NCBI RefSeq assembly: GCF_001433995.1
Contig: NZ_AZCX01000004.1
Span: 186,001 to 250,000 of the forward strand
Direction of reading: 5' to 3'
Length of the DNA: 64,000 nucleotides
Origin: Secundilactobacillus kimchicus JCM 15530
GTDB lineage: Bacteria > Bacillota > Bacilli > Lactobacillales > Lactobacillaceae
Below, one piece after another: positions 1 through 64,000 of this stretch. Made by a program: the position numbers and the translations under genes. The notes below the pieces were generated by a model that did no database searches, had not been told where the DNA came from, and worked only from the letters and a program-made list of their open reading frames with translations. Within the stretch, counting starts at the first letter, position 1, and each line of letters opens with the position of its first letter.

Positions 1-513
1 ACGTCACAAGTGGTTAATTTGAATGATGCTAATTTTGGTATGTCAGCTCAATCTATTAGTGGCGTCGCCTTATTGCAACGGTATCAGCCCATGCAGGCCA
101 GAGCACGTGTGAAGTCGCATAAGATGGATAAAGCACTACGACAGATGTTTGCTATTCTCTTTAAACAATGGAGCGAAAACGCTAACCCGAATGACCTAAC
201 ATTCGACCATAAGCAGAGTATTCCACACAACATGCTAGAAGAGGCACAAACGGTAAAAACTCTGGATGGTCAAGTCAGTGATGTTACTAAGCTTGGGTAC
301 CTATCACGTATTGATGATCCAGCAGCAGAGGTTGAACGGCTCAAAGAAGAAAACAAAGAGGTAATTGATGAAGCTAAAGTAAATGTTGACCAGTACGTGA
401 CTGACCAGCAAAAGAAGGCGGGTGTAGGCGATGGTGGCGCTCACGATTCAGCAGGAACGACAACGGATTCAACAACTAATAAATCTGGACAACCAGACCG
501 ACCAGCAAAGTAA
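1..513 (+). CDS. Phage portal protein, C-terminal part (cut by window edge)
   Basis: The frame is open from base 1, so this is the end of a gene that starts outside the window; the GTG at 10 is internal. About 170 residues are visible. They contain a charged helical stretch (QARARVKSHKMDKALRQMF) and a segment ending in AAEVERLKEENKEVIDEAK, as in the C-terminal stem and tail of SPP1 gp6-like portal proteins. The portal forms the dodecameric DNA gate at the capsid vertex. The gene directly downstream overlaps by 83 bases in another frame and encodes the gp7-type minor head protein, the usual partner. The family call rests on this position plus composition. Confidence 0.75.
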   Translation, partial: TSQVVNLNDANFGMSAQSISGVALLQRYQPMQARARVKSHKMDKALRQMFAILFKQWSENANPNDLTFDHKQSIPHNMLEEAQTVKTLDGQVSDVTKLGYLSRIDDPAAEVERLKEENKEVIDEAKVNVDQYVTDQQKKAGVGDGGAHDSAGTTTDSTTNKSGQPDRPAK

Positions 514-1372
514 CCAATATTACCGTGAATGTCTGATGTACATTCGTGACCATCTATCACAGTTCTATGCACGCTATGCTGATGAGAACGGTTTAACTGT
601 TTCACAGGTAAGTAGTCAAGCTAGTCGCTGGGACTTACAGCAATGGCAAAATGCAGTTAAGCAAACTGATATGAGCGACTGGCCGAGTGAGGCATTCAGT
701 CGTGTTAAGGCCTACAATGCACAGACTCATATTGATAAAAAGCATATTTTAGCAGCTTTGATGGGGTTAGCCGTCATCAGAATGACGGTAAAAAACCAAC
801 GAAATATTGAGCGACGCATTGAATTAGATGCTAACACTGAATTAAAACGTATGGAGAATGCTTTTAAACTGTCAACGACGCAACAAAAGCGGGCCTCCAG
901 TGTCCTGACACAGCCCAGTACACGCGCTATTTGGTCGCAAAATTTGTGGATTGATAGCGACAACTTGGCTAATGATATTGAGTCCTTAGTTAATAAACAT
1001 ATTAAGCACGGTATGTCCCTTCAGGATATGGAAAACATGCTGGCCGACCATGCTAATACAGCCCAATTTAAGACTTCTCAGTCCATTGCTGATCGGGTTA
1101 AGCAAATGGAGTTCAATGCCCGGCGAATTGTCCGTACGGAATCGGCAAGACTTATTGATCATGTCAATATGACCACCTACCGTTTAGCAGGTGTGCAATA
1201 TGTAGATTGGGTGAATGAACCCGGCGCGTGTCAAAGATGCCAAGGTCTCGCTGATGGCAGTCCATACGCCATTAACGATGCGCCGGATATTCCAGATGAC
1301 AGTCATCCTAATTGTCGATGTCACAAGACACCAGCGAGTGATTCAAATTTTGTAAACTTCAGTATTTATTAA
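431..1372 (+). CDS. Phage minor head protein (SPP1 gp7 / MuF-like)
   Basis: 313 residues. The C-terminal third has the SPP1 gp7/MuF signature: ARRIVRTESARL near residues 233-244, then a Cys-x2-Cys pair (C267, C270) and a closing PNCRC motif about 30 residues later, probably a small metal or structural cysteine cluster. Proteins of this family sit inside the procapsid next to the portal and affect DNA exit. The ATG at 431 lies inside the portal gene, giving an 83-base out-of-frame overlap typical of coupled phage genes. A weak intrinsic terminator follows the stop codon, so downstream capsid genes may also be transcribed separately. Confidence 0.85.
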   Translation: MVALTIQQERQRIQQLINLDNQTDQQSNQYYRECLMYIRDHLSQFYARYADENGLTVSQVSSQASRWDLQQWQNAVKQTDMSDWPSEAFSRVKAYNAQTHIDKKHILAALMGLAVIRMTVKNQRNIERRIELDANTELKRMENAFKLSTTQQKRASSVLTQPSTRAIWSQNLWIDSDNLANDIESLVNKHIKHGMSLQDMENMLADHANTAQFKTSQSIADRVKQMEFNARRIVRTESARLIDHVNMTTYRLAGVQYVDWVNEPGACQRCQGLADGSPYAINDAPDIPDDSHPNCRCHKTPASDSNFVNFSIY

Positions 1373-1394
1373 AGCCTGAACAGGCTTTTTTATT
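1372..1394 (+). terminator. Intrinsic terminator after minor head gene
   Basis: A short perfect hairpin, AAGCCTG/CAGGCTT, starts at the TAA of the minor head gene and is followed by TTTTATTTTG. It lies between two genes of the same late operon, so it may attenuate rather than stop transcription. Confidence 0.6.
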
Positions 1395-1483
1395 TTGTCC
1401 TTTTCCATGTGTTGCGGACAATAAAGAACAACCTGAGGAATACAGTCTCCCATGACCTTAAATGCGCGAAAGGAGTTTTAAGT

Positions 1484-2149
1484 ATGAAACGATTTAGTAA
1501 GTTAGTGCCAATGCAATTACAGTTTTTTGCTGAAGACAACCCAAATGGTGGCAGTCCAAGCGGCCCGGCACTTGATAACCCCAATGATGCTAATGACGAC
1601 AAGCCATTAAATGCAGATGATAACTCGGATTATGGAAACAATGAGAAAGATGAGAATGACGCTAAGAATGCCAACATCATCGAAAAATTGCAGGGTCGCA
1701 TCGGCAAGGAGCAAAGCAAAAAGAATGAGCTACAACAGCAACTAGAACAAGCTCAGGCAGAACTAACAAAGCTTAAATCTGGCGATAAGCCGGCTAAGGA
1801 GCCTAAAAAGACGCCTGAAGAGCTTAAAGTTGAAAAGCTTGAAAAGCAACTGGCACGTCGTGACATTATCGACTCAACGCTTGAGGTTTTCAAAGAGAGC
1901 CATATTGATATGCCCAAAGAGATTGTCTCAATGTTTGTAAATGATGACCGCGATAAGACGGTTGAGAATGCAAGCACGTTGTTAGGTTTCATCACGGACA
2001 TCAAAAAGGAAACAGAAGCTAAAGTCCGCGCTGAATACGCTGGTGGACGGGTTCCGTCTGCTACGAAGCATCAAGATTCTAGCGCTAACTTTGGTGCTGA
2101 TGTCGCTAAATCGGGCGGTTCCAGAACGCCGTTGCAGAGTACTTATTAA
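1484..2149 (+). CDS. Phage capsid scaffolding protein (DUF4355/GP20-like)
   Basis: 222 residues from the ATG at 1484, which has a good ribosome site (GAAAGGAG) 7-8 bases upstream; an in-frame ATG at 1409 has none. The protein starts MKRFSKLVPMQLQFFAED, the LQFFAE opening seen in many Firmicutes phage scaffolds. It then has an Asn/Asp-rich low-complexity segment and a long Lys/Glu/Gln coiled coil at roughly residues 50-120. It is very acidic and helical, as expected for an internal scaffold that guides assembly of the major capsid protein and leaves before packaging. It sits just before the decoration and capsid genes. Confidence 0.85.
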   Translation: MKRFSKLVPMQLQFFAEDNPNGGSPSGPALDNPNDANDDKPLNADDNSDYGNNEKDENDAKNANIIEKLQGRIGKEQSKKNELQQQLEQAQAELTKLKSGDKPAKEPKKTPEELKVEKLEKQLARRDIIDSTLEVFKESHIDMPKEIVSMFVNDDRDKTVENASTLLGFITDIKKETEAKVRAEYAGGRVPSATKHQDSSANFGADVAKSGGSRTPLQSTY

Positions 2150-2167
2150 AAATAGGAGGCCTAAATT

Positions 2168-2560
2168 ATGGCAAAACAGATTTTTGGCAGTAACGACATC
2201 TTAATTGATGACTATAACGCTACTGCGATTGCAAATATGCTCGATGATCCAACGGCCGTCGCAGATGCGGACGGTCAAAAATATATTATGGGTGGCACGT
2301 TGTTAACAGCAGATAAGAACTTCCTAACTAGTAACGACGGGTCAGTTGTTTTAAATCCAACGACCGACGCTACCAAGGCGCAAGGAATCTTGCGTCAAGA
2401 CTACAACATTGCTGGTGGAGCAACGCCTGTTTCAGTCATTGTAGCTGGCACCATCAACCTGGCACGTATGGACGATGCAACTCGAAAGCTATACACCGAC
2501 GAAGTTATTACAGCACTTAAAACGGCGTTGCCAAAGGTAACTATTGTAAATCGAGATTAA
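2168..2560 (+). CDS. Probable head decoration protein
   Basis: 130 residues, starting MAKQIFGSNDILIDDYNA, with an AGGAGGC ribosome site. It is a small, mostly beta protein rich in Thr, Ala and Asp, placed exactly between the scaffold and the major capsid protein, where lambda gpD-like decoration or stabilisation proteins are encoded. No catalytic motif is visible. The alternative is an unclassified minor head protein. The call is mainly positional. Confidence 0.55.
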   Translation: MAKQIFGSNDILIDDYNATAIANMLDDPTAVADADGQKYIMGGTLLTADKNFLTSNDGSVVLNPTTDATKAQGILRQDYNIAGGATPVSVIVAGTINLARMDDATRKLYTDEVITALKTALPKVTIVNRD

Positions 2561-2577
2561 TCATAGGAGGAGTATAA

Positions 2578-3639
2578 ATGTTAACTATTGGTGATATTGA
2601 AAATCCGGCCTCCATCATTGCATGGTGGAACCAACGCAGTAACGAACGTAAACCGTATTTCTATCAAAGCGCCTTCGATCTGACGTATAGTTCGACTGAG
2701 ACGACTAAACTCTATTTTGGTGAAGAATCGAAGTTACGTATGATGACGGCTACTACGGAAGACGTTGGCTCAGTTAAGCTAGGGAATCGTGGCTTTGAAA
2801 GTGAAGCATACAACACTATTCCGTTCAAGAACTACAAAGCGATGGACGAAAAGCGCCGCCGAGATATTAATCGTGCACTGGCTAACAACGCTGATCCAAG
2901 CGAAGTGAAAGCCATCGCAAATACGCAATACAACGATTTGAACGACTTGCTCACATTCGCTTACGGGACGCGTGAAATCCTTGCTATGCAAGCTCTCACA
3001 ACAGGAAAGATTGTAGTGAGTGGTGCTGACGATAAAGGGAGCAACAACCTTATTTATACTCGCGACTTTCACATGCCAGCTGAACACAAGGACATTCAAG
3101 TAGGCACTGAATGGGGTACTAAAGATTCTAAGCCATTGGATGATATTCAAGATCAAATGGATAAGATTAATGACGACAACGGCACAACGATTGGCGTAGT
3201 GATCATGAATGGCCGAACTTTCCGTAAGTTAGCCAAGTCCGGTGAAATTGTTTCTACGCTGACTGATGGCCGAACTAGCGACGGGGTTGCCTTAGCTCAG
3301 TCAGCGGTTCTGAGCTTAGTACAAGAAACGCTTGGCGTTCGCGTGATTATTTATAACAAAGGAATTGGCACTGACCGATTTGTTCCCGACGATATGGTTG
3401 TCTTGGCGCCAGAAGGTTCATTAGGTCGCATGGTGTGGACTGATACCAACGAAGATATGGGTTTGACTGGTGATTCAACCGTCCAGCTTTCGCGTACTAG
3501 TGATGGAATTACCATTTACACGGATCGGATTCACGATCCTGTTTCAACACTGGTTCATACTTCACAAAACATCTTACCAGCTTTTGATAAGGTTCGTAAT
3601 GTGATGATTATGAACGTTGGTAAAGCGAGTAAAGGCTAA
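2578..3639 (+). CDS. Phage major capsid protein
   Basis: 353 residues, with AGGAGG eight bases before the ATG. It follows scaffold and decoration genes and has the length and composition of an HK97-fold/gpE-type major capsid protein. It includes a region NYKAMDEKRRRDINRAL (about residues 84-100), as in the P-domain spine region, and a C-terminal half rich in short beta strands. The normal frame ends KASKG then TAA at 3637. The reading continues without a break in the +1 frame for 26 more codons to TAG at 3713, so a longer capsid form may be made (see the separate entry). Confidence 0.8.
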   Translation: MLTIGDIENPASIIAWWNQRSNERKPYFYQSAFDLTYSSTETTKLYFGEESKLRMMTATTEDVGSVKLGNRGFESEAYNTIPFKNYKAMDEKRRRDINRALANNADPSEVKAIANTQYNDLNDLLTFAYGTREILAMQALTTGKIVVSGADDKGSNNLIYTRDFHMPAEHKDIQVGTEWGTKDSKPLDDIQDQMDKINDDNGTTIGVVIMNGRTFRKLAKSGEIVSTLTDGRTSDGVALAQSAVLSLVQETLGVRVIIYNKGIGTDRFVPDDMVVLAPEGSLGRMVWTDTNEDMGLTGDSTVQLSRTSDGITIYTDRIHDPVSTLVHTSQNILPAFDKVRNVMIMNVGKASKG

Positions 3640-3715
3640 GGCTGACACCCCCAAAAATGTTATAGCTACCCCGACAACAGATGGCGTAAAGGTTACGGCA
3701 AAGGCTAAAAAGTAG
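3614..3715 (+). other. Candidate +1-frame C-terminal extension of the major capsid protein
   Basis: In the +1 frame the DNA is open from 3614 to the TAG at 3713-3715, so a shift is possible only between 3614 and the frame-0 stop at 3637. The last frame-0 codons are AGT AAA GGC TAA G. A lysine tRNA can slide from AAA to the overlapping AAG, after which reading continues AKADTPKNVIATPTTDGV and then KVTAKAKK. The added peptide resembles segments at the end of the 3960-4238 gene product and in the sheath, which argues that it is real coding sequence. There is no start codon with a ribosome site for it on its own. Confidence 0.55.
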
Positions 3716-3730
3716 AAAGGATGAGTATTG

Positions 3731-3943
3731 ATGGCATTGAAGCTCAATCTATATAAGAAAGATGACTTGACCAAACCAGTAGCCACTGGAGATGATGCAA
3801 CTGGTGCAGTCCTTACGGGTATGGCAGCGGGGACTAAGGTTGTGGCTGGTGATTATAAAGCCACCCACGTGGACGATAGTGGAAAACTTGATGAATCCGA
3901 ACCAGTCGACGTTCCCGAATTTACGGTTCCAGCAGGTTCTTAA
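3731..3943 (+). CDS. Small structural protein, tandem paralogue 1
   Basis: 70 residues from the ATG at 3731 (ribosome site AAAGGATGAG; the TTG at 3728 is less likely). The protein MALKLNLYKKDDLTKPVATG is clearly related over its whole length to the next gene product: both share the KKDDLTKP, GDYKA.HVD and GKLDESE/D.VDVP blocks. It lies between capsid and connector genes, so it is probably a virion surface or head-associated protein. It lacks the C-terminal extension of its neighbour. I do not recognise a named family. Confidence 0.6.
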   Translation: MALKLNLYKKDDLTKPVATGDDATGAVLTGMAAGTKVVAGDYKATHVDDSGKLDESEPVDVPEFTVPAGS

Positions 3944-3959
3944 TTACGGAGGTAATATA

Positions 3960-4238
3960 ATGGCAGATTTGAAACTAAATGTTTACAAAAAAGACGATTT
4001 AACTAAGCCTATTGCAACAGGTAGCGATTTAGAAGGAACCGCTATCACCGGATTGTCTTCCGGAGATGTTGTGGCAGACGGCGATTACAAAGCTTCTCAC
4101 GTCGATCCAGACGGAAAACTAGATGAATCTGACAAAGTGGATGTGCCTGGGTTTACGGTTATTAAGTCTAAAGCTGTTGCTCCCACTAAGTTGACGGTTA
4201 CCCCAACTGCCGACGGAGCCGTGATTAAACCTTCTTAA
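3960..4238 (+). CDS. Small structural protein, tandem paralogue 2
   Basis: 92 residues from the ATG at 3960, with GGAGG upstream. Residues 1-67 duplicate the preceding gene product. The extra C-terminus, APTKLTVTPTADGAVI, matches the pattern found in the +1 extension of the capsid protein (TPKNVIATPTTDGVKV) and in the sheath (APANVKATPANDGAKV). The pattern looks like the first strand or strands of a fibronectin-III/Ig-like domain. The gene appears to have arisen by tandem duplication within the head module. The function is unknown; a virion decoration role is inferred from position. Confidence 0.6.
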   Translation: MADLKLNVYKKDDLTKPIATGSDLEGTAITGLSSGDVVADGDYKASHVDPDGKLDESDKVDVPGFTVIKSKAVAPTKLTVTPTADGAVIKPS

Positions 4239-4247
4239 GGAGGGCTA

Positions 4248-4583
4248 ATGATGGATTTAAAGGCTATTGTAGAACGCATACAGGGAAACCGAGATTTTCG
4301 GAAACTTGATGAGGTAACTATTACCCAGTATGCGGAAGAAGCCAGTGAAATTATTAAGCAATATGAGGTCCCGCTAGTAGCGCTAAATCGTGCTGTATAT
4401 CTCTACGCTTGCTACATGTTATTTTCAGATTTCCCTAATAGTGCAAACAAATATAAAACCGTCAAAGTTGAAGACGCTACTTACACCCGTTTTGGAGACT
4501 CGCCCAATAATAATTATTGGACGAGTTTTTTAACACTCTTGGACGAGTATGGCCTACGGGACTGGCGAGTGGCGTTTAAATAG
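4248..4583 (+). CDS. Phage head-tail connector (adaptor) protein
   Basis: 111 residues; ATGs at 4248 and 4251 behind AAGGAGG. The protein is small and helical, with a Tyr-rich middle (ALNRAVYLYACYMLFSDF) and a short C-terminal strand region. This fits gp6/gp15-type adaptor proteins that ring the bottom of the portal. It is the first gene after the capsid block and precedes the other neck genes, the usual place for an adaptor. No enzyme motif is present. Confidence 0.6.
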   Translation: MMDLKAIVERIQGNRDFRKLDEVTITQYAEEASEIIKQYEVPLVALNRAVYLYACYMLFSDFPNSANKYKTVKVEDATYTRFGDSPNNNYWTSFLTLLDEYGLRDWRVAFK

Positions 4584-4594
4584 GAGGTATGAAA

Positions 4595-4813
4595 ATGTCC
4601 AAGCAAACATTACTAAAACAAACTGGGACAGCGTTTCTGAACGAAGTAGAAGTTCCAGTTGCGGCCTACAAAGTGGCCGATGGTGATAGCCTGTATGGTT
4701 TATGGATTAAGTTTCGGTCACAAACAACTGTCGGTGCCATTATGACAGTTAATAAGCTAACGACCAGCGAATTACAACCGGGTAAGTCACTTAAGATTCC
4801 GTTGGTACTCTAA
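4595..4813 (+). CDS. Small LysM-domain phage protein
   Basis: 72 residues from the ATG at 4595, chosen because AGGAGG lies seven bases upstream of it but only one base from the ATG at 4589. Almost the whole protein is one LysM-like repeat: YKVADGDSLYGLWIKF opens it and ELQPGKSLKIPL closes it. LysM binds N-acetylglucosamine polymers. A single-domain LysM protein in the head-tail connector module is unusual, because phage LysM domains normally occur in the XkdP baseplate protein or in endolysins. It may have been co-opted as a structural neck subunit. Confidence 0.65.
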   Translation: MSKQTLLKQTGTAFLNEVEVPVAAYKVADGDSLYGLWIKFRSQTTVGAIMTVNKLTTSELQPGKSLKIPLVL

Positions 4814-4814
4814 G

Positions 4815-5267
4815 ATGAGTGAAGCGGAAGAGCGGGTGTTGAAACGGTTGGCGTTACAATCCAGGCGACTTAAAGCATTAAATCGGCAACAGGTAGTCGT
4901 TGGTGCGCTTAAAAGCGTTCCTGAACATACTCCGGAAGAGTTGGCAGATATCGTACGGTATAACGAATTTGGGACCGCTAAGATTCCGGCACGTTCTTTT
5001 CTGCGTGGTACAGTTTACAAAAACCGCAACCATGGCTGGCGCTTTATTAGTCGTGAAGCAGTAAAAGGTGTTCTGGTAGGCAAGTTTACGGCCAATGCTG
5101 CCTATAAGTTTGTTGGGGACCGTATGGTAGACGATGTGCACAAACAAATTGACACCATCGGGCCAGCTAATGCACCTAGTACAATTGCCAAAAAGGGGCG
5201 CGATGAACCCTTAATTGATACTGGTGGTTTGTACCGTTCAATTGATAAGAAGGTGATTCCTCGGTGA
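4815..5267 (+). CDS. Phage neck/tail-completion protein (HK97 gp10-like)
   Basis: 150 residues, with an ATG one base after the previous stop codon. The motif YNEFGTAKIPARSFLRGTV (about residues 50-68) is typical of HK97 gp10/virion-morphogenesis proteins, in which a conserved NEFGT..IPAR.FLR block precedes a helical region and a C-terminal LIDTG.L..SI strand; both are present (LIDTGGLYRSI). These proteins complete the neck or tail end that joins the head. The gene overlaps the next one by four bases. Confidence 0.75.
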   Translation: MSEAEERVLKRLALQSRRLKALNRQQVVVGALKSVPEHTPEELADIVRYNEFGTAKIPARSFLRGTVYKNRNHGWRFISREAVKGVLVGKFTANAAYKFVGDRMVDDVHKQIDTIGPANAPSTIAKKGRDEPLIDTGGLYRSIDKKVIPR

Positions 5268-5671
5268 GTGTGATTGAAGATTTGTACGAAGCAATAAGCG
5301 ACTTTAGTACACCCATTACTGTTCATCCTAAATTGAATGCATTAGACAATGATAAAACTGACCCGATGCACGAAACTATTTCAATTTCGATGACGGATTT
5401 AAAGACCGACCTTACTGCAGAAGAGTTAGAAGACCCGGTGCTACCTCGGCATTCCAGCGTATCAGAGAGCATTGCTCAAGGATTAGGCGCCGCGGGCAGT
5501 ACACTGCCACGGCAGTTGGCTTGGTATTCCGAACATGAGTATCGCGCAGGAACCTACGTTGAATATAACGGACATGTTTATCAAATTGACCAAATAGCCG
5601 ACTACGATTTAGTAGCCGGTATTTTTGTGTACTACTTGAAGGGTGATGATACGCTTGCGCCCATGGGATAA
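5264..5671 (+). CDS. Phage neck protein of unknown family
   Basis: 135 residues with a GTG start inside the overlap GTGAGTG at the end of the preceding gene. The first half is Asp/Thr-rich. The second half carries aromatic beta strands (WYSEHEYRAGTYVEYNGHVYQIDQIADYD). It sits between the gp10-like protein and the gp12/neck-terminator-like protein, so a head-tail joining role is likely. I do not recognise a specific family. Its end overlaps the next gene by 29 bases. Confidence 0.6.
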   Translation: MSVIEDLYEAISDFSTPITVHPKLNALDNDKTDPMHETISISMTDLKTDLTAEELEDPVLPRHSSVSESIAQGLGAAGSTLPRQLAWYSEHEYRAGTYVEYNGHVYQIDQIADYDLVAGIFVYYLKGDDTLAPMG

Positions 5672-6155
5672 GCATCCAACAGAATTTGCAACGATTATCG
5701 GTCCTCTACTAGATGTTGTCGAGCAAATCACCGATTTAAAAGTTGTGCCAAATGAAAGGATTGCAACTATCAAGCAACCACCGTTTGTCTCCTATTATCC
5801 GTTGGTCATTGATGATCCAGTATTTGGTGACGCCACGTTTAATGACGGTTTGTTTGAGGCGACAATCTCACTAGACGCTTTCGCGACAACCATTAACGCT
5901 GCAATGCAAACAGCCGGTGATTTACGGGTGTATCTATTTGATTTGTACACCCGACAACTGTTGAAACGTGATGCAAACTTAGTGGTCCGTGAAGCTACCG
6001 CGCCACAAACGCGTTCTATTACCGGGTTACCTTTTTCGGTGGTGCATCACACCGGATTCGACCTAACGATTCAGTATTACAGAAACTTCAAGAGTCCAAT
6101 TGACACGATTGCCAGCGTTTCGGACTTAACAATCAATCCCAATAAGGAGGATTAA
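5643..6155 (+). CDS. Phage neck terminator / LIC_12616-like protein
   Basis: 170 residues. The start is uncertain: ATG at 5643 or 5646, close behind GAAGGGTG and within the end of the previous gene. The pattern KQPPFVSYYPLVIDDP in the N-terminal third, followed by beta strands and a C-terminal FDLTIQYYRNF, matches LIC_12616/gp12-type proteins. These cap the neck or tail tube in contractile phages and are encoded immediately before the sheath gene, as here. No start with an independent strong ribosome site is seen, so translation is probably coupled. Confidence 0.65.
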   Translation: MMIRLRPWDKHPTEFATIIGPLLDVVEQITDLKVVPNERIATIKQPPFVSYYPLVIDDPVFGDATFNDGLFEATISLDAFATTINAAMQTAGDLRVYLFDLYTRQLLKRDANLVVREATAPQTRSITGLPFSVVHHTGFDLTIQYYRNFKSPIDTIASVSDLTINPNKED

Positions 6156-6157
6156 TA

Positions 6158-7240
6158 ATGGCAAACACTTTATTTAGTACTTTGAGCCGGATTTCTCCAG
6201 CCCATATCTCGAATCAATACACCACCGCAGCAAAAGATGTTCCTACTGGGGCGCTTGTGAAAGGTGAGAAACAAGGAATTAAGGTCTATGACGATCTAGA
6301 TTCTTTAACTGAGGATTATGAATCATACACACCAGCATGGAAGAAAGCTCGCGCTTACTTTAAAGCTAATGGTGAGGCAGCCTCCCTGGCCGTAGTAACT
6401 TTTGCTGAAACAGATAGCAAAAAGGCGCCAGCCCCTGCCAATGTGAAGGCAACACCAGCAAATGACGGGGCGAAAGTAACTGCTGATGTGGTTACAGCGA
6501 TGGCTGATAGCGATTTGTCAGCAGACGCAATCGCGGCCGTGACGGCTTTAAAGAAATATTACTTTGCTGGACCGCAGTTCTGGTTCTTAGTTGATTTTGA
6601 CTCAGAGGTGGCCAATGCGATCTCAAACTTTGTCGAGAAGCAAAACACTGGGATTTTCTTAGCCTATTCAACTGATGCTACGCAACTGCAAGCCTTTACG
6701 GCGAATAAGAAGACCTATCCGATGACACTGCCAGCAGTTGATGATACCAATGCTGAGATTCAAGACACCTACAATAACGTATTTGACGCCGCGTTTGCCG
6801 GTGCTATGTACGGCCGCCGTCCACACTCAGCGGTTAAGTATGCCATTGGTGATTTGCCATATACCCAGCCGCAAGATCGCTACGATTTTACCCCTGATGA
6901 TATGGCGGAATTAGAAAAGTACAACATTGCTACTTATGCCTATGTATTAGATGCGCCACGATTAACTAGTTCACGCATGGCTGCAGAAGGTTTTCACTTA
7001 GATACCATCTTGGGTTGGGATTGGATTCAAAACGAAGTCCATGCTCGGCTAGCAAACTTGTTCGTACAAAGCGCCGACCAAGGGATCCCCTACGACGAGG
7101 TTGGTTTCGATTCAATCATTGGCGTCATTAAAGGTGTCTTTATCGATGCGGGAGATTTGGATATTATTGCGCCTATTCGTGATACAAATGGGAATGAGAC
7201 ATTACTCAGTAAACTATCTCAAACCTGGTCAACTGCCTAA
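6158..7240 (+). CDS. Phage contractile tail sheath protein (normal-frame product ends early)
   Basis: 360 residues in the normal frame, with an AGGAGG site. It has the organisation of DUF3383-like sheath proteins: an N-terminal ISPAHISNQY strand, an insertion near residues 90-110 (APANVKATPANDGAKVTA, like an Ig/fibronectin strand), a GPQFWFLVDF core strand and the RLTSSRMAAEGFHLDTILGWDWIQNEVHARL region. Sheath subunits contract to drive DNA injection. The frame stops at 7238 (TAA), about 35 residues short. The expected C-terminal arm continues at once in the +1 frame to 7340, so the gene is either read through a +1 shift or broken by a one-base insertion. Confidence 0.8.
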   Translation: MANTLFSTLSRISPAHISNQYTTAAKDVPTGALVKGEKQGIKVYDDLDSLTEDYESYTPAWKKARAYFKANGEAASLAVVTFAETDSKKAPAPANVKATPANDGAKVTADVVTAMADSDLSADAIAAVTALKKYYFAGPQFWFLVDFDSEVANAISNFVEKQNTGIFLAYSTDATQLQAFTANKKTYPMTLPAVDDTNAEIQDTYNNVFDAAFAGAMYGRRPHSAVKYAIGDLPYTQPQDRYDFTPDDMAELEKYNIATYAYVLDAPRLTSSRMAAEGFHLDTILGWDWIQNEVHARLANLFVQSADQGIPYDEVGFDSIIGVIKGVFIDAGDLDIIAPIRDTNGNETLLSKLSQTWSTA

Positions 7241-7340
7241 GTCATACGAGACAAAACGTGAAATGCGTGGGATCAGCACTAAGTATCATCCAATGGGAAT
7301 GGCGGAAGATGCCTACATTGAAAATACTATCGTGATGTAA
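7224..7340 (+). other. Missing C-terminal arm of the sheath in the +1 frame
   Basis: In the +1 frame the DNA encodes a peptide that ends RGISTKYHPMGMAEDAYIEN-TIVM. It carries the Arg-rich helix and final G..E..YIEN strand expected at the C-terminus of sheath subunits, where the arm interlocks neighbouring subunits. The junction in the normal frame is ACT GCC TAA GTC. Deleting one A from TCAACTG would give SLPKSYETKREM in one frame. The segment has no start site of its own. Confidence 0.65.
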
Positions 7341-7353
7341 AGGAGGAAACACA

Positions 7354-7791
7354 ATGGCTCAAAATTTAGCAACTGCAAATCTTGAAGACGACGAACCTTT
7401 GTATGACGCTGCGAAAGTTGTAGTACGAATTGATGATAAGTTGGTCACTTACTATAACGGGCAAGATATGGTTTCGGTGACCTGGACAACTGATAATGTG
7501 ACCATGGATGTTGATGCTCAAGGCAATGGATCTTCTGTTATGAATCATGATGATCGCGGGACCATCACATTCCATTTGAATCGTGCCTCTCAAGCCTGGC
7601 AAGACATGCTTGACTATGGGGTATCGACCGGGTATCACAAAATCGATATTTCAACGCCATACGAACATATCTATACCAGTAAGGCATTACTTACCAAAAA
7701 ACCGGATATTAATGTTACTGGCGGTTCGCAAACGGTTGAACCTGGCTTTTCATGTACACGAATTACTTTGGAAAAAAATACTACGGACTAA
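7354..7791 (+). CDS. Phage tail tube protein (DUF3277-like)
   Basis: 145 residues, with AGGAGG 8 bases from the ATG. It lies directly after the sheath gene, where contractile-tail phages encode the inner tube. It has the beta-rich pattern VVVRIDDKLVTYYNGQDMVSVTW, then GTITFHLNRASQAWQDML and a C-terminal strand with a conserved Pro/Gly loop. The tube is built from hexameric rings of this protein and threaded by the tape measure. The normal family length is about 140-150 residues, so it is complete. Confidence 0.75.
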   Translation: MAQNLATANLEDDEPLYDAAKVVVRIDDKLVTYYNGQDMVSVTWTTDNVTMDVDAQGNGSSVMNHDDRGTITFHLNRASQAWQDMLDYGVSTGYHKIDISTPYEHIYTSKALLTKKPDINVTGGSQTVEPGFSCTRITLEKNTTD

Positions 7792-7812
7792 TTAATTGGA
7801 GGACTTTAGTAA

Positions 7813-8325
7813 ATGGATAACGAAGAATTGCAAAACGACGCTAACGTTATCGGAGAAACTGCTCCCAAACCGGTAACCGAAGAAGTAGACGTTAAGCCTA
7901 TGCTTGATGTTACCAAAGAATCTTCCCTAAGAGAGGAAAAAAACGTTCCGACAGTTACTGATAAATTGCCCTCAATCAAACGTGCAAAGTTCGATGAAGT
8001 GTCAGTTGATGATAATTTCAACTTCGAATACGTGCTTAAAAATGGCAAGAAATTGTTAACGACGGTTGTTAAGCCTGGTCTACGAGTCAGTACCGAGCTT
8101 AGCGACAAAGAGGTTAAAATCTCAAGCGATGACAACGGTAATGATCTGGTGATACTCAATAAAATGGGTGTTTACTCATTCATTATGAAAGAAATCATTA
8201 AGGTAATTCAGGTGGACGACAAGCCAATGAATAAGGTTACATTTGATCATTTAACAGAGGTGGGCATGACGAAAGGTGAACTTGATGACTTTATGAATGT
8301 CATCAATACGTTTTATCTATCGTAG
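7813..8325 (+). CDS. Tail assembly chaperone, first protein
   Basis: 170 residues, acidic, between the tube gene and the tape measure gene, the fixed place of the first tail assembly chaperone (lambda gpG, PBSX XkdN role). It has a low-complexity acidic N-terminus (about 60 residues) and a compact C-terminal part ending FMNVINTFYLS. The second chaperone reading frame begins inside its end, in the +1 frame relative to it (equal to -2). A fused G-T product by frameshift between 8297 and 8325 is therefore possible. The chaperones coat the tape measure protein during tail assembly and are absent from the virion. Confidence 0.7.
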   Translation: MDNEELQNDANVIGETAPKPVTEEVDVKPMLDVTKESSLREEKNVPTVTDKLPSIKRAKFDEVSVDDNFNFEYVLKNGKKLLTTVVKPGLRVSTELSDKEVKISSDDNGNDLVILNKMGVYSFIMKEIIKVIQVDDKPMNKVTFDHLTEVGMTKGELDDFMNVINTFYLS

Positions 8326-8563
8326 TTCAATTTTTTTCAACAAACGACAGATAGAAAGCCTGTTTGAGCTTAATCCGGTGCTGGCGATGCGTTGGGCCAC
8401 TTATATTGCTGGGGCTTCTAACATTACGCCAGCAGAATTAGAGAACATGTCAGGCAATGAACTGAGCATTTTGCAGTATGCAACTGCTTTACGTACTAAA
8501 AATGAGCTGTATACGAAAGCAAATGCGATTGCCTTGGCCTTTGGTGGAAAGGAGGGAGACTGA
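8297..8563 (+). CDS. Tail assembly chaperone, second protein
   Basis: 88 residues counted from the ATG at 8297; the real upstream end is uncertain. It overlaps the first chaperone by 29 bases in the +1 frame and has no good ribosome site, so it may be made mainly as a frameshift fusion. The sequence contains LFELNPVLAMRWATYIAG and ELSILQYATALR, helical and typical of the second (T-type) domain. The stop TGA overlaps the ATG of the tape measure gene (TGATG), indicating coupled translation. Confidence 0.65.
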   Translation: MSSIRFIYRSSIFFNKRQIESLFELNPVLAMRWATYIAGASNITPAELENMSGNELSILQYATALRTKNELYTKANAIALAFGGKEGD

Positions 8564-11500
8564 TGCCCGAAATTGCCGGTGATGACATTGGTTATCGCAT
8601 CAGCGTTGATGGCCTTTCACAACTGGATGGCTTGCGTAATGTCATTAAAGACATTAAGAAACGTATGCCTGAGATGAGTAAGTCAATCAAAGCGGCCCAA
8701 GCTTCCGTCAAAGGATTAAATAGTGAAATTGCCCGGGGAAGCGGAAATAGGTTAGCCCAAGAACAACACGGATTTGACGGTGTAACTAGCAGTGTTAAAG
8801 ACACCGAGAGCGCCGTTAAACGTGCGACAAGGCAAACTGACGGATTAAAGCAATCAATGACGAGGGCAATCCATTCAGGAAACTTCAATAGTCAAATTTC
8901 TAGCATGCAACGGGTTACTCAAAGCGCGAAAAAAGCTTCAGATCAATACAAGAAGTTTTCTAGTGTTGGTGACAGGTTTACTAACGTTGGTCACAAAATG
9001 GCTTTAACCTCTTTCGCCTTAGGTGCAGCGTTTGTTAAGTCAGCTGATGATGCCGTCAAATTACAACATTCGTTTAGAGAAACCACCAACCTTTTAACGT
9101 ACGGTGGTGAAAAAGCCAGCGAAGCAACTCGCAACGTTGGTAAGATGCAGGACGACGCAAGCAAATATTCAGTTCGATATGGAGTCTCACAACGCAAGAT
9201 TGCGGATGGCTACCAAGAATTAGTTAAACGTGGTTACGATTCCAACCAAGCGTTAGGCGCCCAAAAATCATTACTGCAAGCGTCCATTGCATCAGGTGAT
9301 GATTATAGCGATGTCGTTCACAATGCCACTACCACGCTTGAATCCTTCGGTATGCGAGCCAAGACGACCAGCGGCATGATTAAAAATACCAAGACGGTCG
9401 TCAACCAAATGGCGTATGCGTCTGACCTGACTGCGACTGACTTTCAGTCCATGGGTAAAGCTATGGAGTACGTCGGGGCAACGGCTCATTTGAGCGGCAT
9501 CACGCTACACGAAACTGCTAGCTCTATTGGTATCTTGTCTAACAACGGATTGGAAGCTGATAAGGCCGGGACCGGACTACGTAAGGCCCTCGTATCTCTG
9601 CAGAGCCCTGGTAAAGCGGCAATTCAGGCTATGAAGGACATTGGGGTATCCACAAAGGATTTTGTAAAGTCAAATGGCGATATGAAATCAATGACTGATA
9701 TTTTCGGTATTCTGAACCAGCATACGAAAGATTTAGGCAAAAGCGAAAAGGGCGCTATTTTCCATAACCTGTTTGGTACGACTGGTCAGCAAGCCGGCAC
9801 GATCATGGCTGAAAACGTCAAACAACTTAAGAGCTTAGATAAACAGGTTCAAAAATCTACTAACATGGACTATGTTGGTAAGTTGTCTCAAAAGAATATG
9901 GGGTCAGCACAAAGTCAGATCAATATTTTTAAGCAGTCTTTGAATGGATTAGGAATTTCTTTTGCCACAACAGTGTTGCCCAACGTCAACAAATTCCTAT
10001 TTGCAGTTGATAAATTGCTATTCAAGATTAACGATATGCCTAAATCGCAAAAGAAAATTGTGACTTGGGGGATTGTGGCCGTTGGTGCTATAGCACCAGT
10101 CTCAATGGCAATCGGTGGCTTAGTAAAATCTTTTGGTGCTTTGAAAGCAGCAGTCTCGTTTTTAGGTGACACGAAACTGTTGTCTGTGCTTGGAAAACTA
10201 GAGAAGGCCACAGGGGTTAAGAACGTGCCTAAGCATAAAGGTGTCCGGGGGAGTGCCATTTTAAGTGGCACGTCCTTGCCTAAATTGCCTAAGCGATACC
10301 GTGGCAGGCATCGTACCCCGACCCGATTATCTAAATTTAATTCAGGTGTTAAGAGTCTACCTATGACACTGTGGTCAGATGCTAAGACGATTACTAAAGG
10401 TGGCTTCAGCAAAGGTAAATCACTCCTTGGTAAGATACCAGGAGCAACTCGCGTTGGCAAACTTACTTCGGGTGGGTTTAAATTAGCCGGGAAAGTTGCT
10501 TCTAAGGTTCCAATCCTTGATATTGCCATGGCTGGTACTAACTTGATTGGCATGAATCAGCACAATGCTGGTAAGAAAGTTGGCGCCACAGCGGGTATGC
10601 TTGGTGGTGGTGCTCTTGGGTCACTACTAGGGCCAGTGGGTGGTATCGCCGGTGCAGTGATTGGGCAGATGCTGGGAAGCAAACTCGGTTCGACAATCCA
10701 AAAGACGATCCCTAAGAAAATGCAAAAAACCATCACTGGTTCCTTGAAAGGCATCGGTAAGACTATAGACAAGTTGATTAAACCAATTAAGAGAACGTTT
10801 AGTTCAATTGGCAAAACTTTTCTTAAATCCTTCAGTGGCGTTGGCAAGGCTTGGAATAAATATGTTGTGAAGCCACTTTCTGGTAAAAATGGCAGCGGTG
10901 CAATTAAAGATTCCATGAAACTTATTAAGTCGGTGGTCAGTGTTTCAATGAAAGCTGCCGGATTTGCATTTAAGATTTTTGGTACAGCCGTTAAAACAGC
11001 TATTAAAGTTGTGGGTCATGTACTTTCGGGTTTAATTAAAACAGTAAGTGGGGTTGTTTCGCTAATTTCTGATATTTTCCACGGCCGATGGAAAAATATT
11101 TGGCAAGATGCGAAGCAAATTTTTACAGGGATCTTTGGCACCATTGGTGACGTCTTCAAAGATATTATCAGCGGAATCTGGGATACTTTGAAAACTTTTG
11201 GGAAATCTATTGGTAGTTTTGTTTCACACCCAATTAAGACGATCAAAGGCTGGTTTGGTGGCGGCGATGATAAAGGCAAGAAGCATGCCACCGGAACTAC
11301 TCACTTGCCTAATCTCGGTCCCGGTGTCCGTCGTGATGAACATGCCATTGTCAACGATGGCGGCGGACGCGAGCTAATGGTTTATCCTAACGGTCAAGCT
11401 GAACTTCCTAAGGGACATAATGTCCACAAGTTTATTCCTAAAGGCACTAACATTTTTAATGCTAAGGATACAAAGACGCTTCTTGGTCCGGTTCATCATG

Positions 11501-13704
11501 CAGCCGGAACTGCTAAGCTTAAAAAAGTCAAAAATAAGGGTACAGTAGTTGATTTTGATGCTTACGGTAAGTCATCCAAGAAGTCGTTGAAGTCGCTTAA
11601 AACGCTGCAAAAAGGGTCTAAGAAGCAATGGAATTCGATTGCTAAAGATACCGACAAGCATACCGGTATAATTCACAAGAGCACAGTGAAGGATTTTGAC
11701 ACTATGCAAAAGAATTCATTGACACAGCTGGTTCAGATGAAACAGGGTAGTCAGGCTCAAATGAATCAGATGCACAAAGGTATGAACGCTGTCACTCAAG
11801 ATATGGTTACCGACTTCTACAAAATTTTTGGAAAACTGGATAACTATACGCACAAAGCGATGGCCGCTGCTATCAAGCAACTTAATATCGGCATTAGTGG
11901 TATTAATAGCACTTTCTCTCAATTTGGTGGCAATACGCGTATATTAAAGCCAATCAGTTACGCAAAAGGCTCTAATGGACGTATACCAACAGATCAAATT
12001 GCGATTTTAAATGATGCCCAAACGGGGCCACGCCAAGAGGCTATCGTCCATAACAACGGCACAGTATCATTAGCTCACGGACAAAACGCCGTACACCATT
12101 TGAAGAAGGGTGAACAAGTCTTAAATGGCCGTCAGACCCAAGAATTTATCGGCCGTGGCGGGATTGTTAGGTATGCTAAAGGTTCTGGGGTATCTAATGA
12201 TACGTTAGAAAAATTAGTTGAGAACAGTCAGAAAAATATACCGGCTTCGTGGCAGAAGGCCTATGCTAGCCATGTACAACCATCAGGATCGAGACTGTCA
12301 CAAGAGGTAACCACATCTGGTCGAGGAGCTGCAAGTAAGATTGGTATTCCTTGGATTACGGCTGCCTGGTCTGTTTTGAGTGACATCATCGGTAGTGGTG
12401 GAGGAACTCGAAAAGCATTTTTAGAGTATGCTGAAAAGCACTTCGCTGGTAAACCTTATGTTATGGGTGGTACGGGGCCTAGTGTGTATGACTGTTCCGG
12501 TATGGTTATGACTGCTTTGAAACACTTTGGTATTGATGCAGGTCGGACAACTACTGCCATGCAAGCCAGTTCATCGTTAGAACGATTAGGTAGGAGCTAT
12601 CACTTAGGAAAGCCAGGTGATCTTTACCTATTCGGTCATGGTAATGGGGCAGCTGGCCACGTTGGTATTCTAAAAAATCCGCGAACTGGCGCAATGTTTA
12701 ATGAAACACCGCCTCGAGCACGAGTTACCAGCATTAACGATGTAACTTCTGTTTCTCACGATGGCGTCTATCGAGTTAAAGGGCTTCATGATCAAGAGAA
12801 GCACGTAACTAAAGCCAATCCTAAGCTCAAAAAGCTTTTTAAGCATCAACTGGGAAAGAAAGCTATTAGTTCATTAGAGGATCGTTTTGCTGATAATGAT
12901 TTAGGTTCGATTGGTGGTCAGCCAATTGGCGATTATGAATCACTCATTCGCAAAGCAGCTAAGGCTATGCACGCAACTATTCCAGGTGGCAAGTGGATGA
13001 GTTACATGTTGAAGATGATTCAGAACGAATCTGGTGGACGCGCCGGCGTCACAGGAGTTAATGACGGCGATGGCACCGGTTCCGCAATGGGTCTGTTGCA
13101 ATATAAACGTGGGACCTTTAACGCTTATGCTGTTAAGGGTCATAAAAACATCTTGTCAGCCTGGGACCAATTGTTAGCCTTTTTCAATAATAGCCATTAT
13201 AAAACTGATATTGGAGTTGGCTATAACGGCAAGGTTGGTGAATGGCGTGGGCAAGCTTCAGGGCCTTCGGGACACCGACGGTTTGCTAATGGCGGTTGGG
13301 CTCAAAGCGGAGCAGTCAACGTGTTTGGCGAAGCGGGTCAGAATGAAGTGGCAATTAATACCAGTCGGCCAAGCGCGGACCCATTATTGATGGAAGCTAT
13401 TTCGGATCGCGGCAAAAAGAGTCGTAGTGGCGTGTTTGCACAATTCAAGGATTTCTTGAAGATGCGTAAGCAAGCTGCTGAAATTAAGCAATCGCAGATT
13501 AAATTTAATGAAATGCGACAATCGGTCACTCAGCCAAAGACTAAAACGACGATTCGTCCGATTATTAAATTTGAACCCAAGATTATTGTTCAAAATCCGG
13601 CTAATGCCGATGAGGCAAAACGTGGTGCTCAAGCAGGAGTTAAAGCTAGTTATGCTGACTTTAAGGCCTTCATGGACAGTTACGTTGAAGCTTCAATGGC
13701 ATGA
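8563..13704 (+). CDS. Phage tape measure protein with NlpC/P60 and transglycosylase-like domains
   Basis: 1713 residues. An N-terminal coiled coil (about 20-150) is followed by a TP901-type tape-measure core (about 155-420, including GLEADKAGTGLRKAL), a hydrophobic helix near 500-530, and a Gly/Ala-rich helix block near 670-705. Long amphipathic helices and Lys-rich repeats run to about 1240. At about 1290-1400 is an NlpC/P60 peptidase: C1311 in YDCSG and H1366 in AGHVGI. At about 1470-1590 is a lytic-transglycosylase-like domain with E1489 in QNESGG and SAMGLLQYKRGTF. The protein sets tail length, and the two domains likely open peptidoglycan during DNA entry. The C-terminal motif VFGEAGQNEVAIN recurs earlier in related form at about 925 and 1160. 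Confidence 0.92.
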   Translation: MPEIAGDDIGYRISVDGLSQLDGLRNVIKDIKKRMPEMSKSIKAAQASVKGLNSEIARGSGNRLAQEQHGFDGVTSSVKDTESAVKRATRQTDGLKQSMTRAIHSGNFNSQISSMQRVTQSAKKASDQYKKFSSVGDRFTNVGHKMALTSFALGAAFVKSADDAVKLQHSFRETTNLLTYGGEKASEATRNVGKMQDDASKYSVRYGVSQRKIADGYQELVKRGYDSNQALGAQKSLLQASIASGDDYSDVVHNATTTLESFGMRAKTTSGMIKNTKTVVNQMAYASDLTATDFQSMGKAMEYVGATAHLSGITLHETASSIGILSNNGLEADKAGTGLRKALVSLQSPGKAAIQAMKDIGVSTKDFVKSNGDMKSMTDIFGILNQHTKDLGKSEKGAIFHNLFGTTGQQAGTIMAENVKQLKSLDKQVQKSTNMDYVGKLSQKNMGSAQSQINIFKQSLNGLGISFATTVLPNVNKFLFAVDKLLFKINDMPKSQKKIVTWGIVAVGAIAPVSMAIGGLVKSFGALKAAVSFLGDTKLLSVLGKLEKATGVKNVPKHKGVRGSAILSGTSLPKLPKRYRGRHRTPTRLSKFNSGVKSLPMTLWSDAKTITKGGFSKGKSLLGKIPGATRVGKLTSGGFKLAGKVASKVPILDIAMAGTNLIGMNQHNAGKKVGATAGMLGGGALGSLLGPVGGIAGAVIGQMLGSKLGSTIQKTIPKKMQKTITGSLKGIGKTIDKLIKPIKRTFSSIGKTFLKSFSGVGKAWNKYVVKPLSGKNGSGAIKDSMKLIKSVVSVSMKAAGFAFKIFGTAVKTAIKVVGHVLSGLIKTVSGVVSLISDIFHGRWKNIWQDAKQIFTGIFGTIGDVFKDIISGIWDTLKTFGKSIGSFVSHPIKTIKGWFGGGDDKGKKHATGTTHLPNLGPGVRRDEHAIVNDGGGRELMVYPNGQAELPKGHNVHKFIPKGTNIFNAKDTKTLLGPVHHAAGTAKLKKVKNKGTVVDFDAYGKSSKKSLKSLKTLQKGSKKQWNSIAKDTDKHTGIIHKSTVKDFDTMQKNSLTQLVQMKQGSQAQMNQMHKGMNAVTQDMVTDFYKIFGKLDNYTHKAMAAAIKQLNIGISGINSTFSQFGGNTRILKPISYAKGSNGRIPTDQIAILNDAQTGPRQEAIVHNNGTVSLAHGQNAVHHLKKGEQVLNGRQTQEFIGRGGIVRYAKGSGVSNDTLEKLVENSQKNIPASWQKAYASHVQPSGSRLSQEVTTSGRGAASKIGIPWITAAWSVLSDIIGSGGGTRKAFLEYAEKHFAGKPYVMGGTGPSVYDCSGMVMTALKHFGIDAGRTTTAMQASSSLERLGRSYHLGKPGDLYLFGHGNGAAGHVGILKNPRTGAMFNETPPRARVTSINDVTSVSHDGVYRVKGLHDQEKHVTKANPKLKKLFKHQLGKKAISSLEDRFADNDLGSIGGQPIGDYESLIRKAAKAMHATIPGGKWMSYMLKMIQNESGGRAGVTGVNDGDGTGSAMGLLQYKRGTFNAYAVKGHKNILSAWDQLLAFFNNSHYKTDIGVGYNGKVGEWRGQASGPSGHRRFANGGWAQSGAVNVFGEAGQNEVAINTSRPSADPLLMEAISDRGKKSRSGVFAQFKDFLKMRKQAAEIKQSQIKFNEMRQSVTQPKTKTTIRPIIKFEPKIIVQNPANADEAKRGAQAGVKASYADFKAFMDSYVEASMA

Positions 13705-13713
13705 CCAAATTAA

Positions 13714-13735
13714 GGCCCTCTTTGGAGGGCCTTTT
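13714..13735 (+). terminator. Intrinsic terminator after tape measure gene
   Basis: Perfect 7-bp stem GGCCCTC/GAGGGCC with a TTTG loop, followed by TTTT, nine bases after the tape measure stop. It separates the tape measure gene from the baseplate genes. Confidence 0.8.
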
Positions 13736-13766
13736 ACATATTAAGATATAGAAAGGAGCGATGACT

Positions 13767-14765
13767 GTGTCTAAAGCACAATACGAAAAAGCGCTTAAAA
13801 CAGCCCTGAATTATTACAATAAATTCAAAAACATATACAATGCAGATTCAAAACTCAAAGATCAGTTAGCCGAAAAGTATCAACATGCAACGGTAGCTGA
13901 AAAAGAAAAACTGCGCAAGCAAATTTTTGCAGTGCAGCAGGCGATGTTTATTGCTAGTGGCAACATGAGTAAATACAAAGCTAAATATTCGGCTGCCAAA
14001 AAGAAGCTGGCTCCATATAAAGCACAAGAAAGCAAACGTAAAAAGACCATTAAAAATAAAGAACAGTCTTTGAACAATGCTAAAAAGGAGAAGCCGGGGT
14101 ATTGGGCTGCTGGCCGTCCACTGATTATGCCGAAGCACCCAGGGACAACCCACAGCTACGTCTATATTGATAACAGCACTGAAACCGAATCTAGCTCAAC
14201 CAGTATGACGTCAAATAGTATTTCGCCGGGGCAGTACGTTAACCACTATACGCAGATGGAACCCACCCAACATCAAATTGATGGCAAATTAGGCGGATCG
14301 TTAAAATCCATGGACCCCGATTCTGGCATTGCAGGCTTAAAAAAGCAATATGACATGTTAAAGCGGTGGTCTGAGAATGGTACCGAAGTTGAGGTGTTAC
14401 ATGGGCAACGGCCAACGAAGAGTGCGGTATTAACCGCAGTGTCGGCCAACTTTGATGCTCCTCGAGACAATGCAGTTTCAGTGTCAGTAACCTATCAGGA
14501 CACGAAGTGGGCTAAAAGTGCCACGACTAAAACTTCCAAATCGGGTAGTAATGGGAAAAAGTCAAAAAATAAAACAGATTCCAACCCTAAAAAGAAGGGT
14601 GACAAGTCAAAAAAAGGGAAAGGCCCACACTATACCAAAATCCAAAAAGGACAAGGTTACTGGTTCTTTCACAAAAAATACGGTACCGCCGTTGCCACAC
14701 TCATGGCGTGGAATGGCTGGCCAGAAGGAAAGCTACCGGTGGGCAAGCGAATTCGCGTGAAATAG
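13767..14765 (+). CDS. Baseplate LysM protein (XkdP/gp53-like) with N-terminal coiled coil
   Basis: 332 residues from the GTG at 13767, which lies eight bases after AGGAG; the ATG at 13761 is only two bases from it. Residues 1-110 form a Lys-rich coiled coil, not usual in XkdP. A middle domain (about 165-245) contains LKRWSENGTEVEVL and SVSVTYQDTKWA, the baseplate-hub-binding part. After a Ser/Lys linker the C-terminus is a LysM domain: YTKIQKGQGYWFFHKKYGTA to LPVGKRIRVK. It is expected at the tail tip, joining hub and tube and touching the cell wall. It is followed at once by the plug and hub genes. Confidence 0.8.
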   Translation: MSKAQYEKALKTALNYYNKFKNIYNADSKLKDQLAEKYQHATVAEKEKLRKQIFAVQQAMFIASGNMSKYKAKYSAAKKKLAPYKAQESKRKKTIKNKEQSLNNAKKEKPGYWAAGRPLIMPKHPGTTHSYVYIDNSTETESSSTSMTSNSISPGQYVNHYTQMEPTQHQIDGKLGGSLKSMDPDSGIAGLKKQYDMLKRWSENGTEVEVLHGQRPTKSAVLTAVSANFDAPRDNAVSVSVTYQDTKWAKSATTKTSKSGSNGKKSKNKTDSNPKKKGDKSKKGKGPHYTKIQKGQGYWFFHKKYGTAVATLMAWNGWPEGKLPVGKRIRVK

Positions 14766-14775
14766 GTGATGATAT

Positions 14776-15258
14776 ATGTATCTTGATACGATTCAGTTTA
14801 ATAAAAATAACCTGCCACAAACATTCCCTCTACCGTTAAGTGGTATGGAATATGAAGCTACCGTGGATTATAACAGTGAGAATGATCGGTTCTATTTCTC
14901 GTTAGTCGATGAAGATGGTGAAGATTTAGTGACCCGCGAACGACTAGTAGCTCAAGAAACGCTGTTTGCTGATCTACATGATGCGGCCCTACCAAGCGAG
15001 ACGCTGACGTTAATTGATGAAACTGGCCAGACTCACGAGGTTAATCTGGCGACAATTAATGATTCCATTTTTATTTCGATTGATAATCGATTTACTGGTG
15101 AGATGGACCCGAATAATCACAGTAGTGGTTACTTTAATCCTGACGGTGACGACGCCAACATGGACTTTAGCGTTGAGGAGACTTTTGAAGATGCCGATAA
15201 TGACACTGATGATAGTATCGATGATGATTCGGAGTTACAGGAAGGTGGGGGTGAATAA
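14776..15258 (+). CDS. Baseplate plug protein (DUF6983-like)
   Basis: 160 residues. The N-terminal 90 residues form a small beta protein with the pattern FPLPLSGMEYEATVDYNSEN and FYFSLVDEDGE, matching baseplate plug-type proteins encoded between XkdP and XkdQ homologues. The C-terminal 50 residues are almost wholly Asp/Glu/Asn, a strongly acidic tail that may pair with the very basic Lys-rich hub protein encoded next. The stop codon overlaps the next ATG (TAATG). Confidence 0.65.
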   Translation: MYLDTIQFNKNNLPQTFPLPLSGMEYEATVDYNSENDRFYFSLVDEDGEDLVTRERLVAQETLFADLHDAALPSETLTLIDETGQTHEVNLATINDSIFISIDNRFTGEMDPNNHSSGYFNPDGDDANMDFSVEETFEDADNDTDDSIDDDSELQEGGGE

Positions 15259-16559
15259 TGTATTTTGTTCACCGCTATGCTCGTGTTTATGTGCAATGGA
15301 AAGGCCACCAAGTTGAGTTTTTATCCTGGGACAAGGCACCAAATAATCGGGCACTAGAATTTACGCTACCGTTTACGACGGGGGTTAATCCTGATGTTAA
15401 TTCGCTAACGATGTATAACTTAACCGACAAAGAGTTTGGGTACTTTCTGCAAGGCCGCACAATTATCGTCACGGCAGGGTTTTATAATGCCGATGCTTCG
15501 GCGAAAAATGGTGGCATTGTGGCTAAAGGGACCATCAAGTCTTCAACACCGATTGCTTTAGATGGCACTGATCGGACGATCCAGGTAAACTTTAACAGTT
15601 TCCCAGATATTTCTGCTGACACGATCAAAGTTAAAAAGGTAAAGAAAGTCAAAGTAGGGATTAAGAACGATCGAAAGTCGGCAAGTGGGAAGACGATGAC
15701 GGACTATATCTCAGAATATAACCGCAAAAAGCAAGCTGAAATTGATAAGTGGATTCGCGACAACCCCAACGCAACGTCACATGAACGAGCTTTAAAAAGA
15801 AAAGCATTGAATAGTCAAAAGAAAACTCACTCAGCCAAAATCCGCAAAAAGTACGCCAAGACGAAGAAAACTAAAATTGCTAAATCTAAAATGGTCAAGC
15901 AAGTATCGTATGTAAATTTGCATTACAAGGCGGGTACCAAAGCCTTAACTATTATTCGCGACGTTGCTAAACGAGCTAAGGTTCCTCTCGGTACAGTTAA
16001 ACTTAACTACAACCATAAGTTTGCCAACGGTTATACGGTTGGGGGCAAGCCGATTAATGCTATTAAAAAGATTGCTGATAGTGCCAATACCCCAGTCTTT
16101 ATTGAAGGCGGAAAATTGTATGTCCAAGAAATGACAACAGGTCAAAAGGCCAGTTTGCATTTAACTCCAGAAACGGGTTTGATTAGTCACCCAACGCCTA
16201 GTGATGACGGCGAATACAGTGGTCAGAAGTATGAAACTCAAAGTTTAATGCGTAAAGAAATTCACGTGGGCGCACTCGTTTACATTAACGATGGTATTAA
16301 AAATTATGGTAAGTGCGTGGTGTTAAGCGGCCAACGTGAATACACTACAACCACTAGTACCGTGACTTTCCAATTTGTGCCATATGCCGCTTATCAAAAG
16401 GCACAGGCCGAAAGTCTTAAAAAGGCCAAACAGATGGCAAATGAGGAAAAAGCTAAAGCAGATTTAAAGGCCAAAAATAAACGTGTTAAGGACAAGGCGG
16501 CGCGAGGAACAGTTAAGAACAAGCGAACTAAGCGTCACAAGAAAGGAAGAAAGAAATGA
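15258..16559 (+). CDS. Baseplate hub protein (XkdQ/gp27-like)
   Basis: 433 residues. It opens with a beta domain (VYVQWKGHQVEFLSWDKAPN), followed by the late-control-protein-like part containing TKALTIIRDVAKRAKVPLGT and the GGKPINAIKKIADSANTPVF block seen in XkdQ proteins. Two Lys-rich insertions, at about 120-220 and the last 50 residues, are unusually basic and may contact the acidic plug tail or DNA. The hub trimer joins the tail tube to the central spike. The ATGA overlap with the next gene suggests coupling. Confidence 0.8.
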   Translation: MYFVHRYARVYVQWKGHQVEFLSWDKAPNNRALEFTLPFTTGVNPDVNSLTMYNLTDKEFGYFLQGRTIIVTAGFYNADASAKNGGIVAKGTIKSSTPIALDGTDRTIQVNFNSFPDISADTIKVKKVKKVKVGIKNDRKSASGKTMTDYISEYNRKKQAEIDKWIRDNPNATSHERALKRKALNSQKKTHSAKIRKKYAKTKKTKIAKSKMVKQVSYVNLHYKAGTKALTIIRDVAKRAKVPLGTVKLNYNHKFANGYTVGGKPINAIKKIADSANTPVFIEGGKLYVQEMTTGQKASLHLTPETGLISHPTPSDDGEYSGQKYETQSLMRKEIHVGALVYINDGIKNYGKCVVLSGQREYTTTTSTVTFQFVPYAAYQKAQAESLKKAKQMANEEKAKADLKAKNKRVKDKAARGTVKNKRTKRHKKGRKK

Positions 16560-16924
16560 AGACGGGTGAGAATTCCTTAGTTGCGTTGATCGATTCACGC
16601 ATCAGTCAATCGGTGAGCGGTCTAAAAACGCTATTTGTTGGGCGAGTCATTAAAACAAAGCCACTGACTGTTCAACCAGCTACAATGACAGTAGAAGGCA
16701 AAAAAAGAACACCTGTGAGTGACTGCTATCAACTAGACTTTGGGTTTTATGTACCGGGAAAAAGCGAGGGTGGCCATACTCGGGAATTAAAGATTGGTGA
16801 TGATGTCCTGGTCGGTGTGATCGCCGATAGTTTAGAACATTACAAGAAGGGCCAAACACTTCGTGAAGATAGGAATCGTATGAATAGTGTTGATTCGAGT
16901 ATCGTATTAGGAGTGATTAAATGA
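16556..16924 (+). CDS. Baseplate protein XkdR-like (DUF2577)
   Basis: 122 residues with a four-base ATGA overlap with the hub gene. It carries the DUF2577 pattern: an N-terminal helix LVALIDSRISQSVSGL, a strand pair around GRVIKTKPLTVQPA, a KKRTPVSDCYQLDFG stretch, then LKIGDDVLVGVIADS and a C-terminal SSIVLGVIK strand. It is an OB-like baseplate component between hub and gp25. The gene is followed by an untranslated 350-base gap before the gp25 gene, an unusual break in this module. Confidence 0.75.
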   Translation: MKTGENSLVALIDSRISQSVSGLKTLFVGRVIKTKPLTVQPATMTVEGKKRTPVSDCYQLDFGFYVPGKSEGGHTRELKIGDDVLVGVIADSLEHYKKGQTLREDRNRMNSVDSSIVLGVIK

Positions 16925-17281
16925 GCAATATATGTAATTTAGAAAGATTTTAAGGTATCTTAATGTAAAAGCAATAAAAAAATGATACCTAAACGTGATT
17001 CCTGCTATATCAGTATTTGTAATCGTTCTAAATGACTTAAAATTTAATTATTCACGTGCTAGTCGCGTGTTTGCCTGTTTTCATGTGTTTACATTAAGAA
17101 TAAGATGCTGTAGTATCTATTTTTGGTATAAATCGGGGGATTTATACCAAACCGTTCCCACTCGGTAGCATTGCTGATGGAGGTCGGTTATTGGGGTGTA
17201 TGGGAGAAGTTCCACGTATATAGTACAGAAGGGCATTGACTTATTGTCGGTGCCCTTTTGATTTTGATTGGAGAAATTGAT
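16925..17281 (+). other. Structured non-coding stretch inside the baseplate operon
   Basis: No convincing gene is present. The stretch is AT-rich. It contains a GGTATC...GATACC inverted pair (about 16954-16990), a perfect 13-bp hairpin with a GGGG loop (arms 17122-17134 and 17139-17151, opening TTTGGTATAAATC), and an intrinsic terminator at 17228-17256. A small RNA starting near 17120 and ending at the terminator (about 135 bases) is possible. An ATG at about 17178 gives only 20 codons and lacks a ribosome site. Confidence 0.5.
17228..17256 (+). terminator. Intrinsic terminator before gp25 gene
   Basis: GGGCA...TGCCC stem with inner GAC/GTC pairs, followed by TTTTGATTTT. It lies 26 bases upstream of the gp25-like gene and would end any RNA made from the preceding gap. 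Confidence 0.65.
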
Positions 17282-17668
17282 ATGAGTACGGATGTTAGGT
17301 TGGATATTAATGGGGATCCCAATTTTATGAAAGGCGACAGCGTAGTAAACGGTATAGATGAGTTGCGTCAATCGTTACGGTTACGACTAATGTCGTCAGT
17401 CGGTTGGGCTAAAGATGATGATAGTTTTGGCGTTGAGTGGCTCAATTTTTTTGGTACTACTGAAGATACGGATATTGCTGCGGCGAAGATTGCCGAAGCT
17501 TATGAAAATGATGATCGGGTATCACAAGTACTTGATGTGAATGTGACTCCAAATTTAGACCGGCGGAGAGTTAGCATCCAGGTCAAATTAAGATTATCCG
17601 ATTCGGACTTAATTGCCGATAACAACGGCAATCCGAATATCGAATTAGAGCAACCTCTAGGGTTTTGA
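17282..17668 (+). CDS. Baseplate wedge protein gp25/XkdS-like (DUF2634)
   Basis: 128 residues from the ATG at 17282 (GGAG upstream); the in-frame upstream start at 17258 has no ribosome site. The pattern MSTDVRLDINGDPNFMKGDS, then GIDELRQSLRLRLMSSVGWA and a C-terminal VSIQVKLRLSDSDL, is the gp25-like/XkdS fold that starts sheath assembly in contractile systems. Family length is 120-140, so it is complete. Confidence 0.85.
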   Translation: MSTDVRLDINGDPNFMKGDSVVNGIDELRQSLRLRLMSSVGWAKDDDSFGVEWLNFFGTTEDTDIAAAKIAEAYENDDRVSQVLDVNVTPNLDRRRVSIQVKLRLSDSDLIADNNGNPNIELEQPLGF

Positions 17669-17704
17669 GTTGAGAATTCGAATGATAGATGTTATTGTAG
17701 GTAT

Positions 17705-17822
17705 GTAAAAAGAGCCGGTGCTAGAACACCGACTCATGTGGAGCCGCTAAAGACGGCTGGCATTTAGTTTTTGATCAAAAGACCGTTAAACTTAGCCGAA
17801 AGTTTAGTGACGGTCTTTTTTG
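17705..17822 (+). ncRNA. Candidate antitoxin RNA of a type I toxin-antitoxin pair
   Basis: An extended -10 promoter (TG-T-TATTGT, 17690-17698) lies just after the gp25 gene. The expected transcript begins near 17705, folds into hairpins CGGTG/CACCG (about 17716-17731) and AGCCG/CGGCT (about 17742-17758), and ends at a long terminator stem (17777-17819) followed by a T run. The last about 20 bases are antisense to the 3' end of the toxin message on the other strand, and the shared stem works in both directions. This matches convergent Fst/holin-like-toxin type I systems. No ORF is visible. Confidence 0.5.
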
Positions 17823-17923
17823 TTGTCTAAAATTGCGTTCACGATGTCGACTATTAGTCTGATTAATTCGATCAGGCATGCACATGATGTGCAAACTAAC
17901 GTCAACACGGAAACAACAGACAC
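17804..17923 (-). CDS. Small holin-like type I toxin candidate
   Basis: 39 residues, GTG start seven bases after GGAGG: MSVVSVLTLVCTSCACLIEL followed by a hydrophobic helix and a charged end, DNKKDRH. One membrane helix plus a short Lys/Asp tail is the plan of Fst/Hol_Tox membrane toxins. A promoter with an extended -10 (TG-A-TATACT, minus strand, 18034-18026) places the message start near 18019. Its 3' end overlaps a convergent candidate antitoxin RNA. It lies antisense inside the phage baseplate operon. Size and layout are convincing; the exact family assignment is inferred. Confidence 0.55.
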   Translation of the reverse strand: MSVVSVLTLVCTSCACLIELIRLIVDIVNAILDNKKDRH

Positions 17924-18035
17924 CAATGGCACCTCCTTTCACAGTCAGATTAGGTACGTCTTTCATAGGCGACCACCTCTTAGTGATTGGATTTGCCAAC
18001 CGTCATTAACTTTTCCACGATATAAAGTATATCAC

Positions 18036-18064
18036 AGCACTTATCATAATCGGTAAGTGCTTTT
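18036..18064 (+). terminator. Intrinsic terminator before baseplate J gene
   Basis: AGCACTTA/TAAGTGCT stem with the loop TCATAATCGG followed by TTTTATC. The stem and loop are nearly identical to terminators of the small-RNA cluster at 24201 and 24653, suggesting a shared origin. Confidence 0.7.
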
Positions 18065-18097
18065 ATCTTACCTAAATTATAGAAGGGAGGAGTATTC

Positions 18098-19273
18098 TTG
18101 GGACTGAAAGAAACAGGCTTTGAACCAACCACGTATGATGAGTGGTTGCTGTCATTGCAAACGGAAATTAAAAAAGATAAGAATTTAGGACCCGATGTTG
18201 ACTTATCAACTGGTTCTTGGGTTGAAAGCGTGCTGGAATCTTTAGCCCGTCAACTGGCTAAGTCAGAGTTAAATACTGAAGACGTTTATGATTCACGTTT
18301 TGTGTCGTTAGCTGAAGGAACGTCACTAGATCGTTTAGCTGCTAACTACGGTGTTTCACGTAATTTGGCTCAATTTGCCAGTACCAGTTTATTAATTAAA
18401 GGCACGCCAGGATATGCCATTGACGCAGAAAGTATGTTTAGTAACAATGAGGACCGAATTTTTGAAACACAAGATGATGTTGTAATTGGTGCGGACGGTA
18501 CAGTGAGCGTTAGGGTGTATGCTAAAGAAATGGGCGAAGAATACAACTGCGCTGCTAATACGATTACGGACCAAGTGATGTTTGTGGAGGAAATTGAATC
18601 GGTTACCAACCCGGAACCCGCAACTGGTGGGGCTGATATGGAAACAGATTACGATTTGCGTAGACGGCTTTTGCTGGCTCAAAAAGCCATTAAGTCACCG
18701 ACGCCCAACGGTATTCAGTCTGCCTTGTATGAAGTATCAGGAGTTAAGAGTGTTTTAACGACGGTTAATAATGAACGAACAGCGAATGCGGCCGGTGATC
18801 CGCCATACACCACTCATATCTATGTGCTGGGTGGCGAACCACAAACGGTGGCACAAGCTATTTCGGATAACATTGCACTGGGGATCACGTTAGTTGGCAC
18901 TAGACAATTTGATATTCCACTTATCAATGGCGACGTAAATCACGTCGCCTTTTCTGATGGGACAGAACAGCCAATTTACTTTTCAATTAAGTTATCAATT
19001 AGTACTCAGAATGCGGCCGACCCGGATAGCGTCATGCAAGACGTTAAAGACAACATCGAAGCCTGGATTGATGAAATGAGTATGGGGACCATTCTTAAAT
19101 ATGCTCAAGTCTTCGGGGTCATATTTGATGTAGATGGTGTTGATGATGTGGTTGATCTAACCTGGGGAACCACTAGGGAATCATTGGGGCGAACCAATAT
19201 TACCCTAGATAATTTTTCAGTGGCCACCACGGGTGATGAAACAATTGAGGTGATCAGTAGTGCCAAAGAGTGA
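18098..19273 (+). CDS. Baseplate J-like protein (XkdT-like)
   Basis: 391 residues with a TTG start seven bases after GGGAGGAG. It has the gpJ/baseplate J architecture: the N-terminal SVLESLARQLAKSELNTEDVYDS helix pair, the GTSLDRLAANYGVSR motif (about residues 72-88), the central beta core with TDYDLRRRLLLAQKAIKSPTPNGIQSALYEVSGV, and a C-terminal wedge strand region. It links wedges around the hub. The gene overlaps the next one by 14 bases. Confidence 0.9.
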   Translation: MGLKETGFEPTTYDEWLLSLQTEIKKDKNLGPDVDLSTGSWVESVLESLARQLAKSELNTEDVYDSRFVSLAEGTSLDRLAANYGVSRNLAQFASTSLLIKGTPGYAIDAESMFSNNEDRIFETQDDVVIGADGTVSVRVYAKEMGEEYNCAANTITDQVMFVEEIESVTNPEPATGGADMETDYDLRRRLLLAQKAIKSPTPNGIQSALYEVSGVKSVLTTVNNERTANAAGDPPYTTHIYVLGGEPQTVAQAISDNIALGITLVGTRQFDIPLINGDVNHVAFSDGTEQPIYFSIKLSISTQNAADPDSVMQDVKDNIEAWIDEMSMGTILKYAQVFGVIFDVDGVDDVVDLTWGTTRESLGRTNITLDNFSVATTGDETIEVISSAKE

Positions 19274-19979
19274 GTTTGAACTTTATCATGAAAAAGAAAT
19301 TCTGGACATTCCTACTAACGGTATCAATACGGCACCCAATGCCCCTACCGAAAAGTTTCTACGGGTTTTAAACAAATTTATTTACGATAAGACTCAAAAT
19401 ACTAAAAGTATTGCATTATTAAACGATATTGAGAATGCAGTCGGCGGCCAATTAGACGATATCGGTGATGATTTTGACCTACCTCGTTTGGGCAAGCCGG
19501 ATGACTTATACCGCTTCTTGCTAAAACTAAAAATGGTGAATCGAACGTCACAAGGTACTGCCAACGAAGTGATAGCCATTGTGGCAGCTACGTTTAACGT
19601 TGATCCCAGTGAGGTGCAGGTGCATAACGACTATAAAATTGGAGCCGATGGTCAGCCGCGTGGTGAACCGTTACACGTCAACGTAGAGAATTTGCCATTA
19701 GACGAAATCGAACATCCAGAAATTACACAGCTCTTCATTAACGAGCTACAAAATGCTTTGGCATTAGGCATAACGCTTTCTAACGTAACTTTTGAAGTTT
19801 CATCAACAGGTAATTTGTATGTTGGCACGGCTGCAATCCCGTTTAACTTTGTCGAGGTCGAGAGCGATATCGGCACCGAAACAACCGAACGTGAAGTGGA
19901 TACTACGACTTATCTGCATTCCACCCAAGTTGTCAACACAGAATACGAAATTGAAAGTGAGGAGGTTACTCATGGCTAA
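19260..19979 (+). CDS. Baseplate/tail-fibre attachment protein (XkdU/YmfQ-like, DUF2313)
   Basis: 239 residues, GTG start overlapping the baseplate J gene. The N-terminal region FLRVLNKFIYDKTQNTKSIA and LLNDIENAVGGQLDDIGDDF resembles the YmfQ/XkdU group that follows baseplate J in PBSX-like phages. A DLYRFLLKLKMVNRTSQGTANE segment follows, then a beta C-terminus rich in Glu/Thr. It probably anchors the fibre network to the wedges. Its stop codon overlaps the start of the next gene by eight bases. Confidence 0.65.
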   Translation: MPKSEFELYHEKEILDIPTNGINTAPNAPTEKFLRVLNKFIYDKTQNTKSIALLNDIENAVGGQLDDIGDDFDLPRLGKPDDLYRFLLKLKMVNRTSQGTANEVIAIVAATFNVDPSEVQVHNDYKIGADGQPRGEPLHVNVENLPLDEIEHPEITQLFINELQNALALGITLSNVTFEVSSTGNLYVGTAAIPFNFVEVESDIGTETTEREVDTTTYLHSTQVVNTEYEIESEEVTHG

Positions 19980-20859
19980 ATGGAACAAACTCATTATTAC
20001 TGAAGCGGGATATCAATTGTCAGCGCAAACCTTAGCCGAGAAAAAGATTCAATACACACACGCCCAAACCACCGATAAAGATATGTCAGCAATGACTGCT
20101 GACCAATTGAAGGCAATCACTAAGTTGGACAGTGTAATGCAAGACCTACCGGTTGGTACGATTAGTGTACAGGACGATCATACGGTCAATGTGCCAGTTA
20201 AAGTAGTCAACAAGGATTTAACGACGGATTATCTATTGTATGGTTTGGCTCTGTTTGCTAAACCAGCTGACGGCGATGAGATTTTATATGGTATTCTAAC
20301 TGCCAGCAAGCCGGATCTAATTCCAGGACAAACTGGCGCCACGGTCACTGGGACGAGCTTCAAGTTAAAGGTGCATGTCGGTGATGCTCAAAACGTTAAT
20401 ATTATCATCTCTCCAGATGGTTCTGTCTCCAATGACGAACTGGATGGCATCTTAAAGAACTATATCTTAGTCACGGACTTAGATGCACGCTTTAAGAACT
20501 ATTACACCAAGCAAGAAGTTGACAACGAAATTAAAAATGTCACGCCAAAGCTACCCGATAACCTGGTGACGCTGTCCGACGACAATGTAAGCGTAAAGGC
20601 CACGACCAAGGACGGGGAGCAGACGGGGGTCTTCGTCACGCAAGAGACACTCGACAAACTGGCTAAAGATACCGAAGTGGTCCACCGCAATCCTGATACC
20701 GGTAAGGCTACAGATAGGGTTGATTTTGCTCAAAGCAACTTGACTATCGACGGAAATCCCGCACCGGTGATTGTTTTGGTAGCTGATAAAGAGGCCGCCA
20801 TTGCTGGTGGAAAACAGCATCCAACCTACGCCTATGTCTGGGGAAAGGACTTGAGCTGA
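19972..20859 (+). CDS. Phage tail fibre protein, N-terminal collar type
   Basis: 295 residues from the ATG at 19972 (GAGGAGG 6-7 bases upstream). The start MAKWNKLIITEAGYQLSAQT is the usual opening of P2 gpH/DUF3751 tail-fibre collar domains in Gram-positive phages, in which the first about 150 residues attach the fibre to the baseplate. It continues with short beta repeats and a DARFKNYYTKQEVDNEIKNV trimerisation-like helix at about 170-190. The C-terminal AYVWGKDLS is aromatic. It is likely part of receptor recognition together with the next two genes. Confidence 0.7.
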   Translation: MAKWNKLIITEAGYQLSAQTLAEKKIQYTHAQTTDKDMSAMTADQLKAITKLDSVMQDLPVGTISVQDDHTVNVPVKVVNKDLTTDYLLYGLALFAKPADGDEILYGILTASKPDLIPGQTGATVTGTSFKLKVHVGDAQNVNIIISPDGSVSNDELDGILKNYILVTDLDARFKNYYTKQEVDNEIKNVTPKLPDNLVTLSDDNVSVKATTKDGEQTGVFVTQETLDKLAKDTEVVHRNPDTGKATDRVDFAQSNLTIDGNPAPVIVLVADKEAAIAGGKQHPTYAYVWGKDLS

Positions 20860-21932
20860 TGGGAATGGTTATTGGAAATCAGGAGATTATTGGTTGCGTG
20901 GTCGGAAATAAGCTGGTTTATGAGGCGGATCCGATTGTGACAATAAATTATGTGCTGAAAGACACCGGCGAGAGTGTGGGTACGTATGATATACCATTCG
21001 TCAAAACTGGCACAGCTGATGAAAAAGATGTCATGAATGTTTCCGATTCTCAAGATGAGAATGGCAACTACGTCGCCAAGGGTCATATCCCGGGCGGTTA
21101 TCGAGGTTACGTAACTGGAACTGGCGTATGGGAAGATTTGAATAGTGCTAAAAATGCTTTGCCGTGGTCTCAATTAAATTACTGGGTAAAGGAAAATAAC
21201 AGGACACAACAAATTAATGTCCAGTTTATCGATTCTACTAGTAGTGCTAACCTCTGGACAAGCATCAGTAAAAAAGTCCAAGACCAATTTGTAGAAGTTT
21301 CAAAAGACTCCCGATACCAAATTTTACAAGGCCAAGAGCTGACTAGCTCACATGTAGAAGAAGTGATTAATGCGGCCAACATGCGCCAGATACTTTTAAG
21401 TAGTGGTAAAACGGCTAATTTCATTAAATCGGATTCTACGTTGGATACGAATAAAAATATTGTTCCAGTAAACGCGTATTACGATGTCGTTGACGGACAT
21501 TCACTATACTCATTCGGGGATTCAAGTGGAGTTTTAACAGGTGATAAAGATTTAGGGAATGGCAACACACCATTTTATAAAGTGAAGGGTATTTCCGGAG
21601 GTAAGTTAAAACTGTCAGAAGAAATTCAAAATCAGAAGACTGGTGTACAGATCATTTTTGAAAATACGAGTGCTGACTATTATTATGGTGGCTTTTCCGG
21701 TTGGAACGCTAACGGAAGCGGTACTTTCACCATTCCTGAAAATCCAGTCTTAATTTCTAAAGAAGCGCCGTCGAAAAAAATTATAGTCTTAGATAATTTA
21801 GGCACTCAATTTAACGTTGATTTGAAAATTCAGAAAACTGAGTTATCAATTTCAGTGAATGGTGTTTTAGGGTCTGGAATTAGCACTGATTTTGATCGAT
21901 TTTTGGCGATCAAATATATTTTGTCATACTAG
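20859..21932 (+). CDS. Tail-tip/receptor-binding protein candidate
   Basis: 357 residues with TGATG coupling to the fibre gene. The protein starts MGMVIGNQEIIGCVVGNKLV; the next gene starts MGLIIGNTLIW, so both share a short N-terminal module of the form MG[ML][VI]IGN..I. The rest is beta-rich with many Asn, Ser and Gly and includes YYYGGFSGWNANGSGTF. No known domain is recognised. Position after the fibre gene and composition suggest a receptor-binding or accessory tail protein; the shared N-terminus may be the docking peptide. Confidence 0.55.
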   Translation: MGMVIGNQEIIGCVVGNKLVYEADPIVTINYVLKDTGESVGTYDIPFVKTGTADEKDVMNVSDSQDENGNYVAKGHIPGGYRGYVTGTGVWEDLNSAKNALPWSQLNYWVKENNRTQQINVQFIDSTSSANLWTSISKKVQDQFVEVSKDSRYQILQGQELTSSHVEEVINAANMRQILLSSGKTANFIKSDSTLDTNKNIVPVNAYYDVVDGHSLYSFGDSSGVLTGDKDLGNGNTPFYKVKGISGGKLKLSEEIQNQKTGVQIIFENTSADYYYGGFSGWNANGSGTFTIPENPVLISKEAPSKKIIVLDNLGTQFNVDLKIQKTELSISVNGVLGSGISTDFDRFLAIKYILSY

Positions 21933-21943
21933 GAGGGGTAATC

Positions 21944-22504
21944 ATGGGTTTAATTATCGGCAACACTTTAATTTGGGATAGTGGCATAAATCCCGGAACT
22001 AAAATTTTTGAAAAAGAACGCTTCTTTATGCATGGCAGCGAATATCTAGGCAATGCGAGTTTACCTGATAATGCTATTAGTGGACCAAACATTAAGTTAT
22101 CCAGTACTTTTGATAAGCTAGACGGGGGACTAGAACTTAGTATTTCTGGTATGGCAATAACAGATTATACTAATTTTTATAAGTATGTACCGTTTACCAA
22201 TCCGCCAAATAAAACGAAAGCGGGTAGCGCGATTATTTGGTCAGATCGAGATGATATTAAATTTCTATTCAAAACTTCTATAAATTTAACGAAACAACAA
22301 TTGCAGACGCATGCAATTGTCAGCTTGATAGAAGTTAGCAAATTCGGAGTGGGTGTGGTAGCAGGTGCGAAAATTCAAAGCATTGGCACTGACACTTTAA
22401 CCTTTTTAAGTAACTACTCAGGTGGTTCTGGAAAAAGCACTTGCATATACACAGGAACTGATGGAAATGGCTATATAGATATAGACTCGATCACTGCCTA
22501 CTAG
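21944..22504 (+). CDS. Tail-associated protein sharing a docking-like N-terminus
   Basis: 186 residues, with AGGAGGGG upstream. The N-terminus MGLIIGNTLIWDSGI matches the preceding gene product over its first residues only. The remainder is a beta protein with LELSISGMAITDYTNF and a Gly/Ser-rich end. It is probably a second receptor-binding or decoration subunit attached at the same site. No family is recognised. A short terminator follows immediately. Confidence 0.5.
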   Translation: MGLIIGNTLIWDSGINPGTKIFEKERFFMHGSEYLGNASLPDNAISGPNIKLSSTFDKLDGGLELSISGMAITDYTNFYKYVPFTNPPNKTKAGSAIIWSDRDDIKFLFKTSINLTKQQLQTHAIVSLIEVSKFGVGVVAGAKIQSIGTDTLTFLSNYSGGSGKSTCIYTGTDGNGYIDIDSITAY

Positions 22505-22526
22505 CACCTAAGGGTGCTTTTCTTTT
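22504..22526 (+). terminator. Short intrinsic terminator
   Basis: AGCACC/GGTGCT stem with a TAAG loop followed by TTTTCTTTT, overlapping the stop of the preceding gene. Confidence 0.65.
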
Positions 22527-22550
22527 ACACAAAAATAAGGAGGATTTAGC

Positions 22551-22982
22551 ATGAAATATTATGTAAAACCAGATTCAAAACTCAATGGCGAGTTCCCAGA
22601 TAAGGACACTGCCCCCGTACTAGAAACAGCTGACGGCTTACAGGAAGTAGACGTACCGGCCACGTCCGTACAGTACTTCACCCGCTACTGGTGGCAGTAC
22701 CGCCTGCTAGGCAATGGCCGTTTACAGGCGCCGGGGAACCTGCCGAGCTTAGAGATCAACTACCTGCAAGGCATTATTGATCAGCAAGCCAATAGACTGG
22801 ACCAAACTTTTTCTAATGCAACTAACCTAGAACAAGTTTTGGACGCTGCCACTAGAGCTCAAACTGAGGCTCAACAGAGATTTACTCAACAATCACAACA
22901 ATTTCAAGAACAGTTTGGTAGCTTGACCCAACAAATTGTTAAACTACAACAGACAGTAACTGAGTTACAGACAAACAAGTAG
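22551..22982 (+). CDS. Small coiled-coil tail protein
   Basis: 143 residues, with AGGAGG upstream. The N-terminal 60 residues (MKYYVKPDSKLNGEFPDKDT and a WWQYRLLGNGRL segment) are compact. From about residue 70 it is one long Gln-rich coiled coil without prolines. It lies between the fibre genes and XkdX, where Gram-positive phages often carry a small fibre chaperone or accessory tail protein. I do not recognise a named family. Confidence 0.55.
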   Translation: MKYYVKPDSKLNGEFPDKDTAPVLETADGLQEVDVPATSVQYFTRYWWQYRLLGNGRLQAPGNLPSLEINYLQGIIDQQANRLDQTFSNATNLEQVLDAATRAQTEAQQRFTQQSQQFQEQFGSLTQQIVKLQQTVTELQTNK

Positions 22983-22994
22983 GAGGGACAGAAA

Positions 22995-23138
22995 ATGAAA
23001 AACCCATTTAGCTTTCCAAATTATGACACCGCAAAATTGTACAACTCTTGGGGGTTAAAGATTGATTATATGGTTAATTGGTGCCTTACCCCAGAACAAT
23101 ATAAAGAGATTACAGGTATTGACTACACGGGAAAATAG
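22995..23138 (+). CDS. XkdX-like small phage protein
   Basis: 47 residues: MKNPFSFPNYDTAKLYNSWG through MVNWCLTPEQYKEITGIDY. The W-C/V-TPE-Y-EITG pattern is the XkdX family signature. It has AGGAGG about 8 bases before the ATG. XkdX usually marks the end of the tail module just before the lysis genes in PBSX-like phages. Here the lysis genes come only after 2.3 kb of CRISPR arrays and small RNAs. Confidence 0.85.
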   Translation: MKNPFSFPNYDTAKLYNSWGLKIDYMVNWCLTPEQYKEITGIDYTGK

Positions 23139-23144
23139 TTGAAG

Positions 23145-23243
23145 TGATCGAAGTTATGGTGTAGTTTTAACACAGGATTCGAAACTCATAAAAATTGAGG
23201 TTACACCTTTTGGAAAATCCCGTTGTATCAATGATTATTTAGT
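23145..23243 (+). promoter_or_regulatory. CRISPR leader 1
   Basis: About 99 AT-rich bases directly before the first repeat of array 1. They align with the sequence before array 2: ATGGTGTA near the left end, CTCATaAAAAtTGAGG in the middle, and TATCAATGATT-TTTA next to the repeat. A GGTGTA/TACACC pair followed by TTTT could also serve as the terminator of the tail operon. Two leaders alike in sequence and length argue that both arrays are genuine units. Confidence 0.65.
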
Positions 23244-24004
23244 GTAGTCTCCGCACCAGCGGAGGTGATCCCACCCCAGTCAGCACCGATGCGGTCCAAA
23301 TCTGGTAGTCTCCGCACCAGCGGAGGTGATCCTAATGCCATTGTTATTCGAAAGGTCGACTACGTGTAGTCTCCGCACCAGCGGAGGTGATCCTGACTGT
23401 TCATATCACCCGTTGTAGACACATCCGTAGTCTCCGCACCAGCGGAGGTGATCCTATTTGATGGGGGCATTACGCTTTGACGTTGAGGTAGTCTCCGCAC
23501 CAGCGGAGGTGATCCCGCAAACGCTTCAAATGTGGACTTGGTAAATTGGTAGTCTCCGCACCAGCGGAGGTGATCCTCCTTAATATCGTCAACTTTGGTA
23601 ATCGTCGCTGTAGTCTCCGCACCAGCGGAGGTGATCCCAAAACGATTAATATGCGGACCGAATTGCTTGGAGTAATCTCCGCACTAGCGGAGGTGATCCC
23701 CAAACCGTTCAGAATATTGGTGATGGTAAAGCGTAGTCTCCGCACTAGCGGAGGTGATCCCATCTCTACACTTAACGCCGGAGACCGGGTTAAGTAGTCT
23801 CCGCACCCGCGGAGGTGGTCCTCAGAGCTTGCAAAAAGTGGACCAAATGAGTGTGTAGTCTCCGCACCCGCGGAGGTGATCCCGGGCTATCCGATACCAG
23901 CCTCGACACTGCCAAGTAGTCTCCGCACCCGCGGAGGTGATCCTGACGCGCTGTCTAACTCGATCCGCGAGCTATCGTAGTCTCCGCACTAGCGGAGGTG
24001 ATCT
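23244..24004 (+). CRISPR. CRISPR array 1, type I-E-like, 13 repeats and 12 spacers, no cas genes
   Basis: Thirteen 28-base repeats start at 23244, 23305, 23366, 23427, 23488, 23549, 23610, 23672, 23733, 23794, 23855, 23916 and 23977. Spacers are 33 bases (one of 34). The repeat begins GTAGTCTCCGC, has a tetraloop, and ends GCGGAGGTGATCC; CTCCGC/GCGGAG forms the hairpin. The GGTGATCC end and the 28+33 spacing match type I-E arrays of lactobacilli. Only the loop varies: ACCA in repeats 1-7, ACTA in 8, 9 and 13, ACCC in 10-12. The last repeat ends in T instead of C. The leader is on the left. The array lies inside the prophage between XkdX and the lysis genes. Confidence 0.97.
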
Positions 24005-24139
24005 CCGGTGGGAATGTGCCAAGCCATTTGCTCATTATCGCTTACTAACTTTTAGTTTAAATTATTAATTAGAGGTGAAAATACTATAAAAATTAAAAGA
24101 TCGTGATGTACAGAAAGGAAATAGTGATAAAATGAACAT

Positions 24140-24234
24140 GCGTGGTAATGAGTGCGGCTATACTACTCTAAAATTTGATTTTTAGGCATTTACCACGTAT
24201 AGCACTTATCTTAATTGGTAAGTGCTTTTCTTTT
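24140..24234 (+). ncRNA. Candidate small RNA A
   Basis: Extended -10 TG-A-TAAAAT at 24125-24133; the expected transcript starts at 24140, exactly where a closing stem begins. GCGTGGTAATG (24140-24150) pairs with CATTTACCACGT (24187-24198). The RNA ends in a terminator with AGCACTTA/TAAGTGCT (24201-24226) and the loop TCTTAATTGG, followed by TTTCTTTT. No ORF. It lies between the two CRISPR arrays. Confidence 0.55.
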
Positions 24235-24277
24235 GCTTAGCACTATTGAACTCGAAATTAGGTTTTATGCGGTTGTA

Positions 24278-24376
24278 TTGCTCAAAGTAATGGTGTATTT
24301 TAAAAATAAATTGTTTCTCATTAAAAAATGAGGGATATTCCTTTAAAGAAGCCGCTATATCAATGATTGTTTATTG
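24278..24376 (+). promoter_or_regulatory. CRISPR leader 2
   Basis: About 99 bases before array 2, related to leader 1 along most of its length (shared ATGGTGTA, CTCATtAAAAAaTGAGG and TATCAATGATTgTTTA blocks, with a two-base length difference between the outer blocks). The copy has diverged enough that the duplication is not recent. Confidence 0.65.
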
Positions 24377-24526
24377 GTACTCTCCGCACCCGCGGAGGTG
24401 ATCCTTCTTCCTGCGAAAGTCCCTTTGTTTTTCTCAAGTACTCTCCGCACCCGCGGAGGTGATCCCAACCAAGAGGGTATCGACATGGATCAGCAGACGT
24501 ACTCTCCGCACCCGCGAAGGCGATTC
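24377..24526 (+). CRISPR. CRISPR array 2, type I-E-like, 3 repeats and 2 spacers
   Basis: Repeats at 24377-24404, 24438-24465 and 24499-24526, with two 33-base spacers. The repeat differs from array 1 at position 4 (GTACTC instead of GTAGTC) and has the ACCC loop found only in repeats 10-12 of array 1. The last repeat is degenerate (GCGAAGGCGATTC), marking the distal end. It has its own leader on the left. No cas gene is nearby. Confidence 0.93.
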
Positions 24527-24565
24527 AGTGCTCGAAAAGTTTATGTTTCGTGCTATACTAAAAAA

Positions 24566-24684
24566 GCGCAGAAGCTGTTCCTCAAACACACAGCAGTTTC
24601 ACTCCTTTTCAAGTTAAGTAATTGACTTGGCTTCTGCGTGTCTGTAAAAAATGGCATCTATCTGAAATGGTAGGTGCCTTTTGT
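24566..24684 (+). ncRNA. Candidate small RNA B with C-rich loop
   Basis: Extended -10 TG-C-TATACT at 24551-24559, beginning 25 bases after the last CRISPR repeat. The transcript should start at 24566 with GCGCAGAAGC, which pairs with GCTTCTGCGT (24630-24639). Inside are a hairpin GCTGT/ACAGC showing the loop TCCTCAAACAC, a pyrimidine linker TTTCACTCCTTTTC that is complementary to AAAAGGAGTG ribosome sites, and a CAAGT/ACTTG hairpin. The terminator is GGCATCTA/TAGGTGCC plus TTTTG. It is homologous to RNA C. Confidence 0.6.
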
Positions 24685-24784
24685 TTACAACTAACCTGGT
24701 TGTGAAAAGTACATTGCACCATGATTTATTGATGAATTTTCAAATAACATTATTTGTTCGAATATTTTTAGTTGTATATTGTCT

Positions 24785-24930
24785 CGATGTCAGGTATTAT
24801 TCTTGTTGGTAGCTCAGTTACTCCTCTGATACCCCTACAGTAGTTACCAGCGATAGAGACTCCCCCAAATTTTCTCGTCGCAAAATATAACCTCAAAGCC
24901 ACCTATATTCTCTCGTAGGTGGCTTTTATT
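24785..24930 (+). ncRNA. Candidate small RNA F with C-rich loop
   Basis: A TATATT -10 at 24775-24780 precedes a region with no ORF. A hairpin at 24850-24881 (GCGA..GAGA pairing with TCTCGTCGC) exposes the loop CTCCCCCAAATTT. The terminator has AAAGCCACCTA/TAGGTGGCTTT (24895-24926) then TATT. The promoter is weaker than those of the other units and the closing stem is not clear, so the 5' end is uncertain. Confidence 0.45.
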
Positions 24931-25025
24931 GTGCATCCAATTATTGAATAAGTGAGTGCACTCAATTGTTGTGATGGCCTGAAAAAGTTCTGCCCAAACT
25001 AGCCTAATGATGATATACTGCTTTA

Positions 25026-25132
25026 TGCGGAGGAGCTTCCCCAAACATGAAGCGGTTTCTCATCTTTTATTCAGGATGATCCTAGATCCTCCGCGTATGA
25101 GCACCTATTTCTTACGAAGTAGGTGCTTTTTT
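25026..25132 (+). ncRNA. Candidate small RNA C with C-rich loop
   Basis: Extended -10 TG-A-TATACT at 25011-25019. The predicted start coincides with the closing stem GCGGAGGA (25027-25034), which pairs with TCCTCCGC (25087-25094). Inside, GCTTC/GAAGC (25035-25039 and 25049-25053) shows the loop CCCAAACAT, followed by GTTTCTCATCTTTTATTC and a GGAT/ATCC hairpin. The terminator is AGCACCTA/TAGGTGCT (25100-25127) and a T run. The order of elements is the same as in RNA B, and stem sequences differ in compensating ways. Confidence 0.6.
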
Positions 25133-25225
25133 ACGGGTATAATTTAAAGCTGGTATTACGGCTCTGAAATTGAAAAGCTTTTTTCTTGAACTAAACAGAG
25201 CTTTTGCGTAGGCTATAGTAGATAG

Positions 25226-25290
25226 GACGGTTCTTGGGGAAACTAAAGGTTGGAATAGTAAAACACTCCGTTATTTTGGAGTGTTTTTTG
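25226..25290 (+). ncRNA. Candidate small RNA E
   Basis: TATAGT -10 at 25214-25219 and a strong terminator AACACTCC/GGAGTGTT (25262-25285) with a T run bound a transcript of about 65 bases without an ORF. It contains TTGGGGAA, an eight-base perfect complement of TTCCCCAA in the loop region of RNA C. It could act as an anti-small-RNA, or the match could be chance. No TG extension precedes the -10. Confidence 0.35.
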
Positions 25291-25342
25291 TTTAATTTAG
25301 AAAAATGTCGGTTTTATAAGTCAAAAAATGATAAAATTTAAT

Positions 25343-25450
25343 CGCGTGGTGCCAGTGGATTGCGCTTACACTTAAACTTTCTAGATTGTGATTACCTCTT
25401 GGCCTATATAACCACGCAGAGCACTTACTTATACAGTAGGTGCTTTTTAT
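25343..25450 (+). ncRNA. Candidate small RNA D
   Basis: Extended -10 TG-A-TAAAAT at 25329-25337, the same as RNA A. Closing stem GCGTGGT (25344-25350) with ACCACGC (25411-25417), then GCCA/TGGC further inside. Terminator AGCACTTA/TAGGTGCT (25420-25444) plus TTTTT. No ORF. It ends 30 bases before the first lysis gene, so it is also the boundary of the lysis module. Confidence 0.55.
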
Positions 25451-25479
25451 TTACTTAAAATTTGAAAGAAGGGGATAAA

Positions 25480-25884
25480 ATGAAAAATCAGAAACTAGTG
25501 TTTAAATCATCAATTAAAGAGAATCCGTTGCATATCATGCTTGGTCTATTTCAGATTGCCATTGGGATCCACTTGGTCTTGAGTGATCAGTATTTTATTT
25601 GGCCTCCAGTGCTGTCAGGCATTGCCAATGATGATATTTTTGGCGGGGCGTTTGTTGTCTTAGGGACGTTGTTATTGTATTGGGTAATCGATTTTAATCG
25701 TTCTGTGCGATTTGATCATGCTTTGCTGATTGTATCAGCGTTTATGATGACTTTTTTGACCTGTCTTCAGCTGGCACACTTTATCAAGCTGGGTATTGAT
25801 ATGCCGTGGATTAGTAATGCGGCTTTAACTGTAGTGGTTTTTTATTTAGCTAAACGGAGTGATTCGGGGAGCGCTTCGTTATGA
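25480..25884 (+). CDS. Small membrane protein of the lysis module
   Basis: 134 residues from the ATG at 25480 (AGAAGGGG upstream; the TTG at 25462 has no ribosome site). Four hydrophobic segments are visible: near residues 17-35, 52-75, 85-105 and 110-125. It is the first gene of the lysis block and overlaps the next gene by four bases (ATGA). It may be a holin-associated or antiholin-like membrane protein. No family is recognised. Confidence 0.55.
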   Translation: MKNQKLVFKSSIKENPLHIMLGLFQIAIGIHLVLSDQYFIWPPVLSGIANDDIFGGAFVVLGTLLLYWVIDFNRSVRFDHALLIVSAFMMTFLTCLQLAHFIKLGIDMPWISNAALTVVVFYLAKRSDSGSASL

Positions 25885-26108
25885 ATTGGCTGGGGGAGAT
25901 TGTCCACCAGTTTGGCCCCGTTATTGCGATTGTGCCCGCTTTTGCGGCGGCCTATTTTACCCATGATTTAGGAAAACGTAAGTCGCAACAAGAACAATGG
26001 GAATCACTGTATACCAAAGCATTAACGCGAGCTGAGAAAGCTGAACAGCAAAACGTAGCACTGCAACATAAAATTGATCGCTATATTCAAAAGTATGGCG
26101 ACTTATAG
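25881..26108 (+). CDS. Membrane-anchored coiled-coil lysis-module protein
   Basis: 75 residues: one N-terminal membrane helix (about 10-27, FGPVIAIVPAFAAAYF), then a charged coiled coil to the end (SLYTKALTRAEKAEQQNVAL). The layout is the reverse of XhlA, whose membrane helix is C-terminal. Position between a membrane protein and a holin suggests a holin partner or spanin-like factor. The start codon overlaps the previous stop. Confidence 0.55.
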   Translation: MNWLGEIVHQFGPVIAIVPAFAAAYFTHDLGKRKSQQEQWESLYTKALTRAEKAEQQNVALQHKIDRYIQKYGDL

Positions 26109-26119
26109 GAGAGGATAAT

Positions 26120-26395
26120 ATGGATTTAATTCAACAACTTAATTTAGGGACGACGGCCGAACTGATGATTACAGTTTTGGTCGTTTTTTGTATCACTCAG
26201 GCCTTTAAAACGACGCGGCTAGGTAACCATTACTTGCCTTGGATAGCCATGGGGGCGGGTATTTTGGTCGGCTTGGTGGCAACTGCCACGACGGGTGACA
26301 CGAATTACCTGTCTAGTGCTGTAATGGGGCTGTTAGTTGGTGGTTTTACAGCCGGCTTATTTGATGGATTTAAAGGTTTTGGAGGGATTAAATAA
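26120..26395 (+). CDS. Phage holin
   Basis: 91 residues with three hydrophobic stretches (about 15-28, 42-59 and 65-83) and a short polar end FDGFKGFGGIK. It lies directly before the amidase, overlapping it as TAATG. Small size, membrane segments and this position are the standard features of Gram-positive phage holins that form lethal pores and release or activate the endolysin. Confidence 0.75.
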   Translation: MDLIQQLNLGTTAELMITVLVVFCITQAFKTTRLGNHYLPWIAMGAGILVGLVATATTGDTNYLSSAVMGLLVGGFTAGLFDGFKGFGGIK

Positions 26396-27159
26396 TGGGA
26401 TATCCAATTAATAATGATTATGCTTTGGGTGCCACTGAAGGTGATGGGCGAATGGCTGTTAAGCGGTTTATCATTGCGCATGATACTGGCAACGATGCCA
26501 ACAAGGGCGCCCATTCAGCTCGAAACGAAGCGGCGTATATGAAAGGACATTACGGTGCCGCATATACCCATTTTATTGTGGACGATACGGCGATTTTCCA
26601 AGTTGGGCAGCCGGGATATGTGGCTTGGGGTGCTTTAGATGCTAACCCGTACAGCCCGATGCAAGTCGAACTAGCTCATGTTGATACGCAGGCCCGTTTT
26701 AATGAATCTTATAAGCGCTATATTTGGTTGATTCGATATTACGCCAAAAAGTACGGGATTCCTTTAACATTGGATAAAGGTGGACGCACAACTGAAGGAG
26801 TTAAGACGCATAAGTGGGTGACTCAACATTTCGGTGGCGACCATGTTGACCCTTACGGTTATTTGGCTAAATGGGGGATCAGTAAACGGCAATTTGCTAA
26901 GGATTTAAAGAATGGAGTGGTAGGAACAATGGGCGAGCCAGAATACTACAAAACTAAAGGGCTTTATGAAGTTGTTGCACCAAAAGTGTACGCATACAAA
27001 GATCTTAAGGCACAACAGAAGCGGGCTGTGCGTTTTATGAAGGGGAGTCGTTTTTATGCTCAACCGAAGAAGTACGGTAAGATTTACCGCTTTAAAACCG
27101 CTGTCGGTTACGTGACTGCCAACAAGGACTATGTAAAATTTATTAAGGCTCTCAAATAA
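26395..27159 (+). CDS. Endolysin: N-acetylmuramoyl-L-alanine amidase with C-terminal wall-binding repeat
   Basis: 254 residues. Residues 1-170 are an amidase_2-type domain: FIIAHDTGND (zinc histidine near 29), AAYTHFIVDD, and GGDHVDPYGYLAKWGI with the second zinc histidine region. It cuts the bond between muramic acid and L-alanine. Residues 190-254 form a cell-wall-binding module of the SLAP/DUF5776 kind: LYEVVAPKVYAYKDLKA to VGYVTANKDYV. A related module occurs in the surface protein encoded at 30106-31734. No signal peptide, so release depends on the holin. Confidence 0.88.
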   Translation: MGYPINNDYALGATEGDGRMAVKRFIIAHDTGNDANKGAHSARNEAAYMKGHYGAAYTHFIVDDTAIFQVGQPGYVAWGALDANPYSPMQVELAHVDTQARFNESYKRYIWLIRYYAKKYGIPLTLDKGGRTTEGVKTHKWVTQHFGGDHVDPYGYLAKWGISKRQFAKDLKNGVVGTMGEPEYYKTKGLYEVVAPKVYAYKDLKAQQKRAVRFMKGSRFYAQPKKYGKIYRFKTAVGYVTANKDYVKFIKALK

Positions 27160-27183
27160 CCTTTAGCTGTGCTATAATAAAAA

Positions 27184-27283
27184 CGCTTAATGAGTCATAT
27201 ACAAATTTTGAAGAGCCTGAATTCTTCATCTAACCTAGTTTCGTCTAGCCGCCTGCCCTTATTGGGGTAGGCGGCTTCTTATA
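27184..27283 (+). ncRNA. Candidate small RNA G or endolysin-operon trailer with terminator
   Basis: An extended -10 consensus, TG-C-TATAAT (27170-27178), lies just after the endolysin gene. A transcript from about 27184 would contain GAAGA/TCTTC and end in a strong terminator GCCGCCTG..CCC/GGGG..AGGCGGC (27248-27275) with TTCTTATATTTT. It shares promoter type and spacing with RNAs A-D but not the closing stem or terminator. The terminator also serves the lysis operon. Confidence 0.45.
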
Positions 27284-27350
27284 TTTTGTTCACGAAATTT
27301 ACAAAAACTATTCCAATAAGATGTAAAACGAGGAAATCGGCAGGGTCGCC

Positions 27351-27500
27351 TTAATGAGTAAAGTATAAAAAAAAGAAGGTTAACACTGGAAAGATCATCA
27401 CGGCCAGGCCAAAGTATATAGTTTTAGACACGTTATATTTGAGTCCGATACTCATAATAATAAAGCCCAAAAAGCAAAAGCCAATAAGCGTAGAGATCAT
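27351..27500 (-). CDS. Small two-helix membrane protein
   Basis: 49 residues, ATG at 27500 on the minus strand with AAGGAG about 11 bases upstream. The sequence MISTLIGFCFLGFIIMSIGL, a short loop LKYNVSKTI and a second hydrophobic helix give two membrane spans. The first base of the terminator lies about 70 bases beyond its stop. No family is recognised. Possible roles include a small peptide toxin, an immunity protein or a prophage membrane moron. The clear ribosome site and uninterrupted frame support it as real. Confidence 0.5.
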   Translation of the reverse strand: MISTLIGFCFLGFIIMSIGLKYNVSKTIYFGLAVMIFPVLTFFFLYFTH

Positions 27501-27853
27501 TTTATTAATTCTCCTTTTCGTTATTCAAATGGGATCTTTTTAAAAATATACCTTAGTTAAATTAACCCGATTGTACCAACAGTTTTTAAATCATTTCAAT
27601 GGTCGACATGGATATGTGAACAGTATTAACAATATCGCGTATTGTTGCCACCCGGGAGGTCTGTTTCCCCAAAGGCGAGCATTTTTATATATGATGAATT
27701 TATACCTCAAATACAATGGCACCCGATTAAAAAGAAACGTAAGTAGTCGTAATCTAGCTTGCTTTAATTCTGTAATTGAATACAGCTAAATACTTGAATT
27801 CAAGTTTTAAATAGGGTACAACCAAAATATAGGAATGTTAAGGGGGAAATGAC
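27501..27853. other. Intergenic region upstream of catalase
   Basis: No supported gene. A 72-codon + frame (27571-27789) starts with TTG and lacks a ribosome site. A perfect 14-bp palindrome, ACTTGAATTCAAGT, at 27792-27805 lies about 50 bases before the catalase start and could be an operator. It does not match the PerR box I know. Confidence 0.4.
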
Positions 27854-29299
27854 ATGACAGAAAAGCTAACTACCGAATCGGGTCAACCTTGGTCGGATAA
27901 TAATCATTCGCAAACAGCCGGGAAACGTGGCCCAGTACTGATGCAAGATTATGAACTACTTGAAAAATTGGCACATTTTAACAGAGAACGAATTCCGGAA
28001 CGAGTCGTACACGCAAAAGGAGCCGGAGCTAAAGGATCTTTTAAATTAACGAGAGATATGTCCGATTATACCAAAGCTGATTTATTTAATGGAGAAGGTA
28101 AGGAAACACCTTTGGCTATCAGATTTTCCCAAGTAGCTGGGGAGTCTGGTTATCCTGATACGATCAGAGACGTTCGGGGATTTGCGATTAAACTTTATAC
28201 TGCAGAGGGGAATTATGACATTGTTGGGAATAACACACCTGTTTTCTTTATAAATGATCCTCTAAAGTTTCCGGACTTTATTCATTCTCAAAAAAGGGAT
28301 CCGAAGACACATCTTCGAGATAATGAGATGCAATGGGATTTTTGGGCTCATTCTCCGGAAAGTACGCACCAGGTGACTTATTTGATGGGCGATCGTGGTA
28401 ATCCGGCTAGTTACAGAACTATGAATGGGTATGGAAGTCATACATTTAAATGGGTTAACGCACATGGTGAAGCTTTTTGGGTGAAGTATCACTTTATCAG
28501 TGATCAAGGTGTTCATAACATGACTGATGATGCGGCGGAAAAAATCGCAGGCAAAGACACCGATTATCTATTACATGACCTGTATGATGCTATTGAAGAA
28601 AAGAATTTCCCTAAGTGGAAAGTAGCGGTGCAGATTATTCCTTATAAAGATGGATTCAGCTATAAATCGGATATTTTTGATGTGACAAAGGTAGTATCGC
28701 ACAAAGATTACCCATTAGTCACAATAGGTGAATTTACGTTAAACGAAAATCCAACGAACTATTTCGATGAAGTCGAGGAGTTAGCGTTCTCACCGGCCAA
28801 TTTGGTACCAGGAATTGAGGCTTCACCAGATAAATTATTGCAGGGGCGTTTATTTGGGTACAAAGATGCTGCAAGGTATCGACTTGGGGCAAACTATGAG
28901 CAACTACCAATAAACCGGCCCATTAACGAGGTTCATAATTACGCTCGTGATGGATTTATGGCACAAAATCAAGATGATAGTGTTAATTACGAACCGAACA
29001 GTAAAAACGGTCCTAAAGAAGTGCATAAAGCGAAAATTCACGCAGATGGTGTGTCAGGTGAAACCGGCCATTTCAAGCCATATGATACCGACTTCTATTC
29101 ACAGGCCGGAGACTTGTATCGTTTGATGTCAGATGACGAACAAGAACGGTTAATCCAAACGATTGTTAATGCGTTTAGTACTTTCGATAATGATGAAATC
29201 AAGATCTTGGCTACGCAAAACTTCTACCATGCAGACAAAGATTATGGAAAGAGAATTGCCAGCGCGGCACATCTGGACATTTCTAAAGTTATTGATTAG
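27854..29299 (+). CDS. katA: Haem catalase
   Basis: 481 residues, with AGGGGG upstream. It converts hydrogen peroxide to water and oxygen in the cytoplasm. It has the small-subunit (clade 3 length) monofunctional catalase signatures: the distal histidine H53 in [12 protein letters not shown], the [16 protein letters not shown] block with the distal asparagine, and the proximal haem-ligand tyrosine Y336 in [17 protein letters not shown]. Lactobacilli usually cannot make haem, so activity would need haem from outside. It stands alone between a terminator and small secreted-protein genes in AT-rich DNA next to the prophage, suggesting acquisition by transfer. Confidence 0.96.
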
Positions 29300-29329
29300 G
29301 TATCTAATAAATTCAATACCACTGATAGG

Positions 29330-29360
29330 ACACCCTTCTTAAAAAGATTGGGTGTTTTTA
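29330..29360 (+). terminator. Intrinsic terminator after catalase
   Basis: ACACCC/GGGTGT stem followed by TTTTTATTTT, 30 bases after the catalase stop codon. The 240-base gap to the next gene holds nothing else recognisable. Confidence 0.7.
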
Positions 29361-29538
29361 TTTTCTTATAGTGGGCAGATGTATTACCATAATTTTTTCA
29401 TTTAAATAAATGATGCTTTCTAGTGAAGACTATTAAAAATATTAAACGATCTAGCAAAATCGCTGTAATCATTCAATTTTAAATGATGTAATGGCCGTGT
29501 ACCTGAAACAAAATATATTACTGATGGAGGCAACACTT

Positions 29539-29937
29539 ATGAAAAGATTTGTAATGCTGTTTACCACGTTGATGGCGCTGTCTGTTATGGGTATTAGTGT
29601 AAGTGCAAAAACAACTTCAACTAAAGGGCCAATGGTAGGACAGCTAAAGTATACTAAGACAAAAATGAACGCCAAATTCAACAATAACTACGGTTCATTT
29701 AAGTTATACAACCATGTACCTAACAGTAACTATAAAAAGATCAAGACAATTTCTTGGAAAAAATCAGGAATTAATTTAAAAAAGATTAGCCAATTCCCTG
29801 TCAAAGTTAACATGACCGCCAACCAGGCCACACAATATAATTGGTATCGTTTCTCAGTGTCTAAGAAGGTTAACCATAAGAATGTCACAACTAATTATTG
29901 GATTTACGGTCAAGCTCTCAAAAATATTAATAAATAA
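29539..29937 (+). CDS. Small secreted basic protein
   Basis: 132 residues from the ATG at 29539 (GGAGG upstream). A signal peptide MKRFVMLFTTLMALSVMGIS with likely cleavage after SVSA leaves a mature protein of about 109 residues, rich in Lys, Asn and Tyr. It contains SWKKSGINLKKISQFPVKV. No cysteine, wall anchor or catalytic motif is seen. It could bind the wall by charge. I do not recognise the family. A terminator follows. Confidence 0.6.
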   Translation: MKRFVMLFTTLMALSVMGISVSAKTTSTKGPMVGQLKYTKTKMNAKFNNNYGSFKLYNHVPNSNYKKIKTISWKKSGINLKKISQFPVKVNMTANQATQYNWYRFSVSKKVNHKNVTTNYWIYGQALKNINK

Positions 29938-29966
29938 AAAAAAACGGAATTCTAGTTCGATTTTCT

Positions 29967-30000
29967 AAACTGCCCATCTCTGAAGACGGACAGTTTTTTG
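29967..30000 (+). terminator. Intrinsic terminator
   Basis: AAACTG-CC/GG-CAGTTTT hairpin ending in TTTTTTG downstream of the small secreted protein gene. Confidence 0.65.
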
Positions 30001-30105
30001 TTACAAATTAAAAATAAAGTAGGCTTTATATTATACATAATTCGAATTTTGTTTGCATTAAATATGACACTATGTTAAATTTATATCCAAAAGGAGGCGC
30101 TTGCA

Positions 30106-31734
30106 TTGAAGTGTCAAAACATATTGTTTGGATTTACGATATCGTTATCGGTGAGTTTATGTTTGCTGAACGCAAATGTAACAAATGTAGTAGCTGTATC
30201 TAGTGATGAAAATCGTGAGGAGGTTAATGCACATTTAGATAACGAAAATGTAGTTTTTGGAGACGAAAGATTGGGGAAGATAGTTGCGCAGGCTATGGGG
30301 AAAACCGACAAGATAACATATGGGGACGTGCGAAACTATTCTGGAAGAAAATTAAATATTTCAGCGATTCCACATACTGTGTCGAACCTCACTTCTTTGA
30401 AGGGATTAGAATCACTTAAAGAACTCAATCATTCCGAGATTGAGTATCTTGGTTTGAATGTAGCGAAAGGCGTGTCGCTAAAACCCTTATCAGGGCTAAA
30501 AGTCTCAGATTTATCGCTGCAACAGGATGGTATGCATAACGCTGACTTTGAGGCCCTAAACAGTATTGAATTTACGGATCCTCAAAAATCGTTTAATCAT
30601 ATCGAATTAGTCGGAAATACTGAATATTCAAATCAAGAAGGATTGACCAATGACGATTTAACTCGTTTGTCACCATTATTTGAAAAGGTTGCGAAAGCGA
30701 ATCAGGGAACTAAGGATTTTGGATTTAACCTGTCGAATCAAAGAATAACAGATTTTTCTTTCTTTAATAAACCCGCTTTTAGCCGGGACATGGACATTTT
30801 TGCGACGGCAGAATTTCAGGTCTTTAGTAAAAATCCGATTTATATTGATCCAGATACATTTACTTCTGAGACGCCAATCAAGGTAACCTCGCAGGTTTTA
30901 GGCATAAAGTCTGAACCCATCCAAACCAGTACAAGGATTTATAATACAAGTACCGGTGATTGGGAGAAGATAAATAAAGACGGGAATACTTTTGTCTCTA
31001 CAGGTAACGTAGCTAAAGGAAGCAAATGGCTAATCGTGGGAAATCAATTTAATCTTGATGGGTATCCAGCAACAATAACATATGAGAACGGACAAACTCT
31101 GAGAACAGACGGATATCAGTACTACGCCTTAAAATGGGAAAAGGAACCAAGACCGACACCGACACCAACGCCGACACCAACGCCAACGCCGACACCGACA
31201 CCAACGCCGACACCAACGCCAACGCCGACACCAACACCCAAGGCAGTAGCAGTGAAGGGACAAGCAATTTATGCCATTCGGGCAGTGGGCTTATACCGAA
31301 ACGGACAGTTTAGCAAACACAATCGCATTAAGTACTATCGCAAGGCTAAGCGAATTAATCGGCCTGAGTTTGTTGTTAAGGGTTACAAACGAGATAGTCA
31401 GGGCCATTTAAGATATCGAGTACAACAATATGACCCGTATAAAGCGCGTTATGTTAAAGGCACTTCTGGATATATAACGGCTAGTTCTAGATATGTAGTT
31501 TCAGCTTACTATGCAACAAAACCAAAAACCAAAAAAATTCGAGTGATTAATCCGACTGGAATTTATGAATATAACAAATATTCGTTATCCGGGAGGAGTA
31601 CACACGTTAAAGTAGGCCAAACATTAAAAGTCACTCAAATTCGTAAATACAAGTACGCCACAAGATACCGTTTAACAAATGGCAAGTACATCACGGCGAA
31701 TAAAAAATTTGTAGTCTTTTCAAGTATCAAGTAA
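30106..31734 (+). CDS. Secreted surface protein: LRR-like domain, TP-repeat stalk, two wall-binding repeats
   Basis: 542 residues, TTG start nine bases after AGGAGG. A signal peptide spans about 1-31. Residues 45-230 show a short leucine-rich, internalin-like pattern (LTSLKGLESLKEL, LKPLSGLKVSDLSLQ). Residues 230-345 are beta-rich. Residues 350-382 are an uninterrupted run of alternating Thr-Pro (at 31150-31240), a stiff stalk. The C-terminal 160 residues carry two SLAP/DUF5776-type repeats, ending GYITASSRYV and GKYITANKKFV, likely to bind the cell wall non-covalently. No LPXTG motif. It is probably an adhesin or host-interaction protein. Confidence 0.75.
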   Translation: MKCQNILFGFTISLSVSLCLLNANVTNVVAVSSDENREEVNAHLDNENVVFGDERLGKIVAQAMGKTDKITYGDVRNYSGRKLNISAIPHTVSNLTSLKGLESLKELNHSEIEYLGLNVAKGVSLKPLSGLKVSDLSLQQDGMHNADFEALNSIEFTDPQKSFNHIELVGNTEYSNQEGLTNDDLTRLSPLFEKVAKANQGTKDFGFNLSNQRITDFSFFNKPAFSRDMDIFATAEFQVFSKNPIYIDPDTFTSETPIKVTSQVLGIKSEPIQTSTRIYNTSTGDWEKINKDGNTFVSTGNVAKGSKWLIVGNQFNLDGYPATITYENGQTLRTDGYQYYALKWEKEPRPTPTPTPTPTPTPTPTPTPTPTPTPTPTPKAVAVKGQAIYAIRAVGLYRNGQFSKHNRIKYYRKAKRINRPEFVVKGYKRDSQGHLRYRVQQYDPYKARYVKGTSGYITASSRYVVSAYYATKPKTKKIRVINPTGIYEYNKYSLSGRSTHVKVGQTLKVTQIRKYKYATRYRLTNGKYITANKKFVVFSSIK

Positions 31735-31738
31735 TTTT

Positions 31739-31780
31739 AAAACCCGCTTACCTTTTGAAGGTGAGCGGGTTTGTTTTTTT
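31739..31780 (+). terminator. Intrinsic terminator after surface protein gene
   Basis: AACCCGCT/AGCGGGTT stem with inner ACCTT/AAGGT and a following run TTGTTTTTTT. Confidence 0.8.
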
Positions 31781-31823
31781 AATAAAGGGTCACCTTGGGA
31801 AGCCTTAATCGTATCCCAAAATG

Positions 31824-32708
31824 CTAGAAAATATTTTTGCGTTTTTTAGATCGAACAAGCAACAGGCATCCTAATACAATTGCATACACAATTAACAGTG
31901 TTATTGATCCTTCTGGGCCAAAGCTACCTCCATTTATGAACTTACTTCCGATAGGTTTTGATTGAACAATTAGCCCCATATTTGCTATCCCCGAAACACT
32001 CGTTCCGAAGATAATCCCCTCTGAGAAGTTCCACGCTGCATGAAGGGTACCCAAAAACCATAATGAGTAACCATAGAGACGCAATAGCGACATTAATACT
32101 CCAAACATGAGTAACCCAATTGCTGGAATTATACTAAACGCCGAATTTAACATGTGAAGAATCATAAAGAAAAATGAGTTAGAAATGATAGCAATGATAG
32201 GTGTGCTTTTCTTTAATAATTTTCCCATCACATATCCGCGGCATAGAGCTTCCTCAAACATACTCTGGCACGCAAAACCAAACAAGAATAAGATCAACCA
32301 AACTAGATTCGTTCCCAGAAATACAAATTTGATAGTGAAACCATGTAATAATACGATTGCAAACCATACAACCGCGAATAGAATGAATCCTGCAATCCAG
32401 CCATACCCATAATTACCGATGCGATTCTTTTTGGTAAAATTAAAAAGATTGATGTCACGCTTATAGTATCTCCACATCACTAGGACGATGATACCCTCAA
32501 AGAACATAGAAGATAGTAGGAACGAATATGAATCGAAAAAATTCAGTGGGACTTTTGCTAGTCCATAAAATACTCCCGGTATTTGTGAAATAAGGACCCA
32601 AACAATTGCCACTAGCCAAACCAACAAATTATTTTTAAAAGTTAAGGCACTTTTCTTTAAAATAACAGTTTCCCCCTCATGATGAAGTTTATGGGTAGAG
32701 TATAGCAC
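31824..32708 (-). CDS. CPBP (CAAX/Abi) family membrane protease
   Basis: Up to 294 residues with about seven membrane helices. The Abi/CPBP motif EEALCRGYV (glutamate pair plus arginine) and the later HAAWNFSEG histidine motif are present, as in type II CAAX prenyl protease-like proteins. In lactic acid bacteria these often give immunity to bacteriocins. The GTG start at 32708 overlaps an extended -10 promoter (TG-C-TATACT), so translation probably starts lower. AGGGGG precedes an ATT codon at 32663 that begins ILKKSALTFKNN, a possible rare ATT start. Confidence 0.8.
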   Translation of the reverse strand: MLYSTHKLHHEGETVILKKSALTFKNNLLVWLVAIVWVLISQIPGVFYGLAKVPLNFFDSYSFLLSSMFFEGIIVLVMWRYYKRDINLFNFTKKNRIGNYGYGWIAGFILFAVVWFAIVLLHGFTIKFVFLGTNLVWLILFLFGFACQSMFEEALCRGYVMGKLLKKSTPIIAIISNSFFFMILHMLNSAFSIIPAIGLLMFGVLMSLLRLYGYSLWFLGTLHAAWNFSEGIIFGTSVSGIANMGLIVQSKPIGSKFINGGSFGPEGSITLLIVYAIVLGCLLLVRSKKRKNIF

Positions 32709-32877
32709 TACTTTTAATCTACCAAAGTTGCGCTTAGCCTTTTAGGAGTGTCTTAAGAAAATTGTATTGGTTTCCAGCTGAACTTCAAGAGGCGAGTAAC
32801 GATCATTCTTTCATGAATGAGGAATGGCCTTCTATGAATGCAATAGATGAGGTACATTGATGAGAATTTTTCGCTTA

Positions 32878-32936
32878 GGGGAGTCGTAGGGGAGTTATTT
32901 GGCAGAAAATCGTTTGCAACTCCCCTATGACTCCCC
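32878..32936. repeat. Inverted and direct GGGGAGT repeats, possible integrase arm sites
   Basis: GGGGAGT occurs at 32878 and 32889 (11 bases apart), and its complement ACTCCCC at 32919 and 32930 (again 11 apart). Together they form a 19-bp near-perfect inverted repeat with a 21-base loop. One-turn spacing of direct repeats is typical of tyrosine-integrase arm sites. It lies about 100 bases from the 3' end of tRNA-Glu, a common integration target. There is no T run, so it is not an ordinary terminator. Confidence 0.45.
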
Positions 32937-32969
32937 CACCATTATTTTTGAGTATGTTTGAGGGTAGAA

Positions 32970-33009
32970 AAAAACACCTGAAATACCGTAATCTAGGCAT
33001 TTTAGGTGT
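32970..33009 (-). terminator. Terminator of the tRNA-Glu transcript
   Basis: On the minus strand AACACCT...AGGTGTT with a long imperfect stem is followed by TTTTTT, 28 bases beyond the 3' end of the tRNA. Confidence 0.7.
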
Positions 33010-33037
33010 TGACTATACTCCCATATTGTTGAGAAAA

Positions 33038-33110
33038 TCACCCGCACGGGGATCGAACCCGTAACTCCGCCTTGAGAGGGCGACGTCTTAACCAATTTGA
33101 CCAGCGGGCA
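33038..33110 (-). tRNA. tRNA-Glu (anticodon CTC)
   Basis: 73 bases on the minus strand without an encoded CCA. Acceptor TGCCCGC/GCGGGTG with a U-G first pair, discriminator A, D-arm GTC..GAC, anticodon arm TCGCC-CTCTCAA-GGCGG with anticodon CTC, and T-arm ACGGG-TTCGATC-CCCGT. It reads GAG. Confidence 0.9.
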
Positions 33111-33296
33111 ATGGCTATCTAATGTTTATTAACAGATAGTATTTTACACTGTAGATTCAAAAAAAGCAACCATTCCTGTATATTATTAAATCTATCGGCT
33201 AATCATACAGCAAAAATGAAGACAAAAGTCGGGCAAAACATATTGACACTAAAAGTAAAAGACGGTACACTATTTAACTGTGAGATGACCTATTCT

Positions 33297-33369
33297 TGGG
33301 TATTCGCCAAATTGGTAAGGCAGCGGACTCTGAATCCGTAATTTACTGGTTCGAGCCCAGTATACCCAA
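33297..33369 (+). tRNA. tRNA-Gln (anticodon CTG)
   Basis: 73 bases without an encoded CCA. Acceptor TGGGTAT/ATACCCA, anticodon arm GCGGA-CTCTGAA-TCCGT with anticodon CTG, and T-arm ACTGG-TTCGAGC-CCAGT. It reads CAG. It diverges from the tRNA-Glu gene. Confidence 0.9.
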
Positions 33370-33373
33370 TCGC

Positions 33374-33405
33374 AAGGATCTGCATGAATATGCAGGTCCT
33401 TTTTG
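33374..33405 (+). terminator. Terminator of the tRNA-Gln transcript
   Basis: AAGGA-T-CTGCAT/ATGCAG-G-TCCTT hairpin with TTTTTGA, five bases after the tRNA. Confidence 0.85.
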
Positions 33406-33497
33406 ATTAATCCGGATTTTCACAGCTGATGAGGACTAATCAACACCCACTTCGGCAACAAAATGAAGACTAGCAGGATCAAAGGAGGCAGTGATCA

Positions 33498-34517
33498 ATG
33501 GCGTATACTCAAACGATTGAAGCGATCAACCGGCTAGTAGCGACTGGTATTGTGCCCGGCGTTAGCTACGCAATTTTAGATGGTAAGTTGCAAACAAAGG
33601 GGATTGTGGGTGCTGAGCAACTCGTTCCGGCATACGAACCGCTAAAAAACGATCAACTGTACGACGTGGCAAGTTTAACCAAGGTGGTGGGAACTGTTCC
33701 GGTCGTATTGCAATTGATAGAATCGGGCGTGTTAACTTTAAACGATCCGATTTCGCAATTTTTAGCTGGCTGGTCGGACAGACGAGTGACGATTCGCCAC
33801 CTTTTGACCCATACATCAGGCATCACAGGCTATATTCCGCGGCGAGATAAACTGTCAGCCCAAGAGTTACACGATGCGTTGCTGACCTTGCATGTGGGAC
33901 CAACCTTTGACAAGCAAATGGTGTATGCAGATACCAACTTTATTTTTCTGGGATGGATCGTTGAAGCAATTACCGGTTTACCGATTCAAAAGGCAATTGA
34001 ACAGCGCGTTTTGACGCCCCTTGGGATGGGACATAGTACTTTTCAACCTACTGATCCGTTGACGTGTGTTCCCACTGAACTGTCATCAACTCGGGGACTG
34101 ATCCGCGGTGTGGTTCATGATCCAAAGGCCAATGTATTGAAAAGTCGGTGTGGATCGGCTGGATTGTTTGCCACTCGCAGCGACCTCGTCACGTTTGTTC
34201 AACATATGATGAGCCGTGACAACAGACCGATTTCCACGGATTTTAAGCAGGCACTTTTGAAAGATCAAACGCCCAATCAGTCTGCATTTCGATCGTTTGG
34301 CTGGGCGTTAGTCCCAGTTCAATTTCCAACACCGCATTACGCAATTTGGCACAGTGGTTTTACGGGAACCTTTATAGTCATTGACCCACAGAATCAGCAA
34401 GCCATGGTCTTTTTATCGAACCGAGTTCACCCAAAGGCCCCGAATACCGCTTTCTTAGGCGCCAGAAATGCATTAATTACAACCTATCTCAGCGAAAAGT
34501 CAAATAATCACTTGTAG
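33498..34517 (+). CDS. Serine hydrolase of the class C beta-lactamase/PBP family
   Basis: 339 residues, with AAAGGAGG before the ATG. Motifs in order: SLTK (SxxK, nucleophile serine near residue 58), HLLTHTSGITGY, YADTNFIFLGWI in the YxN position (here Y-A-D, a common variant in this group), and HSGFTGT (HxG). No signal peptide or membrane helix is evident, so it is cytoplasmic or non-classically exported, and an esterase or D,D-peptidase-like role is more likely than antibiotic resistance. It stands alone between the tRNA and manA. Confidence 0.85.
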   Translation: MAYTQTIEAINRLVATGIVPGVSYAILDGKLQTKGIVGAEQLVPAYEPLKNDQLYDVASLTKVVGTVPVVLQLIESGVLTLNDPISQFLAGWSDRRVTIRHLLTHTSGITGYIPRRDKLSAQELHDALLTLHVGPTFDKQMVYADTNFIFLGWIVEAITGLPIQKAIEQRVLTPLGMGHSTFQPTDPLTCVPTELSSTRGLIRGVVHDPKANVLKSRCGSAGLFATRSDLVTFVQHMMSRDNRPISTDFKQALLKDQTPNQSAFRSFGWALVPVQFPTPHYAIWHSGFTGTFIVIDPQNQQAMVFLSNRVHPKAPNTAFLGARNALITTYLSEKSNNHL

Positions 34518-34578
34518 GCGTTTTCACGAGGTTGCGACCGTGGTATGATTAAACCAGCATTTGAAGGGAGCGAAAATC

Positions 34579-35541
34579 GTGGAACCGTTATTCATGACGC
34601 CAGTTTTTCACCATAAAATTTGGGGTGGATCAAAACTTCAGTCGCAGTTTGGTTTTAAAATTCCGGATGATCAGACCGGTGAGGCTTGGATTATTTCAGG
34701 ACATTCTCACGGACCGACTGCTGTTGCTAACGGCCGTTTTAAAGGACAGACGTTAGCAGAGCTTTGGCAAACGCACAAGGAATTGTTCAACAATGAGGCT
34801 GGGGCAGTTTTCCCGCTGCTGATTAAAATTCTAGACGCCAAAACCGATCTATCCATTCAAGTTCATCCGGATGACGCTTACGCAGCTGAACATGAACATG
34901 AACTCGGTAAAACAGAGTGTTGGTACATTTTGCAAGCTGATCCAGGGGCTAAGTTGTATTACGGTCATCAAGCGACGACCCGCGATGAACTCAAGACCAT
35001 GATTGAAGCGCAAGACTGGTCGCACCTGTTGCGCCAGATTCCGGTTAAGGCGGGCGAGTTCTATTACGTGCCGAGCGGAACAATTCATGCGCTTGGCCAA
35101 GGGATTTTGGCCCTTGAAACACAGCAAAGTAGCGATTCCACGTATCGAGTGTACGATTTTGACCGCTTAGATAAGAAGACGGGGCAAAAACGGGCATTGC
35201 ATTTAAAGCAGGCTATCGATGTGACGAGGGTTCCGCACGTTGATCCTGTTTTAGACATCGCGACGACTTCGGAACCAGGCCTGACGAAGACGCACTTATT
35301 GAGTAGTCCGTATTTCGATGTTGAAAAATGGCGATGTACTGGCTCGACCACTCAACGACGACAAGCTGACTATCAGTTGTTCACCGTCATTGACGGGAAC
35401 GGTACGTTGACTGTCGATGGCCATGATTATCCGCTTGAAAAAGGGGCATCGTTCGTCATTCCTTATGACGTCGATCAATTAGCGCTGACAGGCAGTATGG
35501 TCCTCATCACGTCCTGGCCAAATCAGACGCAAGCTAAATAA
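34579..35541 (+). CDS. manA: Mannose-6-phosphate isomerase, class I
   Basis: 320 residues from the GTG at 34579, nine bases after AAGGGAG; the TTG at 34561 precedes that site. It converts fructose-6-phosphate and mannose-6-phosphate, zinc-dependent, in the cytoplasm. Zinc-site motifs are visible: SIQVHPDDAYA and a later HELGKTECWYIL, then FYYVPSGTIHALGQGILALE. An extended -10 (TG-G-TATGAT) lies about 30 bases upstream. The length fits the short firmicute form. It shares a two-way terminator with the convergent gatD. Confidence 0.93.
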   Translation: MEPLFMTPVFHHKIWGGSKLQSQFGFKIPDDQTGEAWIISGHSHGPTAVANGRFKGQTLAELWQTHKELFNNEAGAVFPLLIKILDAKTDLSIQVHPDDAYAAEHEHELGKTECWYILQADPGAKLYYGHQATTRDELKTMIEAQDWSHLLRQIPVKAGEFYYVPSGTIHALGQGILALETQQSSDSTYRVYDFDRLDKKTGQKRALHLKQAIDVTRVPHVDPVLDIATTSEPGLTKTHLLSSPYFDVEKWRCTGSTTQRRQADYQLFTVIDGNGTLTVDGHDYPLEKGASFVIPYDVDQLALTGSMVLITSWPNQTQAK

Positions 35542-35542
35542 A

Positions 35543-35585
35543 AAACCGCGTGAGCTAGTTCATAAACTAGTTCACGCGGCTTTTT
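35543..35585. terminator. Bidirectional terminator between manA and gatD
   Basis: CCGCGTGA-CTAGTT/AACTAG-TTCACGCGG hairpin with an A run on the left and a T run on the right, serving both convergent genes. Confidence 0.9.
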
Positions 35586-35587
35586 AT

Positions 35588-36292
35588 TTAGAACGTGGCA
35601 CCGACTGGTAACGCTTCTTGGGCTCGTAGGTCAGCGTTTGGGTATTTTCGTTTTAAGGCGGCGATTAGGAGCCGCTTGGCAAGATTGGCATTTCTGGTCA
35701 GAATCGGACCGTGGAAATAGGTGCCGTAGACGTTTTTGTAAATGACGCCCTCTGTGCCGTCTTCACCGTTGTTACCATGACCCTCAACGACGGTTCCGAG
35801 TGGTTTTTCATCCTGACCGAGAAAAGTTCGACCCTGATGGTTTTCAAAGCCATGATAGACCTCGCCATTCTCTGGGTTTTTAATGGTAATATCGCCGATG
35901 AATCGGTGATTGTCTTGCTTAAGGGTGTAGTGGTCAAGTGCGCCAACGCCCTGGATTTTTTCACCATTAGCGCCTTCATAGTAGTGACCTAATAACTGAA
36001 AACCACCACAGATAGCGAGTACCGGACCATTCGATTCGATAAAGCGAGTGAGTTCTGGTTTCTTTTTTTGAATATCAGTTGAAATGACTTCTTGTTCAAA
36101 ATCCTGACCTCCGCCAAAGACGATAAGGTCATAATCGTCTGCGTTAAACTTTTGGTTCAAGCTGACAACCGTGGTTGTCAACTTGACGTCAATTTGCTTT
36201 GCGTAGTAGTTCAACGCTAAAATATTGCCAACGTCACCATAGGTGTTCATGAGATCCCCGTAAAGATGGGCAACTCGTAGCTCGTATGTCAT
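35588..36292 (-). CDS. gatD: Lipid II isoglutaminyl synthase, glutaminase subunit GatD
   Basis: 234 residues. Class I glutamine amidotransferase fold: nucleophile C95 in [14 protein letters not shown] and catalytic H194 in GTYFHGPIL. It supplies ammonia to MurT, which amidates D-glutamate of lipid II, a step needed for peptidoglycan cross-linking in lactobacilli. The start overlaps the stop of murT by four bases, so the two subunits are made together. Confidence 0.93.
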
Positions 36293-37641
36293 TGACCCAT
36301 TCCCTCCTTAATGTAACCTTGATCGGCTAGAAGTTTCCGTAATTGTAGCACAGCTGTGTACGTTGCCAAAACATAAACGTGCTGCGTCGGTAATTGTTTG
36401 ATTTTTTCAAGAACTTTTGGCAGTTCGGGAACGATTTCGTGTTTGTCCGATGGCACCCCCGCCACCTTAAGCCGGAAGGTAATATCCTTGTACCGCTCAC
36501 CACCAGTGATGTAGGCTGGTAGATTGAGCGCTGCTAATTTCTCAAAGTTTCCATCCCAGATCCAACTGGTGTCAATACCATCCGCATAATTTGCGTTCAA
36601 CAGACCGACAAATGAAAATGGTGCTGAATCAGTCTCAATCATATCTAAGACCTGGTTCAAACCGACCGGATTTTTGACCAAAATCAGCGTAACAGCTTTG
36701 CCGTCCACGTTGATTTCTTCCTGTCGACCAAAAACCTTTTTGTCTTCGCTAAAGGCTTGGTCAATTTGGGCTGGACTGACGCCGAAGAACCGACCAACAG
36801 CATAGGCAGCTAAGGCGTTGTAAATGTTGTATAGTCCCCCAATTTCGATTTTGTAAGGATGACCGTCAATGTCGAACTGTGAATTTTTAGGCGTCATTTT
36901 GCCTAACTGCGTCACAGCGTAGGTTAACTCAGGGCGTGAAAAGCCGCAATTAGGGCAGAAGTAGCTGCCTAGATTACTGTACGTAATGAAGTGGTAATGT
37001 AAAATGTGTTGGCAGTTGGGACATAAAACACCGTCTGTATTTGCTTTGGCCTTGATATCTTGGCTTTGATCCTGGTGGTTGAACCCATAGTAAATAATGG
37101 GGTTTGGTAGGTCTTTAGAATGGAAAATGGGGGCGTCGCCATTCGCAATAATGGTTGCATCAGGGGCTAAAGCCACGCCGTCAATGATTTTTTGGTAAGT
37201 GGTGTAAATTTCACCATACCGGTCCATTTGATCCCGGAAGATGTTGGTGAACACGAAGGCCTTAGGCTTGATGTACTGGGTGACTTTGATCACGTTTGCT
37301 TCGTCCACCTCAAGGATTGCAATCGGTTTTTTGGCCTTAGTTTTAGGGGCTCGTAAAAACGTGGTGACAATGCCCTGTTCCATGTTGGAGCCGGTGGGGT
37401 TTGTGAGGACGTCGTCGTATTTTTGTTGTAAGACTCGAACAGTTAAGGCTGTGGTTAGCGTTTTACCGTTGGTTCCGGTCACAATCACAACCTCGTAGTT
37501 TTGGCCTAAGTGTTTTAAAATATCGGGGTCAATCTTTGTTGTAATTTTCCCTGGTAGGGAACTACCGCCCTTAAAAAAGGTGTGAAGAAACCAGTAAGAT
37601 GATTTCCCGGCTAAACTTGCGATTTCGCTTCGTAATGTCAT
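36289..37641 (-). CDS. murT: Lipid II isoglutaminyl synthase, Mur-ligase subunit MurT
   Basis: 450 residues. P-loop [14 protein letters not shown] near residue 55, the central Mur ligase domain with [14 protein letters not shown], an inserted four-cysteine zinc ribbon (CPNCQ and CPNCGF), and a C-terminal DUF1727 domain. It activates the D-Glu carboxyl of lipid II with ATP and receives ammonia from GatD, encoded just downstream with a four-base overlap. The start context has AGGAG about 7 bases upstream. Confidence 0.94.
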
Positions 37642-37843
37642 GTTTAATACGCTCCTCTGAGACTTTGGCGGTCAGCCGCCACTGAACAATAATTTTACCA
37701 TTAAAACTAGAAATGTGTGCTTTGAATCCATGCGTTTTAATGAAAAATGACAAAATTCATGACCATTTGCCATTCCTTAATGAATTCTGTTGCCATTTCC
37801 GCTATAATAGATGAGAAATTTCGTGAGAGAGTGGGTTCAAATA

Positions 37844-38428
37844 TTGGCACAACTATTTTTTAAATATGGCGCCATGAATAGCGGTAAGACCATAGAGATT
37901 TTAAAAGTGGCGCATAATTATGAGGAACAAAACAAACCCGTGATTATCATGACTAGCGGGGTAGATGATCGTGCTGGGGTCGGCACGGTTTCAAGTCGAA
38001 TTGGACTAGAACGGCCGGCTCACCCGATTTTTCAGGGTGATGATGTTTTTGAACAAGTAAAAGCCATTAACGCGGGTGCCAACTGTGTGCTGATTGATGA
38101 GGCGCAATTTTTAACGAAGGCGCACGTTTTTCAGTTGGCTAAAATCGTGGACGAATTAAATATCCCGGTTATGGCATTTGGTTTAAAAAATGATTTCCGC
38201 AATGAATTGTTTGAAGGCTCTAAGTATCTGTTGCTGTATGCGGACAAATTGGAAGAAATGAAAACGATTTGCTGGTTTTGCGCTAAGAAGGCCACGATGA
38301 ACTTGCGGTTTCATGACGACCAACCGGTGTATGAGGGTGAACAGGTCCAAATCGGCGGTAATGAAGCGTATTACCCAGTGTGCCGGCGCCACTACTATAA
38401 CCCGCCACTAGACATGTTAGGAAAGTAA
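37844..38428 (+). CDS. tdk: Thymidine kinase
   Basis: 194 residues from the TTG at 37844, where family homology begins ([16 protein letters not shown]); the ATG at 37811 would overlap the promoter start region. It phosphorylates thymidine (salvage). P-loop GAMNSGKT at 9-16, catalytic E86 in IDEAQF, zinc-ribbon cysteines CWFC and CRRHY. A TATAAT -10 at 37803-37808 leaves a short leader. It is the first gene of the tdk-prfA-prmC-tsaC cluster common in lactobacilli. Confidence 0.93.
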
Positions 38429-38439
38429 GGAGCGAAACT

Positions 38440-39522
38440 ATGGACGAAATGTTCGATCGGCTACAAGCACTCGTGGATCGTTATGACGAACTTAATGAAT
38501 TGATTAGTGATCCAGAAGTGATTGCTGATACACAGCGGTTCATGGCCCTTTCAAAAGAAGAGGCTGATTTGCGTGAGACCGTTGAGGTGTATCACCAATA
38601 CCAAAAAATCACGGAACAAATAAACGAGGATAATGACATGTTGCACGAAAAGCTCGATGCCGACATGGAAGAAGTTGTTAAAGAGGAATTAAAAGAGCTT
38701 GAACCCCAAAAAACCGAACTTGAAGATAAAATTCGGATTTTGTTGTTACCTAAAGATCCAAACGACGATAAAAACATTGTGATGGAAATCCACGGCGCTG
38801 CTGGTGGAGACGAAGCCAGTCTCTTTGCTGCTGACCTGTTCAACATGTATTCTCGTTATGCTGAAAAACAGGGTTGGTCAGTCGAAGTGGTCGACCGGAA
38901 CGAAACCGAAGTGGGTGGTTTCAAGGAAATTGTGATGCTCATTTCTGGCGACAAGGTGTACTCGAAGTTAAAGTATGAAAACGGGGCTCACCGGGTTCAA
39001 CGGGTGCCAGTCACTGAATCAGCGGGCCGGCTTCATACGTCAACTGCGACTGTTGGTGTGATGCCTGAGGCAGAAGACGTGGATATTGATATTGATCCAA
39101 AGGATATTCGGACTGATGTTTACCGCTCCTCTGGGGCTGGGGGCCAACACATTAACAAGACCAGCTCAGCGGTGCGGATGACCCATTTACCTACCGGCAT
39201 TGTAGTGGCGATGCAAGATGAACGATCGCAGCAACAAAACCGTGCCAAGGCGATGCAAATTCTGCGCGCCCGGGTCTACAATTACTATGCAGAACAAGAA
39301 GAAAGCGCCTATAACGAACAACGAAAGTCGGCGGTCGGAACTGGGGACCGTTCTGAACGAATTCGGACGTACAATTACCCGCAAAATCGGGTGACGGACC
39401 ACCGGATTGGCTTGACGTTAAATAAACTCGATAAGATTATGAACGGTGATCTTGACGATATTATTGATGCTTTAATTCTGTATGACCAAACGGAAAAACT
39501 GGAAGAACTGAATAATGGCTAA
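38440..39522 (+). CDS. prfA: Peptide chain release factor 1
   Basis: 360 residues, complete. RF1 terminates translation at UAA/UAG. The GGQ motif at 234-236 is preceded by [20 protein letters not shown], and a long N-terminal coiled coil with many Glu is present. It overlaps the gene of its modifying methyltransferase PrmC by eight bases. Confidence 0.97.
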
Positions 39523-40375
39523 AGTGACCTACTTCGAAGCCCTTAAGGGGGCTTCTTTAGCTATGAAAAAAAGAGACTTAGACCCAGCGACTGCTGATTA
39601 CTTGATGCGGGCTTTGACGGGGTTTGACCAGACGCAGCTATTAATTCATTACCGCGATAGCCTACCGGAGCAATTGAAAGACCAGTTTGAGGCTGCTGTG
39701 AGTGCCTATTTAGCGGGAGTTTCACCGCAGTATATTATTGGAACTGCGGACTTTTATGGGTACCAGTTTAGCGTCACGCCTAGCGTCTTGATTCCCCGAC
39801 AAGAGACGGAAGAATTGGTTGCTTGGTTATTGGCTGATTACGCGAACCAAGCCCAGCTGACTATTCTTGACGTTGGAACGGGGAGTGGCGCCATCGGCTT
39901 AACGTTAAAAAAAGAACGGCCAGACTGGTTGGTTAGTATTAGTGATATTTCGGCGGCAGCGATGACAGTCGCTCGAAAGAACGCTGTGGCTTTAGGTGTT
40001 GAGGTTACCGAGCGAGTGGGAAATTTACTCACACCATTTACTGGTGACCACTTTGACGCGGTAGTGATGAATCCGCCCTACATTGCTCGTGAGGCGACGC
40101 CGTTAATGGATCAAAGTGTGATTGAAAGTGAGCCATCGTTAGCCCTTTTTGCGGATCACCACGGGCTAGCGGTTTACGAGCAACTGGCCCAGCAGCTGAA
40201 GCAAGGGATAGTGATGACCAACCGGTTGTACCTAGAAATTGGCTTTGATCAGGGTGAAACGGTCCAAACGCTATTTCAAACGATTTTTCCCGATGCTCAA
40301 ATTCGTATCCGGCAAGATATGGCAGGTCATGATCGAATGGTCCGGGTTATTTTCAACCCGGGGAATGGAGAGTAA
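39515..40375 (+). CDS. prmC: Release factor glutamine methyltransferase
   Basis: 286 residues. It methylates the GGQ glutamine of release factors using SAM. Motifs: [13 protein letters not shown]-binding [15 protein letters not shown], and the catalytic NPPY at 186-189 followed by IARE. It is coupled to prfA. Confidence 0.96.
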
Positions 40376-40377
40376 AG

Positions 40378-41400
40378 ATGGACACGATTATTTATCAATC
40401 AAATGAGGTACCAGCGGCGGCGGCCCAGATCAGGGCGGGGCAACTCGTGGCATTCCCCACTGAAACGGTTTATGGTCTGGGGGCTGATGCGACGAATGAC
40501 CGCGCGGTGAGTCACGTTTATGAAGCAAAGGGGCGGCCGAGTGATAATCCGTTAATTGTGCACGTTGCCGATGTTGAAACGGTTGAAAAGTTCGCTACGC
40601 CACTTTCTGATTCCGTAAAGGCTTTAATGAAGCATTTTTGGCCGGGCCCGCTCACAATTATCCTCCCCTTAAAGCCTGGCGCACTCTCTAAAACAGTGAC
40701 CGGTGGTTTGACAACGGCGGCCTTTCGGATGCCTGATAATCAAAAAACGCTCGAGTTGATTAGAACGGCTGGAGTACCGCTTGTTGGTCCCTCGGCAAAC
40801 ACTTCAGGAAAACCTAGTCCAACCTTAGCTCAACACGTCTACCACGATCTTAAGGGTAAGATTGCAGGAATTTTGGATGATGGGCCAACCCGATTTGGCG
40901 TCGAGTCGACTGTGATTGATATGTCGGTTGCGATGCCAACTATCTTACGACCGGGCGCGGTGACCGTCGAAGCGTTAGAAGCTGTAATTGGTCCGGTTAA
41001 GGCGGACCACCATCACGTGTCAAAAGATGAGACCCCGAAAGCTCCAGGCATGAAGTACAAGCATTACGCGCCAAGGGCACAGGTTGAAATCGTGGACGAT
41101 CCAGCTGACTTTGCGGCTGGCGTTAACCAGGCTAGCGCGCAAGCAGATACGGTTGGGTTAATGGCGACAGATGAGGTGTTGAGCCAGTTGTCACTGCCCG
41201 CCAACGTTGAAGCTTTTTCGTTGGGCACAGATATTGCCAGCGCCAGTCATTTGTTATTTGCGGGATTACGCCATTTTGACCTAGAGTCGAACGTTTCTTT
41301 AATTTTAGCTCAAGGATTTGAACCCCGTGGACTTGGTGCAGCCTATATGAACCGGTTAGATAAATCAGCTGGTGGAATGCATTTTAATTCCGAACAATAA
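40378..41400 (+). CDS. tsaC: L-threonylcarbamoyladenylate synthase (Sua5/YwlC type)
   Basis: 340 residues. The N-terminal YrdC domain (about 1-195: AFPTETVYGLGADATND, GRPSDNPLIVHV, GPSANTSGKPSPT) makes the threonylcarbamoyl-AMP used for the t6A tRNA modification. The C-terminal Sua5 domain (about 215-340, starting APGMKYKHYAP) is present, so this is the long Sua5 form. It follows prmC by two bases. Confidence 0.95.
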   Translation: MDTIIYQSNEVPAAAAQIRAGQLVAFPTETVYGLGADATNDRAVSHVYEAKGRPSDNPLIVHVADVETVEKFATPLSDSVKALMKHFWPGPLTIILPLKPGALSKTVTGGLTTAAFRMPDNQKTLELIRTAGVPLVGPSANTSGKPSPTLAQHVYHDLKGKIAGILDDGPTRFGVESTVIDMSVAMPTILRPGAVTVEALEAVIGPVKADHHHVSKDETPKAPGMKYKHYAPRAQVEIVDDPADFAAGVNQASAQADTVGLMATDEVLSQLSLPANVEAFSLGTDIASASHLLFAGLRHFDLESNVSLILAQGFEPRGLGAAYMNRLDKSAGGMHFNSEQ

Positions 41401-41423
41401 AGCCCAGAGGTGGGCTTTTTTTC
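41399..41423 (+). terminator. Intrinsic terminator after tsaC
   Basis: AGCCCA/TGGGCT stem with a GAGG loop and a run of seven T. Confidence 0.85.
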
Positions 41424-41471
41424 TGCCTTCTGGTAGAATAGAAGTACTAACTGCCTAAGGAGCTGATTGAG

Positions 41472-42731
41472 TTGAATTATCAAGAACAAGACCCAGAATT
41501 ATGGCAAGCTATCGCAAATGAACAGGATCGGCAGCAACATAACATTGAGCTGATTGCCTCAGAGAACATCGTTTCACCAGGTGTTCGAGCCGCTCAAGGT
41601 TCCGTTTTGACCAATAAATACGCTGAAGGCTACCCTAAGAAACGCTACTACGGTGGGAATGAATTTATTGATATCGTTGAGAGTTTGGCGATTGATCGTG
41701 CCAAAGCGCTATTTCATGCAGAATATGCCAATGTTCAACCTCACTCAGGCTCCCAGGCAAATCAAGCGACTTATGCCGCCTTTTTAAAACCGGGCGACAC
41801 CATTTTAGGAATGGGGTTAGACGCGGGTGGCCACTTGACCCACGGTGCTAAAGTTAACTTTAGCGGGAAATTGTATGAAGCGTACTCATACGGTTTAAAT
41901 CCTGAAACCGAACGATTGGATTTTGATATGATTGCGGATCTCGCTAAAAAAGTTAAGCCCCAAATGATTGTGGCTGGGGCGTCTGCTTACAGTCGGGTCA
42001 TTGATTGGCAGGCCTTTCGTCAAATTGCCGACTCTGTGGGTGCTTATCTGATGGTTGACATGGCCCATATTGCTGGGCTGGTGGCCGCCGGCTTGCATCC
42101 AAGTCCTGTTGGCATTGCTGACGTTGTGACGACAACGACGCATAAGACGTTGCGCGGACCACGTGGTGGGTTAATTTTATCGCAGGAAAAATACGCTAAG
42201 CAGCTCAATTCCGCGGTCTTTCCTGGTACTCAAGGGGGTCCCTTAGAACACGTTATTGCTGGGAAAGCAGTGGCCTTTAAAGAAGCGCTAGCACCAACTT
42301 TTACTGATTATGCCGGCCAGATTATCAAGAACGCACAGGCCATGGCTGAAGTTTTCGACCAGTCAGACACGGTTCGGGTTGTTTCGGGGGGCACTGACAA
42401 CCACTTGATGACGTTGGACGTTTCTCAAACGGGTCTGAATGGTAAAGAAACGCAAGAATTACTTGATTCCGTCATGATCACGACCAACAAAGAGGCTATT
42501 CCAAATGAGACTTTGAGTCCCTTTAAAACTTCTGGAGTCCGGTTGGGCACACCCGCGATTACAACCCGGGGCTTTGATGAGGCCGATGCTAAAAAGGTCG
42601 CTGAACTCATTTTGGCAGCCATCGATAATCACGATGATGAAACGGCTTTGGCAACTGTCCGAAAAGGGGTGCGGGCGTTGACTGACCAACATCCAATTGA
42701 TGAAAATGTCGCCCCCATTGCCTTCGAATAA
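41472..42731 (+). CDS. glyA: Serine hydroxymethyltransferase
   Basis: 419 residues, TTG start nine bases after AAGGAG. It interconverts serine and glycine with tetrahydrofolate. The PLP lysine is K225 in [14 protein letters not shown]; the [15 protein letters not shown] and [15 protein letters not shown] motifs are intact. An extended -10 (TG-G-TAGAAT, 41431-41439) lies in the gap after the tsaC terminator. Confidence 0.97.
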
Positions 42732-42743
42732 CTAATACTAGGC

Positions 42744-42817
42744 TAAGTCGCTGACCCTTATGAGGCTACCTTAACGGGTAAACCGTTAAGAAGTAGCGGG
42801 GTCGGCGACTTTTTTAG
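42744..42817 (+). terminator. Intrinsic terminator after glyA
   Basis: Long hairpin AAGTCGC-GACCC/GGGTC-GCGACTT with an inner TTAACGG/CCGTTAA hairpin and a TTTTTT run. Confidence 0.85.
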
Positions 42818-42837
42818 CTATTTTTATCAAGCCCTCA

Positions 42838-42866
42838 TTCAATCGGGCGAGGGTAAATGGTACAAT
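42838..42866 (+). promoter_or_regulatory. Promoter of upp
   Basis: TTCAAT, 17 bases, TACAAT with a TG extension before the -10. It lies 30 bases before the upp start codon. Confidence 0.7.
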
Positions 42867-42895
42867 AAGGGAAACATTTAAAGGAGTGTCAAGTC

Positions 42896-43525
42896 ATGGG
42901 CAAGTTTCAAGTGATGGATCATCCGCTTATCCAACACAAACTGACAATTATTCGTAACAAGAACTGTGGAACAAAAGTATTTCGGGAAGTTGTCAACGAA
43001 ATAACGATGTTAATGGCATATGACGTTGCTCGTGACATGCCACTTGAAGACGTTGAAATTGAGACGCCGATTGCTAAAATGACGGCTAAGCAACTTGCTG
43101 GGCGAAAAGTAGCGGTGGTTCCAATTCTTCGAGCTGGGATTGGAATGGTTGATGGGTTCTTACAACTAATTCCAGCGGCCAAGGTGGGCCATATCGGTAT
43201 GTACCGGGATGAAGAGACCCTTGAGCCACACGAATATTTTTTGAAATTGCCTGAAGATATTGGGTCGCGTCAAGTTTTCGTGGTGGATCCGATGTTGGCG
43301 ACGGGTGGTTCGGCCATTATGGCGATCGATGCGTTGAAGAAGCACGGCGCCACCAATCTCAAGTTTGTTTGCTTGGTGGCTGCGCCTGAAGGCGTTAAGG
43401 CCCTTCAAGACAAGCATCCTGATTTGGATATTTATACGGCTGCCTTAGATGACCACCTCAATGAAGACGGCTACATTGTCCCTGGGTTGGGGGATGCTGG
43501 CGACCGGTTATTCGGGACCAAATAA
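42896..43525 (+). CDS. upp: Uracil phosphoribosyltransferase
   Basis: 209 residues, with AAAGGAG upstream. It makes UMP from uracil and PRPP. Motifs: [14 protein letters not shown], the PRPP loop [15 protein letters not shown], and the C-terminal uracil-binding [16 protein letters not shown]. It stands as a single gene between its own promoter and terminator. Confidence 0.96.
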
Positions 43526-43545
43526 ATTTTGATTTTTGCGTCTTA

Positions 43546-43606
43546 AAAAACAATTGATTCCTTGATACGATAAGGTTTGTCGTACAGGTGAATTAATTGT
43601 TTTTTT
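43546..43606 (+). terminator. Intrinsic terminator after upp
   Basis: AAACAATTGATTC pairs with GAATTAATTGTTT, followed by TTTT. Confidence 0.75.
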
Positions 43607-43630
43607 ACTAACAAATTTATCAAAACAGCT

Positions 43631-43659
43631 TTGTATTTTTGGCAGATAGGTGGTATAGT
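43631..43659 (+). promoter_or_regulatory. Promoter of the atp operon
   Basis: TTGTAT, 17 bases, TATAGT with a TG-G extension. A leader of about 125 bases follows before atpB. Confidence 0.7.
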
Positions 43660-43792
43660 TTTGATTGTATTTTGTAATGAAAGCGAAGCTGTCATTCCAA
43701 GTGCCCGCATTTGTGGAGTTACGCACCTACATAAGCTTTGTTGTACGTTTTCTCGCTAATGCGCTATTTTGGTGGAAAAGAGGTGATATTCT

Positions 43793-44512
43793 GTGGGAGA
43801 CCCATCTTCAGTTCCAACCTTTCAATTCGGAGGACTAACGTTTAATGCCGCTAACATTATCTCAGGGCTTATTGCGTTCGTGCTCGTTTTTTTGTTTGTG
43901 TTTGCACTCTCCCGTCACTTAACCTTGCGGCCCGGAAAAGGTCAAAATGTTCTTGAGTGGCTGATTGAGTTTACCAACGGAATTTTGAAAGGTTCTATTC
44001 ACGGTAATGAAGTGGGGGCCTTCGGACTCTACGGATTTACGTTATTCCTGTTTTTATTTATTTCCAACGAAATGGGTTTGTTCATTCAAGTAGCAGTTGG
44101 TGCTAAGGACTATGTCCGAAGCCCAACCGCCGATCCCGTCGTTACGATGACATTCTCGCTTGCAACGATGATGTTGGCGCAGTACGCTGGGGTTTCAAAG
44201 CTTGGATGGAAAAAACACTTCACTGGGTACTTAAAACCGTTCGTCTTCTGGTTACCGATTAGTATCTTTGAAGAATTTACGAACTTCCTCACGTTGGGAC
44301 TTCGTATTTTCGGTGTTATTTTCTCAGGTGAAATGTTACTTAAGATCATCGGGCAACTTGCCTTCTCGCACGGTATTGTGACAATGATTATCGCATTACC
44401 AATCGAAATGTTTTGGCAAGGTTTCTCGTTGTTCCTCGGGGCAATCCAAGCCTTCGTCTTTGTCACACTTTCATCTGTTTATATCTCTCAAAAACTGGAG
44501 ATTGAAGAGTAG
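43793..44512 (+). CDS. atpB: ATP synthase F0 subunit a
   Basis: 239 residues, GTG start after AGAGGTG. Five to six membrane helices; the essential arginine lies in the TLGLRIFGVIFSGEMLL helix and the C-terminal ALPIEMFWQGFSLFLGAIQA motif is present. It forms the proton half-channels against the c-ring. It is the first gene of a complete atpBEFHAGDC operon; in lactobacilli this enzyme mainly exports protons at low pH. Confidence 0.96.
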   Translation: MGDPSSVPTFQFGGLTFNAANIISGLIAFVLVFLFVFALSRHLTLRPGKGQNVLEWLIEFTNGILKGSIHGNEVGAFGLYGFTLFLFLFISNEMGLFIQVAVGAKDYVRSPTADPVVTMTFSLATMMLAQYAGVSKLGWKKHFTGYLKPFVFWLPISIFEEFTNFLTLGLRIFGVIFSGEMLLKIIGQLAFSHGIVTMIIALPIEMFWQGFSLFLGAIQAFVFVTLSSVYISQKLEIEE

Positions 44513-44525
44513 TTCACAGAATTAG

Positions 44526-44765
<240 letters not shown>

Positions 44766-44816
44766 TCGTCACGTTTATAGTGACCAACAAATTGATAGCA
44801 AAGGAGGTGTCAATAG

Positions 44817-45332
44817 ATGTTCTCACATTTAACGGTGGCAGCTGGCCTAATGGTTGGTGACATGGTTTTTTATGCGATCGCTTTTGTTTTGTTACTTTGG
44901 CTAATCGGGGTTTTTGCTTGGAAGCCAGTTAACGAAATGTTGGAAAAGCGGGCTGACAAGATTTCTAATGATATTGATTCAGCCGAAAAATCACGTTTGG
45001 AAGCTGAATCTCTGGCAAAACAACGCCAAGATGCCTTAGCCAATTCTAGACAGGAAGCCTCTTCTATCGTTGACAGTGCCAAGAAACAAGGCCAACAACA
45101 ACGTGATGGAATTTTAGCGGATGCTCAAACCGAAGTTTTGACGTTGAAGCAAAATGCCCAGAAAGACATCGAGCAACAGCGTCAAGATGCGTTGCTCAAT
45201 GCCCGTAACGATGTGGCTGACTTATCTATTGAGATTGCTTCCAAGATCATTCAAAAAGAATTGAGCGCTAATGATCAAAAGGCATTGATTGATTCTTACA
45301 TCGAAGGGTTGGGGAAGCAACATGAGTCTTGA
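44817..45332 (+). CDS. atpF: ATP synthase F0 subunit b
   Basis: 171 residues: one N-terminal membrane helix (about 15-35) then a long charged coiled coil forming the peripheral stalk. AAAGGAGGTG precedes the ATG. It overlaps atpH by 11 bases. Confidence 0.95.
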
Positions 45333-45864
45333 TAAGGTAACAGTAGCCAAGCGCTACTCTAAAGCGTTGTTTGAGTTACTTAATAGTCAGAATCAATTGG
45401 ATGATGGCCTTGAGAAACTTAAACAAATTCGCACTGTCTTCCAGGATAACCCACAACTGGGCACTGTATTGACTGACAAGAGTTTGGCGCCCAGTGAACG
45501 GCAAAAGTTAGTTCAGCCGCTCTTGGACGCAACATCTGGGACGATTCACAATCTCGTTCAGATGGTGTATGACTACAATCGAATGGACGCAATGGTTGAA
45601 ATTGTCAATCAATTTCAAGCGCGATACGATACGCTTCATCAAACGGTTTACGCTGAAGCAACGACAGCAGTTCCACTAAGTGATTCGGAACTTGATGCGT
45701 TGCGTGACGGCTATGCCGGTCGAGTAGGTGCAAAGACGGTGGTTCTCAGTAACCGCGTGGACCCCTCGATTATTGGTGGCGTCGTGGTTCAGTCTGCTGG
45801 CACGATTCTTGATGGTAGCATCAAGACCAAAATCAATCGATTGCGTCAAACATTGTTAGGATAA
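45322..45864 (+). CDS. atpH: ATP synthase F1 subunit delta
   Basis: 180 residues from the ATG at 45322, where family similarity starts ([13 protein letters not shown]); the frame is open upstream to 45289 but that part overlaps atpF. C-terminal [12 protein letters not shown] and [15 protein letters not shown] are typical. It joins the b-stalk to the alpha-beta head. Confidence 0.95.
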
Positions 45865-45877
45865 AGAAAAAAGATAA

Positions 45878-47431
<1,554 letters not shown>

Positions 47432-47456
47432 TCTTGAGGAAGGATGGTGAGAGCAA

Positions 47457-48353
47457 TTGGCTGAATCAATCAGCGATGTCCAACACCGGATTGCGTCGAC
47501 GAAAAACACCCGTCAGATTACGACGGCGATGCAAATGGTCCAAACGTCTAAGTTGAACCAGATTCAAAAGGCTGCAGTCGGTTATCAGGACTATGTCGCA
47601 AAAGTGAAAGCAGTTGTGATGCACCTTGCAAAATCTCATCTATTAGATGATTCCTCGAGCGATTCAAAATCGGATCAGTCGACTAAAAAGGTTGCTTATC
47701 TGGTCATCACATCCGATCGCGGAATGGTTGGTAGTTACAACAGTAACGTCCTACGCGAAGCCAATTCGTTCATTGAAGAACACAGTGGTGGCGCGGATCA
47801 CCTCATCTTGGCCGTGGGTGGCACGGGCGCAGACTTCTACAAGAAGCGCGGCGCTAACGTGGCTTATGAATACCGTGGGGTGAGTGACGTGCCAACGTTT
47901 ATGGAGGTTCGTGAAATTGTCAAAACGGTGACAACTATGTATGACAATAACCTCTTTGACGAACTGTACGTCCTATATGATCATTTTGTGAACCGGTTGG
48001 TTGCACGTTTCCGTGCTGAAAAGATGTTGCCAGTGGATAGCGAAACGCTTTCCACTGATGCCTCTGAAGAAGCACCAGAAGAGACATTGACGGCCTCATA
48101 CGATATGGAGCCCTCTGAAAAAGAGGTCCTCAGTATGGTATTACCTCAATACTCCGAGAGTTTGATTTTTGGCGCTATTTTGGATGCAAAAACAGCCGAA
48201 CATGCGTCAAGTTCAAATGCGATGAAGTCTGCTTCTGACAATGCAACCGATTTGATTGCTGATCTTGAATTGCGATATAACCGTGCTCGCCAGGCAGCGA
48301 TTACAACTGAAATCACTGAAATTACTGGTGGGCAAGAGGCATTAAATAATTAA
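47457..48353 (+). CDS. atpG: ATP synthase F1 subunit gamma
   Basis: 298 residues, TTG start. N-terminal helix [24 protein letters not shown] and C-terminal helix with [12 protein letters not shown] form the rotor shaft. An Asp/Ser/Glu insertion near 195-215 is normal for lactobacilli. Confidence 0.97.
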
Positions 48354-48356
48354 TGA

Positions 48357-49787
<1,431 letters not shown>

Positions 49788-49800
49788 GGAGGGGTTCTAA

Positions 49801-50229
49801 TTGGCTGATCATCAACCAGTATTGACCGTTAGTATCGTAACCCCTGATGGTACGGTTTATGAAGACAAGCAGGCGACGTTACTCGTTGTCAAAACCCAAT
49901 TAGGTGAGCTTGGAATCATGGCGAACCACGTTCCTGTAATCGCGTCATTAGCGGTTGACGAAGCGCGGATTCAATCCGTCGGCGACAGTAAAGAAACCGA
50001 AGTTGCCGTTAATGGTGGCTTCGTTGAATTTTCGAATAACGTAGCGACAGTCGTTGCCGATACTGCTGAATTGCAAGAAGACATCGATGTTGATCGGGCC
50101 AAGAGTGCCCAAAAGCGCGCTCAAGACCGGATTGATAAAGCACGTGCTGCTCACGATAAAGACGAGATGCTTCGGGCCGAAGTTGCACTTCGCCGGGCAA
50201 TCAACCGGATTAACGTAGCAGGTAAATAG
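49801..50229 (+). CDS. atpC: ATP synthase F1 subunit epsilon
   Basis: 142 residues, TTG start 7 bases after AAGGAGG. N-terminal beta domain (GTVYEDKQATLLVVKTQLGE, LGIMANHVPVIASL) and a C-terminal helical pair. It is the last gene of the operon, followed by a terminator. Confidence 0.96.
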   Translation: MADHQPVLTVSIVTPDGTVYEDKQATLLVVKTQLGELGIMANHVPVIASLAVDEARIQSVGDSKETEVAVNGGFVEFSNNVATVVADTAELQEDIDVDRAKSAQKRAQDRIDKARAAHDKDEMLRAEVALRRAINRINVAGK

Positions 50230-50239
50230 TTTGACCTAA

Positions 50240-50271
50240 AAAGTCTGAAGCATTGCTTCAGGCTTTTTTTG
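50240..50271 (+). terminator. Terminator of the atp operon
   Basis: AG-CTGAAGC/GCTTCAG-CT hairpin with an ATT loop and a run of seven T, about ten bases after atpC. Confidence 0.9.
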
Positions 50272-50410
50272 TTATGATCAATTTCTGATTGAGACGTCAA
50301 AAAAACGTGGTCTCGTTAAAAACGTAATATTACAATTGTTACGTTTTTAACGACAAGTATCGCCAATTATGCTATATTTGATGGGTAATGCAGAAAGGAT
50401 CTTGCAAACT

Positions 50411-50641
50411 ATGAAGACAATCGGGATTACGGCAATGTTACAATTGGTGACGGAATTTCTGTTTATCTTCCTAGCCTTTTGGAGCATTCAGAAATTACAC
50501 ATCGAAAATTTAATGAGATTGTACCCAACTCAAGCACGATTGTTGATTGTGTTATTATCTGTCACAATCGGCTTTAGCTGTAGCGAATTTTTGTGGCGTT
50601 TCTACGATAACGTCCGCAACCTGACCTTTTTGATCAGGTAA
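50411..50641 (+). CDS. DUF1146 membrane protein (YwzB-like)
   Basis: 76 residues from the ATG at 50411 (AAAGGAT upstream). Two membrane helices flank a short polar loop ([17 protein letters not shown]). The DUF1146 family is found between atpC and murA in many Bacilli, with no known function. An extended -10 (TG-C-TATATT) lies about 35 bases before the start, so this gene and murA form a new transcript after the atp terminator. Confidence 0.85.
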
Positions 50642-50660
50642 CGGAATGGAGGGAAATCAA

Positions 50661-51965
50661 TTGGAAAAGATTATTGTGCACGGTGGCTCACGATTACAAG
50701 GCACTGTACATATTGAAGGGGCTAAAAATGCGGTTCTTCCCATTTTGGCAGCTTCGATTTTAGCTGAGAAGGACGATCTAGTTTTAACTAACGTCCCAAT
50801 TTTGTCAGACGTTTACACGATGAACAATGTTTTGCGTTTTTTGAACCTAGACGTCGACTTTGATGAACCGAACAACTCGATTCGTTTGAATGCGGCTAAG
50901 GAATTGTCAACGCAAGCTCCGTTCGAATACGTTTCGAAAATGCGGGCGTCCATTGTTGTGATGGGGCCGCTGTTGGCCCGTTTTGGTCATGCTAGAGTGG
51001 CCATGCCAGGCGGCTGTGCCATTGGTTCACGACCGGTTGACCTGCACCTTAAAGGATTTGAAGCGTTGGGCGCCAAAATTGACCAACACGATGGCTACAT
51101 TGAAGCAACCGCCGATCAGCTAACCGGGGCGCATATTTACCTCGATTTCCCAAGCGTGGGTGCGACTCAAAATATTATGATGGCAGCGACTATGGCAACT
51201 GGAACAACAGTGATTGAAAACGTAGCTCAAGAACCGGAAATTGTTGATCTTGCCAACGTCTTAAACAAGATGGGCGCAAAGGTTAAGGGTGCCGGAACAG
51301 AAACGATTAAAGTCACGGGTGTTTCGGAGATGCACGGAACAACGCACAGCGTGGTTCAAGACCGAATTGAAGCTGGAACGTTTATGGTTGCAGCGGCGCT
51401 AACTCATGGTGATGTATTGGTTGCGGATGCGATTCCCGAACATAATAAACCACTGATTTCCAAACTGGAAGAAATGGGCGCTTCAGTTCTTGTTGAAGAC
51501 GCTGGTGTTCGGGTTCTTGGCCCGGCCCAATTAAAGCCAACGAATGTTAAAACGCTGCCGCATCCAGGTTTCCCAACGGACATGCAGCCGCAAATGACGG
51601 TATTGCAATTAGCAGCTAACGGGACAAGTACACTGACTGAAACGGTTTTTGAAAACCGCTTTATGCACTTGGAAGAGCTCCGACGGATGAATGCTAACTT
51701 CAAGGTCGAAGGCCGGTCAGTTCTATTAAATGGCCCAACTGAATTTAATGGTGCGGAAGTTGCGGCAACGGATTTAAGAGCGGCTGCGGCGTTAGTGTTG
51801 GCTGGATTAGTGGCTAACGGTTATACGCAAGTGACAAACCTTAAGTATCTTGATCGGGGCTACTATAATTTCCATAAAAAACTTCAAGCACTTGGTGCAG
51901 AAATCGAACGCGTTGATGTTTCGGACAATGACGAAGTGGTCTTGAAAACAAAAGCTAAGGATTAA
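50661..51965 (+). CDS. murA: UDP-N-acetylglucosamine 1-carboxyvinyltransferase
   Basis: 434 residues from the TTG at 50661, seven bases after GGAGGG; the ATG at 50646 contains that ribosome site and is less likely. First committed step of peptidoglycan synthesis: it transfers enolpyruvate from PEP to UDP-GlcNAc. The active-site cysteine C119 in [16 protein letters not shown] is intact, so the usual fosfomycin target is present. Confidence 0.96.
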
Positions 51966-51976
51966 CGGAGACAAAA

Positions 51977-52014
51977 TGAGGTTGGCACCGATAAAGGTTG
52001 CCAGCCTCGTTTTT
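51977..52014 (+). terminator. Intrinsic terminator after murA
   Basis: GAGGTTGGCA/TGCCAGCCTC stem followed by GTTTTT. Confidence 0.85.
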
Positions 52015-52094
52015 GCTTAGAACGCTGATAGTGTTAGCTCAGGTGTTATGCTATAATTAACGGTTGAGAAGCAATTAATGCAGGAGGAATAAGG

Positions 52095-53105
52095 ATGGCT
52101 AAAGATATTGGAATTGACCTTGGTACAGCCAACGTTTTGATCTACGCAGTCGGCAAGGGTGTCGTATTAAATGAACCCTCCGTTGTTGCGATTGACACGA
52201 AAACCAACCAGGTCTTAGCGGTCGGTTCAGAAGCGTACCGCATGGTGGGACGGACACCAAGTAATATTCGGGCAATTCGTCCATTAAAGGATGGCGTGAT
52301 TTCGGACTTTGATATTACTGAAGCAATGCTGTCTTACTTTATCAGTAAACTCAACGTCAAAGGATTCATGTCAAAGCCCAACATTATGATTTGTGCCCCA
52401 ACTAACATTACTGAAATAGAAAGACGAGCAATTATTCAAGCAGCTGAAAAGTCGGGTGGCGCCAAAGTCTATTTGGAGGCTGAACCAAAAGTTGCTGCAA
52501 TAGGGGCGGGAATGGACATCTTCAAACCCCAAGGCAATATGGTCATCGATATTGGTGGCGGGACCAGCGACATCGCCATTCTGTCGTTGGGTGACATTGT
52601 CGCCAGCAAATCAATTCGGATTGCCGGTGACGAATTAAATGCCAGCATCGTTAATTTCATGAAAAACGAGCATGGGTTGTTGATTGGTGAGCGTAGTGCA
52701 GAAGCCATTAAAATCAAAATCGGTTCAGCTTTTCCAACTGATATTGCAGAAAATACGATGGAGGTTCGGGGGCGTGACGCGGTTTCAGGGATGCCTCGAT
52801 CGATTGAAATAACATCTGAGGAAATCGAACCAGCGATTAGTAATATCATGGGTCAAATTGTGGCAGCAGCTAAGGAAGTTCTGGAAGTTATCCCGCCTGA
52901 ATTGGCGTCTGACATTATTGATCGTGGTATCATGCTGACCGGTGGGGGCGCCCTTTTACACGGTGTGGATCGATTGTTTACTGAACAGTTAAAGGTCCCA
53001 GTTGTCATTGCCGAAACCCCGTTAGATAACGTCGCTAAGGGTGCTGGTATTTTGTTGGAGCACATCGGTGAAACGGGTAAGCAGGGCAAGCGCGGCGACA
53101 ACTAG
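52095..53105 (+). CDS. mbl: Rod-shape protein, MreB/Mbl-like actin homologue
   Basis: 336 residues. Actin-fold nucleotide motifs: [28 protein letters not shown] and [12 protein letters not shown]. It forms membrane filaments that guide side-wall synthesis. Position after murA and before yidD and rodA, and absence of mreC/mreD, suggest Mbl rather than MreB. An extended -10 consensus (TG-C-TATAAT, 52049-52057) lies upstream. Confidence 0.92.
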
Positions 53106-53116
53106 AAGGAGCTTAT

Positions 53117-53392
53117 ATGAAAAAGGTCTTAATGTTGTTGGTTCGGGGATATCAACGGTTTATTTCACCCTTGTTTCCCCCGAGCTGTCGGTATTCACCG
53201 ACGTGTTCAAGTTACACTTTGACAGCGCTACAAAAGCACGGGGCCGTCAAAGGGACACTGATGGGAATTGCTCGGATTCTGCGGTGCAACCCGCTTGTTC
53301 ACGGTGGTTATGACCCCGTTCCGGACCATTTTAGCTTGAAACGAAATAAACAGGCCGAAATGGAATACATTCGCTCGATGAATCTGAAGTAG
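53117..53392 (+). CDS. yidD: Membrane protein insertion efficiency factor YidD
   Basis: 91 residues. Family signature: [35 protein letters not shown], and [14 protein letters not shown]. It assists the YidC insertase. Three conserved cysteines are present. It lies in a likely operon with mbl. Confidence 0.95.
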
Positions 53393-53441
53393 TCAGTGAT
53401 GACTGCTTTTTGTTTGTCGGTTCACTTAAAAGGAGTTTAAT

Positions 53442-53663
53442 ATGTCAAAGAAAAATCGCCCAGTAGAAGTTGCAATTGATGAGGATAACCGGGATGGAAA
53501 AGACGTTTTAGTCATCAAGGTCAAAGAAAAAGAAGTTGGCGTGGTCACCCCGACCGATGATGGCGGTTTCGCAGCCAAGTTATTTGATGACCGGCCAATT
53601 CGGGTTAAAACCCAGAATGAGGCTGTCGAGCTACTCCTTTCGAACTACAATTTACACCACTAA
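53442..53663 (+). CDS. DUF2969 small protein
   Basis: 73 residues, with AAAAGGAG upstream. The sequence VEVAIDEDNRDGKDVLVIKV, then DGGFAAKLFDDRPIRVKTQNEAVELLLSNYNLHH, is typical of DUF2969, a lactobacillus-wide family of unknown function placed before rodA. No membrane segment. Confidence 0.8.
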   Translation: MSKKNRPVEVAIDEDNRDGKDVLVIKVKEKEVGVVTPTDDGGFAAKLFDDRPIRVKTQNEAVELLLSNYNLHH

Positions 53664-53751
53664 AGGATAAGAATCCTTAAAAACCAGTCATTGAGTCGGA
53701 TGATTGGGTTAGGTGGCCGATATAATATAGTCTGAAAAGGAGGGCACTATT

Positions 53752-54957
53752 GTGGCCGATAGATTTAGAATAGGCAAAGCAGATGACGAGTCGCGGATTG
53801 ATTGGGGTGTTATTTTTTGTGTTTTAATGCTGGCCTTGATTGGGCTGGCTTCAATTTACGTCGCCGCCAATCACGATTCAAGCGCTACTAGTGTCACTTC
53901 TGCATTGGTGTCACAACTCATTTGGTATGTGATTGGGGTTGTGGCCATTGTCATTATTATGCAGTTTGATTCAGAGCAACTCTGGAAAGTGGCACCGATT
54001 GCATACTGGATTGGAATATTTTTGCTGTTTGCGGTGTTGTTTTTATATAGTCGTTCCTACGCTGCTTCAACTGGTGCCAAATCGTGGTTTGCTTTGGGAC
54101 CATTGACTTTTCAACCTTCAGAAGTGATGAAGCCCGCGTTTATTTTAATGCTGGCTCGCGTGACAAGTGATCATAATCACACCTATTTGCAACATACAAC
54201 TAAGTCGGACTGGTTACTCATCGGTAAACTGGTGATGTGGACGTTACCCGTTGCTGTATTGCTAAAGTTGCAAAATGACTTTGGTACGATGTTAGTCTTC
54301 TTTGCAATTGTTGGTGGCGTTGCGCTGATTTCAGGCATAACATGGAAAATTTTGGTTCCGGCAGCAGCGGGGATTGCCGCAGTTGGTGGGGCCGCTCTGA
54401 CGTTGGTTGTGACTTCCTGGGGTCGGACCATTCTAGAGCACATTGGGTTTCAAAGTTACCAATTTGAGCGGGTCGATACCTGGCGCAATCCGGCGGCAGA
54501 TACGTCGTCAAATGGTTATCAACTTTGGCAAAGTATGAAGGCTATCGGATCCGGAGGCGTTTTTGGAACTGGGTTTAACCAGTCTAAGGTGTATGTCCCG
54601 GTTCGGGAGTCTGATATGATTTTCTCAGTCATTGGTGAAAACTTCGGTTTCATCGGCGGATTGATTTTGATTTTATTGTACTTCTTATTAATTTACCAAA
54701 TGATCCGGGTGACCTTTGATACCAAAAACGTGTTCTACGCGTACATTTCAACTGGGGTTATCATGATGGTTTTATTCCACGTTTTTGAAAATATTGGGAT
54801 GAGCATCGGTCTCTTACCGCTGACGGGGATTCCATTGCCGTTTGTGAGCCAAGGGGGATCTGCGTTGATTGGGAACATGATTGGAATTGGCATGATTATG
54901 TCGATGAGGTATCATTACAAGAGTTACATGTTTAGCCGTAACGATGATTTTGAATAA
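53752..54957 (+). CDS. rodA: Cell-elongation SEDS glycosyltransferase RodA
   Basis: 401 residues, GTG start after AAGGAGG. About ten membrane helices. SEDS motifs: the loop LSQ/FQPSEVMKPAFILMLAR (catalytic-region aspartate nearby), NDFGTMLVF, and the C-terminal PLTGIPLPFVSQGGSALIGNM. It polymerises lipid II during side-wall growth, working with mbl. A TATAAT lies at 53721-53726. Confidence 0.93.
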   Translation: MADRFRIGKADDESRIDWGVIFCVLMLALIGLASIYVAANHDSSATSVTSALVSQLIWYVIGVVAIVIIMQFDSEQLWKVAPIAYWIGIFLLFAVLFLYSRSYAASTGAKSWFALGPLTFQPSEVMKPAFILMLARVTSDHNHTYLQHTTKSDWLLIGKLVMWTLPVAVLLKLQNDFGTMLVFFAIVGGVALISGITWKILVPAAAGIAAVGGAALTLVVTSWGRTILEHIGFQSYQFERVDTWRNPAADTSSNGYQLWQSMKAIGSGGVFGTGFNQSKVYVPVRESDMIFSVIGENFGFIGGLILILLYFLLIYQMIRVTFDTKNVFYAYISTGVIMMVLFHVFENIGMSIGLLPLTGIPLPFVSQGGSALIGNMIGIGMIMSMRYHYKSYMFSRNDDFE

Positions 54958-54975
54958 TATGATGAGGTGATTGAG

Positions 54976-55278
54976 ATGGCAGAACAAGATCGGTATCTCT
55001 GGACAAAGAACGTTGATGGTAAGACCCGCGTTGGTTTAACGAAGTTTGGCCAAGACGAGCTTGGCAGCGTGATGTTTGCCCAGTTACCCAGTGTTGGTGA
55101 TCAGGTCACGGCGGGCAAAACGTTAATTTCGGTTGAAGCTGAAAAAGCGGTCTCAGACATTGAAAGCCCAATGACTGGAAAAGTTGTTGCTGTTAATCCA
55201 CAGCTTGATGCTGGGGATTATGACACGTTAAATAGCGAAGCGGAAGCAGACGCCTGGTTGGTTGACTTGACGGAATAA
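54976..55278 (+). CDS. gcvH: Glycine cleavage H-like lipoyl protein
   Basis: 100 residues from the ATG at 54976 (GAGGTGATT upstream). Lipoyl-domain fold with the lysine in SVEAEKAVSDIESPMTG. It is shorter than standard GcvH (about 125) because the N-terminus is trimmed. No gcvT or gcvP is in the window; such stand-alone H proteins act as lipoyl carriers for other 2-oxoacid complexes. It is the last gene of the rodA transcript. Confidence 0.85.
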   Translation: MAEQDRYLWTKNVDGKTRVGLTKFGQDELGSVMFAQLPSVGDQVTAGKTLISVEAEKAVSDIESPMTGKVVAVNPQLDAGDYDTLNSEAEADAWLVDLTE

Positions 55279-55291
55279 ACAACTACTTAAA

Positions 55292-55335
55292 AGATGAGAA
55301 TTTGATCGAGGGATTCACTTGACTTTCTCATTTTT
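55292..55335 (+). terminator. Intrinsic terminator after gcvH
   Basis: GATGAGAA pairs with TTTCTCAT, followed by TTTTT. Confidence 0.65.
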
Positions 55336-55377
55336 CCTAGTTATACTTCAATTATTGACGCAATGCGAATAATTATT

Positions 55378-55645
55378 GGCAGGATGAGTACGTGTTCGCC
55401 CGTGTTTAGAGACCCTCGGCAGCTGAAAAGAGGGCACGGATTGACACTGAAGATGGTTCTGCGTGAAATGTTACGGTGAGCTTTGTTAAGTAAATCGTAG
55501 CTGGTCTGCGACCATTATCTCGCTGAGTCACTGGAAGGTGACTCTTTGAGGTTATTGTTGTGAGACAATAATGAATTTAAGGTGGTACACGAGCTTCTCG
55601 TCCTGAATGACTCTTCGGAGTCAGTGGGGGAGAAGCTCTTTTATT
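55378..55645 (+). promoter_or_regulatory. Methionine T-box riboswitch
   Basis: A leader of about 270 bases before metN. The T-box core AAGGTGGTACACGAG is at 55579-55593. The terminator pairs GAGCTTCTC (55591-55599) with GAGAAGCTC (55630-55638), encloses a GACTC/GAGTC hairpin and ends TTTTATTTT. Stem I carries the AGAGA loop motif and an ATG in the specifier region (55453-55455). The TGGT of the bulge pairs with ACCA, fitting tRNA-Met with discriminator A. Uncharged tRNA-Met would turn on metNIQ. Confidence 0.85.
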
Positions 55646-55668
55646 TTGGTTCTTGAGGAGGAGCAGCT

Positions 55669-56703
55669 TTGATCGAGTTTAAAGAAGTCTCAAAAACGTT
55701 CGCAACGAAAGACGGCAATTTAAACGCTGTTAATGACGTCAATTTAACGATTGAAGACGGCGAAATATACGGGATTGTCGGATACTCTGGTGCAGGTAAA
55801 AGTACCCTTGTTCGGATGTTAAACGGCCTTGAAACCCCAACTTCTGGTGAAATTGATATTAATGGCGCAAAAATGTCGACGCTGAGTGGAAAAGAACTCC
55901 GCGAGAAGCGCCAGAAAATCGGCATGATCTTCCAACATTTTAACCTACTTTGGTCACGGACCGTTTTGCAAAATGTCATGTTCCCGTTAGAGGTTGCTGG
56001 TCTCAGTCGTTCTGAAAGACGAAAAAAAGCAGCTGAACTAGTGAAACTAGTTGGTTTGGAAGGTCGCGAGAATGCATACCCGTCAGAATTATCAGGTGGG
56101 CAAAAGCAACGGGTCGGAGTAGCCCGGGCCCTAGCTAACGATCCGGAAATTTTAATTTCAGATGAAGCCACGAGTGCGTTAGATCCACAAACAACCGATG
56201 AAGTCCTAGATTTGTTGCTGGAAATCAACAAACGATTAAACTTAAGTATTGTCCTCATTACTCATGAAATGCACGCTATTCGCAAAATTTGCGACCATGT
56301 GGCTGTGATGGAAGACGGCCAGGTCGTAGAACAAGGAACCGTCTTTAACGTGTTTAGAAACCCTAAACAAACGATTACGAAGCGATTTGTCAACGAAGAA
56401 GTCGATCCGGCAAGCTCAGATACAAACGTTGTTTTGGATGATTTAATTCAAAACTACCCGAATGGATTACTGATTCAATTAGTCTTTCATGGCGATCAAG
56501 CGAAGCTACCAATTGTGTCTGAGATGATTCATCAGTTCCCTGAGATTCAAGTTTCAATTATTGAAGGGAGCATTCACCAGACGCAAGAGGGCGCAATTGG
56601 CTCACTTTACCTGCAGTTGCTGGGCGATGAAACTGGCTTAGCTGGGGCTCAAGACCTGCTCAAAAAAATGCGAGTTGAAACGGAGGTGATTCATCATGGG
56701 TAA
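55669..56703 (+). CDS. metN: Methionine ABC transporter, ATP-binding protein
   Basis: 344 residues, TTG start after GAGGAGGAG. Walker A GYSGAGKST, signature LSGGQKQRVGVARAL, Walker B EILISDEATSALD, and a C-terminal NIL/ACT domain (about 265-344) that senses methionine. It overlaps metI by eight bases. Control is by the T-box directly upstream. Confidence 0.96.
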   Translation: MIEFKEVSKTFATKDGNLNAVNDVNLTIEDGEIYGIVGYSGAGKSTLVRMLNGLETPTSGEIDINGAKMSTLSGKELREKRQKIGMIFQHFNLLWSRTVLQNVMFPLEVAGLSRSERRKKAAELVKLVGLEGRENAYPSELSGGQKQRVGVARALANDPEILISDEATSALDPQTTDEVLDLLLEINKRLNLSIVLITHEMHAIRKICDHVAVMEDGQVVEQGTVFNVFRNPKQTITKRFVNEEVDPASSDTNVVLDDLIQNYPNGLLIQLVFHGDQAKLPIVSEMIHQFPEIQVSIIEGSIHQTQEGAIGSLYLQLLGDETGLAGAQDLLKKMRVETEVIHHG

Positions 56704-57379
56704 CAGTTCATATTTTGCCTTTGATCAGGTTGACTGGAATATGATGGGGAGTTCAACATGGGAAACCATTTGGATGACGCTTGTGTCCATGTTGTTCGTT
56801 GCGATTCTCGGAGTGCTTCTAGGCCTTTTGTTGTTTGAAACGAGTGGGTCTAATTCATTGGCAGTTCGCGGTCTTAATTGGGTTATTGCCATTTTGGTGA
56901 ACGTGTTTCGGTCAATACCATATATTATTTTAATTATTTTACTTTTACCGTTCACCAAAAACCTGGTTGGGACGATTATTGGACCGGTCGCCGCATTACC
57001 GTCACTTGTGATTTCAGCGGCACCGTTTTACGCTCGGATGGTAGAGTTGGCGTTTCACGAAATCGATCGCGGCGTCATTGAAGCAGCCGAAGCCATGGGG
57101 GCAACGAAACGCCAAATTATTTTCAAGGTTTTGCTCCCTGAAAGTATGCCAGCGTTGGTATCAGGAGCAACAGTAACTACGATTTCGCTAATTGGCTATA
57201 CGGCCATGGCCGGTGCTATTGGGGCCGGTGGATTAGGAAATCTGGCTTATCAAGAGGGCTTCCAAGCAAGTAACAACACCATCGTATTGGTTGCAACGGT
57301 TGTTATTGTCGTCATTGTTTTCGCTTTTCAATTTATTGGGGATACACTCGTCCGTCATATTGATAAACGGACGCTATAA
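56696..57379 (+). CDS. metI: Methionine ABC transporter, permease
   Basis: 227 residues with five membrane helices. The EAA loop EAAEAMGATKRQIIFKVLLPES contacts MetN. It forms the inner-membrane pore for methionine. Confidence 0.96.
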   Translation: MGNSSYFAFDQVDWNMMGSSTWETIWMTLVSMLFVAILGVLLGLLLFETSGSNSLAVRGLNWVIAILVNVFRSIPYIILIILLLPFTKNLVGTIIGPVAALPSLVISAAPFYARMVELAFHEIDRGVIEAAEAMGATKRQIIFKVLLPESMPALVSGATVTTISLIGYTAMAGAIGAGGLGNLAYQEGFQASNNTIVLVATVVIVVIVFAFQFIGDTLVRHIDKRTL

Positions 57380-57411
57380 AAAAGATCTGCTGGATAGAGG
57401 AGGAAGTTTTT

Positions 57412-58239
57412 ATGAAGTTTTTAAAGAAAATCGTCGGTTTATTAGGGGTTGCGGCGACGGCTGTGTTATTGGCAGCTTGCGGTAACAGCTCATCAAATAA
57501 CGGCAAAACGATTACGGTAGGTGCCTCATCAGTGCCTCATGCCGAAATTTTGAAGCATGTCCAACCTGAGTTAAAAAAGGAAGGCATTGACTTGAAAATT
57601 AAAATTTTCCAAGACTATGTGATGCCTAATAAAGCGTTAGCTGGCAAAGAATTAGATGCTAATTACTTCCAACACGTACCGTTCTTAAAGCAGTGGAATA
57701 AAGAAAATAATGGCACCTTGGTTAATGCTGGTGGCGTGCATTTGGAACCGATTGGAGCTTACTCAAAGAAGGTTAAAAACCTTAAAGATCTCAAAGATGG
57801 CGCAACGGTGCTGGTTAGCAGCAACACGCCAGACTACGGTCGGGTGTTAACAATTTTGAAGGATGCGGGCTTAATCAAAGTGAAGAAGGGCATCGATATT
57901 ACGACAGCTAACTTCTCAGACATTACGTCAAACCCTAAGCACTTAAAGTTCAAGCGGAGTTACGAACCAAAACTGATGCCTGAATTGTACAAGAACAACG
58001 AAGGCGATGTGGTCTTTATCAATGCTAACTACGCGGTTCAAGCCGGGTTAGATCCACGAAAAGATTCAATTGCCTTGGAGAAGAAATCTAGCCCGTACGT
58101 TAATATTGTAGCGGTTCGTAAAGGTGATCAAAATAAGCCAGCTATCAAGAAGTTGTTGAAAGCTCTGCAGTCAAAGAGTACCCAACAATGGATTGAGAAG
58201 CATTACAAAGGTGCGGTTTTACCGGCTAAAACTTTTTAG
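57412..58239 (+). CDS. metQ: Methionine-binding lipoprotein
   Basis: 275 residues. Lipoprotein signal with lipobox LLAAC at about residue 23. NLPA-family features: VGASSVPHAEILKHV, FQDYVMPNKALAGKELDANYFQH, and GDVVFINANYAVQAGL. It captures methionine outside the membrane and delivers it to MetI. Confidence 0.96.
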   Translation: MKFLKKIVGLLGVAATAVLLAACGNSSSNNGKTITVGASSVPHAEILKHVQPELKKEGIDLKIKIFQDYVMPNKALAGKELDANYFQHVPFLKQWNKENNGTLVNAGGVHLEPIGAYSKKVKNLKDLKDGATVLVSSNTPDYGRVLTILKDAGLIKVKKGIDITTANFSDITSNPKHLKFKRSYEPKLMPELYKNNEGDVVFINANYAVQAGLDPRKDSIALEKKSSPYVNIVAVRKGDQNKPAIKKLLKALQSKSTQQWIEKHYKGAVLPAKTF

Positions 58240-58250
58240 AGTTTCTATCA

Positions 58251-58285
58251 AAAACGTTCAGCATTTAAGTGCTGAACGTTTTTTT
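58251..58285 (+). terminator. Terminator of metNIQ
   Basis: ACGTTCAGCA/TGCTGAACGT perfect stem with a T run, shortly after metQ. Confidence 0.92.
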
Positions 58286-58333
58286 GTGCTGATAGGTTGG
58301 AATTAATTTTTACCGAGATGATCCAAGTGGGGA

Positions 58334-58362
58334 TTGACAAAGATAATTAGCTCTTATATAGT
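58334..58362 (+). promoter_or_regulatory. Strong promoter of the ABC operon
   Basis: TTGACA, 17 bases, TATAGT. A TAGTTA/TAACTA dyad (58360-58380) overlaps the -10 and start site and could be an operator, perhaps of the GntR-type regulator encoded at 61025. Confidence 0.8.
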
Positions 58363-58398
58363 TAACTACATGAGTAACTAACCAAACAGGAGGATGAT

Positions 58399-59154
58399 AT
58401 GATGACAACACCAATTGTATCAGTAAAAAACATTCGTAAAACGTACGGCAAGGCCGGCGAAAAACAGTATGAAGCGTTGAAAGGAATTGATTTTGACGTT
58501 CAACCTGGCGAGTTTGTTGGCATCATGGGGGCGTCTGGATCGGGAAAAACGACCCTTCTCAATATTTTAGCGACGCTTGACCGGCCAACTAGTGGCACGG
58601 TCACGGTTAATCAACGCGAATTAACCACGTTAGCGGGAAATCAAATGGCTGATTTTCGGGCAACCCAAGTCGGATTTATTTTTCAGGACTTTAATCTCTT
58701 AGAAAATTTAACAAATTACGAAAACATCGCCCTGCCGTTGTCATTACAAAATGTATCGGCTAAGGCGGCTGAACCTGAGGTTAACCGGATCGCCAAGCAA
58801 CTCTCCATTGAAGCTATTTTGGACAAATATCCAAGTGAAATTTCAGGCGGCCAAAAGCAACGGATTGCAGCTGCTCGGGCATTAGTGTCCCATCCAGCCA
58901 TTCTTTTTGGTGACGAGCCGACAGGTGCTCTTGATTCAAATAGCGCTAAAGATCTTTTAGAGATGCTGACAACCGTCAATCAAGAACAACACGTGCCTGT
59001 ACTATTGGTCACCCATGATCCATTCTCTGCTAGTTATTGTCAACGGATCTTATTTATTAAAGACGGTGTGATTGGCACTGAATTAAAACGCGGGAATCAA
59101 GATCGACGAGCCTTTTATCAAACAATTTTAGACACGCTAGGAACATTCCAATAG
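58399..59154 (+). CDS. ABC transporter ATP-binding protein (BceA-like)
   Basis: 251 residues. Walker A GASGSGKTT, Q-loop FIFQDFNLL, signature ISGGQKQRIAAARAL, Walker B ILFGDEPTGALDS. MacB/BceA subgroup: these pair with a ten-helix permease and deal with cell-wall antibiotics such as bacitracin or nisin. The partner permease follows 12 bases later. Confidence 0.9.
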   Translation: MMTTPIVSVKNIRKTYGKAGEKQYEALKGIDFDVQPGEFVGIMGASGSGKTTLLNILATLDRPTSGTVTVNQRELTTLAGNQMADFRATQVGFIFQDFNLLENLTNYENIALPLSLQNVSAKAAEPEVNRIAKQLSIEAILDKYPSEISGGQKQRIAAARALVSHPAILFGDEPTGALDSNSAKDLLEMLTTVNQEQHVPVLLVTHDPFSASYCQRILFIKDGVIGTELKRGNQDRRAFYQTILDTLGTFQ

Positions 59155-59166
59155 AAGGGGGGAATC

Positions 59167-60987
59167 GTGGTGTTACGAAAATTAGCGTTTACTGGTATTA
59201 AGAGTCGGATTAAAGACTACACCGTTTTATTTTTTGGATTAGTCATCTCAAGTGCTATTTTTTACATGTTTGAGGCATTGGCGACTAATCAGGATTTCAT
59301 TAAGGCTAATGGTAGTATGGTGACGGGCGCCAGCTTTATTTTCCAATTTGGTTCGATTTTGCTGACGATTATTTCCTTAGTTTACATTTTTTATGCAAAT
59401 TCTTTTCTGATGAGTATGCGACGGCACGACTATGGGCTCTTTATGATGTTGGGTGCAAAGCAACGGAAAATTGGGCAGTTAATCCTAACCGAAACACTCC
59501 TTATTGGCACCTTAGCCAGCCTGATTGGGATTGTCGTTGGTTGGCTGTTAACCGCAACGCTTGGGAACTACCTCATGGATCAGATGTTTTCGTCAAAGTT
59601 AAAGGGGTTTGAACCATTCTTTCTCCCAGCAGCTGTTGCAACTCTGGCATTATACGTCATCTTGTTTTTAATTGCAGGAGTGATCAACCGCTTCGGGCTC
59701 ACTAAGACGCCAGTTCTTCAATTGCTGAAAGGTGATAGTGAACCCAACCGGCCAACCCTTAAAAAGGGCCGGCAGCTGATTCAAGTAGTGCTCGGCGTGG
59801 CCTTGTTGGCGATTGGTTATTATGTAATGGCCAATATGAAATTGCTGGTCTTGATGAGTATTCCGGTTGCCTTAGTGACCATTGTGTTGGGGACGTATTT
59901 TCTCTTTAATGCAGTTTTTGTTTGGCTGGTCGTGATGCTTAAACGACTGCCTTGGGCTAGTAAGGGTCTTCACACCTTCACGCTATCACAGCTGAGCTTT
60001 AGAATTCGCAATTATACCCGAATTTTGTCGATTGTTTCCATTTTATTTGCCCTCGCGCTGGGCGCAATCACCGTTGGAATCGGGTTTCAACGTCAAATTA
60101 CGTCAATGGCTACGGCCCAGTCCGCTTATACCTTGGTTTTAAGCGACCCTTCGGCCACGGTTAAGCAGGAGGTCAAAAAGTTAGACCGGCAGTTAACTGC
60201 CCAATATGACCAGGTCGTGACGAAAAAGGCCGTTTACTTCAATGCAGATCAATTTAAAAACCAACCCTTTGAATCCGTTTCTCAGGAATCACAAATAATG
60301 AATCAGGCAAAGGCTGGTCGGCTTCAAGCGGCCAAGTACCAAAAAATATCCGTCGACAAGATGCAAAAGAATCCGCAACAACTCCTTTTGAACCTACCGA
60401 ATTGGCAGCGATCAAAGGCGATTCGAATCGTGTCTGGCAACCGTTTTTCTAGGTTGTCTGGCAGTCAGCACAAAGTGTTGATGCTTCGGGTGGCTGACTT
60501 AAGCAAAAGCCAAGCACAGCTTAAAGTGGTGAGTGAAAAAGCGACGGGTCAAGCGGCTTCATCCCTTCCTGGCACGTTCGCCATGTTCACCGAAGCAACG
60601 GCGCTATTCGGCGGTTTCGAGTTCATGGGCTTCTTCCTTGGTATTGCCTTTCTAGCAATGTTAGCGAGTTGCTTAATGTTCAAAATTTTGAGTGGGGCCG
60701 CAAGTGACAAACGACGTTATGAAATGCTCAATAAAATTGGAACACGCCCTCAAATTTTACGGCGGTCAATTATTCAAGAAGTTGGGGTTTTATTTGCACT
60801 TCCTGGAATCCTAGGGGTTATCGATGTTTTATTTGGTCTACAAATGTTTCGTGGGTTATTGTTGAGCCCTTATGACCAACTCTGGTTACCATTTACATTG
60901 TTCCTATTTTTGTATATTATTTACTACGTTATCACAGTGATGATGTACCAGCGCATTGTGGTGCCAAAAGTGAAAATCGATAAATAG
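59167..60987 (+). CDS. ABC transporter permease (BceB-like, FtsX family)
   Basis: 606 residues, GTG start. Ten membrane helices in a 4-4-2 plan with a large extracellular loop (about 310-475, rich in Gln/Lys), as in BceB. N-terminal LRKLAFTGIKSRIKDYTVLF and FLMSMRRHDYGLFMMLGAK are typical. No two-component system lies next to it in the window, unlike classic BceAB loci. Confidence 0.88.
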   Translation: MVLRKLAFTGIKSRIKDYTVLFFGLVISSAIFYMFEALATNQDFIKANGSMVTGASFIFQFGSILLTIISLVYIFYANSFLMSMRRHDYGLFMMLGAKQRKIGQLILTETLLIGTLASLIGIVVGWLLTATLGNYLMDQMFSSKLKGFEPFFLPAAVATLALYVILFLIAGVINRFGLTKTPVLQLLKGDSEPNRPTLKKGRQLIQVVLGVALLAIGYYVMANMKLLVLMSIPVALVTIVLGTYFLFNAVFVWLVVMLKRLPWASKGLHTFTLSQLSFRIRNYTRILSIVSILFALALGAITVGIGFQRQITSMATAQSAYTLVLSDPSATVKQEVKKLDRQLTAQYDQVVTKKAVYFNADQFKNQPFESVSQESQIMNQAKAGRLQAAKYQKISVDKMQKNPQQLLLNLPNWQRSKAIRIVSGNRFSRLSGSQHKVLMLRVADLSKSQAQLKVVSEKATGQAASSLPGTFAMFTEATALFGGFEFMGFFLGIAFLAMLASCLMFKILSGAASDKRRYEMLNKIGTRPQILRRSIIQEVGVLFALPGILGVIDVLFGLQMFRGLLLSPYDQLWLPFTLFLFLYIIYYVITVMMYQRIVVPKVKIDK

Positions 60988-61024
60988 TGAGCATCGTCAA
61001 AAATAGCCAGTTAGGGGGTGCAGC

Positions 61025-61396
61025 ATGCAATTTAACTTTGATAGTACGGAGCCGCTCTACTTACAAGTGGCGGATCAGCTGGAAGATGCTATCTTTGTGG
61101 CCACGTTTGTGGAAGGGGAACAAGTACCCTCCACAACCGAGATTTCAAAGCAGTTTCATATTAATCCAGCAACGGTTTTAAAGGGAATGAACATTTTAGT
61201 AGAAAATGGACTGATTGAGAAACGTCGTGGTTTGGGCATGTTTGTCACTCACGGTGCTCGTGAGAAAATTCAGGAAAAACGACGTCAAGAGTTTTATGAA
61301 CAATACGTTGTTAACTTAGTTTTAGAAGCACAGAAGTTAGCCATTAACGAGTCGACAATTCTTGAGATGGTTAAAAGGGGGTTTAAGATAACGTAA
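61025..61396 (+). CDS. GntR-family regulator, YtrA subgroup
   Basis: 123 residues. Winged helix: PLYLQVADQLEDAI, then VPSTTEISKQFHINPATVLKGMNILVENGLIEKRRGLGMFV. The short C-terminal two-helix part (about 45 residues) is the YtrA type, which controls neighbouring ABC transporter genes. It is followed at once by an ABC ATPase gene, overlapping its stop. Likely a repressor of this operon and possibly of the one upstream. Confidence 0.9.
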   Translation: MQFNFDSTEPLYLQVADQLEDAIFVATFVEGEQVPSTTEISKQFHINPATVLKGMNILVENGLIEKRRGLGMFVTHGAREKIQEKRRQEFYEQYVVNLVLEAQKLAINESTILEMVKRGFKIT

Positions 61397-62268
61397 TGGA
61401 TATCCAAGTGACAAATTTAACCAAAGTGTTTGGTCATAAAGTCGTGTTAAAAGATGTTAACTTAACCATTCAGCCCAACACGATTTACGGCTTGTTAGGC
61501 CGTAACGGTGCTGGTAAAAGTACGCTGTTTAACCTTTTAACCAATCGCCTAAATCCAACGAGTGGCAATGTGTTAGTGGACGGTCAACTCAATAAGAATC
61601 ACGATCAAGCGCTCGGCCGGATGTACTTAATGAGTGAGGCGAACCTTTACCCGCCGAGGTCAAGAGTCAGTGAAGTTTTTGAGTTAACTGAGACCCTGTA
61701 TGGGCAGTTTGATCAACAGCTCGCTAAGCAACTGTGTCAGCAATTTGACCTTGACCCAAGGGTTCGGGTTAATAAGTTATCAACGGGGTACCGGTCCATT
61801 ATGAAGTTAATTGTGGCGTTAGCCGTTGACGTTGACTTTGTTTTTTTGGATGAGCCGACATTGGGATTAGATGCCAACCACCGTGAGTTGTTTTATCAGC
61901 TACTCATTGAAAATTATAGCCAGCGACCGCGGACGTTTGTTATTTCGACCCATTTGATCGAGGAAATTGCAAATATGGTCGAGCGAGTCTTCGTCTTACA
62001 AAACGGCCAACTGACAGTCGATGATAGTACCGAGGCCATCTTAGCGCAAAGTTATGCGATTACTGGCCCTAAGGCTGATGTGACCGCCTATACCGCTGGG
62101 ACGAATATCATTGGTCAAGATCAGTTGGGCCACTTGTACGTGGACTACGTTTATGGGCCATTGATAGCGGATCGACCGATCCCAGACACGGTGACGGTTG
62201 ATCACATTGATTTACAAAAGTTATTTGTGACGTTAACTAGTCAGAAAGGAGGAGCCGATGCGATTTAA
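61396..62268 (+). CDS. ABC transporter ATP-binding protein (YtrB-like)
   Basis: 290 residues. Walker A GRNGAGKST, Walker B VDFVFLDEPTLGLDAN, and the signature region KLSTGYRSIMKLIVALA, where the signature is LSTGY rather than LSGGQ, as in YtrB-like proteins. It overlaps the downstream permease gene by 11 bases. Confidence 0.9.
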   Translation: MDIQVTNLTKVFGHKVVLKDVNLTIQPNTIYGLLGRNGAGKSTLFNLLTNRLNPTSGNVLVDGQLNKNHDQALGRMYLMSEANLYPPRSRVSEVFELTETLYGQFDQQLAKQLCQQFDLDPRVRVNKLSTGYRSIMKLIVALAVDVDFVFLDEPTLGLDANHRELFYQLLIENYSQRPRTFVISTHLIEEIANMVERVFVLQNGQLTVDDSTEAILAQSYAITGPKADVTAYTAGTNIIGQDQLGHLYVDYVYGPLIADRPIPDTVTVDHIDLQKLFVTLTSQKGGADAI

Positions 62269-63034
62269 AGCAGCTTTTCACTATCAGCTAAAGTCTGACG
62301 TTCAAGCACTACTCTGGTTTTATGTTTGGGGAATTGCCGGAATTGTTGTGATTCCTCTCCTGATGTGGTTGCTTTTTGACCGGTCGAGCGCCTATAACTT
62401 GAATGCAACACTGCCGAATGCACTGACTGCGATTGTCTTAACCATTTTCTTAATCGCGTATGGCGGAAATACGTTCGACGGCTTTAAGGTATTAATCCAA
62501 AATGGAATTGGCCGAAAAACCTATTTCTGGTCAAAAGCAGCTGTTATGGCCACGATTATTATCGCTGGTGAGGTTGTTAATGCGCTGTATGGTCTCTTTT
62601 ACGTTGCAGTGGTTGACAGCCGCGGAACGGTCCTCGCGTTTCAAGGTTTCTATGGTAAAGCCACAGCGTCTCCCATAGTGTCCGGGTTGATTACATTTCT
62701 GATTACGGTGTTATTCATGTTTTGTTTGACCATGACAGCCATGTTTGCGGGAAGTGTTCTGGCCTTATTCAGCCGACGGACGCAGTTGATTTTATTGGTG
62801 GGTATTCCGATCCTACTATTTATTATGATGTTTGCGGCGGCTGCCATTGACCTTCCTAGAATTTGGCAGTTCACGTGGTTAAGTACGCTGGCTGAGTGGG
62901 TCTCTGGATACCATCCTAACGTTCAAGCGGGAACTTTCAATGCCGGCGCTCCCCTAATCTCAGGGCTAATTTATTTAGGTGTTATGACGGGTGCAACTTA
63001 TGCTGTCAACTTAAAATTAAAATATCCAAGGTGA
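62258..63034 (+). CDS. ABC transporter membrane protein
   Basis: 258 residues with about six membrane helices; AAAGGAGGAG precedes the ATG inside the end of the ATPase gene. It is the likely permease of the YtrA-controlled exporter. The substrate is unknown. A region with no gene (about 95 bases) follows. Confidence 0.82.
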   Translation: MRFKAAFHYQLKSDVQALLWFYVWGIAGIVVIPLLMWLLFDRSSAYNLNATLPNALTAIVLTIFLIAYGGNTFDGFKVLIQNGIGRKTYFWSKAAVMATIIIAGEVVNALYGLFYVAVVDSRGTVLAFQGFYGKATASPIVSGLITFLITVLFMFCLTMTAMFAGSVLALFSRRTQLILLVGIPILLFIMMFAAAAIDLPRIWQFTWLSTLAEWVSGYHPNVQAGTFNAGAPLISGLIYLGVMTGATYAVNLKLKYPR

Positions 63035-63128
63035 CCATGATAATGGCAGGTTCAATCACCCCCCATTATCATTGTTGACTGAATCATGCTAGAATGTTTT
63101 TAAAAGCAATTAGAACGGAGCGGATACT

Positions 63129-64000
63129 TTGAGTCAAATCGAGGATTTGAAACACGAATTGCAGGGGCTAAGAGTAGAGGTCAATGCGGGAAAACTTTAT
63201 AAGTCACTAGGACTTAAACTGAGTGATTTGCTTGACACCGTTCCGGTCACGCCAAAGACTGACGTTTCTTTACCGGACGATGGCGCTGGTATTAAAGGCT
63301 TAATCTTACACCTGAATGAGGAGATTCGGGAGGGCACGCTAACTCGAATTGAAGATGGGGATTTATTAAACCTATTGAATCACCTTAAGTCACCCGATCC
63401 AGCCATTCGGGACAAGGGCGTTTATTTTCTATTTAACGACTTGATGCAACAAAAAGTTCTGACGCAAGACCAATTGCGACTGGCTGTTCGATATTTAAGT
63501 AGTGACCAAGTGCTCTTTTCTCATATTACAGAACCGGAAAATGAAGCCGTTTATCAGCGTTCTTTTGCTGTTTTGATTTTGTCGCTCGTTCTCTATGCCG
63601 ACCGAGTGAGTTATCACGTTTTAACGGCCGATGAAATTAGTGCCGTCGTTGACCAAATTGCATGTTACATCATTCTTGAAAAAGATACTCGCGGGTTCAT
63701 CGGCAGTAACGGATGGGCGCATGTCTATACGCATATTGGGAATCTCTTAGATGAACTTGCTGATCGCGATTCATTAACCCGGGCCGACAAGTTATTCTTA
63801 ATGGCCACTTTAATTGAACGATACAAACAATTAGATGGGGCGCTCATATTTGGGGAACCACAGCGAATTGCGGGTTATTTGGCGCACTTGACGAGTAAGA
63901 ATCGATTGTACGCAGATTATTTGCTATCGCAGTTAAAGCGGTGGCGCCAACAGTTAATTATCATCCAAACCTCAGAGAATGAGGCCGTTTGGAATCGAAT
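63129..64000 (+). CDS. DUF2785 protein, N-terminal 290 residues (cut by window edge)
   Basis: TTG start at 63129, eight bases after ACGGAG, and open to the end of the window. Helical, with the DUF2785 signature RGFIGSNGWAHVYTHIGNLLDEL at about residues 188-210. The function of the family is unknown; it resembles HEAT-like helical repeats. Its C-terminus lies outside the window. Confidence 0.8.
   Translation, partial: MSQIEDLKHELQGLRVEVNAGKLYKSLGLKLSDLLDTVPVTPKTDVSLPDDGAGIKGLILHLNEEIREGTLTRIEDGDLLNLLNHLKSPDPAIRDKGVYFLFNDLMQQKVLTQDQLRLAVRYLSSDQVLFSHITEPENEAVYQRSFAVLILSLVLYADRVSYHVLTADEISAVVDQIACYIILEKDTRGFIGSNGWAHVYTHIGNLLDELADRDSLTRADKLFLMATLIERYKQLDGALIFGEPQRIAGYLAHLTSKNRLYADYLLSQLKRWRQQLIIIQTSENEAVWNR

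Follow-up and report, generated by a model that had tools for sequence, protein, structure and literature searches.

The end of the major capsid protein gene in the DNA stretch analysed here (64,000 nucleotides, hereafter the window) raises the question of what is encoded by the +1 frame that stays open past its stop codon, and whether ribosomes enter this frame to place the encoded peptide on some of the capsid subunits. The reading that we favour, at somewhat better than even confidence, is that the peptide makes up half of a split Fn3 domain and docks a small catcher protein in trans, and that in this particular phage it stands out of frame or is reached by weak slippage.

Layout of the Capsid Locus

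The window is presumably part of a prophage in a Secundilactobacillus genome. It is identical to the IMG/VR contig L001 over all 8,636 overlapping bases, and the two probably represent one strain (L numbers denote the phage loci compared). The capsid gene is followed by two tandem small genes and, further downstream, by a putative tail sheath gene (Table 1). Its 3' end reads GGT AAA GCG AGT AAA GGC TAA, with the stop codon at 3637.

Table 1. Features of the capsid locus (positions in the window).
Feature	Position	Strand	Evidence
Major capsid protein gene, Phage_cap_E family	2578..3639	+	Pfam PF03864, E = 1.4e-26; relatives
+1-frame open stretch running beyond the capsid stop, tag-coding, stop TAG 3713-3715	3614..3715	+	ORF reading
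AAA GGC TAA, possible +1 re-pairing of AAA to AAG near the stop; no heptamer, no CCC-stop	3631..3639	+	
Fn3 A-B strand tag, +1 frame	3641..3703	+	Tag HMM, E = 2.9e-4; fold model
Tryptic peptide of the capsid-tag extension: NVIATPTTDGVK			
Small catcher gene encoding Fn3 strands C to G, A-B absent from both ends	3731..3943	+	Catcher HMM, E = 6.5e-30 (in training set); fold
Second catcher gene, strands C to G, then A-B tag	3960..4238	+	Catcher HMM, E = 4.2e-32 (in training set); fold
A-B tag, C-terminus of the 3960 product	4173..4235	+	Tag HMM, E = 5.5e-7 (in training set)
Putative tail sheath gene with internal A-B tag	6158..7240	+	Label from first-pass annotation and gene order
A-B tag inside the putative sheath protein	6425..6487	+	Tag HMM, E = 9.4e-6

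A Pfam scan of the putative sheath gene gave no match. An insert similar to its internal tag was detected by the tag HMM in the corresponding protein of L042, L044, L045, L049, and L054. The head-tail region of the window also contains a small LysM-like gene (4589-4813), and comparable genes follow the capsid gene in L002, L005, L010, L022, and L024. Two overlapping genes ahead of the tape measure gene (7813-8563) occupy the position of the tail assembly chaperones (G/GT), and their overlap at 8297-8325 may contain a second recoding site.

The Peptide Encoded in the +1 Frame

The first-pass annotation had stated that the +1 frame continues past the capsid stop, and this was confirmed: no stop interrupts the frame between 3614 and the TAG codon, a run of 33 codons, 25 of them after the capsid stop. 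Since by an arithmetic estimate about one in five stretches of 33 random codons is free of stops, openness of the frame is weak evidence in itself. A profile was therefore needed, single peptides being too short for searching: the 33-residue peptide alone retrieved only weak Staphylococcus matches from phage records (E of 6-7), and the sheath tag alone gave matches only at E of at least 1.

For the tag HMM, the C-terminal ends of small phage proteins were used, 16 peptides in all, including that of the 3960 product of the window and leaving out the +1 peptide. The HMM matched a conserved peptide of about 21 residues at three places in the window, namely in the +1 frame behind the capsid gene, at the end of the 3960 product, and inside the putative sheath protein; no further matches at E ≤ 0.05 were found in the six frames of the 64-kb window. 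The earlier observation that the same kind of peptide recurs at the latter two places thus holds, and the protein-level constraint deduced from it was borne out. The DNA identity among the three tag stretches is only 51-56%, which together with the HMM match indicates a similarity at the protein level and no recent copying from neighbours. A relic of a recent tandem duplication was rejected for the same reason.

Predicted Fold of the Joined Halves

The peptide had been described as a short Ig-like strand. An Ig/Fn3-type element is indeed what the models point to; instead of a single strand, however, it resembles the beta hairpin formed by strands A and B of an Fn3 domain. The small proteins encoded downstream look as if they begin at strand C and run to strand G. 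The A-B part (about 21 residues) is termed here the tag, and the C-to-G part (about 66 residues) the catcher.

The region 3638-3940, with its two stop codons read as residues, was modelled with AlphaFold2 using 28 other alignment rows. The resulting seven-stranded Fn3 fold had a pLDDT of 90.1 and a pTM of 0.80, with local scores of 92 and 96 in the tag blocks and 68 in the stop-containing linker; these values describe a single-chain prediction through two stops by a program that may favour a common fold. The Foldseek matches listed for the joined model were overwhelmingly Fn3-type domains (best E of 6.8e-4 at probability 1.00, E ≤ 0.001 in only one of 1617 matches). In a second structural comparison, the best Z score, 9.3, was obtained for FN3tt (85 residues, rmsd 2.3, residues 1-100 of the model), followed by 9.1 for the Fn3 domain of a Bacillus chitinase; Z was at least 8 in 86 of 999 chains.

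When modelled alone, the 3960 product reached a pLDDT of 87.5 and a pTM of 0.63, and its A-B hairpin was predicted with good local confidence. Foldseek gave no match to this model at E ≤ 0.001 (best 0.34), and no Fn3 domain was recognised over its full length; in the second comparison, Z was at least 5 in 3 of 997 chains, mostly with residues 1-70 aligned, which correspond to Fn3 strands C-G. The two halves are joined naturally in L018, where the order is C-G, then A-B linked to C-G, then A-B, and Pfam fn3 matches the middle part at 1.3e-8. Pfam fn3 did not match the single or joined pieces from the window, and PDB profile searches returned weak matches only, with best E values of 0.15 and 0.019.

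Recoding Signals at the End of the Capsid Gene

Both frames are open over 3614-3636, and the sole codon in this interval that could re-pair in the +1 frame is AAA, present at 3622 and 3631 and followed by G in both places. The earlier proposal that the lysine tRNA slides from AAA to AAG stands as far as the pairing is concerned, this being possible and the sole option before the stop; the part that fails is the signal expected of a programmed shift. The codon following AAA 3631 is GGC and not a stop. The sequence AGT AAA GGC TAA contains no slippery site of the type X XXY YYZ and neither A-AAA nor CCC before the stop, the slip sites of relatives being A AAA AAC, C CCA AAA, and A-AAA-stop. A downstream stimulatory RNA structure was not detected either: relative to shuffled sequences, z was +2.3 for 3637-3730 and +1.6 for 3600-3720, positive values meaning less structure than in the shuffles. 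Among close relatives, z was -3.8 in L049 and -2.5 in L050; structure is also absent in L103 (z of -0.6) and L002 (z of +0.5), and RNA structure is therefore not a universal requirement.

Other ways of crossing the stop were considered for the window. Readthrough and a -1 shift were rejected, the latter because re-pairing is poor and a TAA stands immediately ahead of the last AAA; a -2 shift was rejected upon inspection by eye, since no codon re-pairs.

A further case of a displaced tag was observed in L164, where the capsid tag (3847-3906) lies in frame 0 after the stop; other phages with the same site have it in the -1 frame. Judging by its sequence, the L164 tag is likely a broken copy fallen from the slip frame, and loss of frame therefore appears to occur. 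Taken together with the lack of a slip signal and of RNA structure in the window, this favours frame disruption or weak slippage over a programmed shift. Most likely, a small change (an assembly error or a mutation of recent date) has put the capsid tag of the window out of frame, or the tag is reached by weak +1 slippage at AAA-G. An open shifted frame with a conserved peptide does overlap the end of a structural gene here, and because the tag keeps its consensus and the surrounding structural genes are open, some room is left for a working +1 shift. The identical sequence of L001 also speaks against an error, to the extent that a contig probably from the same strain can.

Capsid Gene Ends in Related Phages

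Relatives of the capsid protein at E ≤ 1e-10 were found in 43 of 397 genomes of the family. Conservation of the extension in related phages had been named as a check on the programmed shift; a tag in the +1 frame was not observed in any close relative. In close relatives with capsids 76-84% identical to that of the window, a frame is open past the capsid stop, which is the -1 and not the +1 frame, and it encodes other domains. In L049 (84% identical), the stop is preceded by A AAA AAC, and the -1 frame encodes an HeH-like (helix-extension-helix) peptide; in L050 and L042 (79% identical), the site is C CCA AAA and the -1 extension a Big_2-like Ig domain; L005 (76% identical) has A AAA AAA and again an HeH-like peptide in -1; and the -1 extensions of L002 and L043 contain Big_2-like domains, all these domain names having been assigned by the analyst from the sequences rather than by a Pfam scan. 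HeH/SAP-like peptides of about 40 residues, in the -1 frame after the capsid stop, were seen in L049, L005, L007, L008, L009, L012, L013, L045, and L054, and they resemble the +1 extension of the Cps protein of Listeria phage PSA.

A short tag of the same kind as in the window was detected by the tag HMM in the -1 frame after the capsid gene of L018. In L017, a distant relative, the extension lies in the +1 frame near TTT CCC AGT. Homologues carrying the extension in the capsid's own frame had been named as a finding that would point to a simple mutation in the window; they do occur, in L011 and L013, yet the capsids of these phages are only about 28% identical to that of the window. Searches with the 3731 protein for relatives having the +1 arrangement of the window returned only the window's own contig from the viral scan, and only the window and phages already found from the genome search.

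Distribution and Reading Frames of Tags

Among 82 distinct tag contexts, 48 tags lie in the -1 frame after a stop and 31 inside ORFs of at least 100 amino acids; the remaining three comprise one in the +1 frame (the window phage), one in frame after a stop, and one unassigned. The frame change of the window is thus not the one conserved in relatives. A-AAA stands directly at the stop in 44 of the 48 contexts with a -1 tag. In siphophage-like loci, the tag occurs in the -1 frame behind a capsid-sized gene and behind another gene, some 160-220 codons long and, judging by where it lies, the major tail gene.

The count of 82 left out L001, L003, L035-L037, L056, L171, L172, and L178. Most of these duplicate the window; L036 and L037 come from different contigs, which are also represented by L093/L051 and L049. 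L086, the IMG/VR copy of the window, was kept, in the same context as the window. L035-L037 and L056 were also left out of the tag-placement scan of loci. A listing of tags after slip sites omitted tag ORFs of at least 60 codons, for example that of L099, which entered the later 82-context count. The tag HMM cut-offs were E of 1 in the first scan, 0.3 in the tag-placement scan, and 0.05 in the co-occurrence and context counts. Many loci are near-duplicates (the same species in different collections), and the locus counts therefore do not represent independent events.

The expectation that such peptides stand in a shifted frame behind capsid and tail genes was upheld for related phages. In one phage group, pN/pS in the tag frame is 0.58 for the capsid and 0.44 for the tail tags versus 0.90-1.63 in the other frames, as calculated from 34 capsid and 34 tail matches (12 and 8 distinct) picked by position and end motif. 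In Enterococcus phage LoneStar (L167; 2370-2440 and 4740-4810), the capsid and major tail genes both end with CCC TAG and, by eye, are followed in the +1 frame by nearly identical tag-like peptides, which the tag HMM did not detect; this suggests a mobile cassette consisting of the shift site and the tag.

Catchers and Their Co-Occurrence with Tags

No tags were found at E ≤ 0.05 in 25 loci without catcher genes. At the same threshold, a tag outside the catcher ORF was present in all nine capsid loci with a catcher and in none of the five without one in a set of mostly 11-kb loci, in 4 of 10 with and 0 of 20 without a catcher in a set of 4-kb loci, and in 74 of 80 IMG/VR and 22 of 30 genome loci with catchers. 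No second tag at this threshold was seen in the other 6 of 80, 8 of 30, and (for the 4-kb set) 6 of 10 catcher loci, several of which are short or incomplete. Judged by sequence and predicted fold, the catchers, as putative acceptors, lack strands that are present on further proteins encoded by that phage.

The C-terminal cargo of catchers varies and may be a tag, an Fn3 domain, a Big_2-like domain, or a Thr-rich stretch. One query alone retrieved catcher relatives from 540 phage records, including 428 of Staphylococcus and 96 of Enterococcus. In Staphylococcus phage Fi4S2 (L169, 1546-3216), adjacent genes encode a tag-ended protein, a catcher with a Big_2-like domain and a tag, and a catcher only (tags assigned by eye). 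In L151 (1119-1733), a catcher located directly after a tag-ended ORF is joined to a long, beta-rich domain resembling a carbohydrate-binding module.

A Proposed Split Fn3 Domain and the Alternatives

According to the reading that we prefer, the A-B tag would occupy one of three places: the C-terminal end of the capsid or major tail protein, the interior of the sheath, or the end of a small protein. It would dock in trans into the C-to-G catcher, with which the small proteins from the genes directly downstream of the capsid gene begin, and so complete the Fn3 sandwich. Capsid, tail tube, and sheath could thus be decorated by docked catchers. If a catcher has a tag at its own end, as the 3960 product does, it would recruit the next catcher and is proposed to act as a chain extender; a tag-less one, such as the 3731 product, would end the chain and is proposed as a terminator. 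Where relatives have a tag downstream of the capsid or tail tube gene, ribosomes would in most cases reach it through a -1 shift at the A-AAA that precedes the stop; only some of the subunits would then be tagged, and the shift, whether -1 or +1, would set their number. In the window, the capsid tag would be an exception to this, displaced by a small change or reached by low-level slippage.

Among the alternatives, we regard as unlikely a programmed +1 frameshift at AAA-G that gives a fixed fraction of tagged capsid subunits; the case for it in the window phage is weak. It could draw on the +1 shifts known in capsid and tail genes of phages such as PSA, on the CCC-TAG sites ahead of the tag-like peptides of LoneStar, on the +1 extension of the distant relative L017, and on the ability of AAA to re-pair on AAG in front of a peptide that keeps its consensus. 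The site has, however, no CCC-stop, heptamer, or stimulatory structure, and a sense codon follows AAA; close relatives do not use a +1 shift, and the frame is unique to one of the 82 contexts. Similarly doubtful is the idea that the small proteins complete themselves, as a circular permutant or a swapped dimer, by folding their own A-B strands onto their own C-G strands, the shell tags being merely related hairpins. Many catchers do carry a tag of their own, and the confidently predicted hairpin of the 3960 product is in line with this. In an Fn3 domain, though, the end of strand G and the start of strand A lie at opposite poles, and the linker from G to A in the 3960 product has only about seven residues; this resembles the spacing between tandem Fn3 domains and therefore argues against self-closure. 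Moreover, the model of this product is unlike Fn3 over its full length, tag-less catchers exist (the 3731 product, L047, L160), tags sit on proteins without C-G strands, and no tags occur where catchers are absent.

It is improbable that the +1 peptide is an untranslated and functionless tail left from a deleted upstream copy of a small gene: the presence of two tandem small genes downstream, the variable copy number of such genes, and the frame shared by the peptide and the 3731 gene would suit this origin, but the peptide has only 52% of DNA letters in common with the 3960 tag and yet keeps the protein consensus, and in many other phages the tag is found precisely where the capsid gene ends, in most cases with a slip site. 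A start codon within the capsid gene, the in-frame TTG at 3617, could allow a small peptide to be translated independently; no ribosome binding site is evident by eye and the tags of relatives directly follow the slip site, which makes this explanation very improbable. As for a chance open frame, 33 open codons are not rare, but the HMM match at a place where many related phages carry the tag refutes it and leaves a practically negligible probability.

For many phages of lactobacilli, enterococci, and staphylococci, we consider the chances about even that their virions bear a natural split-Fn3 docking system, that is, a coat in which -1 or +1 shifting sets the tag density and catchers with exchangeable cargo can be daisy-chained into fibres of starter, extender, and terminator units. 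Until now, the short ends that capsid and tail genes carry in a shifted frame were taken for whole Ig-like domains or went unexplained. Should they serve as docking tags for separately encoded partners, this would account for a large set of small phage genes, which frequently bear the annotation major tail or hypothetical protein; frameshifting would gain a clear role in setting the density of tags on the virion, and a natural genetically encoded pair for the display of cargo on phage particles would become available.

Comparison with Known Systems

Frameshifted C-terminal extensions of capsid and tail proteins, which the first-pass annotation had named for PSA, are indeed described in PMC5009743, and slippage in PSA is annotated in NC_003291. 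According to the accessible parts of PMC5009743 and PMC8718954, Ig-like ends of this kind are established, and they occur in either direction or in frame; examples are phage A2 (-1, head and tail), T3, Listeria phage PSA (+1), and SPP1 gp17.1, with FN3 at about 3:1. Some protein evidence for the -1 type of cassette comes from Lactobacillus phage BH1, in which peptides of ORF7 were detected in a virion preparation (two unique, 49.4% coverage); the consulted part of PMC6950654 calls ORF7 a hypothetical Ig-like protein and makes no mention of a frameshift. In the BH1 sequence (L168, 1500-1840), ORF7 falls within the Big_2-like stretch by which the capsid gene continues in the -1 frame (..TPKA stop / ..PKSVTPDGV..), which fits the cassette of L050; ORF7 thus appears to be this continuation, a separate start being conceivable, and it was rejected as a catcher. 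No protein evidence was found for the tag itself. A search of the open-licence literature, consisting mostly of titles and the beginnings of abstracts, found no description of a split Fn3 domain on phages. The model of the 3960 product gave a Z score of 5.9 with chain 9d93_Sb of Bxb1, and in the accessible text on the related mycobacteriophages (PMC13252515, PMC13033339) no strand donation is described.

The window would resemble A2, T3, PSA, and SPP1, as far as the available sources describe them, in that a capsid or major tail protein is extended in a shifted frame, often by an Ig or Fn3 element and in some of the subunits only. It differs in having no recognised recoding signal and, unlike the known extensions of Ig/Fn3 type, which are whole domains, in adding only the A-B strands, the rest being a separate protein. 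In PSA (NC_003291), the capsid extension is likewise in the +1 frame. The PSA extension looks HeH-like, as do -1 extensions of close relatives of the window, whereas that of the window is an Fn3 A-B tag, and its site is AAA-G instead of a proline codon. The small accessory surface proteins with Ig-like folds found in T5 (pb10), N4, and as Hoc are, in the source text available, complete domains; in the system proposed here, the domain appears to be divided between the shell protein and its decoration.

A further parallel is donor-strand complementation. In chaperone-usher pili and in engineered tag-catcher pairs, a strand-deficient Ig-like domain is completed by a strand of its neighbour, and starter, extender, and terminator forms exist. 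The catchers would likewise be Ig-like domains lacking strands and completed from a neighbouring protein, as predicted here from sequence and fold. Unlike in the pili, no chaperone is known, and the donor would reside on the virion shell proteins and provide the two N-terminal strands of an Fn3 domain rather than one.

Follow-up and report, generated by a model that had tools for sequence, protein, structure and literature searches.

Type I-E-like CRISPR arrays in a prophage of Secundilactobacillus kimchicus that probably borrows the Cas machinery of its host

The window analyzed here, a stretch of 64,000 nucleotides from Secundilactobacillus kimchicus JCM 15530, contains two CRISPR arrays between the tail and lysis genes of a prophage. 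The island is bordered on the left by an XkdX-like tail gene (22995–23138, forward strand; PF09693, phrog_134) and on the right by a holin gene (25462–25884, forward strand; phrog_4325). Both arrays sit within a complete contractile-tailed prophage, whose length of about 54.8 kb was deduced from a 29-bp perfect direct repeat present at both of its ends. The first copy, outside the window, is at position C34:164276, beside the integrase gene (C34:164375–165529), and the second, attR, is at window positions 33021–33049, at the 3′ end of a tRNA-Glu gene (33037–33111, reverse strand). Arrays and repeat copies share one 293-kb contig, on which about 45 kb separate the arrays from the left copy and 8.5 kb from the right one. 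Genes for the large terminase subunit, major head protein, tail sheath, tape measure, baseplate hub (15258–16559, forward strand; phrog_196) and wedge, holins, and endolysin were found in the prophage. A sequence-only reading of this DNA had placed the arrays between the XkdX and lysis genes of a contractile-tailed prophage, and the XkdX, holin, endolysin, tail sheath, and integrase genes confirm that assignment. It had also reported the absence of cas genes from the 64 kb, which was borne out and extends to the whole prophage, since tblastn with the eight Cas proteins of the same genome detected no cas homolog in the window or in the remainder of the prophage. The arrays are thus inside the bounds of a prophage that has no cas genes of its own. 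Between the lysis genes and attR (27854–32708) are genes for a catalase, a DUF5776 secreted protein, and a CAAX-type protease, which appear to be prophage cargo, as they are inside attR. A transposase-like gene between the integrase and repressor genes (L014:10348–11760) is also inside the prophage, and the early region may therefore be disturbed.

Array 1 (23244–24004, forward strand) is composed of 13 repeats (GTAGTCTCCGCACCAGCGGAGGTGATCC and variants) and 12 spacers, and array 2 (24377–24526, forward strand) of three repeats (GTACTCTCCGCACCCGCGGAGGTGATCC, the final one degenerate) and two spacers. These are the repeat counts and the position given by the sequence-only reading. The repeat has 28 nt in both arrays and the spacers have 33 nt, with the exception of one of 34 nt. 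The terminal repeat of array 1 is degenerate, as is that of array 2; in ordinary arrays, a degenerate repeat is found at the trailer end. No insertion or deletion was observed in any of the 16 repeats, and the stem is preserved in 15 of them, the exception being the terminal repeat of array 2. Upstream of each array is a leader-like region (23139–23243 and 24272–24376, respectively, both on the forward strand), recognized from the strong similarity of the two 100-base flanks (z 11.6 relative to dinucleotide shuffles), in agreement with the earlier description of the arrays as leader-bearing. With 28-nt repeats containing a short hairpin, unique spacers of about 33 nt, and a leader, the arrays have the features of type I-E.

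A row of small units, each of them ending in a strong terminator, adjoins the arrays at 24135–24240, 24565–24695, 24790–24935, and 25025–25140, and further units of this kind are at about 25229–25290 and 25418–25446. The four tested units are predicted to fold far better than shuffled sequences (z −4.4 to −5.7). No matching Rfam family was found for these units, and they may represent small RNA genes that the prophage carries in tandem. A type I toxin–antitoxin reading, suggested by the parallel with Clostridioides difficile, was set aside, as no convincing toxin open reading frame could be identified. The terminator hairpin that follows array 1 (24201–24229) recurs with 93% identity at 18036–18064, between two baseplate genes.

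The distance from the XkdX gene to the holin gene is 2.3 kb in this prophage. The two genes are separated by 16 bp in the Lactobacillus brevis phage 3-SAC12, about 50 bp lie between their matches in a Lentilactobacillus senioris prophage, and in a Secundilactobacillus oryzae prophage a gap of about 0.5 kb holds small open reading frames and no repeats. Compared with these distances, the array island is best read as an insertion relative to the sister phages. Stretches from 17 related prophages and phages were inspected, several of them ending before the holin gene, and no array was observed in these. When the exact repeat pattern was searched for in IMG/VR, in a collection of 84,980 species, and in 398 genomes of the family, it was found only in this genome, the IMG/VR match being a contig identical to the window. 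The sequence-only reading had proposed looking for the same repeat in related Lactobacillaceae phages, and none besides this prophage carried it in IMG/VR, the 398 family genomes, or the stretches of the 17 relatives. When two mismatches were allowed, the pattern was also detected in the chromosomal arrays of one congener.

A complete type I-E operon, with cas3, cse1, cse2, cas7, cas5, cas6e, cas1, and cas2 in this order, the last one fused to a DnaQ-like exonuclease, is present in the same genome on another contig (C12). The matching cas genes that the sequence-only reading had proposed to search for, from cas3 to cas6e, are thus all in the same cell, together with Cas1e and Cas2e and with near-identical repeats. 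Four arrays with different repeat variants come after the operon. These host arrays (L010:12440–18850, G000 C12) are separated by Fic-domain genes or fragments, which look duplicated along with the leaders. The repeats of the host and of the prophage are up to 26–27/28 identical, and for array 1 the identity is 22–26/28 (two to six differences), most of the differences being in the loop. A single stem position is altered on both sides together (TCTGC/GCAGA versus TCCGC/GCGGA), as would be expected if Cas6e reads the hairpin. By sequence, the prophage repeats are thus compatible with the host system.

The leaders show a different relationship. In comparisons of 100 bases, those of the prophage resemble the leader of a chromosomal array of one congener (z 4.7 for array 1 and 5.5 for array 2), while their likeness to the leaders of this host is weak (z up to 2.6). 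This hints that the arrays may have been captured elsewhere within the genus. For the same reason, it is uncertain whether the Cas1–Cas2 of this host would recognize the prophage leaders, given their faint similarity to its own. Several arrays of this congener (L110/L111, G007 C7:25884–47545) together contain about 140 type I-E repeats.

All 14 prophage spacers begin with C or T, as do 41 of the 42 host spacers and 119 of the 121 congener spacers, and the three sets thus appear to obey one acquisition rule. An AA was found directly upstream of the match of prophage spacer 4, as well as at the sites that two spacers of the congener match in genes of related phages, and these three sites fit a putative 5′-AA motif followed by a pyrimidine. 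One of the two congener spacers matches the tail-sheath gene of this prophage (26/33), and the other a baseplate gene of a related prophage (28/33).

Two of the 14 prophage spacers could be traced to phage genes, and the other 12 are without a secure target. Spacer 4 of array 1 (23455–23487, forward strand) encodes YLMGALRFDVE and matches the major capsid genes (PF05065) of other prophages at 27/33 bases, with AAA upstream, while the reversed-spacer controls reached a maximum of 23; its peptide scored 53, and the best control 43. Spacer 9 of array 1 (23761–23793, forward strand) encodes SLHLTPETGL, and this peptide is identical in frame, in 10/10 residues, to the baseplate hub of the prophage itself (BLOSUM score 52 versus a control maximum of 40). 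Only 21/33 bases are shared with the hub gene, many of the differences being at third codon positions, and because of this combination of an identical peptide with diverged DNA, spacer 9 was probably derived from the hub gene of a related sister phage. In Levilactobacillus prophages, SLHLTPETGL is found with one change, and the DNA match to the spacer is no better (19–22/33). As the copy of the carrier (16150–16182) has 12 mismatches to spacer 9 and GG upstream, its own hub gene should be spared.

None of the 14 spacers yielded an exact protospacer, and direct BLAST searches against INPHARED, PLSDB, and 120 related genomes gave weak matches at most. Apart from a 19-nt match, which is at the level of chance, no self-target was detected within the genome, and none with a PAM. 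Three further candidates were not retained. The first spacer of array 2 matches a helix-turn-helix gene of Listeria-type genomes at 28/33 bases, but this is a conserved motif, and the upstream bases are CAAT, with no AA adjoining the spacer; spacer 6 matches the same major capsid gene as spacer 4 at 23/33, which is the control level; and the match of spacer 2 to the start of a GH25 lysin (VVDLSNNNGI) is plausible, yet the controls score in the same range.

Prophage arrays that rely on the Cas proteins of the host are already known. In C. difficile, type I-B arrays are described as common in prophages and as dependent on the host cas operons, and measurements there placed the prophage crRNAs among the most highly expressed (PMC6079278, citing Hargreaves 2014 and Boudry 2015 for these arrays). 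As in the present case, those arrays have several spacers in a prophage without cas genes, rely on host operons, and were proposed to block competing phages; they differ in being of type I-B with measured crRNAs, while the arrays described herein are of type I-E, in a Lactobacillaceae host, and known from sequence. The earlier mention of mini-arrays in a few Gram-positive phages therefore named a real precedent but understated it, since prophage arrays are reported as common in C. difficile (PMC6079278). Among archaeal viruses, SPV1 and SPV2 carry mini-arrays with leaders, and phage mini-arrays are said to be leaderless (PMC6858448). Like the arrays of this prophage, those of SPV have leaders and repeats resembling the host's, come without cas genes on the virus, and target related viruses while sparing the carrier. 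Viral and phage mini-arrays have, however, only one or two spacers, a size that array 2 alone (two spacers) would fit, in contrast to the 12 spacers of array 1, and both arrays of this prophage have leader-like regions, unlike the phage mini-arrays. Type I-E is described as the commonest type I system in lactobacilli (PMC6070500), and the 28-nt repeats, the 33-nt spacers, and a full I-E operon in the genome are shared with these chromosomal systems, with the difference that the prophage arrays are on another contig, away from cas. In the open-access literature, mainly titles and abstracts, we found no earlier account of a Lactobacillaceae prophage with type I-E arrays. What appears to be new is the type I-E class in a Lactobacillaceae host, with an organization unusually complete for a phage, and we agree with the sequence-only reading that this is a well-developed case.

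Because a complete and matching Cas system is encoded elsewhere in the genome and some of the spacers point at genes of other phages, the prophage probably borrows the immune system of its host. The use of host Cas proteins against competing phages, as first suggested, is supported by the matching I-E operon, the att bounds, and the two phage-gene spacers, and we consider it likely that the prophage feeds crRNAs to the host Cascade and Cas3 and in this way excludes competitors. In such a scheme, the lysogen would transcribe the prophage arrays, and the host Cas6e would cut the transcripts into crRNAs of about 61 nt. These crRNAs would load the host Cascade and guide Cas3 to incoming related or competing phages, while the diverged genes of the prophage itself would escape through mismatches. 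The host Cas1e–Cas2e might also add spacers at the leader end.

Another reading is that a piece of a chromosomal array was captured with its leader by recombination and persists as an inert passenger with no present role, its spacers recording the history of the donor bacterium. The similarity of the leaders to that of the congener makes a capture likely, and a single genome is known to carry the array. Nevertheless, the passenger reading seems improbable to us, as it sits poorly with 16 repeats free of indels whose stems are intact save in the terminal repeat of array 2, with the existence of two arrays each having a leader, and with a spacer that mirrors the hub gene of the carrier, which suits a phage better than a random donor. 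The Racr are repeat RNAs from prophages that act as inhibitors of Cas proteins and are described as single repeat units (PMC11656645), and the repeats of the present prophage likewise match those of the host system, so they could in principle act as a decoy, soaking up Cas6e and Cascade and shielding the prophage from host immunity. We regard this anti-CRISPR-like role as very unlikely, since a Racr is a solitary repeat without functional spacers and the arrays are complete, with 16 repeats and 14 spacers of exact length that obey the acquisition rule, two of them with phage targets. Finally, even though the genome is a 45-contig draft, a host array broken by phage integration or by an assembly error is scarcely credible as the origin of this DNA, because both att copies flank the arrays on the same contig and the late genes on either side keep the order of related phages; the split chromosomal array that the sequence-only reading had held against itself is likewise contradicted by the att sites and by the relatives without the insert.

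The use of the host Cascade by the prophage, which remains the preferred reading, may be part of a broader picture. It is conceivable, though we put it forward tentatively and with some doubt, that the prophage serves type I-E hosts as a mobile immune memory, with arrays captured from another Secundilactobacillus lineage, still extended by the host Cas1e–Cas2e during dormancy, moving between strains, and aimed at sister phages whose genes diverge from those of the prophage mainly at synonymous positions.

These arrays extend prophage-borne, host-Cas-dependent CRISPR from the systems already described to type I-E and to the lactic acid bacteria. A spacer that encodes the hub peptide of its own carrier with diverged codons provides a clear signature of conflict between phages at the sequence level. 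The prophage also makes testable, in a food-type bacterium, the idea that a phage may build and spread immune memory by means of the adaptation machinery of its host.
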